A DNA stretch of 64,000 nt, from positions 496,001 through 560,000 of the forward strand of contig CP021423.1 of NCBI GenBank assembly GCA_002162075.1, written 5' to 3'. Each line of letters begins with the position of its first letter. Within the stretch, counting starts at the first letter, position 1. Of this stretch, positions 1 to 64,000 are shown one piece after another. The DNA comes from Armatimonadetes bacterium Uphvl-Ar1. Its GTDB lineage: Bacteria > Armatimonadota > Fimbriimonadia > Fimbriimonadales > Fimbriimonadaceae. The notes below the pieces were generated by a model. It worked only from the letters and a program-made list of their open reading frames with translations. It ran no database searches and was not told where the DNA came from. A program made the position numbers and the translations under genes.

Positions 1-36
1 TATCAGTCGGTAGCGTTAGCTGGATAGCCAGACGAT

Positions 37-504
37 TCACGTTCTTGATCTGATTGGAGTGAGTTGTTGGAGCAGCATTTTCCAGCCGGATTCGGTTTTG
101 ATCCAAGTTGCGCTGATTCGGAGGGGGAGTTCGGTGGGTTTTCCGTTGCGGGTCAGGGTGTACACCTGCTTATATGTCAGGGTAGCGATTTCTGGTGTTG
201 GAAATTTGAACTGCCACTCGGATAGTGCGAAAGAGCTTGGGGCAGGCGGTCGCTTTTCGGGCGGATAGTCGTAGGATTTGATGATTTGAGCTCGGTTGTC
301 TACGGTTCCGACGGGCGAGACTTCCATGTAGTCTGCGTGAAAGATTTGTTCGAAGGTTTTGAGATCAAAGTCAAGCGTTGCTTGGACGTAAGTTGTGGTC
401 AGGGTTTTGATTTCCGCTTCTGGGTCTGCCATGAGAGCTGCCAGCAGGACAAAGTTCAACATGGGAAAAGTATTCTTTGCCTTATCGACAAATGTCTTGT
501 TCAA
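37..504 (-). CDS. DUF4440/SnoaL-like protein (NTF2 fold), probably exported
   Basis: A 155-residue protein, or 141 residues from the internal ATG at 462. The body (EIKTLTTTYVQATLDFDLKT, then ADYMEVSPVGTV and ATWIKTESGWKMLLQQ) has the layout of the DUF4440/SnoaL-like NTF2 fold: N-terminal helices, a 'D-Y-x-E-x-S-P-x-G' strand and a final W-K strand. From the ATG at 462 the protein begins MLNFVLLAALMA, a short signal-peptide-like segment. The longer reading starts with TTG at 504 and overlaps the stop of the upstream AraC gene by four bases (TTGA), so coupling from TTG is also possible. The family binds small ligands or acts as a stand-alone enzyme; no substrate can be named. Family call fairly sure, start uncertain. 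Confidence 0.7.
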   Translation of the reverse strand: MNKTFVDKAKNTFPMLNFVLLAALMADPEAEIKTLTTTYVQATLDFDLKTFEQIFHADYMEVSPVGTVDNRAQIIKSYDYPPEKRPPAPSSFALSEWQFKFPTPEIATLTYKQVYTLTRNGKPTELPLRISATWIKTESGWKMLLQQLTPIRSRT

Positions 505-1214
505 GATTGCGGTTTCTTGAGATTTGGAGTTCGGATAGGGATGTGTTTGTGAAGGGTTTTGTGGAAATGGGAAGCATCGTAGAATCCAAAATTGAGATGC
601 GGGACGGATTCATTGGGGTGAGAGATGAGATGGGGGATCGCGGCGGAAAGGCGTTGGGTTTGGCGAAATTGTGAGACGGTAGTGTGAAAGTGGTTTCGGA
701 ATGAGTGGGCGAGGTGGAATGGCGAGATGCCAAATCGAGTTGCGAGTTCTGAGAGAGTGTCGCTTGATTCTGGATTTGCGATGAGGTAGTCGCGCACTTC
801 AGTGAGCCATCGGGGAGTTTTCCGGTCGGCTGGTCCGGGCGCATTGAGTAGTGCGACAGATTCCTCAATTGTGATCGGATCTAGTTTGTTGGCGAAGAAG
901 AGTAGGGCGAGTTTTTGGGTAATGAATGGCAAATTAGGGTGATCAAGATTGAGTTGGCTGTGGAATAGGAGGCTGATGGCTTGAGTAGGTGCGGAAATGA
1001 TCCGCCTTGACTTTGAACCTGGGGCGAAGACTTGGAGATGGCCGGGATCGGTGGATTGTCGGGGCGATTTCTCAAGGATCCAGGCGCCTTTGGTGATGAT
1101 CCAATACTGGAGAAAAGGGCAATAGGTGCGGTTGTGGGTGTGGCCCTCCGGGAAATCGCAGAGGGTGATTGTGCATTCAGGGGTTGCTACTTCGCGTAGT
1201 TTTGAAAGTGACAT
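501..1214 (-). CDS. AraC-family transcriptional regulator
   Basis: A 237-residue protein with a C-terminal double helix-turn-helix of AraC type at about residues 140-235: 'LSELATRFGISPFHLAHSFR' is helix-turn-helix one and 'HLNFGFYDASHFHKTLHKHI' is the second, with the usual G-F-x-D-x-S-H-F-x-K/R pattern. The N-terminal 130 residues form a cupin-like sensor (TLCDFPEGHTHNRTYCPF). Its stop overlaps the possible TTG start of the DUF4440-like gene, so the two are probably one transcript. The ligand is unknown. Length is a little short for the family (usually 250-300), but both DNA-binding helices are present. Confidence 0.88.
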   Translation of the reverse strand: MSLSKLREVATPECTITLCDFPEGHTHNRTYCPFLQYWIITKGAWILEKSPRQSTDPGHLQVFAPGSKSRRIISAPTQAISLLFHSQLNLDHPNLPFITQKLALLFFANKLDPITIEESVALLNAPGPADRKTPRWLTEVRDYLIANPESSDTLSELATRFGISPFHLAHSFRNHFHTTVSQFRQTQRLSAAIPHLISHPNESVPHLNFGFYDASHFHKTLHKHIPIRTPNLKKPQS

Positions 1215-1275
1215 TGCTTAGCCCTACTTACACTACTCAAGTTGCGACTCGCTAGGTTTCCGGTGCTTGGTGAGA

Positions 1276-2172
1276 TTACGGTTTGATGAACTGTTGAGTT
1301 TCCTGCGAAAACGGCGCGGATGTGAGTGCTCCGGGTCTGGTTGTGCTGAGGGAAGCAGCGGCTACGGCGAATTGGAGGGCTTCGGGGAACGATTTTTGAT
1401 CGAGAAGTTGGGCGAGCAGGGCACCATTGAAAACGTCTCCGGCACCGGTTGTGTCAACGGGAGTAACGGAAGGAGCAGGGCCAAAGAATTCTTCTTCACC
1501 GTTTGACCAATAGCACCCTCTTTTACCGAGTGTGATGATTGCGTTTTGGACCCCGAGTTTGAGGATTGAATGTGCGGCATTGCGGGTGCTTTCTTCACTT
1601 TGTGGAAGTATTCCAGTCAGGGCATGCGTTTCCGTTTCGTTTGGAGTGATGGCGAAAAGGCCATTGATGTCAAATTGGGTCAAGTCTCGGAACGGTGCGG
1701 GGTTGAGAATGGTCTTGGATTGACAGCGAAGGACTTGGCGGATCGCTTCATCGGCGATTTCGAGTTGGGTGAGGATGATGTTGGGCCTGGATTGATCGAT
1801 CGCGGACTGAACATCGTCCGCTGTGAGGGCGAAGTTTGCTCCGGGATTGAGGACAATTTCGTTTTCAGCCTCTTGATTGACGAAGATGATTGCGGTTCCG
1901 GTGGGTTGGTCTGTGCGGTGGATGTGGCGGAGGGAAACGCAGTTATCTGAGATTGTTTGGGCGAGGAAATCGCCATTTGTGTCGTTGCCGAGGCAGGCGC
2001 AGAAATCAACAATGGCCCCTGATCGGGCGGCGGCAACGGCTTGATTCGCGCCTTTTCCTCCGGCGAAAGTGGTGAATTGTTTGGCAGAGATAGTTTCTCC
2101 GGGCTGGGGGAAACGATCTACTGAATAGACCAAATCGGCGTTGGCTGATCCGACGACGAGGGCGGTTGACAT
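1276..2172 (-). CDS. rbsK: Ribokinase (PfkB family)
   Basis: A 298-residue PfkB-family sugar kinase, close to the usual ribokinase length. The N-terminal substrate motif is AGGKGANQAVAAARSGA (about residues 37-53), and the C-terminal ATP/anion-hole motif DTTGAGDVFNGALLAQL (about 240-256) carries the catalytic Asp. The start VVGSANADLVYSVDRFPQPGET is typical of ribokinase rather than fructokinase. It would phosphorylate D-ribose to ribose-5-phosphate in the cytoplasm. The gene is divergent from the LacI gene, and a perfect 18-bp palindrome lies 15 bp upstream of its start, shared with that promoter region, so it is very probably LacI-controlled. Exact sugar specificity is not provable from sequence. 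Confidence 0.92.
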   Translation of the reverse strand: MSTALVVGSANADLVYSVDRFPQPGETISAKQFTTFAGGKGANQAVAAARSGAIVDFCACLGNDTNGDFLAQTISDNCVSLRHIHRTDQPTGTAIIFVNQEAENEIVLNPGANFALTADDVQSAIDQSRPNIILTQLEIADEAIRQVLRCQSKTILNPAPFRDLTQFDINGLFAITPNETETHALTGILPQSEESTRNAAHSILKLGVQNAIITLGKRGCYWSNGEEEFFGPAPSVTPVDTTGAGDVFNGALLAQLLDQKSFPEALQFAVAAASLSTTRPGALTSAPFSQETQQFIKP

Positions 2173-2187
2173 AGCGATAATTGTGGA

Positions 2188-2205
2188 TGACCAAACATTT
2201 GGTCA
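2188..2205. promoter_or_regulatory. LacI-type operator O1, next to rbsK
   Basis: TGACCAAACATTTGGTCA: the arms TGACCAAA and TTTGGTCA are a perfect 8-bp inverted repeat with a two-base centre. The site lies just upstream of the ribokinase start and is one of three copies in the 173-bp divergent intergenic region. Even-centred palindromes of 16-18 bp are the usual LacI-family operator form. Binding by the adjacent LacI protein is inferred. Confidence 0.85.
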
Positions 2206-2290
2206 GTCACAATTTCGCGATATTCCCGGTAAAAATACTAGTTATTGAGTGAATTTCTTGCAAACAGAATCGGTCGGTGTTACAATGCGG

Positions 2291-2308
2291 TGACCAAACG
2301 TATGGTCA
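2291..2308. promoter_or_regulatory. LacI-type operator O2
   Basis: TGACCAAACGTATGGTCA: the same palindrome with one imperfect arm position. It lies 22 bp from operator O3 (start to start), about two DNA turns, so two dimers would sit on the same face. It is in the lacI promoter region. Confidence 0.8.
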
Positions 2309-2312
2309 AGTA

Positions 2313-2330
2313 TGACCAAACAATTGGTCA
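2313..2330. promoter_or_regulatory. LacI-type operator O3, next to the LacI start
   Basis: TGACCAAACAATTGGTCA: third copy of the palindrome, 19 bp upstream of the LacI start codon. Its position suggests autoregulation and control of the downstream prepilin and small membrane protein genes. Confidence 0.82.
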
Positions 2331-2348
2331 ATTTGAAGAAGAAGCTTG

Positions 2349-3371
2349 ATGAGTAGCACGTACTCCCCGAATAAGAAGGTCACTTTGAAGGACATCGCGC
2401 ATGCGGTGGGGGTGAGTCAGTTTACGGTTTCGGTAGTTTTGAATGGGGCGAAGTCGAACACTCGGGTTTCGGACGGTACGCGGGCGAAGATTTTGGATGC
2501 GGCTCGGGAGATGGGGTATTTGCCCAACGCTTTGGCGAGGGCGTTGCGGAATCAAGCGACAAACATTTTGGGTTTGTATTTTGGATACGGGCACTTGGAG
2601 CCTCATGATCCGTTCCATGCGGAGGTGTTGACGGGTTTGCAGCGGGGCTGTGAGATTTGTGAAAAGGATTTGATGATCCATTACTCGTTCCACCGGTATG
2701 GTGTTGACGAAATTTTTGCCGAATTGGCTGGAGGGAAGATCGATGGCTTGGTTTTGATTGCTTCTCCAGATGATCCTTTGGTTGAGCGTTTGCGGGGATC
2801 GAAATTGTCATTTGTGGCGATGACGGATGTGATTCCGGGGGTTCCGGGGGTTATCGCGGATGATGCGGCGGGCTCGGTAGAAATTGCTCGGCATTTGGCG
2901 GGGTTGGGGCACAAGAATGTGATGTATCGCTCTTGTCCAGGGCAGTCGGACTCCGCTTTGCGGAGGGAGGTTGCCTTTATTGACGAGGCGAAACGGTTTG
3001 GGATTGAGACGGTTAGTGTGAAGACATCTGATTGGAAAGGCCGATTGGATGCGGCTGAGATTGATCTATTGGCTCGTCGAAGAGAAAACGGGATTACGGC
3101 GGCGGTGTGCTGGGGTGATCCCAGTGCCTATGCCTTGTTAAGTTATTGCAAATCGAACGATGTTCGTGTCCCTAACGATCTAGCTGTAGTTGGTTTCAAC
3201 GGCATTGAGATGCCTTATGAGCCGGCACATGTTTTGACTACGGTTCGGGCGAATTGGGCACTTGTTGCTCAGCGTGCCGTTCAACTGCTCGTCGATCAAC
3301 TTGACGGCAAGACGGAGATTTCTGATCTCACAGTTTTGCCCGTTGAGTTCTGTCCGGGTGAAACCTCATGA
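2349..3371 (+). CDS. LacI-family transcriptional regulator
   Basis: A 340-residue repressor of normal LacI length. The helix-turn-helix is at residues about 10-30 (VTLKDIAHAVGVSQFTVSVV), followed by the hinge-helix region (LPNALARALRN) and a periplasmic-binding-protein-like sugar domain (NILGLYFGYGHLEPHDPFHAEV onward, ending AVVGFNGIEMPYEPAHVLTTV). The ATG at 2349 is preferred over a TTG one codon earlier because a purine-rich GAAGAAGAAG lies a few bases upstream. Three palindromic operators precede it. The effector is presumably a sugar related to the neighbouring ribokinase and glycosidase genes; this is inference. Confidence 0.93.
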   Translation: MSSTYSPNKKVTLKDIAHAVGVSQFTVSVVLNGAKSNTRVSDGTRAKILDAAREMGYLPNALARALRNQATNILGLYFGYGHLEPHDPFHAEVLTGLQRGCEICEKDLMIHYSFHRYGVDEIFAELAGGKIDGLVLIASPDDPLVERLRGSKLSFVAMTDVIPGVPGVIADDAAGSVEIARHLAGLGHKNVMYRSCPGQSDSALRREVAFIDEAKRFGIETVSVKTSDWKGRLDAAEIDLLARRRENGITAAVCWGDPSAYALLSYCKSNDVRVPNDLAVVGFNGIEMPYEPAHVLTTVRANWALVAQRAVQLLVDQLDGKTEISDLTVLPVEFCPGETS

Positions 3372-3399
3372 TTTCGCCCACTAACGCAAAGAAGCGCTT

Positions 3400-4197
3400 A
3401 TGAAATCCCTCAAAAAATCTTCTGGATTCACCTTGATTGAACTGCTGGTTGTGATTGCGATTATCGCAATTTTGGCCGCGATTTTGTTCCCTGTATTTGC
3501 CCAAGCTAAGGCTGCGGCGAAGACGATCTCCACACTTTCCAATTTGAAGCAGGTTGGAACTTCTGGTCAGATTTATCTGGCTGACTACGATGATGTTGTT
3601 CATCCGCACCGTTTCTCAAATGCGACAGCGGTTCCGGCAATTAACAATGCAGGCTACTACTTCTACCTTGAGCCGTACATGAAGAATCGGCAATTGGTAT
3701 GGGATACGGCTCGTGGCGTCGCTACTGATACATCAAGCAACAACTATGCTTGGTCTCAGGCAACTTCGATTACATTGAATCGCAATGGTTGGTCAAGTTG
3801 GGAAACATTGAACACATTTGTTCGAAGTTACCGAGTTGCTTCCGCTCAGGAAGACATTGCTGATCGCGCAGCCTACATCGTGACTTCACGAACCGATGCT
3901 CCGAGCTTGGGTTATGACTTCACCTCAGATGAAGCTGCATGTCCGGTGGTTGTCAGCCCGAATACGGTTGCAAATACTCGTCTTCAGCGCGCCTATCTTG
4001 GTTCTTTGTTCCACAAAGAAAAGATCGTAACTTCGTTTGGGGACTCCCACGCGAAGAGTGTTCCTAATAAGAGTGTGATGACCTATCATCAAACCGTTGC
4101 TGCTGGCGAGCAGTGTGCAGGATACAACGATCCTCAGTTCATTCCGCCTGCGATCAACCACAAGTTCTGGGGCACCTGGTACGACGCAACCAAGTAA
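3400..4197 (+). CDS. Type IV/II pseudopilin-like protein with H-X9-DG-type C-terminus
   Basis: A 265-residue protein starting with a class III prepilin leader (MKSLKKSSG, cleaved before F) and the hydrophobic helix [19 protein letters not shown], then [20 protein letters not shown]. Near the C-terminus, [19 protein letters not shown] matches the H-x9-DG/DxH-type ending of DUF1559-like pseudopilins. Such proteins are processed by a prepilin peptidase and built into pseudopili or held in the membrane. They are very numerous in Armatimonadota and Planctomycetota, often beside carbohydrate genes. The gene follows lacI by 28 bp and is probably co-transcribed with it. Which cargo or surface function it serves is unknown. 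Confidence 0.88.
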
Positions 4198-4206
4198 GAG
4201 TACGCA

Positions 4207-4410
4207 ATGAAAAAAGAGCTTCACCCTGGTGTAATCATTGCGGCATTGGTATTGGTTATTGGCGCGGCAATTGGCATCTTCGTGATGAGTTCTGGAGGCT
4301 CGACGGAGAAAGTGGATATCACCACACTTGATCCGAAGAGCCTTGAAGACCCGGAACCGCCGAAGCGTGGTCAGCCGGGCTACAAAGAGCGTACAACTGA
4401 CCCTGACTAG
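4207..4410 (+). CDS. Small single-pass membrane protein with acidic tail
   Basis: A 67-residue protein: a short basic start, one membrane helix at residues about 8-28 (VIIAALVLVIGAAIGIFVM), then a hydrophilic, proline- and acid-rich tail (ITTLDPKSLEDPEPPKRG). It begins 9 bp after the prepilin stop, so it is translated with it, and is followed by a terminator hairpin. I do not recognise a named family. The topology suggests a tail outside the cytoplasm, possibly an accessory subunit for the pseudopilin. Confidence 0.75.
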   Translation: MKKELHPGVIIAALVLVIGAAIGIFVMSSGGSTEKVDITTLDPKSLEDPEPPKRGQPGYKERTTDPD

Positions 4411-4438
4411 ACGACATTCCTCTGTTCGATGAGGTCAA

Positions 4439-4468
4439 GATCCCGTACGAAAGTGCGGGATCACTTTT
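4439..4468 (+). terminator. Intrinsic terminator after the prepilin operon
   Basis: GATCCCGTAC, loop GAAA, GTGCGGGATC: a 10-bp stem with one G-U pair and a tetraloop, followed by ACTTTTCCC. It ends about 10 nt before the ABC transporter ATG at 4473, so it separates the lacI-prepilin unit from the exporter operon or attenuates read-through into it. Confidence 0.75.
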
Positions 4469-4472
4469 CCCT

Positions 4473-6404
4473 ATGACTCCTTCAGGCCCAGATTCTGCAC
4501 AAAAGTCGCTTACTAACGGCTATTTGTTCAAAGAACTTTGGAAGGTTGTTTCGCCTTACAAGGGCAAATTTGTATTGAGTATTTGTTTTTTGTTACTCGC
4601 GGTTCCATTGGGTCAGTTCGCTATTTTCTTGACGCGTGATGTGACAAATCAGGCTTTAAACACAACAAGTCTAACTATTCAACAGCGATGGGATACGGTT
4701 ATTTCGATCATCGTGTTACAATTTTGTTTTTGGCTGGCCAGCACGTTACTTTCAACTTGGAGAGAGGTTCTTGAATGGTATGTTTCGATGCGGGCAACGC
4801 TTGATTTACGGCTTAGATATTATCGGCATCTTCATTCTTTGCCGATGAGTTTTCTGAGTCAGTCGGGGGCGGGGGCGCATCTGTACCGCGCCACGGCAGA
4901 CATGGTTTCGCTGTTCCGAGTGGGTAATCGAGTTGAGACTTCTACGCCGGCGGGGCAGATGCCTCCGGAGAGTAAAGAAGTTCAATCTTCTTATTATTAT
5001 TCCAATGACGTTGATCCATATGATCCGGGGGTTATGGGAATTATTACTCGGTCGATGCCTTTGTTTGTCGAGACTCTTTATGCCATGGGTTGGGGGGCTG
5101 TTTTGCTTTATCTCATTGATCCGATGTTGTCGTTGTTTCTAGTGCTTTACATTGTTCCGTTTTCGCTGGTTTCATATTTTGCGTTCAATCGGGTTCGAGT
5201 TGCAGCTTTTGCCTTTAAGGAAGGGGTTGAGAACGAATCAAAAGTACTGCGGGACAGTATTGCCGGTTTGCGAACGATGAAGGCATTTGGGCGGACAACG
5301 CTTCAGTTGAAGAAGTACTTTTTGGCAGCGGGTCAGGCACGCCGAAGTGGGGTTGGGATGTATGGGGAAATGGTGCGAACGCAAAATCTGCTTCAGCAGT
5401 TTATGCGGTGGGCTTTTACAACAGTTGTTTATGTTTATTTGGCACGGCAGATCATTTTGGGCGAGGCGACGATTGGGGATTGGGTCGCAACGGCCCTGCT
5501 TATCGAAGCGGCGCAGATGCCGTTGCAAAACTTTGTTCAGTTGACGCAACTGATCAAGATGCAGTTGGTTCCGATCCGCCGGATTTTTTCAACTTTGAGT
5601 GTCGAGCCTACATTGGTTGACCGAGCGGATGCAGTCGTTCTTGGAGAGATTTCGGGGAATCTGGAGTTTAAGGAGTTAACTTTTGGGTATCGGGAAGATG
5701 AGCCGATCATACATGAACTATCACTCCAAGTGAAGCCGGGAGAATATTTGGGAATTGTTGGGCCAAGTGGGGCGGGCAAGAGCTCGTTGGTGAATTTAGC
5801 TCTCAGACTTTATGGCCCTGATTCGGGACAGGTTCTGGTGGACGGTCATGATTTGCAGACCGTGCAATTGAAGAGTTATCTCTCCCAAGTGGCGTCGGTT
5901 CCTCAATCAACTTATCTCTATGCGGGAACGATTGCGGAGAATGTGTTCTTTGGCAACCCGGACGCAACGGAAGAGGATTTGCAGAGGGTATTGGATGAGT
6001 CGGGGGCTTCGGCGTTTTTGAAGCATCATGCGGATGGAGTTGATACGATGATTTCAGAATCCGCTCCCATTTCTGGCGGGGAGCGTCAGCGGATTGGCAT
6101 TGCGCGGGCGTTGATTCGCGATCCGAAGATTCTGTTTTTGGATGAAGCGACGGCGAGTCTTGATCCGGCGACGGAGGATGCGATTTTGGAAACGATTCAG
6201 CGAATCCGGGGCGGGCGAACAATTTTGACAATTGCACATCGGCTCAAGGCCGTGACACAGTGCGATCGAATTATTGTTTTGGACGAGGGGAGAATTGTCC
6301 AAGAGGGGACGCACGATCAGCTCTTGGCGGTTGATGGACTTTACAGGAAATTGTGGGAGCAGCAGTGGGAGATCGGGAAAGTGAGGGGTGGGGTTCATGA
6401 CTGA
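4473..6404 (+). CDS. ABC exporter half-transporter 1 (permease-ATPase)
   Basis: A 643-residue fused membrane and ATPase protein of the MsbA/type IV exporter kind. The transmembrane domain covers residues about 30-345. The nucleotide-binding domain has Walker A GPSGAGKSS (about 429), signature ISGGERQRIG (about 532), Walker B ILFLDEATASLD (about 552) and the H-loop IAHRL (about 587), all intact. An unusual hydrophilic loop of about 35 residues (RVETSTPAGQMPPESKEV, then SSYYYSNDVDPYDPG) is inserted inside the transmembrane domain. Its stop overlaps the next half-transporter's ATG (ATGA), so the pair is probably a heterodimer. Export rather than import is inferred from the fused architecture and the HlyD-like partner. 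Confidence 0.92.
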   Translation: MTPSGPDSAQKSLTNGYLFKELWKVVSPYKGKFVLSICFLLLAVPLGQFAIFLTRDVTNQALNTTSLTIQQRWDTVISIIVLQFCFWLASTLLSTWREVLEWYVSMRATLDLRLRYYRHLHSLPMSFLSQSGAGAHLYRATADMVSLFRVGNRVETSTPAGQMPPESKEVQSSYYYSNDVDPYDPGVMGIITRSMPLFVETLYAMGWGAVLLYLIDPMLSLFLVLYIVPFSLVSYFAFNRVRVAAFAFKEGVENESKVLRDSIAGLRTMKAFGRTTLQLKKYFLAAGQARRSGVGMYGEMVRTQNLLQQFMRWAFTTVVYVYLARQIILGEATIGDWVATALLIEAAQMPLQNFVQLTQLIKMQLVPIRRIFSTLSVEPTLVDRADAVVLGEISGNLEFKELTFGYREDEPIIHELSLQVKPGEYLGIVGPSGAGKSSLVNLALRLYGPDSGQVLVDGHDLQTVQLKSYLSQVASVPQSTYLYAGTIAENVFFGNPDATEEDLQRVLDESGASAFLKHHADGVDTMISESAPISGGERQRIGIARALIRDPKILFLDEATASLDPATEDAILETIQRIRGGRTILTIAHRLKAVTQCDRIIVLDEGRIVQEGTHDQLLAVDGLYRKLWEQQWEIGKVRGGVHD

Positions 6405-8210
6405 AGCGGAAGCACTGAAATCTTCGGAAAGTCATCGTGAGAACTCTTGGAAAGCCCTTCTATTTGTCTTGCGATTTTTGAAGCCACAGCTGCGAAGATT
6501 ATTCCTGGTGTGTTTGATTGATATTTCAATATCTTTTATCAACTTGGCGATTCCTTGGTTTGGGAAATTTATTATTGACCAGGCGTTTCCGCAAAGAGAT
6601 TGGGATTTGACATTGCAGATTGCGGGGGGATTGCCCTTTTGGTCGCAACAGTTTATGGTCTTTCGGCGTTGCGAACGTATCTTTATAACACGGCAGAGTT
6701 GTTGATTGGGCTTGGGATTCGCCGGGCCATGTATGGTCATTTGCAGAAGCTCTCCATTGATACAATTGAATCTGTTCCGGTGGGACAACAGCAGTTCAGG
6801 ATTACGACGGATGCGGATCGGATTGCCCATATGTTGGTGCGGATTTTGCCGACGGCGGTGATGCTGGTTGAATTTGCATTGATATTGTCAATTGCGTCTT
6901 ATATCGAGCCAGTTTTGACAATGATTGTCATGGGCTTCTTGATCCCTTGGACGGTTTTGTTTATTTGGGTTACTCATTACGGGCGCATTTATGATCGCCG
7001 CCGATTGCGGTTTACGGAGTTGCGTGATTCGGCAATTTTGCAAGCAGCGTCGAGCTTTTCGACTATCAAGTCTTATATGCGGGTGCGGTCAGAGGTTCGG
7101 CGGAACGGTGTTGCGAATATTATGGTTCAGCGGGTTGCAATTCAAGGCTATTTGATTTTGGTGGGATTTGAGTTAGTCACGCAGAGGTTGATCCCTTATT
7201 TGAAGTCGATTACGATCTATCTGTTCTTGATTCGACGGGTGGTTTTTGGCGAGATGACGCTTGGGATGACAGTTCCTCTGATTGCATATCTGTCGCGAGT
7301 GACGTTTCCGCTTGAGCGGATCGTGAACTTTGGGTGTTGGATTTGGCAGACGATGGTTTCTGCGGAGCGATTGATGCATATTATGTTGACCGATCCGGCG
7401 GTTAAGGATCGCCCGGACGCGGTGAAATTGGGGGATGAGTTTGTGGGGAAAGTTTCATTTGAGGGAGTGAGCTTTGAGCGTGAGAGTGTGGGGAATGTTC
7501 TCACCGACGTGAGTTTTGATTTGAGCCCAGGCAAGACGACGGCGATTGTTGGCCCGAGTGGGGCAGGTAAATCCACAGCATTGGGGTTAATGCTTCGGTT
7601 CCAAGATCCGAGCGAGGGCAGGATTACCGTTGATGGGGTTGACCTGAGGGATGTTGACCGAACGAGTTATCTGCGAAAAGTAGGAACCGTGATGCAAGAT
7701 ACGTTCATCTTTTCAGGTTCGGTGGCAGAGAATTTGCGGATTTCCAAGCCGGATGCTTCGGACGAAGAACTTTGGGCGGTGCTTGAGCAGGTGGAACTGA
7801 GGGAATGGGTGGAAGCCCAAAAAGATGGCCTGGCGCATGATTTGGAAGGGGGGACGGGGTTGTCGGCGGGGCAGAAACAGCGCATTGGAATCGCCCGGGC
7901 GATCTTGCCTTCGCCCAAGATTTTGCTCCTCGATGAACCCACATCGGCTCTAGACGTCGAGACAGAAGCGCAGTTGGTAGAAACACTGCGGCAAGTTGGC
8001 AAGGGGCGAACTGTGTTTGTGGTGACGCACCGTTTGGAGACGATTGTTGACGCAGACGAGATATTAGTTTTGGATCGGGGTGTGGTGGTGGAGCGAGGCA
8101 ATCATGGAGAGTTGCAAGAAATGGGCGGGTTGTATGCTGACCTTTACCGATTGCACCGGACTTTTGAAACAGTTGATGGGAAACAGATTATGAATGAGGT
8201 GACACAGTGA
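6397..8210 (+). CDS. ABC exporter half-transporter 2, interrupted by a one-base frameshift
   Basis: The start ATG at 6397 overlaps the stop of half-transporter 1. Reading from it stops at 6705, while the rest of the protein (from ALLVATVYGLSALRTYL to 8210) is in the -1 frame. The junction is a run of six G at 6624-6629: the frames join as LQIAGG-IALLVATVYG if one G is added or if ribosomes slip back one base (codons GCG GGG GGA). The joined product is about 604 residues with Walker A GPSGAGKST, signature LSAGQKQRIG, Walker B LLLDEPTSALD and an intact H-loop THRL. Either a sequencing undercall, a real mutation or programmed slippage; an intact gene is most likely. Confidence 0.85.
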
Positions 8211-9424
8211 TACCGAAGTATCCGGCAGAATGGCGGACACAATCGCCTTGGAAAAAGCGGTTTTATGCCCGGTACATGAAGTGGCTTGAGCGGCTGGGTT
8301 ACACGGTCGTCACTCTCGTACTCGGTGCGTTTGTTTTCGCATTTAACTACCGCGTAGATGATGTGATCAGCGCGGATAAGGTGGCAATCAAAGCGGCGAC
8401 GACCGTCACGAAATTTGAGGAGCCAGTTTTGGTGGTGAGAAGTGTGATTCGGAGCTTTGATGAAGTAGCGGTGGGTGAACCGGTGTTGGAGATTATCCGA
8501 GGAGAGGAGGCCATTGATCGCTTTGTGGCGGGGCAGGCGTTGGGGCGATTGGGGGCCAAATCTGACTTCGCGATGCCTAAGCCTGAAATCATCGCCGCAG
8601 GTACTTCCGGCATTTTTGTAATTGATGAAAGCGTACTTGGACAGGTGGTTGAGCAAGGTGAGACGGTCAGTGAGGTTCGGAATTATGATGAGCTTGAGTT
8701 GACGGCGGCCTTGGCGGGTCAGGGAGTTGCAGCGGCAAAAGCAGGCGGTGTAGCGAAATTGAAAAATCCTGCAGTGTCATCACCGAATTCAATCTTGGTT
8801 CGGGGAAAAACGTCGGGAGGATCGCTTGTTTCGGGTCGGCTCTTTTCGCCAGAACAGGCTGACCTGATCGGCTCATCAGTGAAAGGGATGGCACTGGGGG
8901 TTCGCGACGATTTATCGCTAGAAGTTGAGAGCTTGGTGCAGTTGCAAATTGATGCCGACTTAAGTTTGGGAAGTGGCGGTAGCGAGAATTCGATCCAGGC
9001 AGACCCTCCGGCGTCCAGTCAGTTTCAAGCGGATGTAGTGGATGGAAAACACTTGGCGGTGATTCAGTTTGCCCGGCTGCCTCAATCAAAGCAGGAAGAA
9101 GTCAACCGGGCAATCCAGTCGGTTCTTAATCAGCGGTCGGTGGTTGATTGGTCGGGTACTGCTCAGAAAGTGGACTCGTTGAGTGGATTGAACACAGTAT
9201 TCCAAGTGAATGCAGTGCCAAGCAAGGGTTCAACGGGGAGGGAGAAGGTGGATGGAACAGCGATTTCGAGGACTTTTGAGGCCAAGATGAAGATTAAGAA
9301 CCCATCGGATGAGTTGAAACGAGTTATTCGAGATGCGGATGCCTTGGGACAGACAGTGACGGTTAGGGTGGAGCTGAAGACGGGTGATCGACCGATTGCC
9401 ATGCTTTTGTTGAAACGATCATGA
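8207..9424 (+). CDS. HlyD-like membrane-anchored adaptor protein
   Basis: A 405-residue protein with a GTG start overlapping the previous stop (GTGA). A cytoplasmic start of about 25 residues (SPWKKRFYARYMKWLERL) precedes one membrane helix (about 29-48, YTVVTLVLGAFVFAFNYRV). Beyond it are two halves of a biotinyl-lipoyl-like fold (AATTVTKFEEPVLVVRSVIR; GTSGIFVIDESVLGQVVEQG), a pattern seen in membrane-fusion proteins, then a long domain I cannot assign. The usual long coiled-coil hairpin is not evident. Position directly after two ABC halves supports a role as their extracytoplasmic partner. No outer-membrane TolC-type gene lies in the window. Confidence 0.62.
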   Translation: MIPKYPAEWRTQSPWKKRFYARYMKWLERLGYTVVTLVLGAFVFAFNYRVDDVISADKVAIKAATTVTKFEEPVLVVRSVIRSFDEVAVGEPVLEIIRGEEAIDRFVAGQALGRLGAKSDFAMPKPEIIAAGTSGIFVIDESVLGQVVEQGETVSEVRNYDELELTAALAGQGVAAAKAGGVAKLKNPAVSSPNSILVRGKTSGGSLVSGRLFSPEQADLIGSSVKGMALGVRDDLSLEVESLVQLQIDADLSLGSGGSENSIQADPPASSQFQADVVDGKHLAVIQFARLPQSKQEEVNRAIQSVLNQRSVVDWSGTAQKVDSLSGLNTVFQVNAVPSKGSTGREKVDGTAISRTFEAKMKIKNPSDELKRVIRDADALGQTVTVRVELKTGDRPIAMLLLKRS

Positions 9425-11541
9425 TTTTTAATACAGGAAGTGAAGAAATTGAGCAGTTGAGTGATGAGCGAATTGACCACCCGAGTCATCCGCTTTATGC
9501 AGAGCGGGTCTATGCCGGAATTTTGGGGAAATTGATCGGGGTTTATTTGGGCCGGCCGGTTGAAAATTGGTCGCATGAAAAGATTGTCGAAGAGTTTGGC
9601 GAGATTCGATATTATGTGCATGAGCAACGTGGTCGGCGGCTCATTATTACGGATGACGATATTTCTGGGACATTGATTTTTCTCAGAGCACTGCAAGATT
9701 ACGGCTACTCGCCGAATCTTTCGGCGGCAGATATTGGTCAGACTTGGCTGAATTATTTGATTGAAGAGAAGACGATTTTGTGGTGGGGTGGTCTTGGGAA
9801 TTCGACCGAGCACACCGCTTATTTACGTTTGAAGAACGGGGTGAGAGCCCCGGAGTCAGGTTCAGCGGCTTTGAATTCCAAGATTGTATCGGAGCAGATT
9901 GGGGCACAGATTTTTATTGATGGTTGGGGTTTGATTTGTCCGGGGGATCCGCGATTGGCGGCAGATTTTGCGCGGAAAGCGGCGAGTGTGAGTCACGACG
10001 GCGAGGCTATTTATGGGGCGCAGGTCGTTGCAGCGATGGTTGCACAGGCCTTTGTTGAGCAGGACATTGACCGCTTGTTGGACACGGGGACTTCGATGAT
10101 TCCGCCAGATTGTCAAGTTCGGAAACTGATTGACGATTTGCGGGAATGGCATATTCAAGATCGGGATTGGCGCAGATCTCTTTCGTTGTTGCACGATCAG
10201 TACGGCTACGACAAGTACAAAGGGCAATGCCATTTGATTCCAAATCATGGATTGATTATTTTGTCGCTTTTGCATGGAGCAGGTGACTTTGATGAATCCA
10301 TGATGATTGTGAATACTAGCGGCTGGGATACGGACTGCAATTCTGGGAATGTGGGTGCAATTTTGGGGGTTCGGAACGGTTTGAAGTCATTCAATCAGCA
10401 GGATTGGCGTGGGCCGGTTGCGGACCGGCTTTACTTGCCATCGGCTGATCCCGGGCGTTCGATTACGGACGCGGCGCGAGAAACGATTGAGGTTGTGAAC
10501 GCAGGGTTGCGGATCAAGGGTCTGCCAGGGATTTCTCCGAAAGGGGGAGCACGATTTCACTTTGAGTTGCCGGGATCGGTTCAAGGATTCCGGGTTCAGA
10601 ATCCGGAAATGGGGTGGTTGGTACCAGACCGTTTGGGGGCAGAACAGGAGCGGAGTGGACTGAGATTTGGCAGAACGGCGGGATCGCCGGAGGCTGTACG
10701 GGTGGCTACTCCGACGTTTATTCCGCCGGATACGAAAGATATGGTCACGGGCTACGTGCTCGTGGCATGCCCGACTCTCTTTAGTGGGCATGTTGTGGAG
10801 GTGGATTTGGCGTCAGTTTCTGCATCTGCAACTGGCCGATTCTTTATTGAGTGCTACGACTTTGAGGATGAGACACAGCGGATTCTTGGCCCTGCGTTCA
10901 GGCTTGAATCTGGTGAGGCGAAGCGGATGACATGGGAGGTGCCGGAAACAGAAGGGTATCCGATCCATCACATTGGCATTGAAGTGGAGGATGGAGAGAT
11001 ATTTATGGAGCGCATGGACTGGTCGAACATTCCAGCGACCGCCTGGCCTCCGGTTGAAGGAACCATGTGGTACCGCGCTTGGGCGAATGCACTTGATCGA
11101 TTTGCGCCGGTGCGTGATCGGTATGAGTACATGGCGATGAATTCAGGAACTGGATTCTTGGCACAGGGGCATCGAGAGTGGAAGGATTATTGTGTGAGTT
11201 GCCGGATTACGCCGAGAATGGCCGAATCTGGGGGAATCGCGGTTCGATATCAGGGGACTCGCCGGTACTACGCCTTTGTGTTTGGGTCTCCGGGAGAAGT
11301 GAGGTTGGAGAAAGCCCTGGATGGAGTGACTTCGTTGGCTCGGGTGCCATTCAACTGGAAGCCATTCGAGGATTATGAAGTCTCGGTCGAGGCGGTTGGA
11401 AATAAGCTGCGGCTGTTTATTGATGGTGAGTTAATTTTACAAACTTCGGATGAAGATGATCCTTTGGAGTCTGGTGGATTCGCGTTTGTGGTGACTTCTG
11501 GTTGTATGGGAGCGGGGACGCCAAGGATTGAGCCTTTATGA
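9421..11541 (+). CDS. ADP-ribosylglycohydrolase-family enzyme with C-terminal lectin-like domain
   Basis: A 706-residue protein, about twice the length of single-domain ADP-ribosylglycohydrolases. Residues about 25-330 carry the family's metal-site signatures: TDDDIS at about 76-81 and GWDTDCNSGNVGAILG at about 300-315 (compare the family's GGDTD-type motif). The middle part looks like a carbohydrate-binding beta-sandwich, and the last about 170 residues (FLAQGHREWKDYCVSCRI, later KLRLFIDGELILQT) resemble a concanavalin-like/DUF1080 domain. ATGA overlap with the preceding gene. Family members cleave N- or O-glycosidic bonds to ADP-ribose; in this sugar setting a ribofuranoside-type substrate is possible. 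No signal peptide is seen, so it is probably cytoplasmic. Confidence 0.82.
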   Translation: MIFNTGSEEIEQLSDERIDHPSHPLYAERVYAGILGKLIGVYLGRPVENWSHEKIVEEFGEIRYYVHEQRGRRLIITDDDISGTLIFLRALQDYGYSPNLSAADIGQTWLNYLIEEKTILWWGGLGNSTEHTAYLRLKNGVRAPESGSAALNSKIVSEQIGAQIFIDGWGLICPGDPRLAADFARKAASVSHDGEAIYGAQVVAAMVAQAFVEQDIDRLLDTGTSMIPPDCQVRKLIDDLREWHIQDRDWRRSLSLLHDQYGYDKYKGQCHLIPNHGLIILSLLHGAGDFDESMMIVNTSGWDTDCNSGNVGAILGVRNGLKSFNQQDWRGPVADRLYLPSADPGRSITDAARETIEVVNAGLRIKGLPGISPKGGARFHFELPGSVQGFRVQNPEMGWLVPDRLGAEQERSGLRFGRTAGSPEAVRVATPTFIPPDTKDMVTGYVLVACPTLFSGHVVEVDLASVSASATGRFFIECYDFEDETQRILGPAFRLESGEAKRMTWEVPETEGYPIHHIGIEVEDGEIFMERMDWSNIPATAWPPVEGTMWYRAWANALDRFAPVRDRYEYMAMNSGTGFLAQGHREWKDYCVSCRITPRMAESGGIAVRYQGTRRYYAFVFGSPGEVRLEKALDGVTSLARVPFNWKPFEDYEVSVEAVGNKLRLFIDGELILQTSDEDDPLESGGFAFVVTSGCMGAGTPRIEPL

Positions 11542-13217
11542 TTTCGGTTCAATTTGGGAAGAGTGAATTGGGCGAAGTTGTTCGGCTAAGTGAAGAGGCG
11601 CGACTCAAGCAGTTTATTCGCGATGAGAATTCGGAACCGCTCAAGTTATTTCACGCGAGTCAGAAGGATCAATGTTCGACGGGGGATTGGTATGGGGAGC
11701 ATGCGGGTAAATGGTTGATGGCGGCAGGACTAACCTTTCGGTCGAATCCATCTGAAGATTGGCGTGAACGGATTGCTTACGTGGTCAAATATTTGGCAGA
11801 TCAGCAGGAGGAATCAGGCTATTTGGGGACGTATTCGGCTGAATCTTCGGCCCGGTTTACGCACGAGGATGCGGACAATGTTCGGACTTGGGATTTGTGG
11901 ATTCACGCTTGGTTGCTTTTAGGATTATTGGAAGTTGAGGAGATTGCTGGGTGCGAACAGGCGAGGATTTGTGCGCAGAAGATTGGGGAGCTGTTGCTTA
12001 CGACATTTGGAGGCGAGCGGAGTCCGGTTCGGCAAGGGAATCATGAGGGTTTGAGTAGCTTGGTTTTGCTTGAGCCGCTCGCGTTGATGGCAGTTCGGTG
12101 GGGGGACAAACGGTACTCAGAATTAGCGGAGCGGTTCTTTGACCAAGCGGTTGATTCGGGACTGAAATTTTTGGACGATGTTGATGCTTCGAAGGTGGGG
12201 ACGGGGAAGTCGTATCAGCTCTTGTGGTGTCTGAAGGGGTTGCTCGAACTTGGAATGGCGACGGGGAGAAAGGATTTGCTGGATATTGTTGAGCGGTTCT
12301 GGAAGAATGTTCGCGATTTCCATTTGACACCGATGGGTGGGCCCTGGGGGGGGATTGCCACACACAAAGAGGTGTTCAATCCGGCGGACTTTTTTGATCC
12401 CTGTGGTTTGGTAGAGACTTGTTCTTCGGTGACTTGGATGATTTTTTCGAGGCGGCTGTTTGAGGTAACGGGCGAGCCTCACTATTTGGTGGAAGTGGAG
12501 AAGACGCTATACAATTCGGTTTTGGGGGCAGTGGATGCGAACGGGGCGGATTGGTGCTATTTCACTTTTCCGAATGGACGTCGGAACAACACATATCACT
12601 GGGCTTGTTGTAAGTCGAGTGGGGCGATTGGACTGGCTTATGCAGCGCAGTGCTTTTTGGCAGAGTTTGATGGAGCTTGCTTCTTGACAGGGTTTGAAGA
12701 CTTTAGTGTTGAGACACCGAGTTGGGGAAGGGTTGAGATGGTGCTTGGAGGGGACGGAGCAAAGATATTAGTTGATCAGTCGATGGCGTTGAATCTTTTT
12801 ATATCGCCGACGATTGAGCTTGAATCAGTGCCGGACGGGGCAACTCTCGATGGCCCTTGGTTAAGGTTTGCAGATATCTCGGGTTCGGTGGAGATACGGT
12901 TTCGGCAAAAACTGAACATTGAGCAGAAGGTGCATTCGGTTGATCATCATGGACAGGAAATTGTTCGGGAGGAGTATGTTTGTGCGCAGGTTGGTAAGTA
13001 CGTTTATGCAGCAGAGAAGTTCGAAGGGTATCGAACTCAAGAGACTTTGCGATTGCCCCAGCTTGCTCCGGAATCGGTTTTTCGAGTGGTTGAGGGGGGC
13101 TTACTGGAACTGCGGCAGGCAGGTCGAGATGTAATCAAAATGACGCCCTATTGGAAATGTGGGGGAAGGCATGATGGGGCATGGCGGACGACGTGGTTGC
13201 AGGTGGCCTGGCAGTGA
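11538..13217 (+). CDS. Glycoside hydrolase family 127-like (DUF1680, beta-L-arabinofuranosidase type)
   Basis: A 559-residue (alpha/alpha)6-barrel protein. Family markers include CSTGDWYGEHAGKWLMAAG near the N-terminus, then VETCSSVTWMIFSRRLFEVTG (about residue 291) and HWACCKSSGAIGLAYAAQCF (about 355). In characterised GH127 beta-L-arabinofuranosidases a Glu-x-Cys and a Cys-Cys pair bind zinc, one of these cysteines being the nucleophile; E-T-C and C-C are both present here, so the enzyme should be active. No signal peptide, so it probably acts on imported oligosaccharides. Its ATG overlaps the upstream stop (ATGA) and its own stop overlaps the next gene start (TGATG). Confidence 0.85.
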   Translation: MISVQFGKSELGEVVRLSEEARLKQFIRDENSEPLKLFHASQKDQCSTGDWYGEHAGKWLMAAGLTFRSNPSEDWRERIAYVVKYLADQQEESGYLGTYSAESSARFTHEDADNVRTWDLWIHAWLLLGLLEVEEIAGCEQARICAQKIGELLLTTFGGERSPVRQGNHEGLSSLVLLEPLALMAVRWGDKRYSELAERFFDQAVDSGLKFLDDVDASKVGTGKSYQLLWCLKGLLELGMATGRKDLLDIVERFWKNVRDFHLTPMGGPWGGIATHKEVFNPADFFDPCGLVETCSSVTWMIFSRRLFEVTGEPHYLVEVEKTLYNSVLGAVDANGADWCYFTFPNGRRNNTYHWACCKSSGAIGLAYAAQCFLAEFDGACFLTGFEDFSVETPSWGRVEMVLGGDGAKILVDQSMALNLFISPTIELESVPDGATLDGPWLRFADISGSVEIRFRQKLNIEQKVHSVDHHGQEIVREEYVCAQVGKYVYAAEKFEGYRTQETLRLPQLAPESVFRVVEGGLLELRQAGRDVIKMTPYWKCGGRHDGAWRTTWLQVAWQ

Positions 13218-14353
13218 TGGTTCGGGTTGGTTATTCGGGGCCAGATGTTCGGGCAGATGTTGAGATCACGGCGGAGCCTGCGGCCAAGTTTGGATTTGAT
13301 TTTGCTTCGAGTTGCTCTCCGCTTTATGATGATTTGATCCGGGATCAGATTTGGGCAATTGCGCGAGAATTTGGCGAGCCTCATCTGCACTTGACTTGTC
13401 AGGATTCTGGGGCTTTGCCAATGATTTGGTCGGCTCGCCTCAGGGCGGTTTTTTGTTTGAGTCTGGGTTTAGCGATTCCGTCGGTTGTTTCGGAGCGTAG
13501 ATTTTCGGGGCATGGATTGCGCCGGAGTCGGCTCTATGTGCCAGCGAATACGCCTAAGTTGATTCCAAACGCACCCTTGTTCTCTCCAGATGCAGTTATT
13601 TTGGATTTGGAGGAATCGGTTCATGCTGACCGAAAGGTGGAGGCACTGGCGATGGTGGCCTCGGTGAGCGAGGGGGTGGATTGGGGGGCAATCGAATTGA
13701 TGGTTCGGATCAATTCTGGGGCTCTGGGTTTAGGTGAGTTGACGACTTTGGCGCGATCATCGGTGGGGACGTTTGTAATTCCCAAAGTTAATAGTTCAGC
13801 AGATTTAGTATCGATTTTAGATGTGCTGGATTTAGGTGAGTCTCAAGCCAAGATTATTCCCTTGATTGAGTCGGCGTTGGGGGTTGAGAACGCTTTTGAA
13901 ATTGCGGGATGCTCGCCGAGGGTGTCGGCGATTTCGCTTGGACTGGAGGATTATGTGGCGGATATCGGGGCGACACGGACGGTTGATCAGAGTGAAAGCT
14001 GGTTTGCTCGGTCAAGGGTTTTGAATGCAGCGCGGGCGGCGGGAGTGATGCCGCTGGCCTCAGTTTTTCCTCGTTTTCAGGTTGAGGACGAAGTGGAAGA
14101 GTACGCCCGAGGGGCGAGACTGGCGGGATACGAGGGTATTGGATGTATTCACCCCAATCAAATTGGACCAGCGCATCGAGGATTTGTGGCGAGTGGGGCG
14201 GAATTAGAACGAGCGAAACGAATTGTCGAGGCATATGAGCGAGCAGAAGCGGAAGGGAAGGGGGCGGTTGGAGTTGATGGGGCGATGGCGGACTTGCCGA
14301 CTTATGAGCGGGCGAAGCGGGTCGTGCGACTCTCAGAAGGAGGAATGCAATGA
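13217..14353 (+). CDS. Citrate lyase gamma-beta (CitD-CitE)-like fusion
   Basis: About 378 residues. Residues 1-90 resemble the citrate lyase acyl-carrier subunit CitD: ADVEITAEPAAKFGF and especially CQDSGALPMIWSARLRA, matching the CitD 'DKGALDxxxRAR' motif. From RRSRLYVPANTPKLI to the end is a CitE/HpcH-type lyase: DAVILDLEESVHADRK, IELMVRINS, IPLIESALGVENAF, ISLGLEDYVADIG and GCIHPNQIG hold the metal and CoA-ester site. The start at 13217 overlaps the previous stop (TGATG). An earlier ATG at 13181 would add 12 residues, but neither start gives the AGTLES-type serine that carries the prosthetic group in known CitD. Possibly a lyase acting on free CoA thioesters. Confidence 0.75.
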   Translation: MVRVGYSGPDVRADVEITAEPAAKFGFDFASSCSPLYDDLIRDQIWAIAREFGEPHLHLTCQDSGALPMIWSARLRAVFCLSLGLAIPSVVSERRFSGHGLRRSRLYVPANTPKLIPNAPLFSPDAVILDLEESVHADRKVEALAMVASVSEGVDWGAIELMVRINSGALGLGELTTLARSSVGTFVIPKVNSSADLVSILDVLDLGESQAKIIPLIESALGVENAFEIAGCSPRVSAISLGLEDYVADIGATRTVDQSESWFARSRVLNAARAAGVMPLASVFPRFQVEDEVEEYARGARLAGYEGIGCIHPNQIGPAHRGFVASGAELERAKRIVEAYERAEAEGKGAVGVDGAMADLPTYERAKRVVRLSEGGMQ

Positions 14354-15900
14354 ACCGAAATGCGGTGGGGCGGATGATTCCAGATTTAAGTGAACGGGGT
14401 CTGGTGGGATTTCGCGGGGTTGATCAGCCGCCTTTGAAGTCGAACCAGGTTGCGCCTGCGATTCGGACATGCTCGGAATTTCCGGCGAATGGGGATAAAC
14501 GTGTTGAGTCTTTGCGAGAGGCTTTGAGGAGGTCAGGATTGCGCGATGGGATGGTGGTTTCGACGCACCATCATTTGCGCAATGGCGACGCGGTCGCGAT
14601 TCAGCTGTTTGAGGCGATTCGGTCGCTTGGCGTGCGCGATATTGTGTGGTTTCCGAGTGCGGTTTTTCCTTGCCATGAGGAGCTCATTTCTTATTTGGAA
14701 GACGGAACGATTCATCATATTGAGGGTAGTTTGAATGGCCCTTTGGGTGATTATGCAAGTGGCGGGAAGATGCGTGGGTTGGCGGTTTTACGCTCACATG
14801 GGAATCGGTACCGTTCGATTCAGGATGGGGATGTTCATGTTGATGTGTCGGTGATTGCGGCTCCGGCGAGCGATCACTTTGGGAACTGTACGGGGGCATT
14901 GGGGCCGTCGGCTTGTGGTGGGTTGGGGTTTGCGATGGCGGACGCTCAGTATGCGGGCCGAGTGATTGTTGTGACGGATCATCTCGTTGAATTCCCGTGT
15001 GTTCCATGGCAGATTGCGGGCAATCATATTGACCATGTGGTGGAAGTTGATACGATTGGTGATTCGGCGCAGATCGTCGCTGGGACAACGGTGCTAACAA
15101 GTTCTCCAGAGCGACAAAGGATTGCCCGATTGGCGGCGGAATTTGTGGATGCGGCAGGAATTGTTCGAGATGGATGGTCGTTCCAGGCTGGGGCGGGGGG
15201 AATCTCGCTCAGTTTCGTAGTCTTTGTCCAGGAAATTATGGCTCGGCGGGGTGTTCGGGCGGGATTTACTCGCGGGGGTAGCACTAAGTATTTGGTTGAG
15301 ATGCTCGAATCTGGTCAATTGGGGGCGATTCTGGATGGGCAAACATTTGATTTGGAGGGGGTTCGGAGTTTGCGGGAGAATCGGAATCATGTGATGACGA
15401 CCCCATGGAATAGTTACTGCAATCATACGAAAGGAAATTTTGCTTCGATTTTGGACTGTTCGGTTTTGGGGGCGACTGAGGTTGATGTGAATTTTAATGC
15501 GAATGTAGTGACACATTCTGATGGTCGGTTGCTCCATGGGATCGGGGGTTGGCAGGACGCTTTGATGAGTCAGTGCACCATATTGGCGGTGCCTTCATTA
15601 CGGAATCGAGTTCCGATTATTCGGGATGAACTGACGACGGTCTGCGGTCCAGGTGAGTTGATTGATGTTGTGGTGACGGAGCGGGGAATTGCCGTCAACC
15701 CTCGCCGAAAGGATTTGATCGAGGCAGTGGTGGGATCAGGATTGCCTTTAAAGTCGATTGAGGAGATTCAGGCTGAATCCGAAAAATTAGCGGGGGGCAA
15801 ACCGGCTCGAGTTGATTTGGATGATGATTTGATTGGATTAGTGACTTGGATTGATGGAACGGTAATTGATACGGTTCGGCGGGTGAGAACAAAGGCATGA
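14350..15900 (+). CDS. citF: Citrate lyase alpha-subunit (CitF)-like CoA/acyl transferase
   Basis: A 516-residue protein of CitF length. Typical stretches are TCSEFPANGDKRVESLREAL and MVVSTHHHLRNGDAVAIQLF at the N-terminus, ALGPSACGGLGFAMADAQYA in the middle, and VTHSDGRLLHGIGGWQDAL and VVVTERGIAVNPRRKDL in the second half, as in the family I CoA-transferase fold of citrate CoA-transferase. In citrate lyase this subunit swaps acetyl for citryl on the carrier. Coupled by ATGA to the CitD-CitE-like gene, so the two form one complex. No citC, citX or citG lies nearby, so the true substrate may be another dicarboxylate or a free CoA ester. Confidence 0.85.
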   Translation: MNRNAVGRMIPDLSERGLVGFRGVDQPPLKSNQVAPAIRTCSEFPANGDKRVESLREALRRSGLRDGMVVSTHHHLRNGDAVAIQLFEAIRSLGVRDIVWFPSAVFPCHEELISYLEDGTIHHIEGSLNGPLGDYASGGKMRGLAVLRSHGNRYRSIQDGDVHVDVSVIAAPASDHFGNCTGALGPSACGGLGFAMADAQYAGRVIVVTDHLVEFPCVPWQIAGNHIDHVVEVDTIGDSAQIVAGTTVLTSSPERQRIARLAAEFVDAAGIVRDGWSFQAGAGGISLSFVVFVQEIMARRGVRAGFTRGGSTKYLVEMLESGQLGAILDGQTFDLEGVRSLRENRNHVMTTPWNSYCNHTKGNFASILDCSVLGATEVDVNFNANVVTHSDGRLLHGIGGWQDALMSQCTILAVPSLRNRVPIIRDELTTVCGPGELIDVVVTERGIAVNPRRKDLIEAVVGSGLPLKSIEEIQAESEKLAGGKPARVDLDDDLIGLVTWIDGTVIDTVRRVRTKA

Positions 15901-17057
15901 TGATGACGACGATGATTGCGGCAGGTTTATTGGGACAGGCGAGTGGCGGAGGCTATTCGATTGATCGAGATAGGTTGACGATGGCAAATGATCGACTGCG
16001 GAACCACATTCATCGGGGAAATCTGGCGGGGGCGGTCACGCTTGTTATTCTGGATGGGAAAGTTGCTTCGCACGAAGCGTTTGGTTGGTCGGATTTGGAA
16101 TCGAAGAGCTTGATGAGGCGGGACACGATTTTCCAGGTGATGTCAATGACGAAGCCAGTTACGGCGGCGGCGGTGATGATCTGTGTGGAACGGGGACTGT
16201 TGAGTTTGGATGATCCGGTGGAGCGATATTTGCCGCAGTTTGAAGGGATTCAGGTGAAAGGTGAGGATGGTGAGTTGAGGGCACCATCGGCAAGGATGAC
16301 GATTCGGCACTTGTTGAGCCATACGAGTGGGTTGGCTTCGGATGATCCTGGAGGAATATCGGACGAAGATAAGGCCAAGTTGACATTGGCGGAATACGCG
16401 AAGTTGCTGGGATCGGAGCCACTGCGGAGTGATCCGGGGACGGTTATTCGGTATTCGGGGGTGGGGTTCTCCACAGCAGCGGCGATTGTTGAAGTAGTTA
16501 CGGGTCGGAAATTTGAGGATTTTGTTGGTGCGGATATCTTTGTTCCGTTGGGGATGAAGGAGACTTTCTTCTTCTTGCCTGAGGGATTGAGGCCGAGGTT
16601 GGCCCAGGTTTACACGAAGGACAAGGGGGTGTTGACTCCATTTGCCCATGATCGATATAGAGTGGGGGCAAAGTTTGCGAACGGGGCGGGTGGTTTGTAT
16701 TCAACGGCTGCTGATATGGGTCGCTTTATGGAGGCGTTTGCAGGAGGAAATCGGAAGTCGGTGTTGTCTCCGCGTGGGTTGGACGTGATGACTCGGTTGC
16801 AGACGGGAAGTTTGTTGAGTGATGGAAATGATGCTCGGGGTTATGGGGTCGGCTGGTCGGTGATTCGTGGATCGTTGGGGCAGGGGACTTTGCGGAGTGT
16901 CGGCTCGTTTGGTCACACAGGGGCTTTTGGAACCGAGTTTTGGCATGATCGAGAGTCGGGGGTTTCGCTGGTGTTCTTGGCTCAGACGTTTTTTATCTCT
17001 GAGGATGCCCGTCGGCAGTATGCGACGATGGTGAATGCGAGTTTGGTGAAGGAGTAG
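15897..17057 (+). CDS. Serine hydrolase, class C beta-lactamase/esterase family
   Basis: A 386-residue protein with a weak N-terminal export signal (MMMTTMIAAGLLGQASGG). The family's three active-site motifs are S-M-T-K in QVMSMTKPVTAAAVM (about 83), Y-S-G in VIRYSGVGFSTAAAIVE (about 185; usual Y-x-N) and H-T-G in FGHTGAFGTEFW (about 340; usual K-T-G). Replacement of K-T-G by H-T-G is common in esterase-type members, so an esterase or peptidase acting on a small ester or cell-wall substrate is more likely than antibiotic resistance. Last gene of the operon, coupled by ATGA to citF. Confidence 0.88.
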   Translation: MMMTTMIAAGLLGQASGGGYSIDRDRLTMANDRLRNHIHRGNLAGAVTLVILDGKVASHEAFGWSDLESKSLMRRDTIFQVMSMTKPVTAAAVMICVERGLLSLDDPVERYLPQFEGIQVKGEDGELRAPSARMTIRHLLSHTSGLASDDPGGISDEDKAKLTLAEYAKLLGSEPLRSDPGTVIRYSGVGFSTAAAIVEVVTGRKFEDFVGADIFVPLGMKETFFFLPEGLRPRLAQVYTKDKGVLTPFAHDRYRVGAKFANGAGGLYSTAADMGRFMEAFAGGNRKSVLSPRGLDVMTRLQTGSLLSDGNDARGYGVGWSVIRGSLGQGTLRSVGSFGHTGAFGTEFWHDRESGVSLVFLAQTFFISEDARRQYATMVNASLVKE

Positions 17058-17149
17058 AAGAGAATTTCATAATAATTTCATAAGAATTTGTTAAAAGTTC
17101 TGTGATTAAATTTGAGATAAATTGAAAAAAGTGGAACAAAATAGATGGG
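17058..17149 (+). promoter_or_regulatory. AT-rich intergenic leader with direct repeat
   Basis: 92 bp, much richer in A and T than its surroundings, with the near-direct repeat ATTTCATAATA / ATTTCATAAGA. It separates the long operon from the DUF4190 gene and probably holds that gene's promoter. No terminator hairpin is evident. Confidence 0.4.
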
Positions 17150-17632
17150 ATGAATAGTGAGTTGTATTCGATTGAAGGTCAGGGTGCGCCGGTGGGTTGT
17201 GTGAACGCTTTTGGGCTTGCGGAGTGGGCTCATGCGGGAAAGCTTGCAGGGATGCAGGTGCGAGCTTTGAATTCAGGCGCATATTTGTCTGAAGATGATG
17301 TGCGAGGAGTTGTACAGTCTGTGCAGCTGCCTCCTCCGGTTTTGCGTGCGCCGGTTCAGCACGCTCCGGTTGATGGTAACCAGGATCCCTTGAGGTTTGT
17401 TGCCCCGATTCATTCTTCTGGCTGGGCGATTGTCGCGAGCTATTTGGGATTGTTTTCGCTCGTGTTGATTTTTGCTCCGTTCTCCCTTTGGGCTGGGTTG
17501 ATGGCATTGAAGGATTTGAAGGCGAATCCTCACAAGACGGGGAAAGGTCGAGCGATTTTTGGAATTGTGATGGGGGCGGTATTTAGTTTGGTTTTGATTG
17601 GTGCGATTGGGAGTTACCTCAGCAGCCGCTAG
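17150..17632 (+). CDS. DUF4190-type two-helix membrane protein
   Basis: 160 residues. The first 70 residues (LYSIEGQGAPVGCVNAFGLAE, later AGMQVRALNSGAYLSEDDV) look like a GYF_2/surface-display-like small domain, followed by a proline-rich linker (PPPVLRAPVQHAPVDG). The C-terminal 80 residues have two membrane helices joined by the DUF4190 core (SLWAGLMALKDLKANPHKTG, KGRAIFGIVMGAVFSLVLI). Function unknown. It stands alone after an AT-rich gap, with the DinB-like gene 27 bp downstream. Confidence 0.78.
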   Translation: MNSELYSIEGQGAPVGCVNAFGLAEWAHAGKLAGMQVRALNSGAYLSEDDVRGVVQSVQLPPPVLRAPVQHAPVDGNQDPLRFVAPIHSSGWAIVASYLGLFSLVLIFAPFSLWAGLMALKDLKANPHKTGKGRAIFGIVMGAVFSLVLIGAIGSYLSSR

Positions 17633-17659
17633 AGATTAGAAAAGGAACTTTCGATTCGG

Positions 17660-18157
17660 ATGCACGGTAGTGAGGTGATGGATGTGAGAACTGCGATCAA
17701 GAAGCAGCACCATGCGGCTCTTACGATGCTCAGGGAATGTGTCGAAGTGTGTCCGGATGACATTTGGGTTTCAGGGAGTCACCCACGGACTTTTTGGCGG
17801 ATTGCTTATCATGCGGCGGCATATGTTCATCTCTATCTTTTTGAGAATTTGGAGGCGTTTGAGCCTTGGTCGAAGCACCGCCTTGATTGTACGTATTTGG
17901 AGGGAGATGCTGAAGTGGCAGAGGCTTATAATCGGTCTGAGATGATCGAGTGTCTTGATTTGATTGAATCTGAGTTTGATCGTCGGATTGATGGGCTTGA
18001 CTTGGATGCGGAGCATTGCGGATTCACTTGGTATCCGACGGTTTCGCGGGTGGAATTGATGGTGTTGAGTCTGCGGCATTTGCACGGACACATTGGCCAG
18101 CTTTCGGAGATTTTGATCGCGAATGGGATTGATACGGAGTGGAAGGGAACGGTTTGA
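17660..18157 (+). CDS. DinB-superfamily protein
   Basis: 165 residues, or 159 from an internal ATG at 17678. Four-helix DinB/YfiT-like pattern with the metal-type histidines: RIAYHAAAYVHLYLFENL near residue 50 and SLRHLHGHIGQLSEIL near residue 142. Such proteins often act as metal-dependent thiol transferases or have unknown roles; substrate cannot be assigned. It ends shortly before the convergent tRNA-Ala gene. Confidence 0.8.
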   Translation: MHGSEVMDVRTAIKKQHHAALTMLRECVEVCPDDIWVSGSHPRTFWRIAYHAAAYVHLYLFENLEAFEPWSKHRLDCTYLEGDAEVAEAYNRSEMIECLDLIESEFDRRIDGLDLDAEHCGFTWYPTVSRVELMVLSLRHLHGHIGQLSEILIANGIDTEWKGTV

Positions 18158-18204
18158 GTAACCAATCGAAAAAGCGTGAATAAACAAAAAAGTTTTGGAA
18201 TGAG

Positions 18205-18280
18205 TGGTGGAGGATAGGGGACTCGAACCCCTGACCCCCTGCATGCAAGGCAGGTGCTCTCCCAACTGAGCTAATCCCCC
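18205..18280 (-). tRNA. tRNA-Ala (TGC)
   Basis: On the minus strand the acceptor stem is GGGGGAT paired with ATCCTCC, including the G3-U70 pair that marks alanine tRNA. The D-arm contains TAGCTCAGTTGGGAGAG, the anticodon stem-loop is CCTGC CTTGCAT GCAGG with anticodon TGC, and the T-loop is GGTTCGAGTCC. Discriminator A and an encoded CCA (18205-18207) are present. Without CCA it is 73 nt. Confidence 0.97.
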
Positions 18281-18286
18281 ACGTCG

Positions 18287-18309
18287 GTGGAGTTGAAATA
18301 TACCCAACT
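18287..18309 (-). promoter_or_regulatory. tRNA-Ala promoter: -10 box inside an inverted repeat
   Basis: On the minus strand TATATT (18297-18302) lies about 16 nt upstream of the mature tRNA 5' end, as expected for a -10 box. It is flanked by the perfect arms GGAGTTG and CAACTCC. The arms may be a protein-binding palindrome or chance. Confidence 0.5.
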
Positions 18310-18343
18310 CCAAGCTCTTTGTCGGGAATTGGGCCGGGATTTT

Positions 18344-20059
18344 TTAGGTCTCTCGGGATTCGGGGGCGTGAGGGAGTGATCGGAGGGTGGCGATCAAGGA
18401 GCGGGTGAGGTTGCGTAAAGACACTGACTGAGATTGATGGATTGGTGTAGGTGGATGCGGCAAGGGGGTGATTTTGGGCAGGACAAGTCCCTGTGCAGTC
18501 AGGTGAAATTGAATGTGATTGCAATATTCGGTCACTCCAGGGTGATGTTGGAGCTCTAGGAATTGACACACTTTTGCGGCGGCAAACAGGGTGTGCCGAG
18601 CCGAAGTGCGGTAGGCGGTTTTCAGAGCTCGAATTCCTTGAATGCGCGCTTGTTCAGTTTGATTGTGGGTGATCGAAAATGCGAGTTGAACGTGGGCGAT
18701 GATGGGCTCAAGATGCGGGTAACTGCGGAGAATTGGCAGGGAATCGAGTTGATTGAGGAGCGCGGCGGCTTGGTTGAAGTCGTCATTGAGGAGGTAGGCA
18801 TGAGCCAGATTGACTTGAAGGGCGAGGGAATCCCTCGGGTTGTTTGCAAGGGCTTGAATAGAATTTTGGAGTATCGGGATTGCTTCCTGAGGTTGTGCGT
18901 TGAGGAGATAGAACGTGGCTTTTTGAGATCGGCACTCCCAGGCGTCAGGTTCGGTGTGATAGCACTCAGCAATCGAGGTTGCGCGATCAATGGACTCGAA
19001 TGCTTGATCGAAGCGGCCAGTTTGGAAAAATGCGAATGAGAGATGAAGAAGCGCAATCCGCTGGCGAGCAGGGTCGATGGGTTGGCTCAGAAAGGCTTCA
19101 GCGAGTGGAATCAGCGAATGATTATCTTCTAGGAGAGATAATGCGGTGATGATTCGGACTTCGATCCTTTCTCGGGTTGGACCAGGAGACGGATTTTGAG
19201 CGAGGGCTTGGCGGAGAAGAGGGAGACATTCAGCGGGATGAGTGATCAGTTCGGTGCGAAATGAAGGAGAGGAGAGCAGTTGATGTGCAAGTTCTGGAGA
19301 TTCTTGGGTGAGGCGGTGGAATAGGGAGACGATGATTTTTTCTTGACCCGGACTGAATGGGAGAGTTGGAGCAGCGACGAGATGGAGGGAATCGGCAGCT
19401 TCTAGTGTCTCTGGGGAGAAGTCTTCGTTTTGAGTTTTTAGGATTCGGCGAGCTTGTTGAAATGCGCGGAGGGCCTCTGAAACATGGCCAGATTTTGCTT
19501 TGGCGGTGAGGAATGCAGACCAGGCATCGTCGTCGAATGGAAAGTGGGCGATGATTGATTCGGCGGCTCGGGCAACGGTTTTGAAGTCTGACTGTTGGTG
19601 TGCCAGCGTGACCAATTGGGAGAGGTAAGTTGTTGCGGTGATGGCCCACTGGTCTTGGTGCGCTTGCACCCACGGCTCGTGAGACTGGGGAATCAGAGGC
19701 AGGGCGAGGCTGGAGATGAGGGGATTGAGGACTTTGATCTCTTCTGCGGGGTCGGGTTCTGAGATTGCCGATTGCACATTTTCGAGCAGGGTTTGGAGAT
19801 CAGTCTTGTAAGCGGGCGAGAGTGAAATGTGATGCTCTGATTCCGAAATGATTTGGGCTTTGCGAAGGCGCGACAGGGTGACACGAGCCCGGTTGTTCGC
19901 TTCCTTGGGTTCGGTTTCGGGAAAGATGTGTTTGAGAATTTCGGAGCGGTGGGTGGGAGCTGGGTGGTTCAGGGCAATAAGCAAAAGAATATTGTTCTTG
20001 GAAAATTGGGATGGGAGAGTGAGTCGGCCGAGGAGGCGGATGACTTTGCCATCGCTCAT
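18344..20059 (-). CDS. BTAD/TPR-repeat transcriptional regulator (SARP-like)
   Basis: 571 residues. The N-terminus (VIRLLGRLTLPSQFSKNNIL) and ARVTLSRLRKAQIISESEHH resemble the winged-helix domain of SARP/LuxR-type regulators, followed by a bacterial transcriptional activator domain (AAESIIAHFPFDDDAWSAFL, then AKSGHVSEALRAFQQARRIL). The rest is a helical TPR-like array (FQTGRFDQAFESIDRATSIA, NDDFNQAAALLNQLDSLP). The ATG at 20059 has TAATCT six bases upstream, which predicts a leaderless mRNA. The target genes are unknown. Confidence 0.78.
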   Translation of the reverse strand: MSDGKVIRLLGRLTLPSQFSKNNILLLIALNHPAPTHRSEILKHIFPETEPKEANNRARVTLSRLRKAQIISESEHHISLSPAYKTDLQTLLENVQSAISEPDPAEEIKVLNPLISSLALPLIPQSHEPWVQAHQDQWAITATTYLSQLVTLAHQQSDFKTVARAAESIIAHFPFDDDAWSAFLTAKAKSGHVSEALRAFQQARRILKTQNEDFSPETLEAADSLHLVAAPTLPFSPGQEKIIVSLFHRLTQESPELAHQLLSSPSFRTELITHPAECLPLLRQALAQNPSPGPTRERIEVRIITALSLLEDNHSLIPLAEAFLSQPIDPARQRIALLHLSFAFFQTGRFDQAFESIDRATSIAECYHTEPDAWECRSQKATFYLLNAQPQEAIPILQNSIQALANNPRDSLALQVNLAHAYLLNDDFNQAAALLNQLDSLPILRSYPHLEPIIAHVQLAFSITHNQTEQARIQGIRALKTAYRTSARHTLFAAAKVCQFLELQHHPGVTEYCNHIQFHLTAQGLVLPKITPLPHPPTPIHQSQSVSLRNLTRSLIATLRSLPHAPESRET

Positions 20060-20088
20060 GGCGAGAGATTACCTTTTGGCCGAGGCGG

Positions 20089-21009
20089 TTAATGATTGAT
20101 GATTGCGGGCCAGGGAGGGATTCCTTCGGTTGTGATTTTGACGGGGCGGATGTCTCCGTTCGGTTCAAAGATGAGTCGGTCGATGCAGGTGACGCGGTTG
20201 TCGCGGGCGGTTGATCCGGCGGGGCGGCGGTGGTAGCAGATGACGTAGTCGTCGGTGCGGGGGAGTTTGAGAACCGAATGGTGGCCTGCCCCCATTCCGA
20301 TTTCCGGATTACCGTCAAGGATGTGGGCTTTGCGTTTGAAGGGGCCGAGTGGGGAATCGCTGACTGCGTAGGCAACGCCGTAGGTTGAATTTGTCCAACC
20401 GCCTTCGGACCACATGAAGTAGTACTTGCCGTCTTTTTTGAGCATGAAGGGGCCCTCGACGTAGTTCTCGGGTGTGATTTCGAGGAATTCGCCTTCGGTT
20501 TCAATCATGTTTTCTTTAAGCCGGACGACATTGCAGTGTTTCCAGCCGCCGTAGTAAAGATAGGCTTGTCCATCTGAGTCGATGAAGGCATGGGCGTCGA
20601 TGGGTTGGGCGCCGTTGATGTACTCCTTGATGAGGGGTTTTCCAAGAGCGTCTTGGAAGGGGCCGGTGGGGAATTTGCTGGTGGCGACACCGATTCCGGC
20701 TCCGTCGCCGGCGGAGAAGTACATGTAGTAGGTGCCGTCGCGTTCGATGACGGAGGGAGCCCATGCAGCCCGGTTTGTGGTCCAGGGGATATGGGCGAAA
20801 TCGAGGATGCGGGGGTGTTTTTTCCAGTTGGTGAGATCGGTCGAGGTGAAGCAGTCGAAGAATGTTTGTTGTTCGTAAGGGGCGGAGTAGGTCGGGTAGA
20901 TGACGTATTGGTTTTGGAAGAGGTGGATTTCGGGGTCAGCGTAGTTGCCGGGGAAGACGGGGTTACCTGTGGTGGGGGTGGTCATGAGGGTGAGGAGGGC
21001 GGCGAGCAT
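20089..21009 (-). CDS. Glycoside hydrolase family 43-like enzyme, secreted
   Basis: 306 residues from ATG 21009. It starts with a short hydrophobic export-like segment (MLAALLTLMTTPTTG), then the five-blade propeller with the three GH43 acids: general base Asp in NYADPEIHLF, pKa-modulating Asp in AHAFIDSDGQAYLYYGG, and general acid Glu in NYVEGPFMLKKDGKYY. GH43 enzymes usually cut arabinofuranosides or xylosides. A longer reading from 21120 would add 37 residues lying in DNA that appears inserted, so it is not used. The 5' 60 bp are duplicated in a remnant at 21485-21556. Confidence 0.87.
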   Translation of the reverse strand: MLAALLTLMTTPTTGNPVFPGNYADPEIHLFQNQYVIYPTYSAPYEQQTFFDCFTSTDLTNWKKHPRILDFAHIPWTTNRAAWAPSVIERDGTYYMYFSAGDGAGIGVATSKFPTGPFQDALGKPLIKEYINGAQPIDAHAFIDSDGQAYLYYGGWKHCNVVRLKENMIETEGEFLEITPENYVEGPFMLKKDGKYYFMWSEGGWTNSTYGVAYAVSDSPLGPFKRKAHILDGNPEIGMGAGHHSVLKLPRTDDYVICYHRRPAGSTARDNRVTCIDRLIFEPNGDIRPVKITTEGIPPWPAIINH

Positions 21010-21029
21010 GGAAAATTTTGCGTCCCAAG

Positions 21030-21449
21030 CTACATCTCGAGAATAAGCCTCTCTGAATTGTAGAACCCCTCTCCATCCACCTGAACGAGGCCGGTACGGC
21101 TCGATGTTAAGTGGTTCCAAAGGAGGTCAATCCGTTGAAGCGATTCTTCGAGCGAACCTTGTGAATTGAACAATTGAACAATGACAATTCGTTGGCATTT
21201 ATCTAGGGTAATTTCCACTTCTCTGGCAGCAGGTGATGGTTCGTCTTCAAGAAGTTCTTGAAATTCCTCGATTTCTTCCTCAAAAAGAGAGTCACCTTTG
21301 TCTTCAATTGAGATCATAGCGATCGGAAAATCGTTCAGAAAAAGGTCGCCGTCGACAGTGAGCTTTGCCGGATGAGTAAAAACAGGGCGAAGCTCTTCTA
21401 GCTCTAAGCCTTGTTGACTTGTGTCAAAGAATCGCATGTAGAACGGCAT
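21030..21449 (-). CDS. Unknown acidic protein, apparently inserted between esterase and GH43 genes
   Basis: 139 residues, strongly acidic in the middle (DKGDSLFEEEIEEFQELLED). No family recognised; it has a simple alpha/beta look with no signal peptide or membrane segment. The ATG at 21449 is preceded by TAATAT plus six bases, so it has its own leaderless promoter. It lies between the GH43 start and a degenerate second copy of that same start, suggesting it arrived with, or caused, a local duplication. It ends 20 bp before the GH43 start codon. Confidence 0.65.
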   Translation of the reverse strand: MPFYMRFFDTSQQGLELEELRPVFTHPAKLTVDGDLFLNDFPIAMISIEDKGDSLFEEEIEEFQELLEDEPSPAAREVEITLDKCQRIVIVQLFNSQGSLEESLQRIDLLWNHLTSSRTGLVQVDGEGFYNSERLILEM

Positions 21450-21484
21450 ATTTCAATATTACACCACTGTTAAAGCCACTTCCC

Positions 21485-21556
21485 TCAGTTGGTTTCGGGA
21501 TTGGCGTAGTTATCGGTGGTGGAGATGGTCATGAGGGTGAGGAGGGCCGGGAGCAT
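21485..21556 (-). pseudogene. Remnant of a second GH43-type 5' end
   Basis: A 23-codon frame reading MLPALLTLMTISTTDNYANP then E-T-N-stop, against MLAALLTLMTTPTTG...NYADPEI of the intact GH43 gene; a seven-residue stretch is missing between TT and NYA. Twenty-one bases (GGTCATGAGGGTGAGGAGGG plus C, plus strand) are identical in the two places. Its ATG overlaps the stop of the esterase gene (TAATG), as expected if a GH43 gene originally followed that gene directly. Confidence 0.8.
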
Positions 21557-22941
21557 TACTTTTTTGGTGGAAGTTCCCAAACGGTGGAGGGACTGATTTC
21601 TCGGTAGTAGACGAGGACATCGTGGACGAATGTTGGTGCGGCGAATTGGCTGGGATCTTTCATCCAGTTCTCGGGATCAACTGCCCATCCGCACCACCCT
21701 CTGAAGTAGGGGAGATTTGCCCATTCTTTGGTTTTTTCGTCGGCTGATCGTAGGTCGGCGATGAAACGTTGGTGGGGTAATCGAGCGAGAAGTTCTCCTA
21801 AATCATCTGGCTTATCGCTTGATAGATTGTGGGGTGTGAAGTCAATTCGCTGGGCTTCTACAAGCGGAGTGCCGGCTTTAACGAGACGCGCACGGAAACT
21901 GCCTCTTGTCCAAGCGAACCCTAGCGAGACATAGTCTTTTCCGAGCTGTGATTTCAGCTGGCTTCCGATTGTTTTGTAACCGCTGGCGGCGATGTAGTCG
22001 GGGAGATTGCTGAGGGTATGTCCGTCGTGAGCCCATAGAGCGGCACGTTGATCGCCGAGTCTTTCGACGAGGTTTTGCGCCATGAACACATCGCGGCGGG
22101 CGAAATAGTCTGGAGGCATTTTGGAAAAGTCCGGTTCTTGGCCCCCGAATTCAAATTCGTAAGCGAGGAACATCTGCTTGGCGACCCTGATTGAATAGAG
22201 AGCTTCGTCGAATCCTGGTTTTGAGCTGAGGTTCTCTTTTTTGGAGTCGAGATACGCGGTCAGTTCATCGCAGACTTTGGTCAGTCGGGCGAATTCTTCG
22301 GTTGGTTGACTTTGTATAAAGACGTAAATTGTTTTTTCGTCTTCGTTGTGGGCGATGAGATTGGCGAAGTCTTTTTCGGCTTGTTTGGCTCGCTCTGGGT
22401 CGTGGAGTTTAAGGAAGTTGATGGCATGGATGATGTCAACCTGAGCATCTTGGCAATCGACACCGTAAATGCGGATGGGATTTCCGGTGCGAACGACATA
22501 AGCGCGGAGCCAAATAATGAGGTTGGCGAAGTCGTCGGTGCGCCAGATTGAGAAGAGTCCGGAGTTGACCATGAGGTCGGTGAGATCGCCTTTTCCTTCA
22601 TTGACGTAGGCATCAAACTGGGCGGCGGGTTCCCGGTTGATTTCGAGCATGAGGGCGTTGATTTTGTTTTGGCGGACAAGTTCTCGGATTGCATGGGTTT
22701 TGAAGAGTTGGGATTGGTGGTCGCCGTGGGTGGGTTCACCGAGTCCGATGACGCGAGCGGTATCAAGAGCATTGACGATCGGTTTGAGTTCTTCGGGGGT
22801 GGGAATGTCGGCTTGGAGGGGGGTTGCGTTTTGGGTGAGCCAGGTCAGGGCGCGGGATTCGAGGAGGGAGCGGGTTTCGAGGTCACCGAGGCGGGGTCGT
22901 TCTTGGAGAGTGAGGAGGGAGAAGGCGAGGGTGGCAAGCAT
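21556..22941 (-). CDS. Erythromycin esterase-family protein, exported
   Basis: 461 residues with a short signal-like start (MLATLAFSLLTLQERP). The EreA/EreB-type fold is indicated by ARVIGLGEPTHGDHQSQLFK (catalytic Glu and His region, about residue 65), LMLEINREPAAQFDAYVNEG, IYGVDCQDAQVDIIHAINFL and ALWAHDGHTLSNLPDYIA. Most chromosomal members are esterases of unknown substrate; macrolide resistance cannot be claimed. It is divergent from the DUF6855-like gene. Its stop overlaps the ATG of the GH43 remnant, suggesting an earlier coupled pair. Confidence 0.85.
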   Translation of the reverse strand: MLATLAFSLLTLQERPRLGDLETRSLLESRALTWLTQNATPLQADIPTPEELKPIVNALDTARVIGLGEPTHGDHQSQLFKTHAIRELVRQNKINALMLEINREPAAQFDAYVNEGKGDLTDLMVNSGLFSIWRTDDFANLIIWLRAYVVRTGNPIRIYGVDCQDAQVDIIHAINFLKLHDPERAKQAEKDFANLIAHNEDEKTIYVFIQSQPTEEFARLTKVCDELTAYLDSKKENLSSKPGFDEALYSIRVAKQMFLAYEFEFGGQEPDFSKMPPDYFARRDVFMAQNLVERLGDQRAALWAHDGHTLSNLPDYIAASGYKTIGSQLKSQLGKDYVSLGFAWTRGSFRARLVKAGTPLVEAQRIDFTPHNLSSDKPDDLGELLARLPHQRFIADLRSADEKTKEWANLPYFRGWCGWAVDPENWMKDPSQFAAPTFVHDVLVYYREISPSTVWELPPKK

Positions 22942-23062
22942 TGTGGCTGGATAGAATTGTATCTGGTTGAGCGCGGGTTCTGCTTCGGGAAACTTTGTTA
23001 AAGATTACGAATTTATTTTGTATGGAATGATCGTTAGACATTTTCTCGGGTACACAGTGACC

Positions 23063-23458
23063 ATGGAAATTGAGCACCGACAGAAGAGCAATCCTTGGGA
23101 ATTGAAAACCCCGCCGGGGACGGGCGATTACAAGATGTATGTTGAGGGTGATTTGCTGGTTTGTCAAGTTGGTTCGACGAAGCTCACCTACTTGGTGCGG
23201 TGCATTGAGGATTCGGTGGCTTGGTTGCGCGAGCAGGGTGACTGGGTGGAGCTTGGTTCGGCGGATGAGCAGAAGGAGGCGAAGGCGGGGACTTTTGAGG
23301 CTTGGGGGCGGTCGGAGAGTAATCCAGTTGGGGGTTGGTATGGCCAGCGCAAGGGTTATCGGGGCCGTTTTGGGATGTATGTTCCGCCTTTGCTGGAAGC
23401 TTTGGGGTTGGTGGAGTTGGAGCACAACCCTCGGAATAATCGGGTTCGGGCGAAGTGA
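23063..23458 (+). CDS. DUF6855-like small protein
   Basis: 131 residues from ATG 23063 (MEIEHRQKSNPWELKTPPG). The conserved pattern NPWELKTPPGTGDYKMY ... LVCQVGSTKLTYLVRCIED ... WGRSESNPVGGWYGQRKGYR ... GMYVPPLLEALGLVELEHNP is one I remember from short, highly conserved hypothetical proteins of Actinobacteria and others, now DUF6855 as far as I recall. Function unknown. Earlier in-frame starts exist, but conservation begins at this Met. Confidence 0.7.
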   Translation: MEIEHRQKSNPWELKTPPGTGDYKMYVEGDLLVCQVGSTKLTYLVRCIEDSVAWLREQGDWVELGSADEQKEAKAGTFEAWGRSESNPVGGWYGQRKGYRGRFGMYVPPLLEALGLVELEHNPRNNRVRAK

Positions 23459-23528
23459 GCATGGGGGAACAAGGCGAGGAGGATTTTGTGGGTAAGGATG
23501 AAGATTGCATGGCTAACGGATTTGAATC

Positions 23529-23593
23529 TGTAGTCTACATTCTTGAGTTATCGGAATGCAGTAACTAAATCTGCACCAAAATATAGTAGACTA
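23529..23593 (+). promoter_or_regulatory. Promoter region of the DUF4209 gene with an inverted repeat
   Basis: TAGTCTAC (23531-23538) and GTAGACTA (23586-23593) are exact inverted repeats 47 bp apart, and the first sits in its own palindrome TGTAGTCTACA. A TATAGT -10-like box (23582-23587) overlaps the second arm, 13 nt before the ATG. The position suits an operator that occludes the promoter. Confidence 0.45.
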
Positions 23594-23600
23594 ACGAAAA

Positions 23601-25388
23601 ATGACGAAGAGGATGAAAAAGCATTTTAATGAAATTACAATTTCGGTCGAAAATCTTTTAAGTTGTGGCTGGGAAGATGTCTTCGCACAATCCAGTAAAT
23701 GGGAAATTGATAAGCTGTACGCAGAATTCAATAAAAAATCGAGAGAACTTTCAGAAAAAGGTGAAGTAGTGCAAGCGGAGTGTTTGGCAGTTTTAGGGCA
23801 CGTTGCTTCAATGTTTCTGACAGGAAAGAGAAATAAGCCACTTGATCCAATTTGGCAATTTAAAGATAGTAGAGGAGGTGAAATTGATGATTACACGGAC
23901 AATCAGGCGGAAATATTGTTTGAATTTGCACAAAAGATTGATAACCTTGAGTTGGTGGCACGGATCGCTGATATCTATTTTTTGCGCATCTCAGATCATC
24001 GAGCTGCAGCGCTAGCCGCTCAGTCTTATCTGAACATTGCGAAAGAGCATTTGACGGAAGAGAGCTGGGTGAATGAGGTTCAAAGACTTTCGCGAGCGAT
24101 TACTTTAAATCTATTTCTGGGCAAAAAAAGAAAAGAAACTCTCGATTGTATTAATTATGTTCAAGAAATGATAATCAGTAGTTCTTCAGTCAAGGGGCAA
24201 GGGTTAGTATTAGTATTGATTCAACTTCTTCGTGATCACAAAGTGGGTGATCAAGGAATAATGGTTGAAGCATCGCTTCGATGCGGTGATGAACAGTTTG
24301 CAAGTGGCGATCTCCCATCTGCGTTTGACTACTATATGTGCGCCTTTGATATAGTGGGGGCTTCCGGCACGAAAGATCAGAAAGACGTCTTACTAGAAAA
24401 AATGGTGCAATCATGCCTTAAAATTGCTGAATTTTTTCATCGTACCGAATATAATTCAGGAGCAGCAATTGTTTGGATCGAAAGAGCCATTGCTGCTGTT
24501 AATCGTGTAGGTAAAAACAAGGAGCTTAAGGCGAAATTGATAAATGAGCTAAAATCAGCGCAGAAGAAGTCTTCAAGTAATATGCAAAAAAGTGAGATGG
24601 CTTTCAAGATTGAAGGTGAGCTAAAGGCAAAGCTTGACAATATTGAGAACTTATCTTTCGAAGAGTCGATACAACTTATTGCCGAGTTAGGGGTACCAAC
24701 TCCATTATCGACACTGAAGGAATTAGCAGAGAGCCAGGATGAGATTAGGCTGGCAAACATCTTTGATCGGCGTTTGATAGGCGAGGATGGAAGAACCGAG
24801 GCAATTATTCCCGGGCAATTGCCTGGAGAAGAAGGGAACGATGAGTCGATAAGGCTCCGTATGCTTGCAATTTCCTCTGAACATCAAGCGTATAAGGGTT
24901 TTTGTGCTAAGTATGGTCTCCACAAATTGTCCGAAAAATTTGACCTTGCCGAGTATAGTTTTGACTGGTTACTTGATGGCAATTTACTGGTGCAAGATGC
25001 ACGAGTGGAATTATGGGAGAAAGCTCTCAAGGCAGGTCTGCAATCAGATTTTATCATGTTTGCACACATTATCATTCCTCAGCTTGAGCATTCGATCCGG
25101 GAATATGTCGCATCACAGGGTCACGTGGTCACTTATGTAAAGCCAAATGGCACTGAAGACGTCTACTTACTCCATGACCTGATGGCAAGGCCCGAGTTTC
25201 TTGACCTATTTGGTCAAGAGTTAGCCTTTGATCTAAGGAGCTTGCTAGTCGAGCGAGCAGGCTCGAATCTGCGAAATGATGTGTCTCACGGATTAGTCTC
25301 TGCTCGTTACTTCAATTCCCCAAGTTTTTTTTATCTGTACTCTGCAACATTACATTTACTCATCATTGCCAAGAGAGTTGTCGAGTAG
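23601..25388 (+). CDS. DUF4209-type protein with HEPN-like RNxxxH motif; probably acquired
   Basis: 595 residues. The C-terminal 120 residues (FAHIIIPQLEHSIREYVASQ ... DLRSLLVERAGSNLRNDVSH) match the end of DUF4209 proteins. RNDVSH fits the R-x4-6-H motif of HEPN domains, many of which are RNases in toxins or defence systems. The rest is helical (AALAAQSYLNIAKEHLTEES). No membrane segment. The coding strand is A-rich and AT-rich, unlike its G-rich neighbours, and the gene stands alone with its own promoter region, suggesting horizontal transfer. Nuclease activity and a defence role are inference. Confidence 0.68.
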   Translation: MTKRMKKHFNEITISVENLLSCGWEDVFAQSSKWEIDKLYAEFNKKSRELSEKGEVVQAECLAVLGHVASMFLTGKRNKPLDPIWQFKDSRGGEIDDYTDNQAEILFEFAQKIDNLELVARIADIYFLRISDHRAAALAAQSYLNIAKEHLTEESWVNEVQRLSRAITLNLFLGKKRKETLDCINYVQEMIISSSSVKGQGLVLVLIQLLRDHKVGDQGIMVEASLRCGDEQFASGDLPSAFDYYMCAFDIVGASGTKDQKDVLLEKMVQSCLKIAEFFHRTEYNSGAAIVWIERAIAAVNRVGKNKELKAKLINELKSAQKKSSSNMQKSEMAFKIEGELKAKLDNIENLSFEESIQLIAELGVPTPLSTLKELAESQDEIRLANIFDRRLIGEDGRTEAIIPGQLPGEEGNDESIRLRMLAISSEHQAYKGFCAKYGLHKLSEKFDLAEYSFDWLLDGNLLVQDARVELWEKALKAGLQSDFIMFAHIIIPQLEHSIREYVASQGHVVTYVKPNGTEDVYLLHDLMARPEFLDLFGQELAFDLRSLLVERAGSNLRNDVSHGLVSARYFNSPSFFYLYSATLHLLIIAKRVVE

Positions 25389-25436
25389 CAACATGTTGAG
25401 TCTGAGCCCAATTTGTGAAGCTGTCAAAATGAACCT

Positions 25437-26207
25437 ATGACACCCCGGTTGGCGAAGGCGATTGAGATAGCGGTGGAGGCGGGGCGGGGGACGCTCCAGC
25501 ACTTCCAGCGGGGGTTGGATGTCGAACTCAAGCGGGATGAGTCGCCGGTGACGGTGGCGGACAAAGAGGCCGAGGCGCTCGTGCGGCGGAAGATTGCGGA
25601 GATGTTCCCGGGGGAGGAGATTTTGGGGGAAGAAGAGGGGCAGGCGGGAACGGGGGACACGCGGTGGGTGGTTGACCCGATTGATGGGACAAAGAGCTTT
25701 GTGAGTGGGGTGCCGCTTTATTCGACTTTGCTGGCTTATGAAGTTGAGGGGCGTCCGGTTTTGGGGGTGGTGTATTTTCCGGCTTTGGACGAGGTGTTTT
25801 ATGCCGAGCGGGGGAGCGGGGCTTTTCTGAATGGTCGGCGAATTGCGGTTCGGGAGGGTGGAGATTTGAACCGGTGTGTGGTGTGCAGTGGGAGTATGCA
25901 ATCGCTGAAGAAATTTGGGCGGTTGGAGGGGATGATGGGGTTTAGTGAGCCGATGATGGCGCACCGGACTTGGGGGGATGCTTATGGGCATATGTTGGTG
26001 GCGAGCGGTCGGGTTCAGGCGATGGTTGACCCGGTAGTGAGCAGGTGGGATGTGAGTGCGGTGATCCCGATTGTGGAGGAAGCGGGGGGGATTGCGATGC
26101 GGTTTGACGGGGGTGATGTTCTGGATGGGAGTAGGCCGGATGGTGAGTTGGAGCTTTTGAGTTTGACGCCAGGGTTAAGGGATTTTGCGTTGGAGTGCTG
26201 GTCTTGA
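25437..26207 (+). CDS. Inositol monophosphatase-family phosphatase, histidinol-phosphatase (HisN) type
   Basis: 256 residues. Metal-site motifs: Glu in GEEILGEEEGQ (about 62), DPIDGTKSFVSGVPLYSTLL (about 80-99) and SRWDVSAVIPIVEEAGGI (about 202-220). The 'DGTKSFVSGVPLYSTL' form is typical of HisN histidinol phosphatases rather than CysQ or SuhB. It would remove phosphate from L-histidinol phosphate in histidine synthesis, though other sugar phosphates cannot be excluded. First gene of a coupled operon; the next gene starts on its stop codon. Confidence 0.86.
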   Translation: MTPRLAKAIEIAVEAGRGTLQHFQRGLDVELKRDESPVTVADKEAEALVRRKIAEMFPGEEILGEEEGQAGTGDTRWVVDPIDGTKSFVSGVPLYSTLLAYEVEGRPVLGVVYFPALDEVFYAERGSGAFLNGRRIAVREGGDLNRCVVCSGSMQSLKKFGRLEGMMGFSEPMMAHRTWGDAYGHMLVASGRVQAMVDPVVSRWDVSAVIPIVEEAGGIAMRFDGGDVLDGSRPDGELELLSLTPGLRDFALECWS

Positions 26208-26617
26208 GAGTTTTGGGGGTTGATTTGGGTAAGAAGAGGATTGGAGTTGCAGTGATGGACACGGATGTGAGATTGCCCCGGGCTTTGCCGGTGATTTCGG
26301 CTTTGGCGGCATTGGCGAAGGATGCTGACCAGGTGGTGGCTTTGGCGAAGAAAGAGAGTTGCGAGGGGGTTGTTTTGGGTTTGCCTTTGATGGATGGTGA
26401 AGAGACTCGGATGAGCGGGGTGATGCGTCGGTTTGGAGGGGAGGTGGAATCGCGGGGTTTGCGGGTGTTTTATGTGGATGAAAGTTTGACCAGCCATGCG
26501 GCGGATACGGCGATGTTTGAGGCGGGTTTGAAGGCGAGTGAGCGGAAGAAGCGGCTGGATAGTGAGTCGGCGTGTGGGATTTTGGAGCGATTTGGAGAGG
26601 TTTATGACGCCAGCTAA
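26204..26617 (+). CDS. ruvX: Putative pre-16S rRNA nuclease/Holliday junction resolvase-like YqgF
   Basis: 137 residues from a TTG at 26204, whose last two bases are shared with the upstream TGA (TTGA). This start gives MRVLGVDLGKKRIGVAV, the standard beginning of YqgF with the first catalytic Asp. Other family stretches are VVLGLPLMDGEETRMSGV, YVDESLTSHAA (second acid) and KKRLDSESACGILERF (third acid). An upstream GTG at 26195 would add three residues. YqgF trims the 5' end of pre-16S rRNA. It overlaps the next gene by 14 bp, a conserved yqgF-mltG pairing. Confidence 0.93.
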   Translation: MRVLGVDLGKKRIGVAVMDTDVRLPRALPVISALAALAKDADQVVALAKKESCEGVVLGLPLMDGEETRMSGVMRRFGGEVESRGLRVFYVDESLTSHAADTAMFEAGLKASERKKRLDSESACGILERFGEVYDAS

Positions 26618-27605
26618 GAAGGCTTTGATTGGGTTTGTTTTGGGGGCGATTCTTGGTTTGGGCGGGTTGAATTGGTTTACTGGGGAAATGAAGCCGACGG
26701 CTCTAGGGGAGAAGAAGATGGTGCGGTGGGATGCGCTGACTTTTGATGCGGCGATTAAGCAGTTGGAGAAGGATGGGGTTGTTCGGAATGCGGATTTGTT
26801 TACCAAGGTCGCGAAGTTTGAGAAGAAGGCGGCGGCGGTTGGGGCGGGGACGTATGAGTTCGCTCCGGGGATGACGAAGGAGGAGATTTACAAAGCGTTG
26901 AAGACGCCGTTGCAGCAGAATGTGCGGATTCCGGAGGGGTGGTGGATTAGCCGGGTGGCGGCCCGATTGGAAGATAAGAATGTGTGTTCGGCCGAGGAAT
27001 ATATTGAGCTTGCGGGTCAGCCAGAAGTTTTTGCGGAGTATGTGGATTTTGAGTTGCCGAAAGAGAGTTTGGAGGGCTATTTGTATCCGGACACATATGA
27101 CTTGCCGCCGATGCTGGGGGCGAAGGGAGTCATTACTCGGCAGTTACGAGCTTTTGAATCGAAGGTTGTCAAAGACCTGGGGACGGAGGGATTGGAGCGG
27201 GCGGTGGTAGTTGCTTCGATGGTGGAACTAGAGGCGGCTTTGGACGAAGAGCGTCCGAGGGTGGCGGGGGTGATTGAGAATCGGTTGAAACGGGGAATGC
27301 GTTTGGAGTTGGATGCAACGGTTCTCTATGCTTTGGGGGAATGGAAGGAGTTGGGGCCGGGGGTGGTGCGGACGGTGGAATCGCCCTACAATACATACTT
27401 GAATGCGGGCTTGCCGCCGGGTCCGATTGGATCACCGGGGGCGAAGAGCATTGAGGCAGCCATGAATCCGGAATCACACAACTATCTGTTTTATGTAGCG
27501 CGTCCGGATCGAAGTCATTATTTTACGACGACATACTCTCAGCACAGGGCGATGATCAACCAGGCACGCGGGGAGTGGAAAAAGGTTCGGGAAGGTGGTC
27601 AGTGA
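26604..27605 (+). CDS. mltG: Endolytic murein transglycosylase MltG
   Basis: 333 residues from ATG 26604, with an N-terminal membrane helix (KKALIGFVLGAILGLGGLN), a LysM-like region (WDALTFDAAIKQLEKDGVV) and the YceG catalytic domain. The catalytic Glu lies in SMVELEAALDEERPRVAGVI (about 205), followed by KRGMRLELDATVLYAL, YNTYLNAGLPPGPIGSPGAK and NYLFYVARPDRSHYFTTTY. It cuts nascent glycan strands at the cytoplasmic membrane. Overlaps ruvX by 14 bp and is coupled to the next gene by GTGA. Confidence 0.94.
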   Translation: MTPAKKALIGFVLGAILGLGGLNWFTGEMKPTALGEKKMVRWDALTFDAAIKQLEKDGVVRNADLFTKVAKFEKKAAAVGAGTYEFAPGMTKEEIYKALKTPLQQNVRIPEGWWISRVAARLEDKNVCSAEEYIELAGQPEVFAEYVDFELPKESLEGYLYPDTYDLPPMLGAKGVITRQLRAFESKVVKDLGTEGLERAVVVASMVELEAALDEERPRVAGVIENRLKRGMRLELDATVLYALGEWKELGPGVVRTVESPYNTYLNAGLPPGPIGSPGAKSIEAAMNPESHNYLFYVARPDRSHYFTTTYSQHRAMINQARGEWKKVREGGQ

Positions 27606-28687
27606 GAGGGTTTAGGGAAGGGATTTTTGATAAGGAACGGGTTCCGAAGCATTTTCAACGTTGGTCTCCGGTTGAAGCGTTGGGGGGGCTTGAAGATGTG
27701 GATTTGGAGGGGCTTTGGGAATCGGGGAAGCGGTTGATTTTGCTTGATGTGGACAATACTTTGTTGCCGTGGCGGAGCGAGGATGTTCCTCAGCATACGG
27801 TGGATTGGCTTGCGCGGGCGCGGGGGTTGGGCTTTGACCTTTGTATTTTGAGTAATACAAGGAATCCCGAGCGATTGGGTCGTTTGAGCGAGAAGCTTGG
27901 GGTGGAGTTTATTCGGGACAAATTTAAGCCCAATCCGAAGATGTATTACTTGGCTTTGGGAAAATTTGGGGTGAAAGACGAGGAGGCGGTGATGATTGGG
28001 GATCAGTTGCTCACGGACATTTGGGGGGCGAATCGAGCTGGCATAGATGCACTATGGGTGAAGCCGATGGGCGGGAAGGAGTTTGTTGGGACAAAATATT
28101 TTTCGCGGAATATCGAGCGAGTGATTGGGAAGATTTTGCACAACTACTTTCAGGCCGATGGGGTGGATGCGGCGGTGAAGCCAGGATTTTTTCGGCATGA
28201 GACAGTTCGCCAATTGGTGAAATTTGGGTTGGTCGGTGGTGTGGCAACGGCGGTTGACTTTGGGATTCACTATTTTTTGATGTTTAAGGCGGGTGGGAGT
28301 GATGGGGCTTTGAAGGCTGAGGTTGGGAAATGGGTGATTTCAACCTTTAGGTTAGACTGGCCAATGGATTATGGTCATTTACAGGATGCGGCTTACGCGC
28401 CTTTGAAAGTCCCGGCAGTTTTGGTGGCAATCATGATTTCGTATTTATTGAACCGACTTTATACGTTCCGGACGACGCATGAGAAGGTGACGATGAAACA
28501 GGTGTTCCAGTTTTATGCGGTGGCATTGGTGGGGATGGTGATTGCGGTTTCGGTGGGTGCGGTTGGTCAAAGGTTGGCGGATGCCAGCCCGATGATGGAG
28601 TGGGCTGCGGGGAGTTTGTTGGGGATGGTGGCGGGGTTCTTTTGGAACTTCACGGGTCAGAAACTGTGGACGTTTCGGAAGAAATGA
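27602..28687 (+). CDS. YqeG-type HAD phosphatase fused to a GtrA-like membrane domain
   Basis: 361 residues from GTG 27602 (GTGA overlap with mltG). Residues about 1-180 are a YqeG/GEP4 HAD phosphatase: LILLDVDNTLLPWRSEDVP (nucleophile Asp), FDLCILSNTRNPERL, KPNPKMYYLALGKFGV and MIGDQLLTDIWGANRAG. Residues about 195-360 are a GtrA-like four-helix membrane domain: RQLVKFGLVGGVATAVDFGI, AIMISYLLNRLYTFRTT and LGMVAGFFWNFTGQKLWTF. YqeG relatives dephosphorylate phosphatidylglycerol phosphate; GtrA proteins handle polyprenyl-phosphate sugars. The fusion suggests lipid-phosphate processing at the membrane. The reading frame is continuous, with no sign of a joining error. Confidence 0.88.
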   Translation: MRGFREGIFDKERVPKHFQRWSPVEALGGLEDVDLEGLWESGKRLILLDVDNTLLPWRSEDVPQHTVDWLARARGLGFDLCILSNTRNPERLGRLSEKLGVEFIRDKFKPNPKMYYLALGKFGVKDEEAVMIGDQLLTDIWGANRAGIDALWVKPMGGKEFVGTKYFSRNIERVIGKILHNYFQADGVDAAVKPGFFRHETVRQLVKFGLVGGVATAVDFGIHYFLMFKAGGSDGALKAEVGKWVISTFRLDWPMDYGHLQDAAYAPLKVPAVLVAIMISYLLNRLYTFRTTHEKVTMKQVFQFYAVALVGMVIAVSVGAVGQRLADASPMMEWAAGSLLGMVAGFFWNFTGQKLWTFRKK

Positions 28688-29487
28688 GTTGGTTTGAGTG
28701 GCGTGATGCGCCGGTGGCTGAGTTTGCGGTTTTGGGTGATCCGGTGAGTCATTCTTTGTCGCCGAAGATGCATTCGGCGGCTTATGCTGATTTGGATTTG
28801 GATTTGAATTATGTGGCGATTCGGGTTGAATTAAGTGAGTTTGACCAAGCACTTGACCATTTGGTTGCCTTGGGGTATCGGGGTGTGAATGTCACAGTGC
28901 CTCTCAAGGAAGTTGCCTTTGAGTGGTGTGAGATTTTGGAGGATGGGGCTTGGCGCTTTGGGGCGGTCAACACCATTCGGTTAGAGGATCGGGCGGGAAT
29001 GAATACGGATGTTCCGGGTTTTTTGAGTGTTTTGCGGGCGCATTCGGTTGAGCCGGGGAGCCGGGTGTTGGTTTTGGGGGCAGGGGGGTCGGCTCGGGCG
29101 GTGATACGAGGGCTTCTGGACGAGGGATATTTGGTGCGGGGATGGAATCGGACTCGAGCTAAGCTGAACGCGGTTGTTGAGGGGTTGGATGTGGAGATTT
29201 TGGATGACGCTGATGTCCGGGGTTGTGGGGCGGTCGTGAATGCGACTTCGGCGAGTTTGAAGGGGCTTGACCTTCCGGTTGAATGGAGTCATGCGGCGGA
29301 TGGCTGTTTGGCATTTGATCTGGCTTATGGTGAGGAGATGTCACCGTTTTTGCGGGGTGCAATGGGGCGAGGGCTTCCCGTGACGGATGGTTTGCCGATG
29401 CTGGTTGAGCAAGGGGCATTGGCTTTTGAGTGGTGGTTGGGGAGACCGGCGCCTCGAACGGCTATGCTTAGGAGCGTAGGGTTATGA
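28684..29487 (+). CDS. aroE: Shikimate dehydrogenase
   Basis: 267 residues from ATG 28684, overlapping the previous stop (ATGA). Substrate site: AVLGDPVSHSLSPKMHSAAY, VNVTVPLKEVAFEWC with the catalytic Lys, and GAVNTIRLEDRAGMNTDVPG with the catalytic Asp. NADP site: VLVLGAGGSARAVIRGLLDE and VRGWNRTRAK. C-terminal helix: TDGLPMLVEQGALAFEWW. Reduces 3-dehydroshikimate in chorismate synthesis. Coupled by ATGA to the next gene. Confidence 0.94.
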   Translation: MSWFEWRDAPVAEFAVLGDPVSHSLSPKMHSAAYADLDLDLNYVAIRVELSEFDQALDHLVALGYRGVNVTVPLKEVAFEWCEILEDGAWRFGAVNTIRLEDRAGMNTDVPGFLSVLRAHSVEPGSRVLVLGAGGSARAVIRGLLDEGYLVRGWNRTRAKLNAVVEGLDVEILDDADVRGCGAVVNATSASLKGLDLPVEWSHAADGCLAFDLAYGEEMSPFLRGAMGRGLPVTDGLPMLVEQGALAFEWWLGRPAPRTAMLRSVGL

Positions 29488-30418
29488 CCATTGTTGAACC
29501 AACTCCGGAAATGATTGCCCATGCGGGCGACCTCTTGATTGATGGGGGGTGGTCGTTATTCCAACGGAAACCGTTTATGGACTTGCGTGCAACGCGATGG
29601 ATGAGGATGCGGTGCGGCGGGTTTTTGAGATTAAAGGTCGTCCGGCGGAGAATCCTCTTATTGTTCACCTTTCGGAAGCAGAGCAGATGGAGGATGTGGC
29701 GGTGGACATTCCAGATTTGGCGTGGAAGCTGGCGGCGCGGTATTGGCCGGGGCCACTGACCATGGTACTGCGACGGGGCCCTGAGGTTCCGAAAGTGACG
29801 ACTGGAGGCTTGGAGACGGTTGCGGTGCGGGTTCCAGCCCACGTGGTGGCGCGAGAAATTATTGAGGCAGCGGGCTGTCCGATTGCGGCTCCGAGTGCAA
29901 ACGTTTTTATGGGTTTGAGCCCGACCAATGCGTTCGATTTAGATCCTGAAATTCTGGTTGATGTTGATTTGGTTGTTGACGGGGGGCCGTGCGAATATGG
30001 GCTGGAGAGCACGGTCATTGATTTGACAGAGGAGACGCCTCGGATTTTGCGACCTGGGGCGGTGAGCCGGGGTGAGATTCAGAGTTTGATCGGACGTCCT
30101 TTGGGGCATATGCCTCCCGAAGAGGTTCGGAAATCTCCGGGGATGTACCGCAGACATTACGCGCCGAGTTCTCCGGTTCGGTTGATTGATCGGGTTTTGC
30201 AGGCGGATGAAGTGGGTTTGACTTTTGGGGCAGCACAGAGTGAATTGCAGGTTAAGATGCCGAAAGATGCGCGGGCTTATGGCGCGGTTTTGTATTCGGC
30301 TTTGAAGCAGTTGGATTTGCGGAAGCCGAAGGCGATTCTGGTTGAGGAGCCGCCGGACGGGGTTGAGTGGGAAGCGGTTTGGGATCGATTGCGCAAGGCG
30401 AGTGCTAACTTACTTTAG
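29484..30418 (+). CDS. tsaC: L-threonylcarbamoyladenylate synthase, interrupted by a one-base frameshift
   Basis: The ATG at 29484 overlaps the aroE stop, and the first frame reads MTIVEPTPEMIAHAGDLLID then G-G. The rest of the enzyme (VVVIPTETVYGLACNAMDED onward) is in the -1 frame. The junction is a run of six G at 29544-29549; one extra G joins GG-VVVIPTETVYGL, which is the canonical Sua5/YrdC start. The KGRPAENPLIVHL, YWPGPLTMVL and CPIAAPSANVFMGLSPT motifs follow, and a C-terminal Sua5 domain is present (about 312 residues in total). It makes threonylcarbamoyl-AMP for tRNA t6A37, an essential step, so an intact gene with a missed base is most likely. Confidence 0.88.
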
Positions 30419-30422
30419 ATGG

Positions 30423-31223
30423 TTAGCCACCGCAGCTTGAGCGGACAAACATGAGGGGGCGTTGGACTTTTTCCAGAAGTGCCCCGAACGTTTTGTTGGA
30501 GTCGGAGTTTGCGAATTTGTCGGCGGGGATTGCAACGACGACTTGCTCGGCGTTGATTTCTTCGGCGATTTCGGCTACGAGGGAAGGGATGTCGCGAGTT
30601 CTTTCTAGTCTGAGTTCGGTGAGGTTCTGCCCATTTTCAAATGCCGCTCGAACTTTCTCGCCGTAGGCAGACATACGCGCTTCTTCATTGGGGACGGGGG
30701 CGTGGAGAGGGAGTTCGCGGGGGACGATAACGGGAAGAAGGAAAACGATGTGGGCGGGAGCAGTGCTAACGAGTTGGTCGAGTTGGTGGAGGAAGTGGTC
30801 GTGGCACTCGTTGGGGCAGATCACGGCAAGGATGTGTCGTGACCTGACGGTTTCTTTGAACTTACGTTTTTTGTCTTCATAGGCGGCATCGAGGAGGTCA
30901 AGTGATTTGCGGGCTTCGGCGATGGTGGGGGCGGTAGCCAGTTGTGATTTGACGCTCGGGGTCGCTTTGAGGACATCTTGGACGTGCTGAGGGATGTTGG
31001 CAAAGATGATTCTGGCGTTGTCGTGGGACAGGACAAAGTCGTTGGCGAGTTCGAATGTGTGTGCGCCTTCTTCGGTGATTTCGGTGATCTGGCCGCAGTC
31101 GACGATGACTCCAGAAGGGTGGCGGTTTAAAGTAAGGCTTATAGCGGTCTGCACGGAATCCCAGAATGGTTGTTTGAGGGCTCCTGAGAGGCTGATGACG
31201 TCTTCGCTTGATTCAACGATCAT
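30423..31223 (-). CDS. STAS-domain protein with USP-like C-terminal domain
   Basis: 266 residues. Residues about 1-100 look like a STAS/anti-anti-sigma domain (EDVISLSGALKQPFWDSVQT, SGVIVDCGQITEITEEGAHT, ARIIFANIPQHVQDVLKAT). Residues about 125-265 look like a universal-stress/UspA-type alpha/beta domain (RHILAVICPNECHDHFLHQL, NAEQVVVAIPADKFANS, VQRPLMFVRSSCG). No membrane segment. Its ATG overlaps the stop of the KimA-type transporter gene (ATGA), so it is made with the transporter and may regulate it. The domain calls rest on pattern, not on a search. Confidence 0.68.
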   Translation of the reverse strand: MIVESSEDVISLSGALKQPFWDSVQTAISLTLNRHPSGVIVDCGQITEITEEGAHTFELANDFVLSHDNARIIFANIPQHVQDVLKATPSVKSQLATAPTIAEARKSLDLLDAAYEDKKRKFKETVRSRHILAVICPNECHDHFLHQLDQLVSTAPAHIVFLLPVIVPRELPLHAPVPNEEARMSAYGEKVRAAFENGQNLTELRLERTRDIPSLVAEIAEEINAEQVVVAIPADKFANSDSNKTFGALLEKVQRPLMFVRSSCGG

Positions 31224-33145
31224 TTTGGTTCTTCAATAAAGTATCGGACATTTGTTATGACGACATTTTTCCTTTTTGCGAGTGCCAGTTTAAGCTGAAT
31301 GGCGGCATTATTGTGCAGAAGGGCCTGGTACCAGTGATTGGGGACGGCCTCTGGCACGATGACGGTTACCATTCTCTTTTTATTTTTTGCGAGTAGTTCG
31401 TCGATATATTCGGTGGTTGGTTGGACGATGGATCGGTACGGAGAGTCGAGGATGATGAGGGGCATTTCGACACCGAATTTGATCCATTCTTCCTTGAGTT
31501 TTTCGGCTGACTTTTGATTGAGCGAAACATGAAGGGCGCGGACGTCCGGGCTTGAGGCTTGGGCGTATTTGATTGCTTGGAGGATTCCTTTGTGGAGTCG
31601 GGGGACAAGGAGGAGGGTTGTGGCAGTGAGTTCTGGGAGGGTGTCTTCGTCGGTGACGGAAAGTTTGGTGGCAAGTTTTTTGTAATACCGGCTAATCAGG
31701 GTGAAGATTGCCATTATCACGCCCATTGCGATCACTACGATCCAAATCTTTTCTTCCCATTTGGTAACGACAAGAATTCCTGCAACGATAAAAGTGACGA
31801 GGCATCCGAAGGCCGAAATATAAGATTTGTAAGCAAGCTTGCGGGCGGCGACGATTCGTTCTTGAGGAGTGTGTACAGGATTTTCTTCATTTGCCTCGAG
31901 GTCTTTTCGTTTGAGGACCATCCATCTCCGTTTTCGGAAGTAGACGAACATCCCTGCTTGACTGAGGGTGAAGGCGATAAAGACGCCCAAGGCATAAAGC
32001 GGGATGAGCGAGTGTGTGTCGGCATTGAACTTGATAATTAGGGCGATGCTCACAACGGAGAGGAGAATGATGCCGTTTTGAAAAACAAGTCGATCGCCGA
32101 TGGACGCAAGTTGCCGTGGGAGGAATCCGTCGCGCGCGATGAAGCTGGCAAGCCTTGGGAAATCTGCATATGCAGTGTTAGCGGCAAGGAAGAGAATTCC
32201 TGCGGTCATGATCATGATGGCCCATGTCATCGGCCCGTTTCCAAACTGGTTTATAGAAATTTGGGCGAGAACAGTTTTGTAGCCTTCTGTTCCGCTGTGC
32301 ATTGGGACAATTCCGGAATGATGTGCGACCCAGCTGATTCCGATGAACATGACACCCAAGAGGACGACCATTGCCACGAGGGCTTGTGATGCATGTCTTG
32401 CTTCTGGAGGTTTGAAAGCTTTGACTCCGTTGGCGATAGCTTCTGTCCCGGTTAGAGCGGTACAGGATGCGGCGAATGCTCTCAGAACCAGAAAGAGCCC
32501 CATTTGATGAAGGGGGTCACCGTCATGGGGAGGCAGATTGGGGGTTACTTGCGGTGAATTAACTCCGGTGACGATGGCGTTCCCAATGAGGATGAGGATG
32601 AGGATAATGAAGCCATATGTGGGAATGGCGAAAACGATTCCGGATTCTTTTGCTCCACGTAAGTTCATGAAGCAAAGAATTCCAACGGCTGCGCATGCAA
32701 TGTGTATGGCGTAGGGTTGAGCTTGGGGCGCAAGAGAGATTACTGCTTGGACTCCAGACGAGATTGAGACTGCGACGGTGAGTACGTAGTCAATGAGGAG
32801 AGCAGCTCCGGCGAACTGCCCCGCTCCAGATCCCAGGTTATCAGTACTAACGACGTAGGTGCCTCCGTTATCCGGGTAGGCATGCACAGTTTGGTAATAA
32901 CTGAAGGCAACGATTGCGAGGAGAACTGCAAGAGCGATTGCGATTGGCGGCAATTGGTTATATGCGACGAGGCTGCCAGCCAAGATGAGAACGAGGAGGA
33001 CTTCCTCTGTCGCGTATGCAACGCTTGAAAGTGCATCCGATGCAAATACAGCCAGCCCGAATGGAACATTGAGTCGTTCGTTATGAGCTAATCTTTCGTG
33101 GATCGGTTTGCCGAAGATGATGTGTTTGAGCGGACGTTTTTGCAT
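31220..33145 (-). CDS. kimA: KimA/YdaO-type APC-superfamily transporter (probable K+/H+ symporter)
   Basis: 641 residues with about 12 membrane helices and a cytoplasmic USP-like C-terminal domain of about 150 residues. The start IIFGKPIHERLAHNERLNVP ... FASDALSSVAYATEEVLLVL, and AYPDNGGTYVVSTDNLGSGA with LIDYVLTVAVSISSGVQAVI, match the Bacillus KimA/YdaO family rather than ordinary amino-acid permeases. In Bacillus KimA imports potassium and is inhibited by c-di-AMP through its C-terminal domain. Substrate by homology only. A hairpin containing the start codon lies at the gene's 5' end, and the STAS-USP gene is coupled downstream. Confidence 0.82.
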   Translation of the reverse strand: MQKRPLKHIIFGKPIHERLAHNERLNVPFGLAVFASDALSSVAYATEEVLLVLILAGSLVAYNQLPPIAIALAVLLAIVAFSYYQTVHAYPDNGGTYVVSTDNLGSGAGQFAGAALLIDYVLTVAVSISSGVQAVISLAPQAQPYAIHIACAAVGILCFMNLRGAKESGIVFAIPTYGFIILILILIGNAIVTGVNSPQVTPNLPPHDGDPLHQMGLFLVLRAFAASCTALTGTEAIANGVKAFKPPEARHASQALVAMVVLLGVMFIGISWVAHHSGIVPMHSGTEGYKTVLAQISINQFGNGPMTWAIMIMTAGILFLAANTAYADFPRLASFIARDGFLPRQLASIGDRLVFQNGIILLSVVSIALIIKFNADTHSLIPLYALGVFIAFTLSQAGMFVYFRKRRWMVLKRKDLEANEENPVHTPQERIVAARKLAYKSYISAFGCLVTFIVAGILVVTKWEEKIWIVVIAMGVIMAIFTLISRYYKKLATKLSVTDEDTLPELTATTLLLVPRLHKGILQAIKYAQASSPDVRALHVSLNQKSAEKLKEEWIKFGVEMPLIILDSPYRSIVQPTTEYIDELLAKNKKRMVTVIVPEAVPNHWYQALLHNNAAIQLKLALAKRKNVVITNVRYFIEEPK

Positions 33146-33183
33146 TTTGAGCCATTCCGGTGGAGGCTCAAAATGGGAGTATA
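33144..33183 (-). promoter_or_regulatory. kimA promoter and start-codon hairpin
   Basis: On the minus strand a TATACT -10 box (33178-33183) is followed by ATTTTGAGCC, an 11-nt loop, and GGCTCAAAAT: a perfect 10-bp stem at 33144-33174 whose last two paired bases are the AT of the kimA ATG (33145-33143). Transcription starting about 7 nt after the box would begin near the base of the stem, so the mRNA would start with a hairpin burying its own start codon. It could also end transcription from nagA, but no U-run follows. Confidence 0.6.
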
Positions 33184-33190
33184 TAGAGAA

Positions 33191-34225
33191 TTACAAGGAT
33201 TGAATCTGGAAGTTTTGGTCCAGAATGATCCATCGGTCAAATTTCGATATTTTGAGTTCTTTAAGCGGGTTTATTGAACAAAGCCGGGTGGCGATTTCGG
33301 GACTGAAGTCTTGGGCGAGGTTTCGGAAGCAGTCGAGCAGGGTTGCGCATGAGCCAGCTAGAGATTGGTTGCTGGTGAGCCGAACATCGGATTCTCCTTT
33401 GGTCACTGAATGGCCCCACATGGTGAACTGATCACCAGGAGCTTTTCCTTTGGCAAGGGTGCAATCGGAGACCGCGATGACTTTGTCGGCTGGTTTAGTT
33501 TTCAAGAGTATTTCGGCGGCAGGCTTGGACACATGGTGCCGATCGTAGATGAGTTCGGCGTGGATTTCATCGAGATTGAGAACGGCGCCAAGCGTTCCGG
33601 GTTCGCGGTGGTGGAGGGGGCGCATTGCGTTGTAAGTGTGGGTTGCGTGGGTGAGTCCGGCTTGGATTGCGGCTTGAATTTCGGCGTAAGTGGCGTTGGT
33701 GTGTCCGGCGGATACGATTACGCCTTGCTCCTTGAGTTTTGTAATGAGGGGAAGGGCGTTGGGTTGTTCCGGGGCGAGGGTGACGAGGCGTAACCGTGGA
33801 TCGCTGAGGACTTGATCCCAGTCCGAGGGCTCATCGGGGATTGGGATGATGGCCCCGGGGGGTTGAGCACCGGGGTATGAGGGGGAGATGAATGGTCCTT
33901 CAAGGTGGAATCCCCAGATCAGCGGATGGTTCGGGAGGTTATTGATTGCAGATTGAATCGTTATGGAGTCGTAGGTGATGGTTGTTGGGAGAAATCCGGC
34001 ATAGCCTTCTGCCTTGAGGAGCTCAGCGAGTTGGATGAGATCATCGGAAGATGCGGAAATGAAGTCAATTCCGAAGGCACCATGAATGTGGAGGTCAACG
34101 AAGCCGGGAATGCAATATGAATCTGGCTCTCGGTTGGTTGGAGCAAATTTTGGTTGACCATTTTCCAGGGTGACTTCATAGGCATCCCACCCTTGGGGAC
34201 CGGGGGCTTGAGCGATGATGGTCAT
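33191..34225 (-). CDS. nagA: N-acetylglucosamine-6-phosphate deacetylase
   Basis: 344 residues of the amidohydrolase fold. Metal and substrate motifs: IPGFVDLHIHGAFGIDF (HxH), IWGFHLEGPFISPSYPGAQP (Glu), VIVSAGHTNATYAEIQAA (His), GLTHATHTYNAMRPLHHREP (His), DRHHVSKPAAEILLKT and VSDCTLAKGKAPGD (catalytic Asp). It removes acetate from GlcNAc-6-phosphate in amino-sugar or cell-wall recycling. The start is immediately adjacent to the dprA stop, so the two are co-translated. No nagB lies in the window. Confidence 0.9.
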   Translation of the reverse strand: MTIIAQAPGPQGWDAYEVTLENGQPKFAPTNREPDSYCIPGFVDLHIHGAFGIDFISASSDDLIQLAELLKAEGYAGFLPTTITYDSITIQSAINNLPNHPLIWGFHLEGPFISPSYPGAQPPGAIIPIPDEPSDWDQVLSDPRLRLVTLAPEQPNALPLITKLKEQGVIVSAGHTNATYAEIQAAIQAGLTHATHTYNAMRPLHHREPGTLGAVLNLDEIHAELIYDRHHVSKPAAEILLKTKPADKVIAVSDCTLAKGKAPGDQFTMWGHSVTKGESDVRLTSNQSLAGSCATLLDCFRNLAQDFSPEIATRLCSINPLKELKISKFDRWIILDQNFQIQSL

Positions 34226-35263
34226 TTATGTGCGAGCATATCCTCCGGAGTGCTTGATGACGTGACCGTCAAGTTCGAGCATGGTGAGTTCGGCAAGGAG
34301 TTCTTGGGTGGTGAGTCCGGTTTCGGCAGAGATGGATTCGAGGGGGATGGCTTCTGAGCCGAGCAAGTGGAGGATGAGAGCTTGGGTTTCTGGGAGTTCA
34401 TCGAATTTTTGGCTACTGAGATCGAATTGGATATTGAGGTCGGCGAGGATTTGGTCGGGGTGATCGACGAGGGTTGCTCCATCGCGGATGAGTTGGTGGG
34501 AGCCCCGGTAGTTGTCGAGACTGATGCTTCCGGGGACGACGTAGAGGGGACGGTTGAGATTTGCGGCGTGGGTGGCGGTGTTGAGGGAGCCGCTGGGGAG
34601 GGGGGCTTCAATGACAAGGAGAACGTCCACAAGAGCAGCGAGGATAGCATTTCGCGCGAGGAGTGAATCTCGGGATGTGGGGGTTCCGATGGCGTAGGGG
34701 CTGATCAGACAGCCGTTTGTGGTCATGCGTTGAAAATGCTCAGCGTGGCGTGGCGGTTGGGCCCTATCCAAGCCGCAGGGAAGAACGCAAACAGTAGGCT
34801 TATTGACGTTGAGGGCTCCGAGGTGGGCGGCGATATCGATTCCAAACGCTCCTCCGGAGACGATGGTGCACCCAGCGAGGGCGAGGTGCTCGGCAAATTT
34901 TTGGGCGATGGCTTTGCCTTGGGTTGTTGCTCGGCGAGTGCCGACGATACCGACTTTTGGGTTATTGAGGGGTTCGACTTGGCCTTTTGCAAAGAGGAGT
35001 CGTGGTTGATTAGGGACTTGTTGGAGAGACTCAGGATAGTCTTTGGGGTGGAGAATGGTGACGCCATCGGCGAAGGCTTTCGTGATTGTGTCGGCTTTGG
35101 TTGAGGTGATCCGGTGGCGTTCGGCATCGGTGAGCTTGGGCCAGGAGAGAAAGAGATCAGTTGGGTCTAAATCAGTTGGCCGAAGAGTTTGGAGAAACTC
35201 TTCGGCCTTGGTTGGGTTGAGCGATGCGGCAGTGAAGACTTGCCAGAAACGCTCGGGGTACAT
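34226..35263 (-). CDS. dprA: DNA-processing protein DprA (Smf)
   Basis: 345 residues. The Rossmann-like DprA core is seen in NPKVGIVGTRRATTQGKAIA, CTIVSGGAFGIDIAAHLGAL, CVLPCGLDRAQPPRHAEHF, LLARNAILAALVDVLLVIEA and LYVVPGSISLDNYRGSHQLI. An N-terminal SAM-like region and a C-terminal winged helix (LESISAETGLTTQELLAELT) complete the family architecture. DprA loads RecA on incoming single-stranded DNA in natural transformation. It starts 8 bp after the PQQ-repeat gene. Confidence 0.92.
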   Translation of the reverse strand: MYPERFWQVFTAASLNPTKAEEFLQTLRPTDLDPTDLFLSWPKLTDAERHRITSTKADTITKAFADGVTILHPKDYPESLQQVPNQPRLLFAKGQVEPLNNPKVGIVGTRRATTQGKAIAQKFAEHLALAGCTIVSGGAFGIDIAAHLGALNVNKPTVCVLPCGLDRAQPPRHAEHFQRMTTNGCLISPYAIGTPTSRDSLLARNAILAALVDVLLVIEAPLPSGSLNTATHAANLNRPLYVVPGSISLDNYRGSHQLIRDGATLVDHPDQILADLNIQFDLSSQKFDELPETQALILHLLGSEAIPLESISAETGLTTQELLAELTMLELDGHVIKHSGGYART

Positions 35264-35271
35264 GGTTTGGT

Positions 35272-36906
35272 TTAGGAGCCGTCGCCGCCGCGACCACCGC
35301 CACCGCCACCGAGACCACCTTGATTATTGTTGGTTGTTCCGGTCGGAGGGCTACCTAGGGGAGCCAGTGAGTTGTCGATCACGATGCTGAAATCCTTTTT
35401 GATTTGGTTCCCAAGCCAGTCGGAGGCTGTGACGCTGATCGTTGCTCGACCGTTGGCAATTTGTGGATTTGCACCTCGGGTAATGATCAGAATGCTTAGG
35501 AAACCATCATTGGTGAGGCGATGAACGTACTCTTTGCTGTTCACCATAACTTTGACACTGTCGGGGTTGATGCCGATGCCAAGGTCTTCGAGTTTGAAGA
35601 TCATTTCCATCGGCGCCTTTCCGGCAATTTCGTTTCCGGCGAATGGCCAGAGCATTTCGACGTTAGGCGGGGTGAGGTCTACTCCGAGGTCTCGGTCGAA
35701 CATGAGGAGACTTGCGTCTCGGGTGAGTACGAAGAGCGAGTTCCCGCTCAAAGCAGCGAATCCGGCGACGAGGGTGTAGTTGCGGGTTTGAGTTTGGGTT
35801 TGCGCTTGACCACCACCGCCTGGGCCAGCATCTCCGCCTAATCCTCCGGTATTTCCGCCATCTCCGCCAATTCCCCCAGGGCCGCCTGAAGGACCAGCAG
35901 CGGCGGCAGACTGAGCGGCTTGTCGGACGATTGGTGAAATCACATAGCTCCAGACGGAAGTTCCGGACTTCGGATCGATCAGGTTAATGGCACCATTTGC
36001 AGTTGGCACTTGAACCATATTGCCAACGAAACTGGGCGAACCTGCAGGCACGCCTACTGAAGCGGGTTTGCCGAACATGGGCCGACCGTTGGTATTGAGA
36101 AGATAAAGCTCTCCGTTAGCTGTCAAGGTTGCGATTCCTGAATCGGATGCGGCGGGTTTGCCGATTAGATCTCGACCGAGATTTTCTTGCCAGATGGCAG
36201 AGCCGGAGCTGGCACGAACACAGATCACGAAGTTGGAGGAATTGACGTAGATGCGGTCGTTGAAAATTGTGAAGTTGCCAGTTGGTTTGAGTGACCGGAA
36301 ATCAACGTCCCACTTTGCCCGGGCACTGCTGGTATCGAATGAGACCATTCGACCTCTTGCGGTTGTGTAAATGACCTGGTCGCCAAAGGCCGCGATGTCG
36401 TCGTGGATCACGGCGGGGCTTGTGAATGGCGCGCCGGCTGGAGCACCAGTGGCACTGTCCACGAAGACGAGGTTTTGCTTATTTGTAACGAACCCGACGG
36501 TGTTTCCTGAGACAACAGCGTTGCTGGTGATCGGTGCATCAGCGACATATTGCCATTTGAGTTGGCCAGTGTTGGCGTCGATGGCGTAGAGACCTTTTTC
36601 ATCTCCTGCGGCGTAAACCGTGTTTCCGGAGAGGGTGCACCCATTGGAGAAACTTCCGGCGATTGGTTCACCTGAGGGATAGCGCCAATTGAGATTTCCG
36701 GTCGCTTTATTGAGGCTATAAACCCGGCCACCAACAGCGACGATAACATTGTCGCCAAGGAATTGCGGAGTTCCGCTCGGGGAAGCTTTTGCGGATTCGG
36801 CCCATCGCCAAGCGAGGGGAGTTGGGCCGGTTATATCGGCCATGGCGTTGGCGAAGATCGCCGCAAGGGCAATTCCAGGGAGGGCTCTCAGAATCAATCG
36901 CATCAT
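35272..36906 (-). CDS. Exported PQQ-like beta-propeller protein with glycine-rich segments
   Basis: 544 residues with a signal peptide (MRLILRALPGIALAAIFANA, cut near MADI). Repeats of BamB/PQQ type: VGGRVYSLNKATGNLNWRYP, DEKGLYAIDANTGQLKWQYV, TARGRMVSFDTSSARAKWDV, SSNFVICVRASSGSAIWQEN and GAINLIDPKSGTSVWSYV. A glycine-rich linker of about 40 residues (PSGGPGGIGGDGGNTGGLGG) interrupts the array, a beta-sandwich-like domain follows, and the tail is glycine-rich (GGLGGGGGGRGGDGS). No quinoprotein catalytic residues were identified, so a binding or scaffold role is more likely. Confidence 0.78.
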   Translation of the reverse strand: MMRLILRALPGIALAAIFANAMADITGPTPLAWRWAESAKASPSGTPQFLGDNVIVAVGGRVYSLNKATGNLNWRYPSGEPIAGSFSNGCTLSGNTVYAAGDEKGLYAIDANTGQLKWQYVADAPITSNAVVSGNTVGFVTNKQNLVFVDSATGAPAGAPFTSPAVIHDDIAAFGDQVIYTTARGRMVSFDTSSARAKWDVDFRSLKPTGNFTIFNDRIYVNSSNFVICVRASSGSAIWQENLGRDLIGKPAASDSGIATLTANGELYLLNTNGRPMFGKPASVGVPAGSPSFVGNMVQVPTANGAINLIDPKSGTSVWSYVISPIVRQAAQSAAAAGPSGGPGGIGGDGGNTGGLGGDAGPGGGGQAQTQTQTRNYTLVAGFAALSGNSLFVLTRDASLLMFDRDLGVDLTPPNVEMLWPFAGNEIAGKAPMEMIFKLEDLGIGINPDSVKVMVNSKEYVHRLTNDGFLSILIITRGANPQIANGRATISVTASDWLGNQIKKDFSIVIDNSLAPLGSPPTGTTNNNQGGLGGGGGGRGGDGS

Positions 36907-36924
36907 CCAGTTTCCTTTGAGGGT

Positions 36925-36955
36925 GGTCAGTCGGCTGACCCGTTCCGTCAGTATA
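36925..36955 (-). promoter_or_regulatory. Promoter and leader palindrome of the PQQ-repeat gene
   Basis: On the minus strand TATACT (36950-36955) is a -10-like box. About 10 bases later lies the hairpin GGTCAG CCGA CTGACC (36925-36940), then AAAGGA a few bases before the ATG. Unlike many genes here, this one has a normal leader with a Shine-Dalgarno sequence. The palindrome could be an operator. Confidence 0.45.
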
Positions 36956-37059
36956 GCGGTACGGGACGCACAAATTCCACGCTTTTCGGTTCAGTTTAAG
37001 GGACGTACGGAAAGGCGTTAAGGTCACGAGAAAATTGCGAATCGGGATATGATGGGGCA

Positions 37060-37745
37060 GTGCGGCTGGTGTTGTGTTATCACAAGGTGGGGCTGGAATC
37101 GGTTGAAGGTCGGTGGATCAATGTTGCACCGGACACTTTGCGCAAACACATTTCATATTTTTTGCGCCGGGGGTATGGAGTTTTGCCAGCATCCGAGATC
37201 GGGGGAAGGGGGTTGATCGGGCAATTGCGGTGACATTTGATGACGGATTTGTCAGCATGTTGGAGAATGGGCTTCCGGTGCTTGAGGATTTAAAAGTTCC
37301 GGCGACAATATATGCGGTGAGCGAATGCGTTGGGGGCGGAGCGAATTGGGAGGGGAACAGTGGTGAGCCGCTGGCGGATTGGAGCGCATTGAGATATGCG
37401 CAGCAAATGGGAATGGAAATTGGGAATCATACGGCGACGCATACGAGTTTTTCGCAACTTAATCAGTCCGGGCAGGTCGCAGAGATTCGTAAGTGCCATG
37501 AACGACTAGTTGCCGAAGGGCTTGATCCGCGGACATTTTGTTTGCCTTATGGTCATTACACGAATTTTTCATCGACGGCAATTGCAGAGGCGGGTTACGA
37601 GACAGGATTTACGGTTGAGAAAAGATGGATCAGTGACCGGGACGATCGGCGGTTGTTGCCGAGGTTTGCGATGAGTTACGGCGATGCTGTTCCGGGCCTT
37701 TTGTACAAGCTGTTTATTCGTCCTCGGATTCAAGGCCAGCGCTGA
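37060..37745 (+). CDS. Polysaccharide deacetylase, interrupted by a one-base frameshift
   Basis: From GTG 37060 the frame reads VRLVLCYHKVGLESVEGRWI and HISYFLRRGYGVLPASEIGG, a normal start for the family, and then stops at TGA near 37233. The catalytic part (AIAVTFDDGFVSMLENGLPV, then MEIGNHTATHTSFSQLN, TFCLPYGHYTN) is in the -1 frame. The two join in the G5-AA-G5 stretch 37201-37212 if one base is missing. The intact product would be about 228 residues with the TFDDG and HTxxH motifs that bind metal in NodB-type carbohydrate esterases. TATGAT six bases before the GTG predicts a leaderless mRNA. No signal peptide is seen. Confidence 0.82.
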
Positions 37746-37757
37746 TCGGGTCCTTGG

Positions 37758-37786
37758 TTGTAGTTTTGAGATAGGAGTGGTAATAT
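37758..37786 (+). promoter_or_regulatory. tRNA-Ile promoter
   Basis: TTGTAG (37758-37763), a 17-bp spacer, and TAATAT (37781-37786), 14 nt upstream of the tRNA 5' end: normal sigma-70-type geometry. Confidence 0.55.
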
Positions 37787-37800
37787 CTGTCCCTCTGACC

Positions 37801-37877
<77 letters not shown>

Positions 37878-38057
37878 ATTAAGTTTGGTTGCAATAAGTG
37901 TTTGTGACCCCTTGCGCGAGAATCTCAACGGATCAGAAAGAGAGATGGGCTTGCGCCGACCCGGTTCCGACCATTGCCTCGGTGAACCGAAGTTGACCAA
38001 GACCGGCAATCGTGCGTTTGCTTGTGCAGCGAATGCAACCCTTGAGACAATCGAAAA
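37878..38057 (+). other. Long leader region of the DEAD-box helicase gene
   Basis: 180 bp with no gene. It contains a self-complementary stretch (CGGTTC near 37970 with GAACCG about 20 nt later). Long structured leaders are common on cold-shock helicase genes elsewhere, and one could be present here. No clear promoter boxes were identified; part may be read-through from the tRNA promoter. Confidence 0.35.
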
Positions 38058-40100
38058 ATGAACGAAACAGTAAGCAGTGGCTTTGTGGCGCTTGGCGTCC
38101 ACAAGAATTTGGCGTGGCGCCTTGAGCAGCATGGGATTATTATTCCGACACCGATTCAAGCGGGATCCATCCCGGTCGCGTTGGGTGGACAAGACGTCAT
38201 TGGGTTGGCGCAGACCGGCACCGGAAAAACATTGGCCTTTGGCATTCCGATGTCATTGAGTTTGGGCCGGGGCAAAGTGGGATTGGTTCTGGCACCGACC
38301 CGCGAACTTGCGCAACAGATTTGTGAAAGTTTGGCGATTTTAGATATGCAAACCGTGTTGGTGGTTGGTGGTTCACCGATGGGCCGACAAGTCCGCGAAT
38401 TGCGAATGCCTCACGATGTTGTTGTTGCAACGCCTGGACGCTTGATGGATCACATGCGGCAAAAGACGTACCGTTTGAACCGCGTTCAAATTGTTGTTTT
38501 GGACGAGGCAGACCGGATGCTCGACATGGGATTTGCACCGGATATTGAGCAGATTTTGGCGGCCAGTCCGGATGAGCGGCAGACGATGCTCTTTTCGGCG
38601 ACGATGCCGAGTGAAATTGACGAGTTATCGGGCAAATATTTGCGTTCCCCGGAGCGCATTGAGGTTGCACCCCAGGGTTCGGCGAGCGAATTGGTTGACC
38701 AGGAGTTGGTTTATTTGCGGCATGAAGCGAAGTTTGAAGCTTTGAACGACGCACTCAGCAAGGCAGAGGGAACGGTTCTTGTGTTCACGCGGACGCGTCA
38801 CGGCGCACGAAAATTGGCTTTGGGTTTGCGCGAGTGGGGACACACGGCAGCGGAAATCCATGCCGATCGGACTTTGGCCCAGCGACGCGAGGCCCTTGGC
38901 GGATTCAAGAATGGTCGTTATCGAATTCTTGTGGCAACAGATATTGCCGCACGCGGAATTGACGTTAAGGACATCTCCTTGGTTGTGAATTACGACGTTC
39001 CGGAGCACGCCGAAGATTATGTTCACCGGATTGGCCGAACTGGTCGCGCAGGTGCGAAGGGTCGTTCAGTGACTTTGGCACTGACTAACCAAAAGCGTTT
39101 AATTCGGAACATTGAGCGAGTGATGGGAGATCGGATCAAGGAAGTTCGAGAAGTTTTGGCAGATTTAGAGCCTCATGCGGTTTATCACCGAGAGCGACCG
39201 GTCCAAGATGAGCACGAAATGGATCGTCCGGTTCGACAAGAACGGGAAAATCGTCCTTCACGGCAAGAGCGAGATGAACGGCACGAACGCGGTCGGTTTG
39301 AGCGACCGGATCGATCGACTGCGCGGAATCGAGATGACCGACCTGCACCGAAGAATCGGGAGCGATTTGAACGAAATGATCTACCGATGAGGGATGATTC
39401 TCGGCCAGAGCGGTTTGAGCGAAACGACCGACCAGCACAATTTGATGGTCGAGAGCGCAATGATCGTCCCCAGCGATTTGAGCAAGACGCTCGTCCAGAG
39501 CGCGGAGAATGGAACAATCGAGAGCGCAATTCTCGTGGTAATGAGAATCGTGGCTTTGAGCCTCGCGGACGAGATGATCGTGGGTTTGATAATCGGGGAT
39601 CGGATTCCCGAGGTTTCCAGGATCGAGAATTTAACGATCGTGGTCGTGATGATCGGCGCAATGATCATCCCGCTTGGAATCAATTTGACCGACCGCAAGG
39701 CGATGATCGGGGTAGCTACTCTGACAACCGTCGGCGTGATGAGCGACCGGATTACAGCCGTGGTCCGGGCGAAGTTCGGCGAAAGGTCACCCAAGGGAAA
39801 AATGGTCGGAAGTTTGTCACCGAGCGACCGGAAAAGCGCAAGACGTGGAACAAGGGTCCGGTTGATAAAGTTCGGCGGCAGAAAGGCGATGTCCTTTCTC
39901 CGAACGAGCGTTCCGGTGGTGCGCGTGAACTCTTGATTCCTGAATCGGGCGCTGAGGGTGTGAAAAAGGGTCATCGCAAGGGCGGCTTTGAAGCTTCGGC
40001 TCCGCCGAAGAAAGCTCGACACCGCGATGGCGGAAAAGTTGGCGGCAAGCCGGCTTGGGTCGGAAAGACAGTGAAGGTTCGCAAGAAAAAGAAGAAGTAA
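38058..40100 (+). CDS. DEAD-box RNA helicase (RhlE-like) with a long disordered Arg/Asp/Gly-rich tail
   Basis: 680 residues. The first about 375 form the helicase core: Q-motif region (IIIPTPIQAGSIPVALGG), motif I AQTGTGKT, Ia PTRELAQQ, II VLDEADRMLDMGF, III SATMP, IV-V (LVFTRTRHGARKL; VATDIAARGIDVKD) and VI HRIGRTGRAGAKG. From about 375 to the end is a low-complexity tail of R-x-D, R-F-E-R-N-D and R-G-F repeats, then a Lys-rich end (KTVKVRKKKKK). Such tails bind RNA and can drive condensate formation. It unwinds short duplexes in ribosome assembly or mRNA turnover. A strong convergent terminator follows. Confidence 0.93.
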   Translation: MNETVSSGFVALGVHKNLAWRLEQHGIIIPTPIQAGSIPVALGGQDVIGLAQTGTGKTLAFGIPMSLSLGRGKVGLVLAPTRELAQQICESLAILDMQTVLVVGGSPMGRQVRELRMPHDVVVATPGRLMDHMRQKTYRLNRVQIVVLDEADRMLDMGFAPDIEQILAASPDERQTMLFSATMPSEIDELSGKYLRSPERIEVAPQGSASELVDQELVYLRHEAKFEALNDALSKAEGTVLVFTRTRHGARKLALGLREWGHTAAEIHADRTLAQRREALGGFKNGRYRILVATDIAARGIDVKDISLVVNYDVPEHAEDYVHRIGRTGRAGAKGRSVTLALTNQKRLIRNIERVMGDRIKEVREVLADLEPHAVYHRERPVQDEHEMDRPVRQERENRPSRQERDERHERGRFERPDRSTARNRDDRPAPKNRERFERNDLPMRDDSRPERFERNDRPAQFDGRERNDRPQRFEQDARPERGEWNNRERNSRGNENRGFEPRGRDDRGFDNRGSDSRGFQDREFNDRGRDDRRNDHPAWNQFDRPQGDDRGSYSDNRRRDERPDYSRGPGEVRRKVTQGKNGRKFVTERPEKRKTWNKGPVDKVRRQKGDVLSPNERSGGARELLIPESGAEGVKKGHRKGGFEASAPPKKARHRDGGKVGGKPAWVGKTVKVRKKKKK

Positions 40101-40122
40101 CGAACTGAGTTCGATTCCAACT

Positions 40123-40159
40123 GAAGTCCGCTTCTGAGTTTTACTTAGAAGCGGACTTC
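40123..40159. terminator. Bidirectional terminator between helicase and VOC genes
   Basis: GAAGTCCGCTTCT (40123-40135) and AGAAGCGGACTTC (40147-40159) form a perfect 13-bp stem that can extend inward, followed by GTTTCTTAT on the plus strand. It lies between convergent genes and can serve both. Confidence 0.85.
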
Positions 40160-40171
40160 GTTTCTTATCTG

Positions 40172-40621
40172 TTAGTCTGGAATGATAAGTTTGTGCGATT
40201 CACCACTCCAATGCGGGACGCCATTCGGAGAGCCTCGGCGGTCAAGGAATAGTTCAAGACCGGTTCCTTCGGGATCGTTAAAGTATATGGCCCAAGATAT
40301 TCCGTGGTCCACGGCAGAGAATTGGATATTTGAGGAGCGAAGTCTGCGGGCAAAGCCATAGAGTTCTTCTTCGGAATTGACTTCGAATGCGATGTGATAG
40401 AGTTTCTGGGAAGCTGAGGAGAATTGAGTTGGCGTTTGCTGCAGGGCCAACGTGTGATGAGTTGTTTCGTTGGTTAGGAATACAAACGTGCCAAGATCGT
40501 CACTCACGGTCATTCCAAAGAGTTCTTCGTAGAACGGCTTGACCGATTTGATGTCATTGACTTTGAGGTGAACGTGGGACAGTTTTGGATAAGCCATAGC
40601 TTGTTTTACGTCTGTCGTCAT
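40172..40621 (-). CDS. VOC (glyoxalase/bleomycin-resistance/dioxygenase) family protein
   Basis: 149 residues, or 141 from the internal ATG at 40597 (MAYPKLSHVHLKV). One VOC module pair: LSHVHLKVNDIKSVKPFYEE with the first metal His, LYHIAFEVNSEEELYGF with the second, and DPEGTGLELFLDRRG with the metal Glu, so a metal site of 2-His-1-Glu type looks intact. Members act on glyoxals, catechols or thiol conjugates; substrate unknown. The ATG at 40621 lies inside the 3' arm of a perfect hairpin, which either controls this start or argues for the ATG at 40597. Last gene of the ECF-sigma cluster. Confidence 0.83.
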   Translation of the reverse strand: MTTDVKQAMAYPKLSHVHLKVNDIKSVKPFYEELFGMTVSDDLGTFVFLTNETTHHTLALQQTPTQFSSASQKLYHIAFEVNSEEELYGFARRLRSSNIQFSAVDHGISWAIYFNDPEGTGLELFLDRRGSPNGVPHWSGESHKLIIPD

Positions 40622-40652
40622 AGACTCCGCCGTTTGGAGGGCGGAGTCTATG
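40619..40652 (-). promoter_or_regulatory. Perfect hairpin over the anti-sigma stop and VOC start
   Basis: On the minus strand CATAGACTCCGCC (40652-40640) and GGCGGAGTCTATG (40631-40619) are perfect complements with an 8-nt loop. The first arm contains the anti-sigma gene's stop codon; the second holds GGAG and the ATG of the VOC gene. Ribosomes finishing the upstream gene would open it, so it may enforce translational coupling. It could also be a terminator, but no U-run follows. Confidence 0.65.
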
Positions 40653-40914
40653 ACTTTGGTGATTCCAGTGATTCGATCTTGGCTCTCAAGCGGCTTTTCG
40701 CATCCTCGGGAACTGGGGCGACTGACTTCGTTTCTTTGAGGATGTCGAGGGTCACTTTGAGGCGGGAGAGGAAGTTACCGCATCCTTGGCATTGCGCGGC
40801 ATGGGCTACGGTATAGAACTTCTTGATTCCGGTGAGTTTTCCGGTTGCCAGGTCTTGGAGGAGGAGTTCCATGTTCTTGCATGGGGGTTGTTCGGCGTTC
40901 TTGTGGAATTTCAT
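40648..40914 (-). CDS. Small zinc-finger anti-sigma factor-like protein
   Basis: 88 residues. A H-x3-C-x2-C zinc site (AHAAQCQGCGNFLSRLKVTL, about residues 38-57) is typical of zinc-finger anti-sigma factors (ZAS/zf-HC2). The downstream helix (RLRAKIESLES) and lack of a membrane segment suggest a soluble, redox- or metal-sensitive regulator. It starts 12 bp after the ECF sigma gene, the usual order for a sigma factor and its anti-sigma partner. Partnership is inferred from position. Confidence 0.78.
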   Translation of the reverse strand: MKFHKNAEQPPCKNMELLLQDLATGKLTGIKKFYTVAHAAQCQGCGNFLSRLKVTLDILKETKSVAPVPEDAKSRLRAKIESLESPKS

Positions 40915-40926
40915 TGTTTTGCTCGG

Positions 40927-41442
40927 TTAATTGGCGGCGATGGCGACCAGTTTTGATCGGAGGATTTTTCGTCCTCGGAACAGACGGGATCGGAGGGTTG
41001 CGGGGGGTATTTCGAGAATCATTGCGACTTCGGCGTAGTCGAGTTCTTCGACGTCACAGAGGATAATGGCTTCTCGATACTCTTCGCTGACTCGGTCAAG
41101 TGCTTCCAGAATCAGGTCGGCTTCAAGTTTTTTGTCAACGGCATGCCAGAAATTGTCTTCGATTGGTTCATTTGAATCATCAAGCGGAGCTTCATTTCTG
41201 GTCTTTGCCTTCCGAACTTGCTGAAAGAACTGATTACGCAAGATTTTGATGAGCCAGCTCTTGGGGAATTTGCCGTCGAAACTTGACCAGGCTCGGAATG
41301 CAATTTCAATTGTTTCGCTGACAAGGTCTTCGGCTTTAGTGGCGTTCCCGGTGAGTCGATTTGCCACGCGGTACAAGAGTTCTAAGTTTTGCTCAAGCAC
41401 CTCACCAGGTGAGTTCTGCTTTCGGCTCGGGGAGATTGGCAT
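40927..41442 (-). CDS. ECF RNA polymerase sigma factor
   Basis: 171 residues, normal for ECF sigma. Region 2: LELLYRVANRLTGNATKAED ... TIEIAFRAWSSFDGKFPKSW, with LIKILRNQFFQQVRK as region 2.4-like. Region 4: ALDRVSEEYREAIILCDVEE ... YAEVAMILEIPPATLRSRLF with the helix-turn-helix that reads the -35 box. Paired with the downstream anti-sigma gene. Likely targets include the neighbouring DM13-type genes. The inducing signal is unknown. Confidence 0.93.
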   Translation of the reverse strand: MPISPSRKQNSPGEVLEQNLELLYRVANRLTGNATKAEDLVSETIEIAFRAWSSFDGKFPKSWLIKILRNQFFQQVRKAKTRNEAPLDDSNEPIEDNFWHAVDKKLEADLILEALDRVSEEYREAIILCDVEELDYAEVAMILEIPPATLRSRLFRGRKILRSKLVAIAAN

Positions 41443-41463
41443 GGCAGTTCAGGTTTAAGATTG

Positions 41464-41497
41464 TGGCTCCTTCCACTAGGGGAAGGAGCCAATTTTT
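41464..41497. terminator. Hairpin between DM13-type gene and ECF sigma gene
   Basis: TGGCTCCTTCC (41464-41474), loop ACTAGG, GGAAGGAGCCA (41481-41491), then ATTTTTT on the plus strand. A perfect 11-bp stem with a U-run only in the plus direction, while both flanking genes are on the minus strand; in that direction it can act as a processing site or partial terminator. Confidence 0.6.
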
Positions 41498-41500
41498 TGA

Positions 41501-41950
41501 TCAGTTCGCTTTGACCGCCTTGGCGAAAGTTGCTTCACCGAGGTTGACTTCAGCGAACGAACACCAGATTTGGACTTTCTTGATGCTTTTGATGTGGCTG
41601 GGAACGATGATGTCTCGATTTTGCTTGTCTCCAGCGATGGTGAGGCGTTGAAGGAGATAGACCGTGCCTTTTTCGTCAACGATTTGCCAGTGGGGGGCTG
41701 GGGAGTTGGGAACGGTGAAATCATCGCTCCACTTGATGTGGGTCTTACCATCTTTGACATAGGTGCTGACGGAGCCTTTGTTGACTTCGATGCCTTTGAA
41801 TTGGCTACTTTTTTGCATCATCATGTCTTGGCTCATTGATGTGAGAGACATTGAGTCGTGATTGTGGGTCGGGGCAACGTTTGCACCGGAAATTGCTACG
41901 GTGTTGACGAATGCGGCGAGTACGATCATGTTTCGGAGTGTGTTGTTCAT
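41501..41950 (-). CDS. Small exported DM13-like protein
   Basis: 149 residues with a signal peptide (LRNMIVLAAFVNTVAISGAN). The mature part has a His/Met-rich start (APTHNHDSMSLTSMSQDMMM), then a domain ending VQIWCSFAEVNLGEATFAKA. That matches the end of the DM13 domain in the next gene (VSVWCERFSVGFGGATLQA), with a conserved W-C pair. DM13 is thought to be an extracellular redox- or electron-transfer-related domain. The Met/His-rich segment could bind copper. Probably secreted or periplasmic, beside a sigma/anti-sigma pair. Confidence 0.7.
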   Translation of the reverse strand: MNNTLRNMIVLAAFVNTVAISGANVAPTHNHDSMSLTSMSQDMMMQKSSQFKGIEVNKGSVSTYVKDGKTHIKWSDDFTVPNSPAPHWQIVDEKGTVYLLQRLTIAGDKQNRDIIVPSHIKSIKKVQIWCSFAEVNLGEATFAKAVKAN

Positions 41951-42043
41951 TGTTTTTTCCTTTTGTTTGTGTTCAAGTTGTTTGCCTGAGGCGTAGTGGG
42001 GCCAAATCGCGGATTTTGAGTCGTTTGAACTGGCCCGGAGTGA

Positions 42044-42943
42044 CTAGATAATCTGGCCAGTGAAACTGAGCGATTTATTTCGCTCTTGATCGCTGCGCAA
42101 GTTGACATAGCTCACAATTTTTTGCGTCTTGGAATCGACGATGGCAACGGAGCGGTACAGCCAGAGATCGAGGCCTTTGCTTGCGGTAAATCGTTTCTTG
42201 TTTTTGACCAACGTGCCGATTTTTTCGAATGGCGTGTTGGCAGGGAATTCACCGACTTTGAGGGATTCCTTTTTGACCAATCGGATTTGGTAGGAGCCGG
42301 AGCCAATTTTTGTGAAATTGGTTTCGACGAAGCGCTTGTTATTTTCTTCGATGATGGATGCACTTCCGGCGAATGCCTTATCTCCTTCCACTTTGCCGCT
42401 TGTGACGGTGATGGGTGCGCCCAGTCCGATCAGTTGGAATTGGAAATTCTGAGTGTTGGATGTGACCTTGGGAGATTCAGCTTGCAGGGTTGCACCGCCA
42501 AACCCGACGGAGAACCGTTCACACCAGACTGAGACCGATTGGTATTCGTCAAGGTTTGTTCCGGCAGGGATTTCATAGTTTTGTGTGCCGATGTTGCCTT
42601 TGATGGGGCCGAGCTCGATTCGATCTGGGCTTTTTCCATTGTTCGAGTCGGTTCCTTTGAGGAGTAGAACTCGAACGTCAGGTCCATTTGACGTGTGGAA
42701 ATCGGTGAGTTGGAGGTAAGTCTTGTTGCCGACGCGGACGAATTGGGCTTTACCTTTTGTTTCATGAGCGTAGGATTGAAACTTTCCGGATGCCAGGATT
42801 TCGGCGGCGGTTTGGGAATCGGTCGGGAGCTTTTCGTTGACGGTTTGGTTGACAAAAAGCAATTCGGGTCGGAACAGTGCCCATCCGATGACTGTGACCG
42901 GGATGGCGATGGCTGTGGCGAGGATCAGTTTTTTCTTTTCCAT
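42044..42943 (-). CDS. DM13-domain protein, membrane anchored
   Basis: 299 residues. One N-terminal membrane helix (LILATAIAIPVTVIGWALF), then a DM13 domain at about 50-155: GKFQSYAHETKGKAQFVRVG, LTDFHTSNGPDVRVLLLKGT, IELGPIKGNIGTQNYEIPAG and VSVWCERFSVGFGGATL. The 'DFxxxNGPDxxVxL' and 'G-xQxYxIP' patterns are the family signature. The remaining 140 residues are a second beta-rich domain I cannot assign. It may be electron-transfer related. Same strand as the smaller DM13-like protein and the ECF sigma gene, with 93 bp between. Confidence 0.82.
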   Translation of the reverse strand: MEKKKLILATAIAIPVTVIGWALFRPELLFVNQTVNEKLPTDSQTAAEILASGKFQSYAHETKGKAQFVRVGNKTYLQLTDFHTSNGPDVRVLLLKGTDSNNGKSPDRIELGPIKGNIGTQNYEIPAGTNLDEYQSVSVWCERFSVGFGGATLQAESPKVTSNTQNFQFQLIGLGAPITVTSGKVEGDKAFAGSASIIEENNKRFVETNFTKIGSGSYQIRLVKKESLKVGEFPANTPFEKIGTLVKNKKRFTASKGLDLWLYRSVAIVDSKTQKIVSYVNLRSDQERNKSLSFTGQII

Positions 42944-43033
42944 GTTACGGGAAGGACTGAGGTGGTTCTCCCGTTGCAGGAATTTTATAAAAAGGACAAT
43001 GTGGGGTGATTTAGGTTCAAAAATAGGGTGGGA

Positions 43034-43660
43034 CTATCGAATTAGATAGACCATTGTTGCGAAGTGGCAGCCAGCTCCGCCGAGGACAAAGAGGTGCCAA
43101 AGCTCGTGTGAGGAGAACTTTCCGGGCCAGAGTTTGGGGCGTTTTGTTCCATAGACCACGGCACCAATCGTGTAACACAGTCCTCCTGCGACAAGCCAGG
43201 CGATGGCCGCGGGGGAAATCACTTGGAACAGGTTGCCGATGACGGCGACAAGCATCCAGCCCATTGTGAGATAGAGGGTGAGGCGTAGCCAGGTTGGAGT
43301 TTTGTCGCGAGTAGCGGAGACGAGGATTCCGACGAGGGCGAGGCTCCATTGCAGACCGAGGACTATCCACTTTTGTGGAGTTGGCAGGGCGAGAAGACAG
43401 ATGGGAGTGTACGACCCGGCGATCATGACGTAGATCGCGCTGTGATCCATGCGCTGAAGCCATTGGTAGTCAAGTTTGAGCCAGTGGTAGAGGCTGGAAC
43501 TTGTGAACATAAAAATTGCGGCGAGTCCGAATACGACGAACGAGAATGCGGCGATGGGGGAGGGAAGGGAACCGATGACAAGAACGATGGTGCCGATAGC
43601 AATGAGGATTGCACCGACAAGGTGAGAGATTGCGTTGAAGGGTTCTCGGATTTTTGCCAA
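43034..43660 (-). CDS. Hemolysin III/PAQR-like seven-helix membrane protein
   Basis: 208 residues from a TTG start (MAKIREPFNAISHLVGA). Seven membrane helices with the family's metal-type residues: SSSLYHWLKL, DHSAIYVMIAGSYTPICLLA, and the C-terminal SSHELWHLFVLGGAGCHFAT. The PAQR/HlyIII family has hydrolase-like zinc sites; a hemolytic role is not implied. TAAAAT nine bases before the TTG supports this start and a leaderless mRNA. Confidence 0.9.
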   Translation of the reverse strand: MAKIREPFNAISHLVGAILIAIGTIVLVIGSLPSPIAAFSFVVFGLAAIFMFTSSSLYHWLKLDYQWLQRMDHSAIYVMIAGSYTPICLLALPTPQKWIVLGLQWSLALVGILVSATRDKTPTWLRLTLYLTMGWMLVAVIGNLFQVISPAAIAWLVAGGLCYTIGAVVYGTKRPKLWPGKFSSHELWHLFVLGGAGCHFATMVYLIR

Positions 43661-43754
43661 GTGACTCTGATTTTACTTGTTTGCTCCGGCTTTATTCTAA
43701 GGTTCGTAACACGATAAATACAAAATGAGCAGGAGATTGTATAGAATTGTCATT

Positions 43755-45236
43755 ATGAAGAGCGGGAATTGTCGTGTGCCGTTGTTGGTCTTGATGGTGA
43801 TGTCTGTGTGTCTCAGCTTTGCCCAAGTAACCAGGATGAATGTTGAGGTTACTTCGGGTAATCGAGGGTGTTCGGATAAAAACCGCGTCGTGTTCGAGTT
43901 CCTTGGTGGGCGGGATGGAAATACGGTTCTTGCCAGCGGGGTCGTTGATCCGCCAACGGGTCCGGGGTTTGTTTACAATCAGCGCTCGAGTTTTTCATTG
44001 ACCTTGAACACAGATTTGTCATTGCGGAAGGTTAAAAATTTTAGAATTCGCCTTGAAGGTGAAAACCGATCCGATGGTGTTTTTGATAGCTGGGTGCTGC
44101 AAGGAGTTCGATTGAGCAATCCCGAAAATCGCCGCGTGATTTGGGAGGGGAGCGGGTTGAACCGAACATTGGACAACCGCACTCAAGCTTGGACAAGTGC
44201 GAACTGGACCACTTATGACGAAACAGGTCGCAATACGAAGACCAAAAATTGGACGGTGACGGTTGCAACCGGGAATGATGACCTGAGAGACGATAGCAGT
44301 GCTGGACTTGTCTTGGTTTTCAAGAATGGTGCCACTTCGAGAGTGAGCATTGGTCGGAGTCAGGGAATCCGTGGAAATGGAAGTGTCAATTTGCCGATTG
44401 AACTTGGGAATTACGAGCAGAGTCTGAGCGACTTGCAGCAGGCGTATTTGTTCAAGTCGGCGCACTGGATGTTTGGGAACTTTGGATACAAATTCCGTTA
44501 CTATGGCGAGCGCGATCTCAATGCTGATGACTGGGATGTCCGGTCGGTCACATTATCTGCGGCGATTGGGGGAAGTCGCGATGTCGTAACTCAGGAGTTA
44601 CCTCGTTTGGCAGGCAGGATTACTCAAGGAGTGAAATCGTGGTCTTTGGGGAGTCGGTTTGATTTGACCGGGCTTCGCACCGCTCCTCGCGACATACGCG
44701 GTCGATTGGCGGTGTTCATTGATGGTGAATATCGAATGGATGCTGATCGCAAGATGCCTGAAATTCATGCGTATATCCGGAGGCAAGGGGAGACTACTTT
44801 CACTCGCGTCGCAGGAAGAACGACGGCGGCTCAAAATTATATCAATGATGAGTCAGCTCGACCCGTGTGGATTGGGAGTCCATCTTACGTTGCCGCAGAG
44901 CGGACCGGTCCGATTTATGAAGGATCGCAAGAATTCTATCAGTCGTTCCCGCTTTACACCGGCGCAGTTGCGGCTCCGATTGAGGAAGTTCGCCTGAGTT
45001 TGTATAACGGGCCCTTGCCGGGTGGTTCGGTTTCTTCGCCTTACTCGGGTGATAGAACGGTCTCTGTGCGCGGGATTTGGCTGGGCTTGAGTGCGAACTA
45101 TGGGCTGAGTTCTTCGGCAGTAGTGAGCAACCATCTCACGTTAGGATTCGATCTTTCACGAGTCGTGACCCTGAGCCGAACCAATCGAGATGTCACTTAC
45201 CGACTCTCCAACTCGATTGGAGTTGTTACTCGGTAG
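43755..45236 (+). CDS. Exported protein of unknown function, PLAT-like N-terminal domain
   Basis: 493 residues from ATG 43755, which gives a clean signal peptide (CRVPLLVLMVMSVCLSFAQ). This start is favoured because TAGAAT lies seven bases upstream; an ATG at 43725 would add ten residues. The first mature domain (VTRMNVEVTSGNRGCSDKNR ... DGVFDSWVLQGVRLSNPENR) has a PLAT/LH2-like look, with 'D-x-W-x-L' near its end. The rest is beta-rich and ends without an anchor. No enzyme motif seen. Tentative. Confidence 0.65.
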   Translation: MKSGNCRVPLLVLMVMSVCLSFAQVTRMNVEVTSGNRGCSDKNRVVFEFLGGRDGNTVLASGVVDPPTGPGFVYNQRSSFSLTLNTDLSLRKVKNFRIRLEGENRSDGVFDSWVLQGVRLSNPENRRVIWEGSGLNRTLDNRTQAWTSANWTTYDETGRNTKTKNWTVTVATGNDDLRDDSSAGLVLVFKNGATSRVSIGRSQGIRGNGSVNLPIELGNYEQSLSDLQQAYLFKSAHWMFGNFGYKFRYYGERDLNADDWDVRSVTLSAAIGGSRDVVTQELPRLAGRITQGVKSWSLGSRFDLTGLRTAPRDIRGRLAVFIDGEYRMDADRKMPEIHAYIRRQGETTFTRVAGRTTAAQNYINDESARPVWIGSPSYVAAERTGPIYEGSQEFYQSFPLYTGAVAAPIEEVRLSLYNGPLPGGSVSSPYSGDRTVSVRGIWLGLSANYGLSSSAVVSNHLTLGFDLSRVVTLSRTNRDVTYRLSNSIGVVTR

Positions 45237-45253
45237 TTGGAATTTGTTGAATT

Positions 45254-45278
45254 GGGGCTGGGGTTATACTCAGCCCCG
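45254..45278 (+). promoter_or_regulatory. RNase HIII promoter inside a hairpin
   Basis: GGGGCTG (45254-45260) and CAGCCCC (45271-45277) pair around a loop that holds TATACT (45265-45270), a -10 box eight bases before the ATG. The palindrome ends one base before the start codon. It may be the terminator of the upstream secreted-protein gene overlapping this promoter. Confidence 0.55.
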
Positions 45279-45929
45279 ATGGCAAGTTTGGTGGGCAGGA
45301 TTGGGGTTGATGAGAGTGGGAAGGGGGATTACTTTGGGCCGCTGGTGATTGCGGCTTGTTTTGTTGCGCCTTGGCATGAGGAGTTTCTGGAGGGGGTGAT
45401 GGATTCCAAAAAATTGACGGATAAGAAGGCTTTGGCTTTGTCGGGAGTGATAAAAGAGCATTGTCCACATTCGGTGATCGCGGTTGGGCCGGAGCGTTAC
45501 AACGAGATGCATGCAAAGATGAAGAATCTCAATCGGATGTTGGAGTGGGGTCATGCGAAGGCGATTGAGAATGTTTTGGCATTGGAAGGGGTGGAAACGC
45601 GGGAAGTGATTAGTGACCAGTTTGCGAATCCGGCGGGTTTGAAGCGAGTTTTAGGTTTAAAAGGTCTTGATGTTGATTTAGAGAGCCGAGTTCGGGCGGA
45701 GAGTGATTTGGCGGTTGCGGCGGCAAGTGTATTGGCCCGAGCAGAATTTTTGCGGAAATTGGAAAAACTGGGTGATGAGGTCGGGGTTCCGCTCATGAAA
45801 GGGGCGGGGCCGGGGGTTGACCAGCTGGCGAGGAACTTGGTTCGACAGCAAGGCGAATCGGTGTTGGCGCGGACCGCTAAGGTTCACTTTAAGACGACGG
45901 AAAAAGTTTTGGGCCGGGCTTGGGGCTAA
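45279..45929 (+). CDS. rnhC: Ribonuclease HIII
   Basis: 216 residues from ATG 45279. The diagnostic RNase HIII motif is GRIGVDESGKGDYFGPLVIA (Asp-Glu-Ser-Gly-Lys-Gly-Asp). The further catalytic acids lie in EVISDQFANPAGLKR and ESDLAVAAASVLARAEFL. It lacks the N-terminal TBP-like substrate-binding domain found in most RNase HIII proteins (about 300 residues), so it is a short form. It removes RNA from RNA-DNA hybrids. The start fits TATACT eight bases upstream; the longer TTG frame at 45237 is not used. Confidence 0.88.
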   Translation: MASLVGRIGVDESGKGDYFGPLVIAACFVAPWHEEFLEGVMDSKKLTDKKALALSGVIKEHCPHSVIAVGPERYNEMHAKMKNLNRMLEWGHAKAIENVLALEGVETREVISDQFANPAGLKRVLGLKGLDVDLESRVRAESDLAVAAASVLARAEFLRKLEKLGDEVGVPLMKGAGPGVDQLARNLVRQQGESVLARTAKVHFKTTEKVLGRAWG

Positions 45930-46051
45930 GTTTGCAACTGATGTGTTGAAACGAATTTAGTGTTTCCGACTGAAAATTTGATTGGCGGGAAAGCGATCGC
46001 TGGTGTAATTTGTTTGTGTCGGGAGTTATCTTTTGGAGTCGATGGGTAGCC

Positions 46052-46390
46052 TCAGAGGGCTTCAAGTCCACGTTCGCCGGTGCGGATTCGGATGGCATCG
46101 GTAACTTCAGACACAAAGATTTTGCCATCGCCAAGTTCTCCCGTTTGAGCGGCAGAGATGATGGCATCAAGACAATCGTCCAATTGGTCGTCGGGGATGA
46201 CGATATCGAGTTTGACTTTTGGGACGAGGTTTAGGGCGTATGTGCTTCCTCGGAATGTGCTGGTTTGGCCTTGTTGTCGTCCAAATCCGCGTGTTTCGAG
46301 AACGCTCATCCCGAGGATGCCTCGACTGGAGAGGGCGTCCTTGACGGGTTCGAGTTTGTTAAGGCGGATGTAGGCCTGCACGCGCTTCAT
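46052..46390 (-). CDS. glnB: Nitrogen regulatory protein P-II
   Basis: 112 residues, exactly P-II length. Tyr51, the uridylylation site on the T-loop, is present (FRGSTYALNLVPKVKLDIVI), with the B-loop and C-loop patterns AQTGELGDGKIFVSEVTDAI and RIRTGERGLEAL. It senses ATP/ADP and 2-oxoglutarate and regulates nitrogen proteins. No amtB, glnA or glnD lies nearby, so it stands alone. TAATTT six bases before the ATG predicts a leaderless mRNA. Divergent from the histidine kinase gene. Confidence 0.94.
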   Translation of the reverse strand: MKRVQAYIRLNKLEPVKDALSSRGILGMSVLETRGFGRQQGQTSTFRGSTYALNLVPKVKLDIVIPDDQLDDCLDAIISAAQTGELGDGKIFVSEVTDAIRIRTGERGLEAL

Positions 46391-46428
46391 GTTGTGAAAT
46401 TAATTTTGACAGGTATAAGGAGTTGAGT

Positions 46429-47670
46429 GTGAATTGGCTGAAATTTGCTCCGGTAATGGGTGTGTTGGCGTTTTTGGCGGCAGCGGTAGGCTATTTTGTG
46501 CCGGAGGCGAGAGGGGTTGCGCTTGCGGCGGTGGTGGGATTTGGATTGGCATCGCTGTTGGGGTGGATTGAGACGGCCCGGCGTTATGATTTTGGGTTGA
46601 AGGAGGGGGAACGTCTCCGGTCAGAGATTATGGGCTTGGAGTCGGAAGTTGTTCGGCATCGAGATGCGCTTGATGATTTGGCAGACGGTCTTGATGCGAT
46701 GATCTTTCTGCTGGATCAGAATTTGCGGTTGCTGTATGCGAACTCGCGTGCGGCGGAGTTTTTTGGCATTACGGATCGTGACGGGGACTTATTGAAGGCA
46801 ATCACTTTGAGTGATGACTTGGATCAGTTGACGATGGAAGTTGTCCGATCGCGGGTGGGATCCAGTCGGGAAGTTGTGTTGCATCACCCCCGGATGCGGA
46901 TTGTGCAGGCCCAATGTTGGCCGGAGGAGTTCGGTCAAGATCGTTTGTTTGTGAGTTTGAGGGATGTAACGGAGTTGCGTCACTTGGAGACAGTTCGGCG
47001 GGATTTTGTTGCGAATGTTAGCCATGAGTTGCGGACGCCGATGACCACGATTCGGGCGATGGCGGAGACTTTGGAAGAGGGGGAGGATGATGGGGAATTG
47101 CAGGTGCGGTATCTGGGCAAGATTATTCGCGAGGTTGACCGATTGACGCGGATTACGGATGACTTGCTGACGTTAAGTATTGCGGAGAGTGGGACTGTCC
47201 AGAAAATTGAATGTGATTTTGGGGAGATTGTGGGGAGTGTTGTCACCCAGCTGGAGAAGAAGGCTAAGGAAAAAGGACTGGCGTTGAGCTTTGACCGACC
47301 AGTTGGTTTGTTGGTGGATGGGAACGAAACACAGCTAACCCAGATCGTTTTTAATCTCGTTGATAATGCGATCAACTATTCCAACGAGGGCGAGGTCAAG
47401 GTAACGCTTGAATTGGAACACGGAGTGGTTGAATTCCGAGTTCAGGATTCGGGACTGGGGATTGGGAGCGAGCACTTGCCGCGGATTTTTGAGCGGTTTT
47501 ATCGCGTAGACAAGGGGCGAAGTAGGGCGAGTGGCGGAACCGGGCTGGGCCTCGCCATCGTGAAGCACCTTGTGGAACTTCACGGCGGCGAGGTGGGGGT
47601 TGAGAGTGCGCTAAATCGGGGTTCGACGTTTAGCGTTCGATTGCCTGGGCGGAGAGACGATAGCCTGTAA
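46429..47670 (+). CDS. PhoR-like sensor histidine kinase
   Basis: About 413 residues from GTG 46429, chosen because AAGGAG lies six bases upstream; a TTG two codons earlier is possible. Two N-terminal membrane helices (LKFAPVMGVLAFLAAAVGYF; GVALAAVVGFGLASLLGWI), a PAS domain (DGLDAMIFLLDQNLRLLYAN), a HisKA dimerisation helix with the phospho-acceptor His (VRRDFVANVSHELRTPMTTI), and an ATPase domain with N (QIVFNLVDNAINYSNEGEV), G1 (QDSGLGIGSEHLPRIFERFY) and G2 (GGTGLGLAIVKHLVELHGGE) boxes. No response regulator is adjacent. Its 3' end overlaps the convergent GHL10 gene by 41 bp. Confidence 0.92.
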   Translation: MNWLKFAPVMGVLAFLAAAVGYFVPEARGVALAAVVGFGLASLLGWIETARRYDFGLKEGERLRSEIMGLESEVVRHRDALDDLADGLDAMIFLLDQNLRLLYANSRAAEFFGITDRDGDLLKAITLSDDLDQLTMEVVRSRVGSSREVVLHHPRMRIVQAQCWPEEFGQDRLFVSLRDVTELRHLETVRRDFVANVSHELRTPMTTIRAMAETLEEGEDDGELQVRYLGKIIREVDRLTRITDDLLTLSIAESGTVQKIECDFGEIVGSVVTQLEKKAKEKGLALSFDRPVGLLVDGNETQLTQIVFNLVDNAINYSNEGEVKVTLELEHGVVEFRVQDSGLGIGSEHLPRIFERFYRVDKGRSRASGGTGLGLAIVKHLVELHGGEVGVESALNRGSTFSVRLPGRRDDSL

Positions 47671-49096
47671 AGGCTTTGAATTGTCCGAGTTTGCCGACTC
47701 GATCCATGATGCGGATGAAGACGGTGCTGTTGGCATCGCGAACGAGTTGAATTGCGCCTGGTTCGGCGGTGGTAATCGCTCGATTAGTGGAATCCTGGAG
47801 AACGAAAAGACCAACGCCTTTGGGGTTTGGCGCACTGAATCGCAGGCTAGGCGGCATTTTCTTGTCCATGACGGCTTCGACAGTTCCCGGGTTGGGCGAT
47901 TTCATCCACGGCGATTCAGGGATGATGGCTGTTTCGGCGTACGAATTTTTGAGAGCATCGGCGATGCCATTCCAGTTGTTTTGGATGGCTTTCATGCTGA
48001 AGTGAATGGTTCCAGTTGAGCCTTTGTCTTTGCGAACCAGTTCGATTTGGTCGGTGACTTCGGTGGCTTTCCAATTGCCGTCGGCGGGGTTGGTTCGGCT
48101 GGTGTATTGCCCGGGCCAGAGGTGGATATTCTTTTTATTGGATTGGCTCCACCAGTTGAGAAGGACGGGGAAGGCTTGGGGAGTTTGGGTGATCGGCCAA
48201 TAGAGCTGGGGTGACATGTAGTCGCACCATCCGAGTTCATACCACTTCAGAGCGTCTGCGTAGAGCTCGTCGTATTGGTCGATTCCGGCTTTGATTCCTT
48301 CGGGGATTCCTGGCCGGTAGATGCCGAATGGGGAGATACCGAATTGGACATGAGGGGCATCTTTTTTGAGTCCTTCGTGCACTCGGAGGACAAAATCATC
48401 GACACCCTTGCGCCGCCAGTCTGATTTGCTGAGCCGACCGCCAGATTGAAGGTAACTGGCATAGAATTCAGCATCGGGGAAATCGACTTTCTTACCTTCG
48501 GTGGTGACGGGGTAGGGATAGAAGTAGTCGTCTATGTGGATTCCATCTACATCGTACTTTGTTGCGACTTCCATGAAGACGTTGTACGAGCGGTCTTGGA
48601 CTTCTTTTGCGGTGGGGATCATCCACTTGAATGTGCCGTATGGTTTAACGAGATCGGGTCTCGTGACGGCGATGTTGTCTTTTGTCAGTTCTGACTTGTG
48701 TGAAGGGTGATCGGCACGGTAGGGATTGAACCAGGCGTGGACTTGGATTCCGCGTTTGCGGGCTTCGGCGATTGTGAATGCGAGGGGATCAAATCCGCCA
48801 GTGGGCGCTTGGCCTTGTTTACCGGTGAGGTAGTAGCTCCATGGTTCATAGCTGGATTTGTAGAGTGCGTCAGCATGGGGGCGCACTTGGAAGATAATTG
48901 CGTTCATTTTGAGCTCTGCGCACTTATCGAGGATGGCGACCATTTCTGACTTCATTTGATCGACAGAGAGTCCGGGTTTCGTAGGATAGTCAATGTTGGC
49001 GACGGTGGCGACCCAGGCGGCTCTGAATTCTCGTTTGAGTTCAGGCGGTGCGGCTTGGGTTGTGGTTGTTGACATAGCGAATAGGGCGGCGATCAT
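47630..49096 (-). CDS. GHL10-family (DUF187, YngK-like) glycosyl hydrolase, exported
   Basis: 488 residues with a signal-like start (MIAALFAMSTTTTQAA). The glycosylhydrolase-like 10 barrel: EFRAAWVATVANIDYPTKPG, MNAIIFQVRPHADALYKSSY, KRGIQVHAWFNPYRAD, YDVDGIHIDDYFYPYPVTTE (catalytic-region acids), VQFGISPFGIYRPGIPEGIK and CDYMSPQLYWPITQTPQAFP. Members are predicted glycan or cell-wall hydrolases. TAAAGT seven bases before the ATG at 49096 predicts a leaderless mRNA. Tail-to-tail overlap of 41 bp with the kinase gene. Confidence 0.9.
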   Translation of the reverse strand: MIAALFAMSTTTTQAAPPELKREFRAAWVATVANIDYPTKPGLSVDQMKSEMVAILDKCAELKMNAIIFQVRPHADALYKSSYEPWSYYLTGKQGQAPTGGFDPLAFTIAEARKRGIQVHAWFNPYRADHPSHKSELTKDNIAVTRPDLVKPYGTFKWMIPTAKEVQDRSYNVFMEVATKYDVDGIHIDDYFYPYPVTTEGKKVDFPDAEFYASYLQSGGRLSKSDWRRKGVDDFVLRVHEGLKKDAPHVQFGISPFGIYRPGIPEGIKAGIDQYDELYADALKWYELGWCDYMSPQLYWPITQTPQAFPVLLNWWSQSNKKNIHLWPGQYTSRTNPADGNWKATEVTDQIELVRKDKGSTGTIHFSMKAIQNNWNGIADALKNSYAETAIIPESPWMKSPNPGTVEAVMDKKMPPSLRFSAPNPKGVGLFVLQDSTNRAITTAEPGAIQLVRDANSTVFIRIMDRVGKLGQFKAFTGYRLSAQAIER

Positions 49097-49146
49097 GGGT
49101 GCTACTTTACTCGGTTATGGAATCAGACGGCTTGACGAGGAAATGG

Positions 49147-49263
49147 TTATTTGGCGTTGAAAAGCCAGATTGCGATCATGACAAGCATGGCGATGATGAA
49201 TACTTTTTCGACGGCGAAGCGACGAGCTTGATCTTGGAGTTCGGGGATTGTGGGTTTTCGCAT
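49147..49263 (-). CDS. 38-residue single-helix membrane protein
   Basis: MRKPTIPELQDQARRFAVEK followed by a membrane helix (VFIIAMLVMIAIWLFNAK) and a stop. The pattern of an amphipathic start, then a hydrophobic helix and a short charged end is typical of genuine small inner-membrane proteins. It begins 9 bp after the coiled-coil/HhH membrane protein gene and is probably co-translated with it. Unknown function. Confidence 0.6.
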   Translation of the reverse strand: MRKPTIPELQDQARRFAVEKVFIIAMLVMIAIWLFNAK

Positions 49264-49272
49264 CAGTTTGGT

Positions 49273-49953
49273 CTAGTCGGGATCCCAGGGCATTTTCTGT
49301 TTGGGGGAGGTTGTGGTTGGGGTTTGTTGTGCTGGGCTTGTGACGGGGCTTGTGACGATTGGGTCAGGCTTCGTTGGTTCTTCGGCGTGTTGGTGTTCTG
49401 GTTCGGCGATACTCGGGGATGACTGAGGTGCCTCGGAAGTTTTTTGAGGATTTTTAGCAAATGCGATCCAGGCTTCTGGTTCGAGGTTATCCCAAGGTTG
49501 GGCATTCGCAGCGGCGACGAGTTGATTAGGAGTGGCAGTGGCAATTTTGGCAAATGTGTTGAATAGGGAATGTTCGAGATTCTTCGCGTGACCAGGGGAT
49601 ATGCCAGGAAGGTCAGAGAGGTCTTCGGGAGTAGCTTCTAACGGTGTTGAAAGTGAGATAATCGGGTTGTCGATTGTTTGAGCTGGTTCGGAGGGAATAG
49701 CGATTGTGGTTGGGGCGGTTGACTTTGTGGCAAGTTGGGCCAATTCTGCTTTGAGCTTCGGGATGGCAAGAGCCTGGTTTTGGAGATCGGCGACTTGGTT
49801 TTTGAGGCGTTCGATCTCGCGTGATTGACCATCAATGTTTGCCTGTTCTTTGGGAAGTTGAGCGAGGGCATTGAGAATAGGACGATGGCGGAGCCATTCG
49901 ACGGCGATACCACCAGCTAATCCAACCAGAATCCATGGGAGGGCTTCGACCAT
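49273..49953 (-). CDS. Membrane-anchored coiled-coil protein with a helix-hairpin-helix-like domain
   Basis: 226 residues: an N-terminal membrane helix (LPWILVGLAGGIAVEWLRHR), a coiled coil at about 35-75 (QSREIERLKNQVADLQNQAL), a helix-hairpin-helix-like domain at about 110-160 (DLSDLPGISPGHAKNLEHSL ... TPNQLVAAANA), and a Pro/Thr/Glu-rich tail. The HhH part resembles the DUF4332/HHH_5 type that binds DNA without sequence preference. Possibly tethers DNA to the membrane, which would suit the dprA-competent lineage; this is inference. Confidence 0.6.
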   Translation of the reverse strand: MVEALPWILVGLAGGIAVEWLRHRPILNALAQLPKEQANIDGQSREIERLKNQVADLQNQALAIPKLKAELAQLATKSTAPTTIAIPSEPAQTIDNPIISLSTPLEATPEDLSDLPGISPGHAKNLEHSLFNTFAKIATATPNQLVAAANAQPWDNLEPEAWIAFAKNPQKTSEAPQSSPSIAEPEHQHAEEPTKPDPIVTSPVTSPAQQTPTTTSPKQKMPWDPD

Positions 49954-50005
49954 TTAACTTCCGGTTAGGATACTCGGTTGGGGTTGCGGGCCGTATACTG
50001 GGGGC

Positions 50006-51418
50006 GTGGCGATGTTGCGCGAAGCGATCAGTGTTTTTGACATTTTCAAGATTGGGGTGGGGCCGAGTAGCTCCCATACACTTGGGCCGTGGAGGGCGGC
50101 GATGATCTTTTTGCGGGATTTGGGGATTGCTGATATTGAGCGGGTGCAGATTGACCTTTATGGAAGTTTGGCAAAGACGGGAAAGGGGCACGGAACGGAC
50201 ATTGCGGTTCAGTTAGGGTTGATGGAGTGGGATCCGAAGAGTTGTGACGTCGAAGCTATTTCGGGAGTGATCAAAATTATTTCGGAAACCAAACGGTTGA
50301 AGGTGCGGGGAATGGAAATTGCGTTTGATCCGAAACAAGATATTGTCTTTCACATGGACGAGAGTTTGCCATTCCATCCAAATGGTGTACGTTTTACGGC
50401 TTGGGGTGATGGGCGCAGAGAGAGCAGCACCCAGTACTCCGTTGGGGGTGGATTTGTTGTTACTGAGAATGAGGAATTGGCGGGAGCCAGGTGTTTGATT
50501 TTGCCTTATCCGGTAGAGAGTGCGGGGGAGCTTGAGGGGCATTGCGAGCGTTCGGGGCTGGACATTCCGGGAGTGAGTCTTGCTAATGAAGACCGATGGC
50601 GGAAACGTGAGGAGACGGAGGCGGGATTGGATGAGATTTGGGAGACGATGAAGGCGTGCGTTTATCGTGGTTGCCACACGGATGGGGTTTTGCCGGGTGG
50701 GTTGAACGTGACGCGACGGGCAAAAGCTCAAAATGCGGAGTTGATTGGGGCAAGAAGTTATTCAGATTTTGATGGTTGGGTTGCGGCGATGCGGTACGCA
50801 AGCCCGAATTTCCAACAAACGTTGCGGTGGATTAGTGTTTTTGCCCTGGCGGTGAACGAAGAAAATGCAGCGTTTGGTCGGGTGGTCACGGCTCCGACCA
50901 ATGGTGCGGCGGGAGTGATTCCGGCAGTCATGATGTACGGACACACATTTCTGGGTTATACGGATTTGCAGTTGCGGGATTTTATTTTGGTGGCAGCAGA
51001 GATTGGATGCTTATTTAAGAAGGGGGCGACGATCAGTGCGGCAATGGGAGGATGTATGGCGGAGATTGGGGTGAGTTCGGCGATGGCGGCCGGGGCACAC
51101 GCTTACATGCTGGGCTGCGATACGGCGCGGGTTTTGATGGCGGCAGAGATTGCGATGGAACACCATTTGGGATTGACATGTGATCCGGTGGGTGGATTGG
51201 TGCAAGTACCGTGTATTGAGCGGAACACGATGGGAGCCATGAAGGCGATCACGGCTGCGAATATTGCCGTCGGAAGTGATCCGAGCCTGGCGAAGATTAG
51301 TTTGGATGATGTCATTGTGACAATGTGGGAGACGGCCCTTGACATGAATAGTCGGTACAAGGAAACGAGCGAAGGGGGGTTGGCTTTGCGAGTTAGCGTT
51401 GTGGTTCCGGAGTGCTAG
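50006..51418 (+). CDS. sdaA: L-serine ammonia-lyase, iron-sulfur type
   Basis: 470 residues, single-chain type with beta domain first ([20 protein letters not shown]) and alpha domain second. The [4Fe-4S] ligand cysteines are recognisable in [20 protein letters not shown] and [20 protein letters not shown], with [20 protein letters not shown] in the active site. Converts L-serine to pyruvate and ammonia. The GTG at 50006 follows TATACT by six bases, predicting a leaderless mRNA; ATG 50012 is an alternative. Convergent with trhO, whose stop it overlaps by four bases. Confidence 0.93.
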
Positions 51419-52143
51419 GTTTTTGGTGTTTCGGTGTATGTGGGATTGAGATCGTGATCAAGCGTGCGGCGGTCGTCGAAAATGAAGCAGGTGCCTTGGA
51501 ACAGTGAGTCATTGGGGGGGATTTCCTCAAGGTATTTGAGGATGCCTCCCAGGAGATGAAAAACTTCGTTGTGACCGAGTTGGCGGAGGTAAGCGGTCGC
51601 TTTTTCGCATCGGATTCCGCCGGTACAGAACATAGCAACCTTTTGGTTAGGATCCTTTAGGTTTTCTTTTATATACTCGGGGAATTGGGTGAATGTCTCG
51701 GTTTCGGGGTTGATTGCACCATCAAATGTGCCTTGGATAAATTCGTAGTCATTACGGCAGTCGATGAGAGTGACATCAGGGTCTTGAATGAGGGTGTTCC
51801 ACGCCTCAGGTGTAACATAAGTGCCGACCAATTGGTTGGGGTCAATACTTGGGATGCCCATGGTGACAATTTCTGGCTTGATTTTGACTTTCCAACGGTG
51901 GAACGGTGACTCTTCGGTTTCCGAATATTTAATTGTGAGGGTGTTGATATCGGGGTGGTTTTGGAGTTCCTGGACAAACTGTTCGATGCTTACGGGCTCA
52001 CCTGAGAGGGTTGAGTTGATTCCTTCGTTCGCGATGAGCACGGTGCCAAGGAGATTGAGTTGCTCTCCGAGAGACTGGATGAATTCCCGGAGAACTTGAG
52101 GTTCTGCGATCGGCGTGAACTTATAGAACGCGGCGACGAGCAT
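51415..52143 (-). CDS. trhO: tRNA uridine(34) hydroxylase TrhO (rhodanese family)
   Basis: 242 residues. N-terminal acylphosphatase-like domain (MLVAAFYKFTPIAEPQVLRE ... GTVLIANEGINSTLSGEPVS) followed by a rhodanese domain: VTLIDCRNDYEFIQGTFDGA and the active-site loop AMFCTGGIRCEKATAYLRQL with the catalytic Cys. The family adds oxygen to uridine 34 in tRNA to make ho5U. Follows the AlkD-like gene by 8 bp on the same strand. Confidence 0.92.
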   Translation of the reverse strand: MLVAAFYKFTPIAEPQVLREFIQSLGEQLNLLGTVLIANEGINSTLSGEPVSIEQFVQELQNHPDINTLTIKYSETEESPFHRWKVKIKPEIVTMGIPSIDPNQLVGTYVTPEAWNTLIQDPDVTLIDCRNDYEFIQGTFDGAINPETETFTQFPEYIKENLKDPNQKVAMFCTGGIRCEKATAYLRQLGHNEVFHLLGGILKYLEEIPPNDSLFQGTCFIFDDRRTLDHDLNPTYTETPKT

Positions 52144-52151
52144 GATTGAAC

Positions 52152-52817
52152 TTATGCTTTGGCGAGAAACTCGCGGATTGCGTTTGCGGCGTTCGGGGTT
52201 TCTTGTCCACTTTGACCGTGATCAACTTTGACTTCTCCGATGACTTCAGCCGCTTTGATGGCGATTTCGGTCAAGGATTTTCGATGTCTTCCGATGGCGA
52301 TGAGGGCTGAGTTCATGGCGTATCGGGTTCGGTTGGGGGCGTGGTGGATGTTTTTGATAATGAAATCAATCAGCGGGCGAAATTCGGTGTCGGCTCGGCG
52401 AGTGGCTTTGGCGGCGAAGATGGAAACGGCATTCCACCCGATGGTTGACACAGATTCCATGGGGGATTCGATCCAGGCCTGGGTTGTGATCCAGGAGTTG
52501 GGATAGCGAACCATGAGTCCGGCGACCGAACCACAGAGGACGAAGTTTTCGGCTTCTTCGGCCCAAAGTGTGAGTTCATCCATGCTGAGATCGGTGGGGC
52601 TGGCAACAAGGGTTGCGAGCATGCGCGCATCGTGGTTTTCTGTGTTCCAGAGGAGGGTTGCTTGGCGTGAGCTATTGCGAAATTCTCCGGCGATACGTTT
52701 GAGGTTAGTGAAGCTGACTCCGAACATGGGTTCTTTGATGCCATGCGATTTGTATACAGCGCAGTTCTTTTTCGATCCACTGCGTTCCAGTTCCTCCATC
52801 ATTTCCTCAAATTTCAT
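52152..52817 (-). CDS. DNA alkylation repair (AlkD-like) HEAT-repeat protein
   Basis: 221 residues. HEAT-like helices and the family pattern GIKEPMFGVSFTNLKRIAGE, LLWNTENHDARMLATLVASP, SDLSMDELTLWAEEAENF-type segment and IKNIHHAPNRTRYAMNSALI, ending AAEVIGEVKVDHGQSGQETP. Similar proteins excise or bind alkylated bases; this subgroup may be only distantly related to AlkD, and catalysis is not proven. TAAAAT eight bases before the ATG at 52817 predicts a leaderless mRNA. Confidence 0.8.
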   Translation of the reverse strand: MKFEEMMEELERSGSKKNCAVYKSHGIKEPMFGVSFTNLKRIAGEFRNSSRQATLLWNTENHDARMLATLVASPTDLSMDELTLWAEEAENFVLCGSVAGLMVRYPNSWITTQAWIESPMESVSTIGWNAVSIFAAKATRRADTEFRPLIDFIIKNIHHAPNRTRYAMNSALIAIGRHRKSLTEIAIKAAEVIGEVKVDHGQSGQETPNAANAIREFLAKA

Positions 52818-52892
52818 AATTTTGGATTTTACTGGAATTGGGTTTTAGCCCCCCCGCCTTGATTTTCCGGAACGAAACGGATTCGATTGGCA

Positions 52893-52898
52893 TATAAT
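52893..52898 (+). promoter_or_regulatory. -10 box of the redoxin gene
   Basis: A consensus TATAAT nine bases before the ATG at 52908. Transcription would start two or three bases before the start codon, so the mRNA would be leaderless or nearly so. Confidence 0.65.
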
Positions 52899-52907
52899 AG
52901 GGTTAGG

Positions 52908-53486
52908 ATGAAAGCGTTTGCTTTCTCTGCTCTCGTCGCGGGTGCTGTGGTAGCCTTAGTTGTTGCCGGTTCCCGGGTTGATGCCTCCAGTTTGGAGACG
53001 GTTGAGACGCAGAATGTTAAGGCTCCTAATTTCAGCTTGAAGACGGCGGATGGCAAGGCTCATACGCTGGAAAGCTTGACAAAGGATGCGGACGAAGTTG
53101 TTTTTTACTTCATTGGTCACACTTGCCCGATCAATACCAAGGCTTACCCTTACGTTCACCAGTTTGCGAATACGGCAAATGGTAAGAAGGTGAAGTTCGT
53201 TGGAATTCTTGATGGTGGAAAGGCTGAAACCGAAGCATGGACCAAGAAGAGCGGTGCGAAGTATCCGATCCTCATGGATGCGGAGAAGAACACGATTGCG
53301 GCTTTTGGTGCCCAGCGATCCCCTTGGTTTGTGGTCGTTGACAAGAAGGGTAATGTTGTTCACACTGACAAAGGCTATTCGGCTGACCAGTTGAAATCTC
53401 TGAGCGATCGAATTGCGAAGGTTGAAGGTAAGACGGCTCCGACTCTCAAGCTTGAGGGTGCGCCGACTCGCCTCACCTATGGCTGA
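52908..53486 (+). CDS. Exported thioredoxin-fold peroxiredoxin/redoxin-like protein
   Basis: 192 residues from ATG 52908 with a signal peptide (AFSALVAGAVVALVVAGSR). The thioredoxin-like fold follows: VKAPNFSLKTADGKAHTLES, then VVFYFIGHTCPINTKAYPYV with a single Cys (no C-x-x-C pair), and AFGAQRSPWFVVVDKKGNVV with the cis-Pro region. One Cys in this position fits AhpC/TSA-type chemistry or a tethered oxidoreductase. A preceding TATAAT box gives a near-leaderless start. Confidence 0.82.
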   Translation: MKAFAFSALVAGAVVALVVAGSRVDASSLETVETQNVKAPNFSLKTADGKAHTLESLTKDADEVVFYFIGHTCPINTKAYPYVHQFANTANGKKVKFVGILDGGKAETEAWTKKSGAKYPILMDAEKNTIAAFGAQRSPWFVVVDKKGNVVHTDKGYSADQLKSLSDRIAKVEGKTAPTLKLEGAPTRLTYG

Positions 53487-53500
53487 CCGTTTTAGGTTTT

Positions 53501-53570
53501 TGCTCTCCGTGTGAGAGCATTTGATCTGAAATCCGAGAATCCCTGGCTTTTGCGAGCCGGGGATTTTTGT
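53501..53570 (+). terminator. Terminator pair after the redoxin gene
   Basis: First hairpin TGCTCTC (53501-53507) with GAGAGCA (53513-53519). Second hairpin AATCCCTGGCT (53538-53548), loop TTTGCG, AGCCGGGGATT (53555-53565) with one G-U pair, followed by TTTGTT. The second is a classic intrinsic terminator. Confidence 0.85.
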
Positions 53571-53642
53571 TAGGTCTTTACGGGTCTTTGGGAGGGGGGT
53601 TGGTGGGTGAGATAGGGTGAGGGGTAACCTGACGGGACGACT

Positions 53643-54941
53643 ATGGGAACTCCGATTACGAAGTCCGCGACGGGTTTGTACGTGCCGAATGATCCAATCA
53701 TTCCGTTTATTGAAGGTGATGGCACAGGGCCGGATATTTGGCGAGCAAGCCAGCGCGTTTTTGATGCTGCGGTCGAGAAGGCTTACGGAGGAACACGGCG
53801 CGTTGAGTGGAAGGAAGTTTTGGCGGGTCAGAAGGCTTTTGATACAACCGGAGATTGGTTGCCGCAGGAGACCTTGGATGTTTTCAGCGAGTATTTGATT
53901 GGGATAAAAGGGCCGCTGACGACTCCGGTCGGTGGTGGGATTCGGTCAATTAATGTGGCATTGCGCCAGATCTTGGACTTATATGTGTGTTTGCGTCCGG
54001 TTCGCTGGTTCACGGGTGTTCCCAGTCCGGTGAAGGAGCCGAATTTGGTGGACATGGTGATTTTCCGCGAGAACACGGAAGATATCTATGCGGGGATGGA
54101 GTTTGTTGGGGGGAGTGATGACGCGGCAAAGTTCCTGGCGTTCTTGGAAGCGGAGTTTCCGGATCGATTCAAGAAAATCAGATTTGGGACAAAGGAGAAA
54201 GTTGACGGTTGGAACAAAGAGTTGGAATCAATTGGTTCTCAGGCTCGTGATTTAGCGGTTGAAGTCGGTCTTGGGATTAAGCCAGTGAGTTATAGCGGCA
54301 CCGAGCGAATTGTTCATTCAGCGATGGAATACGCGATTGCGAATGGTCGGAAGAGCGTGACGCTTGTTCACAAGGGGAACATCATGAAGTTCACCGAGGG
54401 CGCGTTCATGGAATGGGGTTACAAAGTTGCCCGTGATTTCTTTGGCGCGGTTCCCCTGGATGGTGGTCCGTGGCATGTGATTCCGGAAGGTAAGCCGGGG
54501 GCGGGGATCGTGATTAAGGATGTGATTGCGGATGCATTCTTGCAGCAAATTTTGCTTCGACCTGCAGAATATGACGTTGTTGCAACGTTGAACCTGAACG
54601 GCGATTATGTGAGTGATGCTTTGGCGGCGCAGGTTGGCGGGATTGGGATTGCACCGGGCGCGAATATCAACTATGTGAGTGGTCATGCGATTTTTGAGGC
54701 AACCCACGGAACGGCACCGAAGTATGCGAATCAGGACAAGGTCAATCCGAGTTCGGTGATTTTGAGTGGCGAGATGATGTTCCGGTATCTGGGATGGACC
54801 GAGGTTGCGGACATGATTATCAAGGGTGTCGAGGGTGCAATTGGAGCGAAGACAGTGACCTACGATTTTGAGCGGCTGATGACGGGAGCGACTTTGGTGA
54901 GTTGTTCGGGATTTGGCGAAGAGATTGTTAAGCACATGTAG
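53643..54941 (+). CDS. icd: Isocitrate dehydrogenase (NADP+)
   Basis: 432 residues. Markers: [19 protein letters not shown], the phospho-regulated Ser in [78 protein letters not shown] and the NADP-specific Lys-Tyr in [20 protein letters not shown]. Oxidises isocitrate to 2-oxoglutarate in the citric acid cycle. Preceded by a terminator and a 150-bp gap, so it is its own unit. Confidence 0.95.
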
Positions 54942-54977
54942 TTTGCGATACAAAAGTTGCGCATAGTGCTTGTTTGT

Positions 54978-55008
54978 CATGCCTCTGCTCTGTTAGAGTA
55001 GGGGCATG
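54978..55008 (+). promoter_or_regulatory. Hairpin ending on the start codon of the next gene
   Basis: CATGCCTCTGCTCT (54978-54991), loop GTT, AGAGTAGGGGCATG (54995-55008): a 14-bp stem with two G-U pairs. The second arm contains AGGGG and the ATG at 55006, and TAGAGT (54994-54999) inside it is a possible -10 box. It may be the icd terminator overlapping the next promoter. Confidence 0.55.
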
Positions 55009-56853
55009 ATGATTTGGGCGGTTGCGGCGTCGGCGGTTTCTAGTGGTTGGATCGATAATGACTTTCGGGATGTGCCGGTCAGTGTCTACACGATCGACAT
55101 GAAGACGGTTTCGGAATCGCGGGTGATTGACGGCATGATGTTGACCGTACCTGTTCAATATCGGGCAACGTTCTCTTCTGATTTTGATGAGTTTGAAGAT
55201 GTTCAGGATCGGCCATATCGTACGCTTCGGTTACGCCCTGATCAGAAATCGGAATCGCAGGATTCAATTGAATTAAGGGCGGCTCTGGAGCGAGTGGATG
55301 TTGTTCAGAGTGAAGTGAATACTCTCTTTTCGTCGCTCAAGGAAATTGGAGGGGGTTCGGACTTTGGCTATCAGGTCAACACGGCGATTGATAAGTGCCT
55401 CGATTCTGCACGATTGGAGACTGGTTCATTTGAGCCAGTGATGATTAATACCAAAGCAGATTTGCAGCCGGGCGGTTGGACGGTTCGGACTTACGGGCAT
55501 GAATTGGTTGACTACTCGATGGACTATTCGATTGAAGCAAAGTTTGAGTACGGCGGGAAGGCTTATTCTGAAGTTGAGCTGAGTGGATCGGTAAGTTTGG
55601 GCTCGGCGTTTGCGCCTCGGTTTAGCGCTCTTGATCAGTATTATGTGCCGGACGGGAGTCCCGAGAAGAAGCTTCAGGAAGCGTTTGGCGGGGGGATTTT
55701 CCGAAAGGACGGTCAGGACAGCACGATCCAGGTTCAGTTACCGGAGTACGAGTATCCATCCGTTTTTGAGGAACGGACGGTTGGAAACTATATTGCCGAT
55801 TTGACTAAAGCGAATGGTTCGGCCCTATTTTCCAATTTGCAGACTCAGGGATACACGATTCCAGAATTGTCCCGGACACTTGACCGACTTGCTCCGCAGG
55901 GAACGGATATGAACCGACTTAATTTTGGGGATTGGGAGGAGAGTGATTGCGAAGCGGATTTGGACTTTCCACCGGGAACCGTATGGGTGCCATCCAACAA
56001 GGGTTACCAGTCGATGATGACGGGGGTGCGATTTGACTATATGTCACCGGGTTTTGATCTCGTTGCTAGCGTGACTGGGGAGGGTAGCCAGGCACCTTCC
56101 ATGCGTGTTCTTTGCATGAATATGAACAAGAAGGAGCCAGCGGCGGGCATCAAGTATTTTCCTTATGTTCCGAAAGATCCGGTGATTCCGATGCTGGCGA
56201 AACGGATGGACGAATCAAATTTCCGGGGGCCATGGGATCAGGCGCGGCTTTGGATTTACACGGACAAGGCGTCACTCGATGACCTTAATAAGCGATTGGT
56301 TCAGCAACTGCCGATTTCGAGTTATGTGATGGCATTAGCGGATGTTGATTGGGTGGGTGGTTTAGGCGAGAAGATGGTTAAAGACGCAAAGATTGTTCGA
56401 CCGGAATTTTTGGCGGGCAATGCGGCTCCGGCTTATGCGACGGGCTTTTTGTTGGAGGCGCTCAATCGGTTTCATGGGAAGAAAGCTGGGGAATGGCTCA
56501 AGAAAAATTCTGCAAGTCTTGTGAAGATTGCGGGGCCTGAGATAGATGACTTTGACCGGGCTCATTTGAAGCTGGTTTTTGGGAGGATGTTGACGTTCGA
56601 TGAAAGCGAAGATCGCCTGGCAGCTTTGCAGATTTTGTCGGCGCATCAGAAAGAGTTTGCGTTTTTGAAGGGTGGGCTCGGTTCAGGACGTCAATCGCTC
56701 TATTCGGCAAATCGGGCGGAAATTGAGGCCGCTCTGGGACTTGTTGAATCAGGAATGTTTGAGGTAGCTCAAGACGCGATGGATTATCTTTCGACAGAGG
56801 GGCCAAGTGATGCGATCAAATCTCGGGCAAAAGCGTTGTTGAAAGTCAATTAG
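55006..56853 (+). CDS. Large protein of unknown function, possibly exported
   Basis: 615 residues. The start MMIWAVAASAVSSGWID is only weakly signal-like. The body is mixed alpha/beta with long acidic stretches (FSSDFDEFEDVQDRPYRTLR), a beta-rich middle and a helical end (LLEALNRFHGKKAGEWLKKN ... FEVAQDAMDYLSTEGPSDAI) that resembles HEAT or TPR-like repeats. I recognise no family or catalytic motif. It sits after icd, convergent with the winged-helix gene, whose stop it overlaps by four bases. TAGAGT six bases upstream predicts a leaderless mRNA. Confidence 0.6.
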   Translation: MMIWAVAASAVSSGWIDNDFRDVPVSVYTIDMKTVSESRVIDGMMLTVPVQYRATFSSDFDEFEDVQDRPYRTLRLRPDQKSESQDSIELRAALERVDVVQSEVNTLFSSLKEIGGGSDFGYQVNTAIDKCLDSARLETGSFEPVMINTKADLQPGGWTVRTYGHELVDYSMDYSIEAKFEYGGKAYSEVELSGSVSLGSAFAPRFSALDQYYVPDGSPEKKLQEAFGGGIFRKDGQDSTIQVQLPEYEYPSVFEERTVGNYIADLTKANGSALFSNLQTQGYTIPELSRTLDRLAPQGTDMNRLNFGDWEESDCEADLDFPPGTVWVPSNKGYQSMMTGVRFDYMSPGFDLVASVTGEGSQAPSMRVLCMNMNKKEPAAGIKYFPYVPKDPVIPMLAKRMDESNFRGPWDQARLWIYTDKASLDDLNKRLVQQLPISSYVMALADVDWVGGLGEKMVKDAKIVRPEFLAGNAAPAYATGFLLEALNRFHGKKAGEWLKKNSASLVKIAGPEIDDFDRAHLKLVFGRMLTFDESEDRLAALQILSAHQKEFAFLKGGLGSGRQSLYSANRAEIEAALGLVESGMFEVAQDAMDYLSTEGPSDAIKSRAKALLKVN

Positions 56854-57551
56854 GCGGCGAGGACATCGTTGACGTTTTTGTTCCAGACCGGGCGAAAGTG
56901 TTCCATCAGAGTGGGAAATAGCCCTGAGCAGAGACTGATGCGGAAGTCGGTGTATTTGAGTCCGCCGGGGTCTTTGAGGATATAGATTTGGACATGGCGA
57001 CCACGTTGGAGTGTGGCGCGGAGGTAGGTGTTGTATCTTTGAAGATGGGCGGGCGGTGAGTTTCCGCTGATTGTGGCGAGGGTTTGCCCGAGCGACCGAG
57101 GGGAATTCTGGATGTAGACGACCGCTCCGTCGATGGTCAACACCAGCAGAATGTCGTTGATGTCATTGCTTTCTCCGACGAAGAATGTTGGGGTGTTATC
57201 GGTGAGGGTGAAATCTCCGACCCATTTGAAGCCGAGTTTAAGAAGTTCTTTGACATGTTCTTGGCCTTTGGGGATGTCAGGTAGTTCGTCATCGGTCGGA
57301 AGGGTTATGGCGAGAGTCGGAGAAACATCGACGGGAACGAGCTGGGATTCGTCCGTGATGACGTAGTTGCCGTGGGGTTTGCCGACGCGTTTGATGCGCT
57401 TGAGAACGCCTTCTGTTTCGAGTTGTCGGCAGATAAGACTGACGGCTTGGGTGGAAGGGACATATTGACGAAGAGCGTACGCAAGCTCTTCATCGTTGAG
57501 CCCGTTGTTTTCCTTGAGATAGTCGTGGACCATGTTGCGGAGTGAATTCAT
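56850..57551 (-). CDS. Winged-helix protein with a probably inactive GIY-YIG-like domain
   Basis: 233 residues. Residues about 1-65 read like a winged helix (NNGLNDEELAYALRQYVPST ... ICRQLETEGVLKRIKRVGKP). Residues about 125-230 follow the course of GIY-YIG nucleases: ILLVLTIDGAVVYIQNSPRS, then a helix (LQRYNTYLRATLQRGRHVQI, matching 'N-x-x-I/L ... G-x-x-V-x-I'), and a final LFPTLMEHFRPVWN as in the family's ending 'P-x-W-N'. The catalytic Y-I-G is Y-I-Q here, the helix Arg after 'SL' is missing and the metal Glu is not seen. Tentative. TAGCGT six bases before the ATG predicts a leaderless mRNA. Confidence 0.5.
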   Translation of the reverse strand: MNSLRNMVHDYLKENNGLNDEELAYALRQYVPSTQAVSLICRQLETEGVLKRIKRVGKPHGNYVITDESQLVPVDVSPTLAITLPTDDELPDIPKGQEHVKELLKLGFKWVGDFTLTDNTPTFFVGESNDINDILLVLTIDGAVVYIQNSPRSLGQTLATISGNSPPAHLQRYNTYLRATLQRGRHVQIYILKDPGGLKYTDFRISLCSGLFPTLMEHFRPVWNKNVNDVLAA

Positions 57552-57603
57552 GGTTTAACGCTATGATTTTCGGCTTTTGTTAAGCTTTTCTATAATAGAG
57601 GGG

Positions 57604-57855
57604 ATGGTCGAGCGGTTTGAAGTGGTTTCGGTTTCGGTGGAGGAGGTCTTGGGGAGAGCGGAAGAGTTGGGTCTGGTGGTGCGAGAGATGGGGGTGCTCC
57701 AGGGTAAGGGGGCCCGGCATTGGCATCTGACACGAGCGGGGGAGAGAGGGGTTTTAGAGTTGAGTGAGTTAGCGGGGGAGGTTTGGTTGGAGGTTAGGAG
57801 TAATCGGCGGGGGGACTGGATTTTAGGGGCGGTTGCGACTTTGACGAAATTCTAG
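57604..57855 (+). CDS. Small hypothetical protein
   Basis: 83 residues from ATG 57604 (MVERFEVVSVSVEEVLGRAE), ending AVATLTKF. No family recognised; a helix-rich first half followed by a small beta meander (RHWHLTRAGERGVLELS ... VWLEVRSNRRGDWILGAV). TATAAT lies seven bases before the ATG, giving a leaderless promoter, and the gene is divergent from the winged-helix gene. Because this promoter is clear, the gene is likely real. Confidence 0.55.
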   Translation: MVERFEVVSVSVEEVLGRAEELGLVVREMGVLQGKGARHWHLTRAGERGVLELSELAGEVWLEVRSNRRGDWILGAVATLTKF

Positions 57856-57883
57856 ACATGCAGAATTCTAGTTAGGACGACTC

Positions 57884-57929
57884 TACCTCACCCCCAACCC
57901 CCTCTCCACTTACGCGGAGAGGGGGCTAG
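57884..57929. repeat. Pyrimidine-rich REP-like repeat with hairpin
   Basis: CTACCTCACCCCCAACCC leads into CCCCCTCTCC (57898-57907), an 8-nt loop, and GGAGAGGGGG (57916-57925): a perfect 10-bp stem. It lies between convergent genes. Similar pyrimidine-rich text occurs near 63007-63040 and 63190-63230, and dispersed repeats of this general form are common in many genomes. It may also serve as a terminator. Confidence 0.6.
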
Positions 57930-57933
57930 ACGA

Positions 57934-59448
57934 TTAATAGGCCTTGGCGAAGATGACTCGTTTTTGGCTGGGTTTGCCGCTGTAGACACAGACGCCAGGT
58001 TCGTTGTCTTTCGGATCGAGGGGGATGAGGGGGATGCATCGGATGGTTGCCTTGGTGGCGGCACTGATGGCGTCCTCGGTTTCTTGGGTGCCGTCCCAGT
58101 GAGCGAGGATGAATCCGCCTCCGCCACCTTCTTGGGCGAAGGCCGTTTGGAACTCTTCCCAAGAATCCACTCGGTGTGTGTTTGCTTCACGGAGGGCGAG
58201 GGCGCGCTGGTAGAGGGCCCTTTGGAAGTTATCGAGCTCGGTGGCGACGGTTGAGATAATTTGATCGAGCTGGACTTCTTTTTTGTCACCGCCCAAGCGA
58301 GAGGCGATGACGGCTTTCCCTTCCGCGAGATCTCGGGGGCCGATTTCGATCCGGAGACAGACGCCTCTCATTTCCCAGTAGTTGTATTTGAAGCCAGGGG
58401 ATTCTTTTTCTCGGTCGTCAACTTTGACGCGGATGGGTAAACCAGACCAGGTTGTTGCTTTGAGATCAGCGGCAATTTTGTCGGTGGCTTCCATGACGGC
58501 GGCTCGGTCGTCGCCCCTCCCAATGGGAACGATTACGACTTGGATGGGAGCAAGTTTGGGAGGGCAGACAAGGCCGTTATCGTCGCTGTGGGCCATGATC
58601 ATGGTGCCGATGAGGCGGGTGCTGACGCCCCATGATGTGGCGTAGACGTATTCGCGCTTTCCTTCGGCGGATTGGAAAGTGACGTCAAACGCTTTGGCGA
58701 AGTTTTGACCGAGGTGGTGGGAGGTTCCGGCTTGGATCGCCCGGAAATCTTGGGTCATTGCCTCGATGGTGTAGGTGTGGTCGGCTCCGGCGAACTTTTC
58801 ACCGTCGGATTTAATGCCATCGATGACGGGGACGCACATCCACTCTTCGGCGAATCGCTTGTATATCTCGAGAATGGTGAGAGTTTCTTGTTCGGCTTCT
58901 TCGTAGGTTGCGTGGGCGGTGTGTCCTTCTTGCCAAAGGAATTCGGCGGTGCGGAGGAAAAGGCGGGGGCGGAGCTCCCAGCGCATGACGTTGGCCCATT
59001 GGTTGATGAGGAGGGGGAGGTCACGGTAGCTTTGGATCCAGTTTTTGTAGCTGTGCCAGATGATGGTTTCGCTGGTGGGGCGAATGATAAGTTCTTCTTC
59101 GAGTTTGGCTTCAGGATCAACGACGACGCCTTTGCCGTTGGGGTCGTTCATCAGACGGTGGTGGGTGACAATGGCGCATTCTTTGGCGAAGCCATCGACG
59201 TGTTCGGCTTCTTTGCTGAGGAATGATTTGGGGATGAGAAGAGGGAAGTAGGCGTTGACGTGTCCGGTTTCTTTGAACATGCGGTCAAGGGCGTCGCGCA
59301 TGTGTTCCCAGATGGCATAACCGTGGGGTTTGATGACCATGCATCCGCGGACGACGCTGTTGTCAGCGAGGTCGGCTCGTTTGACGACTTCGTTGTACCA
59401 ATCCGCGTAATTTTCTTCTCTGCTCGTGACGCCCAAATCCTTTGCCAT
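57934..59448 (-). CDS. proS: Prolyl-tRNA synthetase, archaeal/eukaryotic type
   Basis: 504 residues, the short (no editing insert) ProS type. Class II core: [60 protein letters not shown] (motif 2 region), [20 protein letters not shown] and [20 protein letters not shown] (motif 3 region), followed by the anticodon-binding domain ([15 protein letters not shown]) and a C-terminal extension ending with Tyr, the archaeal-type hallmark. Charges tRNA-Pro. It is the only aminoacyl-tRNA synthetase in the window. Confidence 0.95.
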
Positions 59449-59499
59449 GGGGTTGATTTTGGCAGGTTGTGGGGAGTTGGGCTTGGGCGTCAGATTTGG

Positions 59500-62156
59500 T
59501 TAGTTTCCTGGTTTGATCTTGATGGGTTCTTTGCGGAGTGATTCGATGAAATCAGGATCATCGAGCGGCGTGAATGAGCGGGATAAACGCTTGAGGAATT
59601 TAGGGTCTTCGGCATCCATGGCGTTTTCAGGGATGAAGACACGCTTGTCGACGGGGACATGCGCGTATGGGGTGAAGTCGGGTTTGTCGGTGAACATGTC
59701 GTCGAGCGGGGTGGCGACGGCATCGAACATGTTGTTGGGGCCGAGTCCGAAGATGCCGTAGATTGTTCGGATGATGCTCATGATGCTTGTGTGTTCGGAG
59801 CTGACATAGTTGCGTTTGGCGTAGGGGGAGATCACTTGGACAAACGAGCGGTGGCGATCGATGTGGTCGCTGTCTCCTCCGGAGTCATCTTGGGTGACGA
59901 AGATCGCCATGTTTTTCCATTCAGGTCGGCGGGAGAGGTATTCGACGATGCGTCCAAGGGCGAGGTCGTTATCGGCCATATAGCTGGAGAGGTAGGGATA
60001 GCCTTCGTTGGGACGGGGGCTATCGCCGTGGTCGTTGCAGATGGCGATGTTGAGGAATTGGGGAAGGCCCTTGCCTTGGCTGAAGTAGGTTTTTTCGAGG
60101 TCTTCAAAGAACCACTGGGCGCGGGCGATGTCGGGAATGTTGGTGTTGTAGGCAGGGAATTCGAAGCAAGTATTGTCGTGCAACACTTTTGGCATTGGCA
60201 TGTTGTGGGGGTAGAACGTGCCGGATTTGGAGGTGTCTTTTCCCTCGTCGGTTCGGGGAAGTTCGTAGCCTTCGCCGTAGTTGCGGAACGTGATTCCGGA
60301 GCGGTGGAGATGCTCGAACATGGAGCCATTTTCGAGGTAGTCCTCGGGGATTTGGGAGCCATCTGAGCCGAAGGAGACCATTCGACCGGGAGTTTTGTTG
60401 TCGAGTCGGTAGTTCCAGCCGGCGTAGAAGACGCGGGAGGTCCAGAGGCTGGGGTAAACGCCGACGAGCCAGCGGTGCCCGTCGCCGGAGGCTTGGGGTT
60501 CCATTTAGAAGTTGTCGCTGATGGCGAATTGCTCGGCGAGAATGATGTGGTTTGGCATGATGGCGAGGCGCTCATCTTTGCCCTTTTCTCTGATCCAGCC
60601 TTGCTTGCCGAATTCGGCGTAGGAGGGTTCGGATTTTGCGTTGGAGAGTCCACCGAAGATGCCGTCGAATGTATGATTTTCTTTTGTGATGAAAACGACG
60701 TACTTGATTTGATCGGACGGTTTACCGGGGATGTGGGGGATCACGGGGCTGGCTGGCCGGGTGGTTTTGGCCATTCCGTTGTTGCGGATGACAGTTTGGG
60801 TGGGTTGAGTCAGGGACTTGGGGATTTCGAGGACGTTGATCATGCCGGGCATGTCCGAGAGTCCGTATCTTTCGTCACCGGGCTGGCGTGGGGTGAGGGG
60901 GCCACGAGGGCCGCGGCCAAGACCTTTTGAGTTGCAACGACGAGGGATTTGGCTTTGTTGGCGAGTCGGACTTGCATCGGGAACCATCCGGTGGGGATGT
61001 ATCCCAGGACACGGTTCGATTTGAGATTAATGACTGCGATGGCGTTGATGCCGGAACAGCAGACGTAGAGCGTTTCTGATTTGGAGTCGAGGGCCATTCC
61101 GGTGGGGATGGTGCCTCGGAGTCCCGCTAGTTCAGGAACTGGGGCGAGGCGGATTTGCGCTTTGGATTTGAGGGTTTTTGGGTCGAAAATTTGGACGGTG
61201 TCGTTGTTAGCGTTGCTGACAATGATGCCTTTTGAGGTGGTGATGACCGCATTGGGGGAACTGCCGCCGACGGCTTTTCCGGCGGTGGTTGGAGAATGGA
61301 TCAGCAGTCCAGTTTTTGCGGACGATTTGAGTTTAGGAGCCTTGGGGTTGGCGAGGGTGTATTGGAAGAGAGAGTGAGCGTCGGGGACATACGGGCTTCC
61401 GAGTCCGGGGACGAATCGGCCTTCTTTGTAGATACCTTTTTCGCTTTCTTCGGTGGGAAAGGCGAAGGCGGGGGTGTTGAGTCCGCGCGGGTTACCTTTT
61501 CCGTCTTCGGGTGCGGGGACTCGGCTGTAATTGAAGATGCCGATGTTGGCAACAAAGAGTTGCTTGGTTTGGGGATCGAAGGAGAGGGCGTAGGGTTGTC
61601 GTCCGGCGGGAGTGCGGTGGAGGAGTTGGCGGGTTTTGAGGTCGAACGTGACGACGTCTTGGTATGAGATATCTACGCCGTAGGCGAGCATTGTTTTGGG
61701 GTCGATGACGACATCGTTGATGTAGGGATAGGGGTGGGTGTCGGTTTTGAGGTTGATGAAGCCTAGGGATTCCCAAGTGTTGGCTTTGAGGAGTTCGAGC
61801 TGGTAGGCATCGCCGAGGCTCACGAGGAGGTCGCCATTGGGGAGGAATGCGCCAGCTGGGGCAATGGCTTTTCGTTCGAGGCGGGTGGACTTCTTGGTTT
61901 TTAGATCGTATATGGTCATTCCGCCATCGTGAAATCCAACGGCGTGCGTTTGGGCGGGGTTGACGAGGACGTTCCAAAGGTCTTCGCCGGTGTAGAGTCG
62001 GTCACCGAGGGGAGTGAGGAATCGGCCGTTGGGGAGGATGGTTGTTCCGCCGGGGACGACTTTGGCGTAGGCGAATTTGGCGGGGGCTTGGTACGTGGAG
62101 ATTGTGCCAGGGTTTGTGACGAGGAGTTGGGTGAGGAGCGTGAGGCCAGCAATCAT
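59500..62156 (-). pseudogene. YncE-type propeller/phosphoesterase gene broken by a frameshift and a stop codon
   Basis: Three pieces of one gene. 60840-62156 gives the signal-bearing seven-blade propeller (DAYQLELLKANTWESLGFIN, YALSFDPQTKQLFVANIGIF) up to SLVVATQK. The frame then shifts at a run of four A (60925-60928 on the plus strand) to GLGRGPRGPLTPRQPGDERY and the phosphoesterase start (IKYVVFITKENHTFDGIFGG). That frame ends at TAA 60507-60505 where related proteins have Tyr (DNF-Y-x-x-x-x-S-G-DGHRW), and reading resumes at MEPQASGDGHRWLVGVYPSL to FVTQDDSGGDSDHIDRHRSF, the metal site. Intact, it would be about 885 residues. Either decayed or carrying sequence errors. Confidence 0.8.
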
Positions 62157-62232
62157 ACGGTGAGTGTGGTTGTTCGGTTAGCGTCGTTGCTGGTTTTGTA
62201 GCGATTGTTAACAGAAGGATAATCAGTACGTT

Positions 62233-62837
62233 TTAGTTGGGATTTGGCGATGAAAAGGTCGTGACTTTCTCTTCCCACGGTTGGCGGGATGATTCGGGCC
62301 AGGGGATTGCGGGGAAGCCGCAGTAGAAGAATCCGAGGAGTTCGGACGGGGGAGTGAGGCCGAGGCTTGGGCGATGTGGGGGTGGACAGCGACGGCTCCG
62401 GACGTCCATTTTCCGCAGATTCCGTGGCTAGTCAAAGCGAGGTGCAGGTTTTGGACGGCGCAGGCGACAGCCATGATTTCTTCATCACGGGGTTTTTTGC
62501 GGTCGCCATTGGGATGAAGGGCAGGGGTCATGCCGATGGATGTCCAGACGGGGGCTTGGGTGGCGCGGGCGCGTTGGGCTTCGGCAGTTTCTGGCTTGAA
62601 TGGATGGGATTCGGAGGTGGTGAGTTCGTAGGCTTCGGCGAAGAGTTTACCGAGGTTGTGGCGTGCTTCTCCGGTAAAGAGGGTGAATCGCCACGGTTCG
62701 GTTTCACCGTGGGATGGTGCCCAGTTGGCGGCTTCGAGAGCTTCGTGGATGATGTCGAGGGGGATGGGATCGGGTTTGAGGTGGTTGAGCTTGATGGAGC
62801 GCCGGGTTTGGATGGTCTGAAGGATTGGGTTTTCCAT
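62233..62837 (-). CDS. Nitroreductase-family protein, interrupted by a one-base frameshift
   Basis: The first frame from 62837 reads MENPILQTIQTRRSIKLNHL ... LEAANWAPSHGETEPWRFTL, typical flavin-binding nitroreductase, to AVAVHPHIAQ. It then becomes nonsense (ASASLPRPNSSDSSTAASPQ). The next frame continues correctly as LGLTPPSELLGFFYCGFPAI and WEEKVTTFSSPNPN, stopping at 62235-62233. Adding one base at about 62364-62365 restores AQ-A-LGL. The intact product would be about 201 residues, normal for the family, using FMN and NAD(P)H. Substrate unknown. Confidence 0.82.
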
Positions 62838-63234
62838 CGGTTGTTGGGTTTACCTGGCGTGAACCGCGAGTCCCAAACTTCCAGATGCACCTGAAAATGA
62901 ACTTTTCACGATCTCTTGCACATTTGCTGAATTGATTAGCAGAACTTAGTCAACATTTGGTGATCAATCGGGGTTTCTTGTATTTAATGTCATTCGGGTG
63001 GTGTCTCCCCACCCCAGCCCCTCCCCATCAGGGGAGGGATTAACGAAAAAGCGATCAGAGAATGACCATGGTTTTGCCCTCTCCTAAGTTCCCTGTTCAA
63101 GCCAAGGTCAGGCTCTTCCTGCTCATCGACGAAGATTCAGGGTCACGCCCGGAATGACGACTTTGGGAGCAAATCTTGAGTTGGAGAAGTGCATTGCCCC
63201 CACCTTAATCCTCCCCCATTTAGGACAGCTGAAG
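62838..63234. repeat. Intergenic region with pyrimidine-rich REP-like elements
   Basis: 397 bp without a gene. At 63007-63038 the run CTCCCCACCCCAGCC leads to CCCTCCCC (63019-63026), loop ATCA, GGGGAGGG (63031-63038), an 8-bp hairpin. A related C-rich tract (GCCCCCACCTTAATCCTCCC) lies near 63196-63220. They resemble the element at 57884-57929. No promoter could be assigned with confidence to the nitroreductase gene. Confidence 0.5.
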
Positions 63235-64000
63235 TTAGTTGTCAATAATGACGCTGATCGGGTAGCGGCCGAGGGTTTTGCCCGAGCGTTCGGCGACGAG
63301 TTCAAGTTTGAGGCGTCCGTTAGTGAATTGGGTGGTATCGAATTCGTAGAACCACTCATCTTTGGTGTAGCCGACATGGACTTTTTTGTCGTTGATCAAG
63401 AAATGCATGTTGGCGGCTCCGGTGGGATCTTCGATCCACCCAGAGAGGCGAACGATGCCGCTGAGTTCCTGCTTTTGGACAATGGGTTTGGGTTGGAGTG
63501 GGTAAAGGCTGGGGGGATTTTCGCCGGAAACCGGGATTTGAACAGCAGCATCGGCGAGGAATCCTTGGTTGTCGGTAGGTTGGGAGAGGAAGTAGTCTTG
63601 GCCGATGATCCGGCGGTAGAGGTTAAGGACTTCAGGGTTTTGGGTGACGGCGTAATTGTTGTTCTTTCGATGTTCGAGGGTGAGGTTATTGGTGTTGAAA
63701 TAGTTGATGCATTTGACTCGCGGATATTTTCGCGGGAGGGATTCGTACATTCCCATGATGGATTTCTTTGCAAATTCGGTTGTGGATGTATTTTCGAGTG
63801 CGGAGAAGTGGGTTGCGCCATATTCTCCGATCATGATGGGTTTCTTTTTGGCGTATCGGTTGTAGATATAGTCGAGTTTTTCGACGGGGTGGACGCCTTT
63901 TCCGCTCATCCGTGGGTCTTGGTTGTAGAACGTGACGCTGTAGATATTGACGCCAACCCAATCCACATATTCGTCTCCGGGATAGTAGCTGGGGATCGGA
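63235..64000 (-). CDS. GH26-like glycoside hydrolase, 5' end beyond the window
   Basis: The 3' 255 codons of a gene entering from the right edge. The frame is open to base 64000 (PSYYPGDEYVDWVGVNIYSV), then KPIMIGEYGATHFSALENTS and PRVKCINYFNTNNLTLEHRK, as in GH26-type barrels where the strand-7 Glu (IGEYGA) is the nucleophile. A C-terminal beta domain follows (LSGIVRLSGWIEDPTGAANM ... LKLELVAERSGKTLGRYPI), resembling a bacterial Ig-like or carbohydrate-binding module. The first Met-like codon at 63966 is internal, not the true start. Catalytic acid/base residue lies outside the window. Confidence 0.75.
   Translation of the reverse strand, partial: PIPSYYPGDEYVDWVGVNIYSVTFYNQDPRMSGKGVHPVEKLDYIYNRYAKKKPIMIGEYGATHFSALENTSTTEFAKKSIMGMYESLPRKYPRVKCINYFNTNNLTLEHRKNNNYAVTQNPEVLNLYRRIIGQDYFLSQPTDNQGFLADAAVQIPVSGENPPSLYPLQPKPIVQKQELSGIVRLSGWIEDPTGAANMHFLINDKKVHVGYTKDEWFYEFDTTQFTNGRLKLELVAERSGKTLGRYPISVIIDN

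Follow-up and report, generated by a model that had tools for sequence, protein, structure and literature searches.

In a 64,000-nucleotide stretch of DNA from an uncultured Fimbriimonadaceae bacterium (the window), a minus-strand gene running from an ATG at 57551 to 56850 encodes a 233-aa protein that appears to join a winged helix to a GIY-YIG nuclease domain stripped of most of its active site. We favor, with a probability of roughly 60%, the reading that a former winged-helix nuclease has become a non-cutting protein that would bind DNA and probably oligomerize. An intact-looking version and several dead versions of the gene occupy one chromosomal locus in a single genus, so that the step from enzyme to non-enzyme is directly testable.

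A conserved gene under purifying selection

The ORF is a real gene and not a chance reading frame, since an open copy is found in all eight genomes of the genus (G000 to G007) and the copies differ by many more synonymous than nonsynonymous changes. The copy in G007 is cut by a contig end before the position of the helix Arg, which makes its later positions unreadable. The relatives carrying orthologs are labelled Fimbriimonadaceae, and icd and/or proS adjoin the gene in all eight genomes (in G002, proS lies on a separate contig). Between G000 and G006, the whole gene differs by 73 synonymous versus 3 nonsynonymous codon changes, and the resulting dN/dS of 0.008 is lower than that of any other gene among the seven examined from the region, icd (0.020) and proS (0.048) included. 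By part, the ratio is 0 for the winged helix and 0.004 for the GIY-YIG part in this pair, and 0.020 for the GIY-YIG part between G003 and G005; all these values are for close pairs, as synonymous sites are near saturation over longer distances and most ratios become incalculable. The dead domain is maintained under strong purifying selection. A gene that lost catalysis because it had become superfluous and is now decaying would fit the drift of active-site positions across the genus and the faster evolution of the GIY-YIG part relative to the winged helix, but the low dN/dS, the presence of the gene throughout the genus, and the absence of stops and frameshifts from every copy make such a pseudogene hardly credible.

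Table 1. Coordinates in the window of the gene, its domains, its key residues, and an upstream element.
Feature	Position	Strand	Basis or remark
Gene encoding a probable winged helix and a seemingly catalytically dead EndoII-type GIY-YIG domain, 233 aa	56850..57551	-	Orthologs in 8/8 genomes of the genus
Probable winged-helix-like DNA-binding domain, residues 1-68	57348..57551	-	HTH_24/MarR_2 and TFE matches of relatives, model helices
Variable linker, residues 69-95	57267..57347	-	Low model confidence
EndoII-type GIY-YIG fold (predicted), residues 96-228	56868..57266	-	Profiles and predicted fold
L136, place of the first-motif catalytic Tyr	57144..57146	-	Still Tyr in G001 and G002 and in the intact relatives
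Q148, place of the YIG Gly	57108..57110	-	G in G001/G002; M, A, V, or Q elsewhere in the genus
T157, place of the catalytic helix Arg	57081..57083	-	Arg in G001; T, C, or S elsewhere
R172, basic position	57036..57038	-	R/K in all readable genus members
F212, place of the metal-binding Glu (E118 in T4 EndoII)	56916..56918	-	Glu in G001; F/Y elsewhere
N224, final-motif Asn	56880..56882	-	Present in all readable copies
Short stretch ahead of the start codon, CCGAAAAT on the gene strand	57566..57573	-	Conserved in 5 genomes, recognizable in others

The GIY-YIG domain and its active site

Searched on its own, the window protein has no match in Pfam or NCBIfam, nothing convincing in the PDB, and nothing usable in PADLOC, and the GIY-YIG domain is detectable through relatives only and not by single-sequence search. 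A profile that includes intact relatives matches T4 endonuclease II (EndoII or DenA; 2wsh) with E=4e-7, followed by Hpy188I as second best. A profile of dead sequences only does not match EndoII in the PDB, so intermediates are needed to make the connection. To avoid circularity we kept two disjoint sets separate, one of five dead sequences from the genus (A9) and the other of eight intact sequences from phages, plasmids, and prophage-like elements (A10). Compared profile to profile, they match with 98.9% probability (E=2e-17, 144 columns), and A10, which holds no sequence from the genus, retrieves the window gene from its own genome with E=2e-13. An AlphaFold model built from 10 sequences is of moderate confidence overall (mean pLDDT 65.7), with ten-residue blocks across residues 101 to 220 averaging 70 to 89, and its predicted fold matches T4 EndoII with Z 15.1 (2.1 Å over 125 residues; Foldseek E=2e-6), Hpy188I with Z ~10, and the GIY-YIG domain of UvrC with Z 7 to 8.5. 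Judged by predicted fold and profile relationship, together with N224 as the Asn of the final motif, residues 96 to 228 are a GIY-YIG domain of the T4 EndoII type. An earlier note on this DNA, made from the letters and their translations, had described a C-terminal half following the GIY-YIG course to a final P-V-W-N; the protein indeed runs to P221-V-W-N224, and structure prediction, which that note had proposed as a check, returns a GIY-YIG fold.

The 12 invariant columns among eight diverse intact relatives (Y, A, Y, G, R, Y, V, E, I, P, W, and N) cover the six active-site positions of the superfamily, i.e., first Tyr, second Tyr, Gly, Arg, Glu, and Asn. At these positions the window protein has L136, Y146, Q148, T157, F212, and N224, keeping only Tyr146 and Asn224. 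The earlier note had rightly pointed to a Y-I-Q core in place of Y-I-G (Y146-I147-Q148), to the missing helix Arg (T157), and to the absence of a metal-binding Glu, whose position (F212) lies 12 residues before the final Asn; it missed that the catalytic Tyr of the first motif is lost as well (L136). What an active GIY-YIG nuclease would need is thus lacking at the first-motif Tyr and YIG Gly, the helix Arg, and the metal Glu, and we infer that the domain is catalytically dead and would show no activity in vitro. T4 EndoII shares the GIY-YIG subtype, the fold, and the final P-x-W-N end with the window protein, but it is an enzymatically active nuclease and has no winged helix, whereas the window protein lacks the Tyr of the first motif, the Gly, the Arg, and the Glu. 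R.Hpy188I (3oqg, 3or3), which has the GIY-YIG fold in common with the window protein, is an active restriction enzyme in which Lys replaces the second Tyr and Gln replaces the Asn (PMC2630997); the window protein keeps exactly these two positions and has lost the others.

Across the genus, the six positions read Y, Y, G, R, E, N in G001 (all kept); Y, C, G, T, Y, N in G002 (some kept); V, C, M, C, F, N in G003 and G005; I, Y, A, S, F, N in G004; and L, Y, Q, T, F, N in G000 and G006, while G007 has I, L, V at the first three before its contig ends. None of the five fully readable copies other than G001 and G002 retains the first Tyr, the Gly, the Arg, or the Glu. Both Tyr positions and the Gly drift, Arg is replaced by a small residue (T, S, or C) and Glu by an aromatic one (F or Y), and the basic position R172 is Lys in G002. 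Catalysis by relocated residues, as proposed for the Arg in part of the Hpy188I family (PMC2630997), could draw on R152 and E217, which are invariant in the genus where readable. However, both are already present in intact G001 and hence are not replacement catalytic residues; the four catalytic residues are lost together with free drift at the first two positions, and the Phe or Tyr at the Glu position has an adjacent Pro or Arg and no new acid, so that a nuclease still active in this way seems very improbable. The dead clade thus has no conserved alternative catalytic residues, which, together with the predicted GIY-YIG fold, lends good support to the earlier suggestion of a nuclease scaffold turned non-catalytic next to a winged helix. 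In the literature searched, with subscription journals mostly outside its scope, we found no description of a dead GIY-YIG domain kept as a scaffold.

The intact-looking ortholog of G001 sits at the same icd...proS locus, and this synteny makes the structural claim stronger than originally stated. The intact state also occurs in distant relatives (G026, G050, and a Chloroflexota plasmid protein). A proS tree that includes three outgroups places G001 deepest within the genus and unites the other seven genomes at 96/93; this tree is built on one marker gene, supports the genus node modestly (85/87), and leaves several inner forks unsettled. The simplest reading of the proS tree is that the catalytic residues were lost within the genus, after G001 had split off; any finer order of the losses is an inference.

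Across 291 surveyed genomes from the phylum, other EndoII-type domains keep the core wherever readable, except for one separate copy in G119 (L019:1384-1914). This copy is without a winged helix, the helix Arg, and the metal Glu (Leu instead), adjoins purine-synthesis-like genes, and apparently represents an independent loss. No close relative of the dead form was found in the viral and phage collections; one viral match (L026) was considered and rejected as a different protein with a short stretch in common.

The probable winged helix and related nucleases

Residues 1 to 68 are the best conserved part of the protein, with 59% to 79% identity between the window copy and those of G004, G003, G002, and G001 compared to 38% to 71% for the GIY-YIG part. 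The N-terminal winged helix named in the earlier note is more weakly supported than the GIY-YIG domain: a PHROG transcriptional-regulator profile matches with E=0.0037, relatives of this region give sub-threshold matches to HTH_24 and MarR_2, and a winged-helix profile matches transcription factor E (E=0.003) and, less strongly, MarR proteins. The low-confidence model places helices at residues 4-14, 20-30, 34-43, and 47-55 (pLDDT about 77-79 across residues 1-50); wing strands are not predicted in the models, for which four close sequences underlie this part, and a model of the winged helix alone gives weak structure matches (Z 5.6 and less). Taken together, these data indicate that residues 1 to 68 very probably form a winged helix.

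Four further genomes of the phylum (loci L020, L021, L077, and L078) encode this module fused to PD-(D/E)XK-like domains, and so does a Nocardioides plasmid, in a protein annotated as "MarR family" (WP_011751475; L086:4001-4699), whose gene lies near an McrC gene. The winged helix of L021 shares 49% identity over 59 residues with that of the Chloroflexota winged-helix GIY-YIG protein. These proteins have the winged-helix module in common with the window protein but carry another nuclease-like fold with an apparently intact D..ExK motif, and their existence makes the module look like a targeting device of nucleases. As it is common to different nuclease folds, it may help to predict what such nucleases recognize. 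The window protein also has the domain order, winged helix and then GIY-YIG, of Ahi29725I and Apa233I, wH-GIY-YIG 6mA-dependent endonucleases that cut Dam-methylated DNA (PMC11037411). This likeness is one of domain order alone, with a weakly supported winged helix, and we do not class the window protein with these type IV restriction endonucleases because its active site is not intact. By analogy, N6-methyladenine or methylation is one possible class of targets for the winged helix; none of the solved 6mA readers was matched by the winged-helix sequence, which bears neither way on 6mA recognition.

Proposed function and chromosomal context

In our model, the ancestor at the icd-proS locus would have been a nuclease composed of a winged helix and an EndoII-type GIY-YIG domain. 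After the G001 lineage had split off, the GIY-YIG domain would have lost the Tyr that activates the nucleophile, the Gly of the YIG motif, the Arg that binds phosphate, and the metal Glu, with the fold, the final Asn, the basic residue of the second helix, and the winged helix retained under strong purifying selection. The winged helix may still locate the DNA sites where the nuclease formerly acted, with the dead domain as a probable module for oligomerization and non-specific gripping of DNA. We propose oligomerization because T4 EndoII, according to structural work, is reportedly tetrameric and binds DNA as a tetramer. Both domains carry almost no net charge, and this composition predicts no strongly basic surface, which counts against DNA binding.

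Binding of RNA rather than DNA appears quite unlikely; scaffolds of this kind can switch targets and the sequence does not preclude RNA as the target, but the closest characterized relatives, EndoII and Hpy188I, act on DNA and the winged helix resembles DNA-binding or transcription domains of the MarR/HTH_24 and TFE types. Another alternative, which we consider unlikely, is a regulatory subunit in a hetero-oligomer with an active nuclease or a decoy that shields sites against a nuclease of its own kind from a phage or mobile element. Relatives of T4 EndoII are widespread among phages (735 records), other nucleases employ this winged helix as well, and mixed oligomers are conceivable, since EndoII is reportedly tetrameric. 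However, the intact-only profile gave a single match in the window genome, which thus has no second EndoII-type domain, and this disfavors a partnership with an active subunit from the same genome; the three PF01541 matches found there are other GIY-YIG genes. No defense genes were recognized alongside the gene, whose neighbors are housekeeping genes, and we rejected a defense-island context. Separately, two GIY-YIG matches of equal score lie near both ends of one contig (G000:C1:262-492 and G000:C1:2972354-2972584), which might reflect overlapping ends left untrimmed in a circular assembly.

Returning to the non-cutting DNA-binding protein, we give even odds to the more specific proposal that a restriction- or repair-like winged-helix nuclease has turned into a conserved chromosomal DNA-binding regulator within one genus, with intact, half-broken, and dead stages at one locus. 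A role as a regulator that would read DNA or RNA, as suggested in the earlier note, is plausible. To call it a new kind of regulator, as in the earlier note, is too strong, as dead DNA-processing enzymes that serve as DNA-targeting proteins are known: TnsF of Tn6022 has lost catalysis, is reused for DNA targeting, and has a known active relative (PMC10293859). Unlike the window protein, TnsF is a tyrosine recombinase and belongs to a mobile element.

Upstream of the gene, the conserved stretch CCGAAAAT is a possible promoter or operator element; no clear conserved palindromic operator was seen there. A divergent small ORF (57604-57855, plus strand) encodes 83 aa with a core RHWH...LEL...NR-G-W and no Pfam match. 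Its counterpart lies beside the gene in G000, G006, G003, G005, and G007 and is missing there in G004, G001, and G002, and it was therefore rejected as an obligatory partner. On the other side, a 615-aa protein without Pfam match is encoded convergently (55006-56853, plus strand) with a 4-base overlap at the end of the gene, and this neighbor is present as a tandem duplicate in G004 (L029:1538-3361 and 3515-5344).
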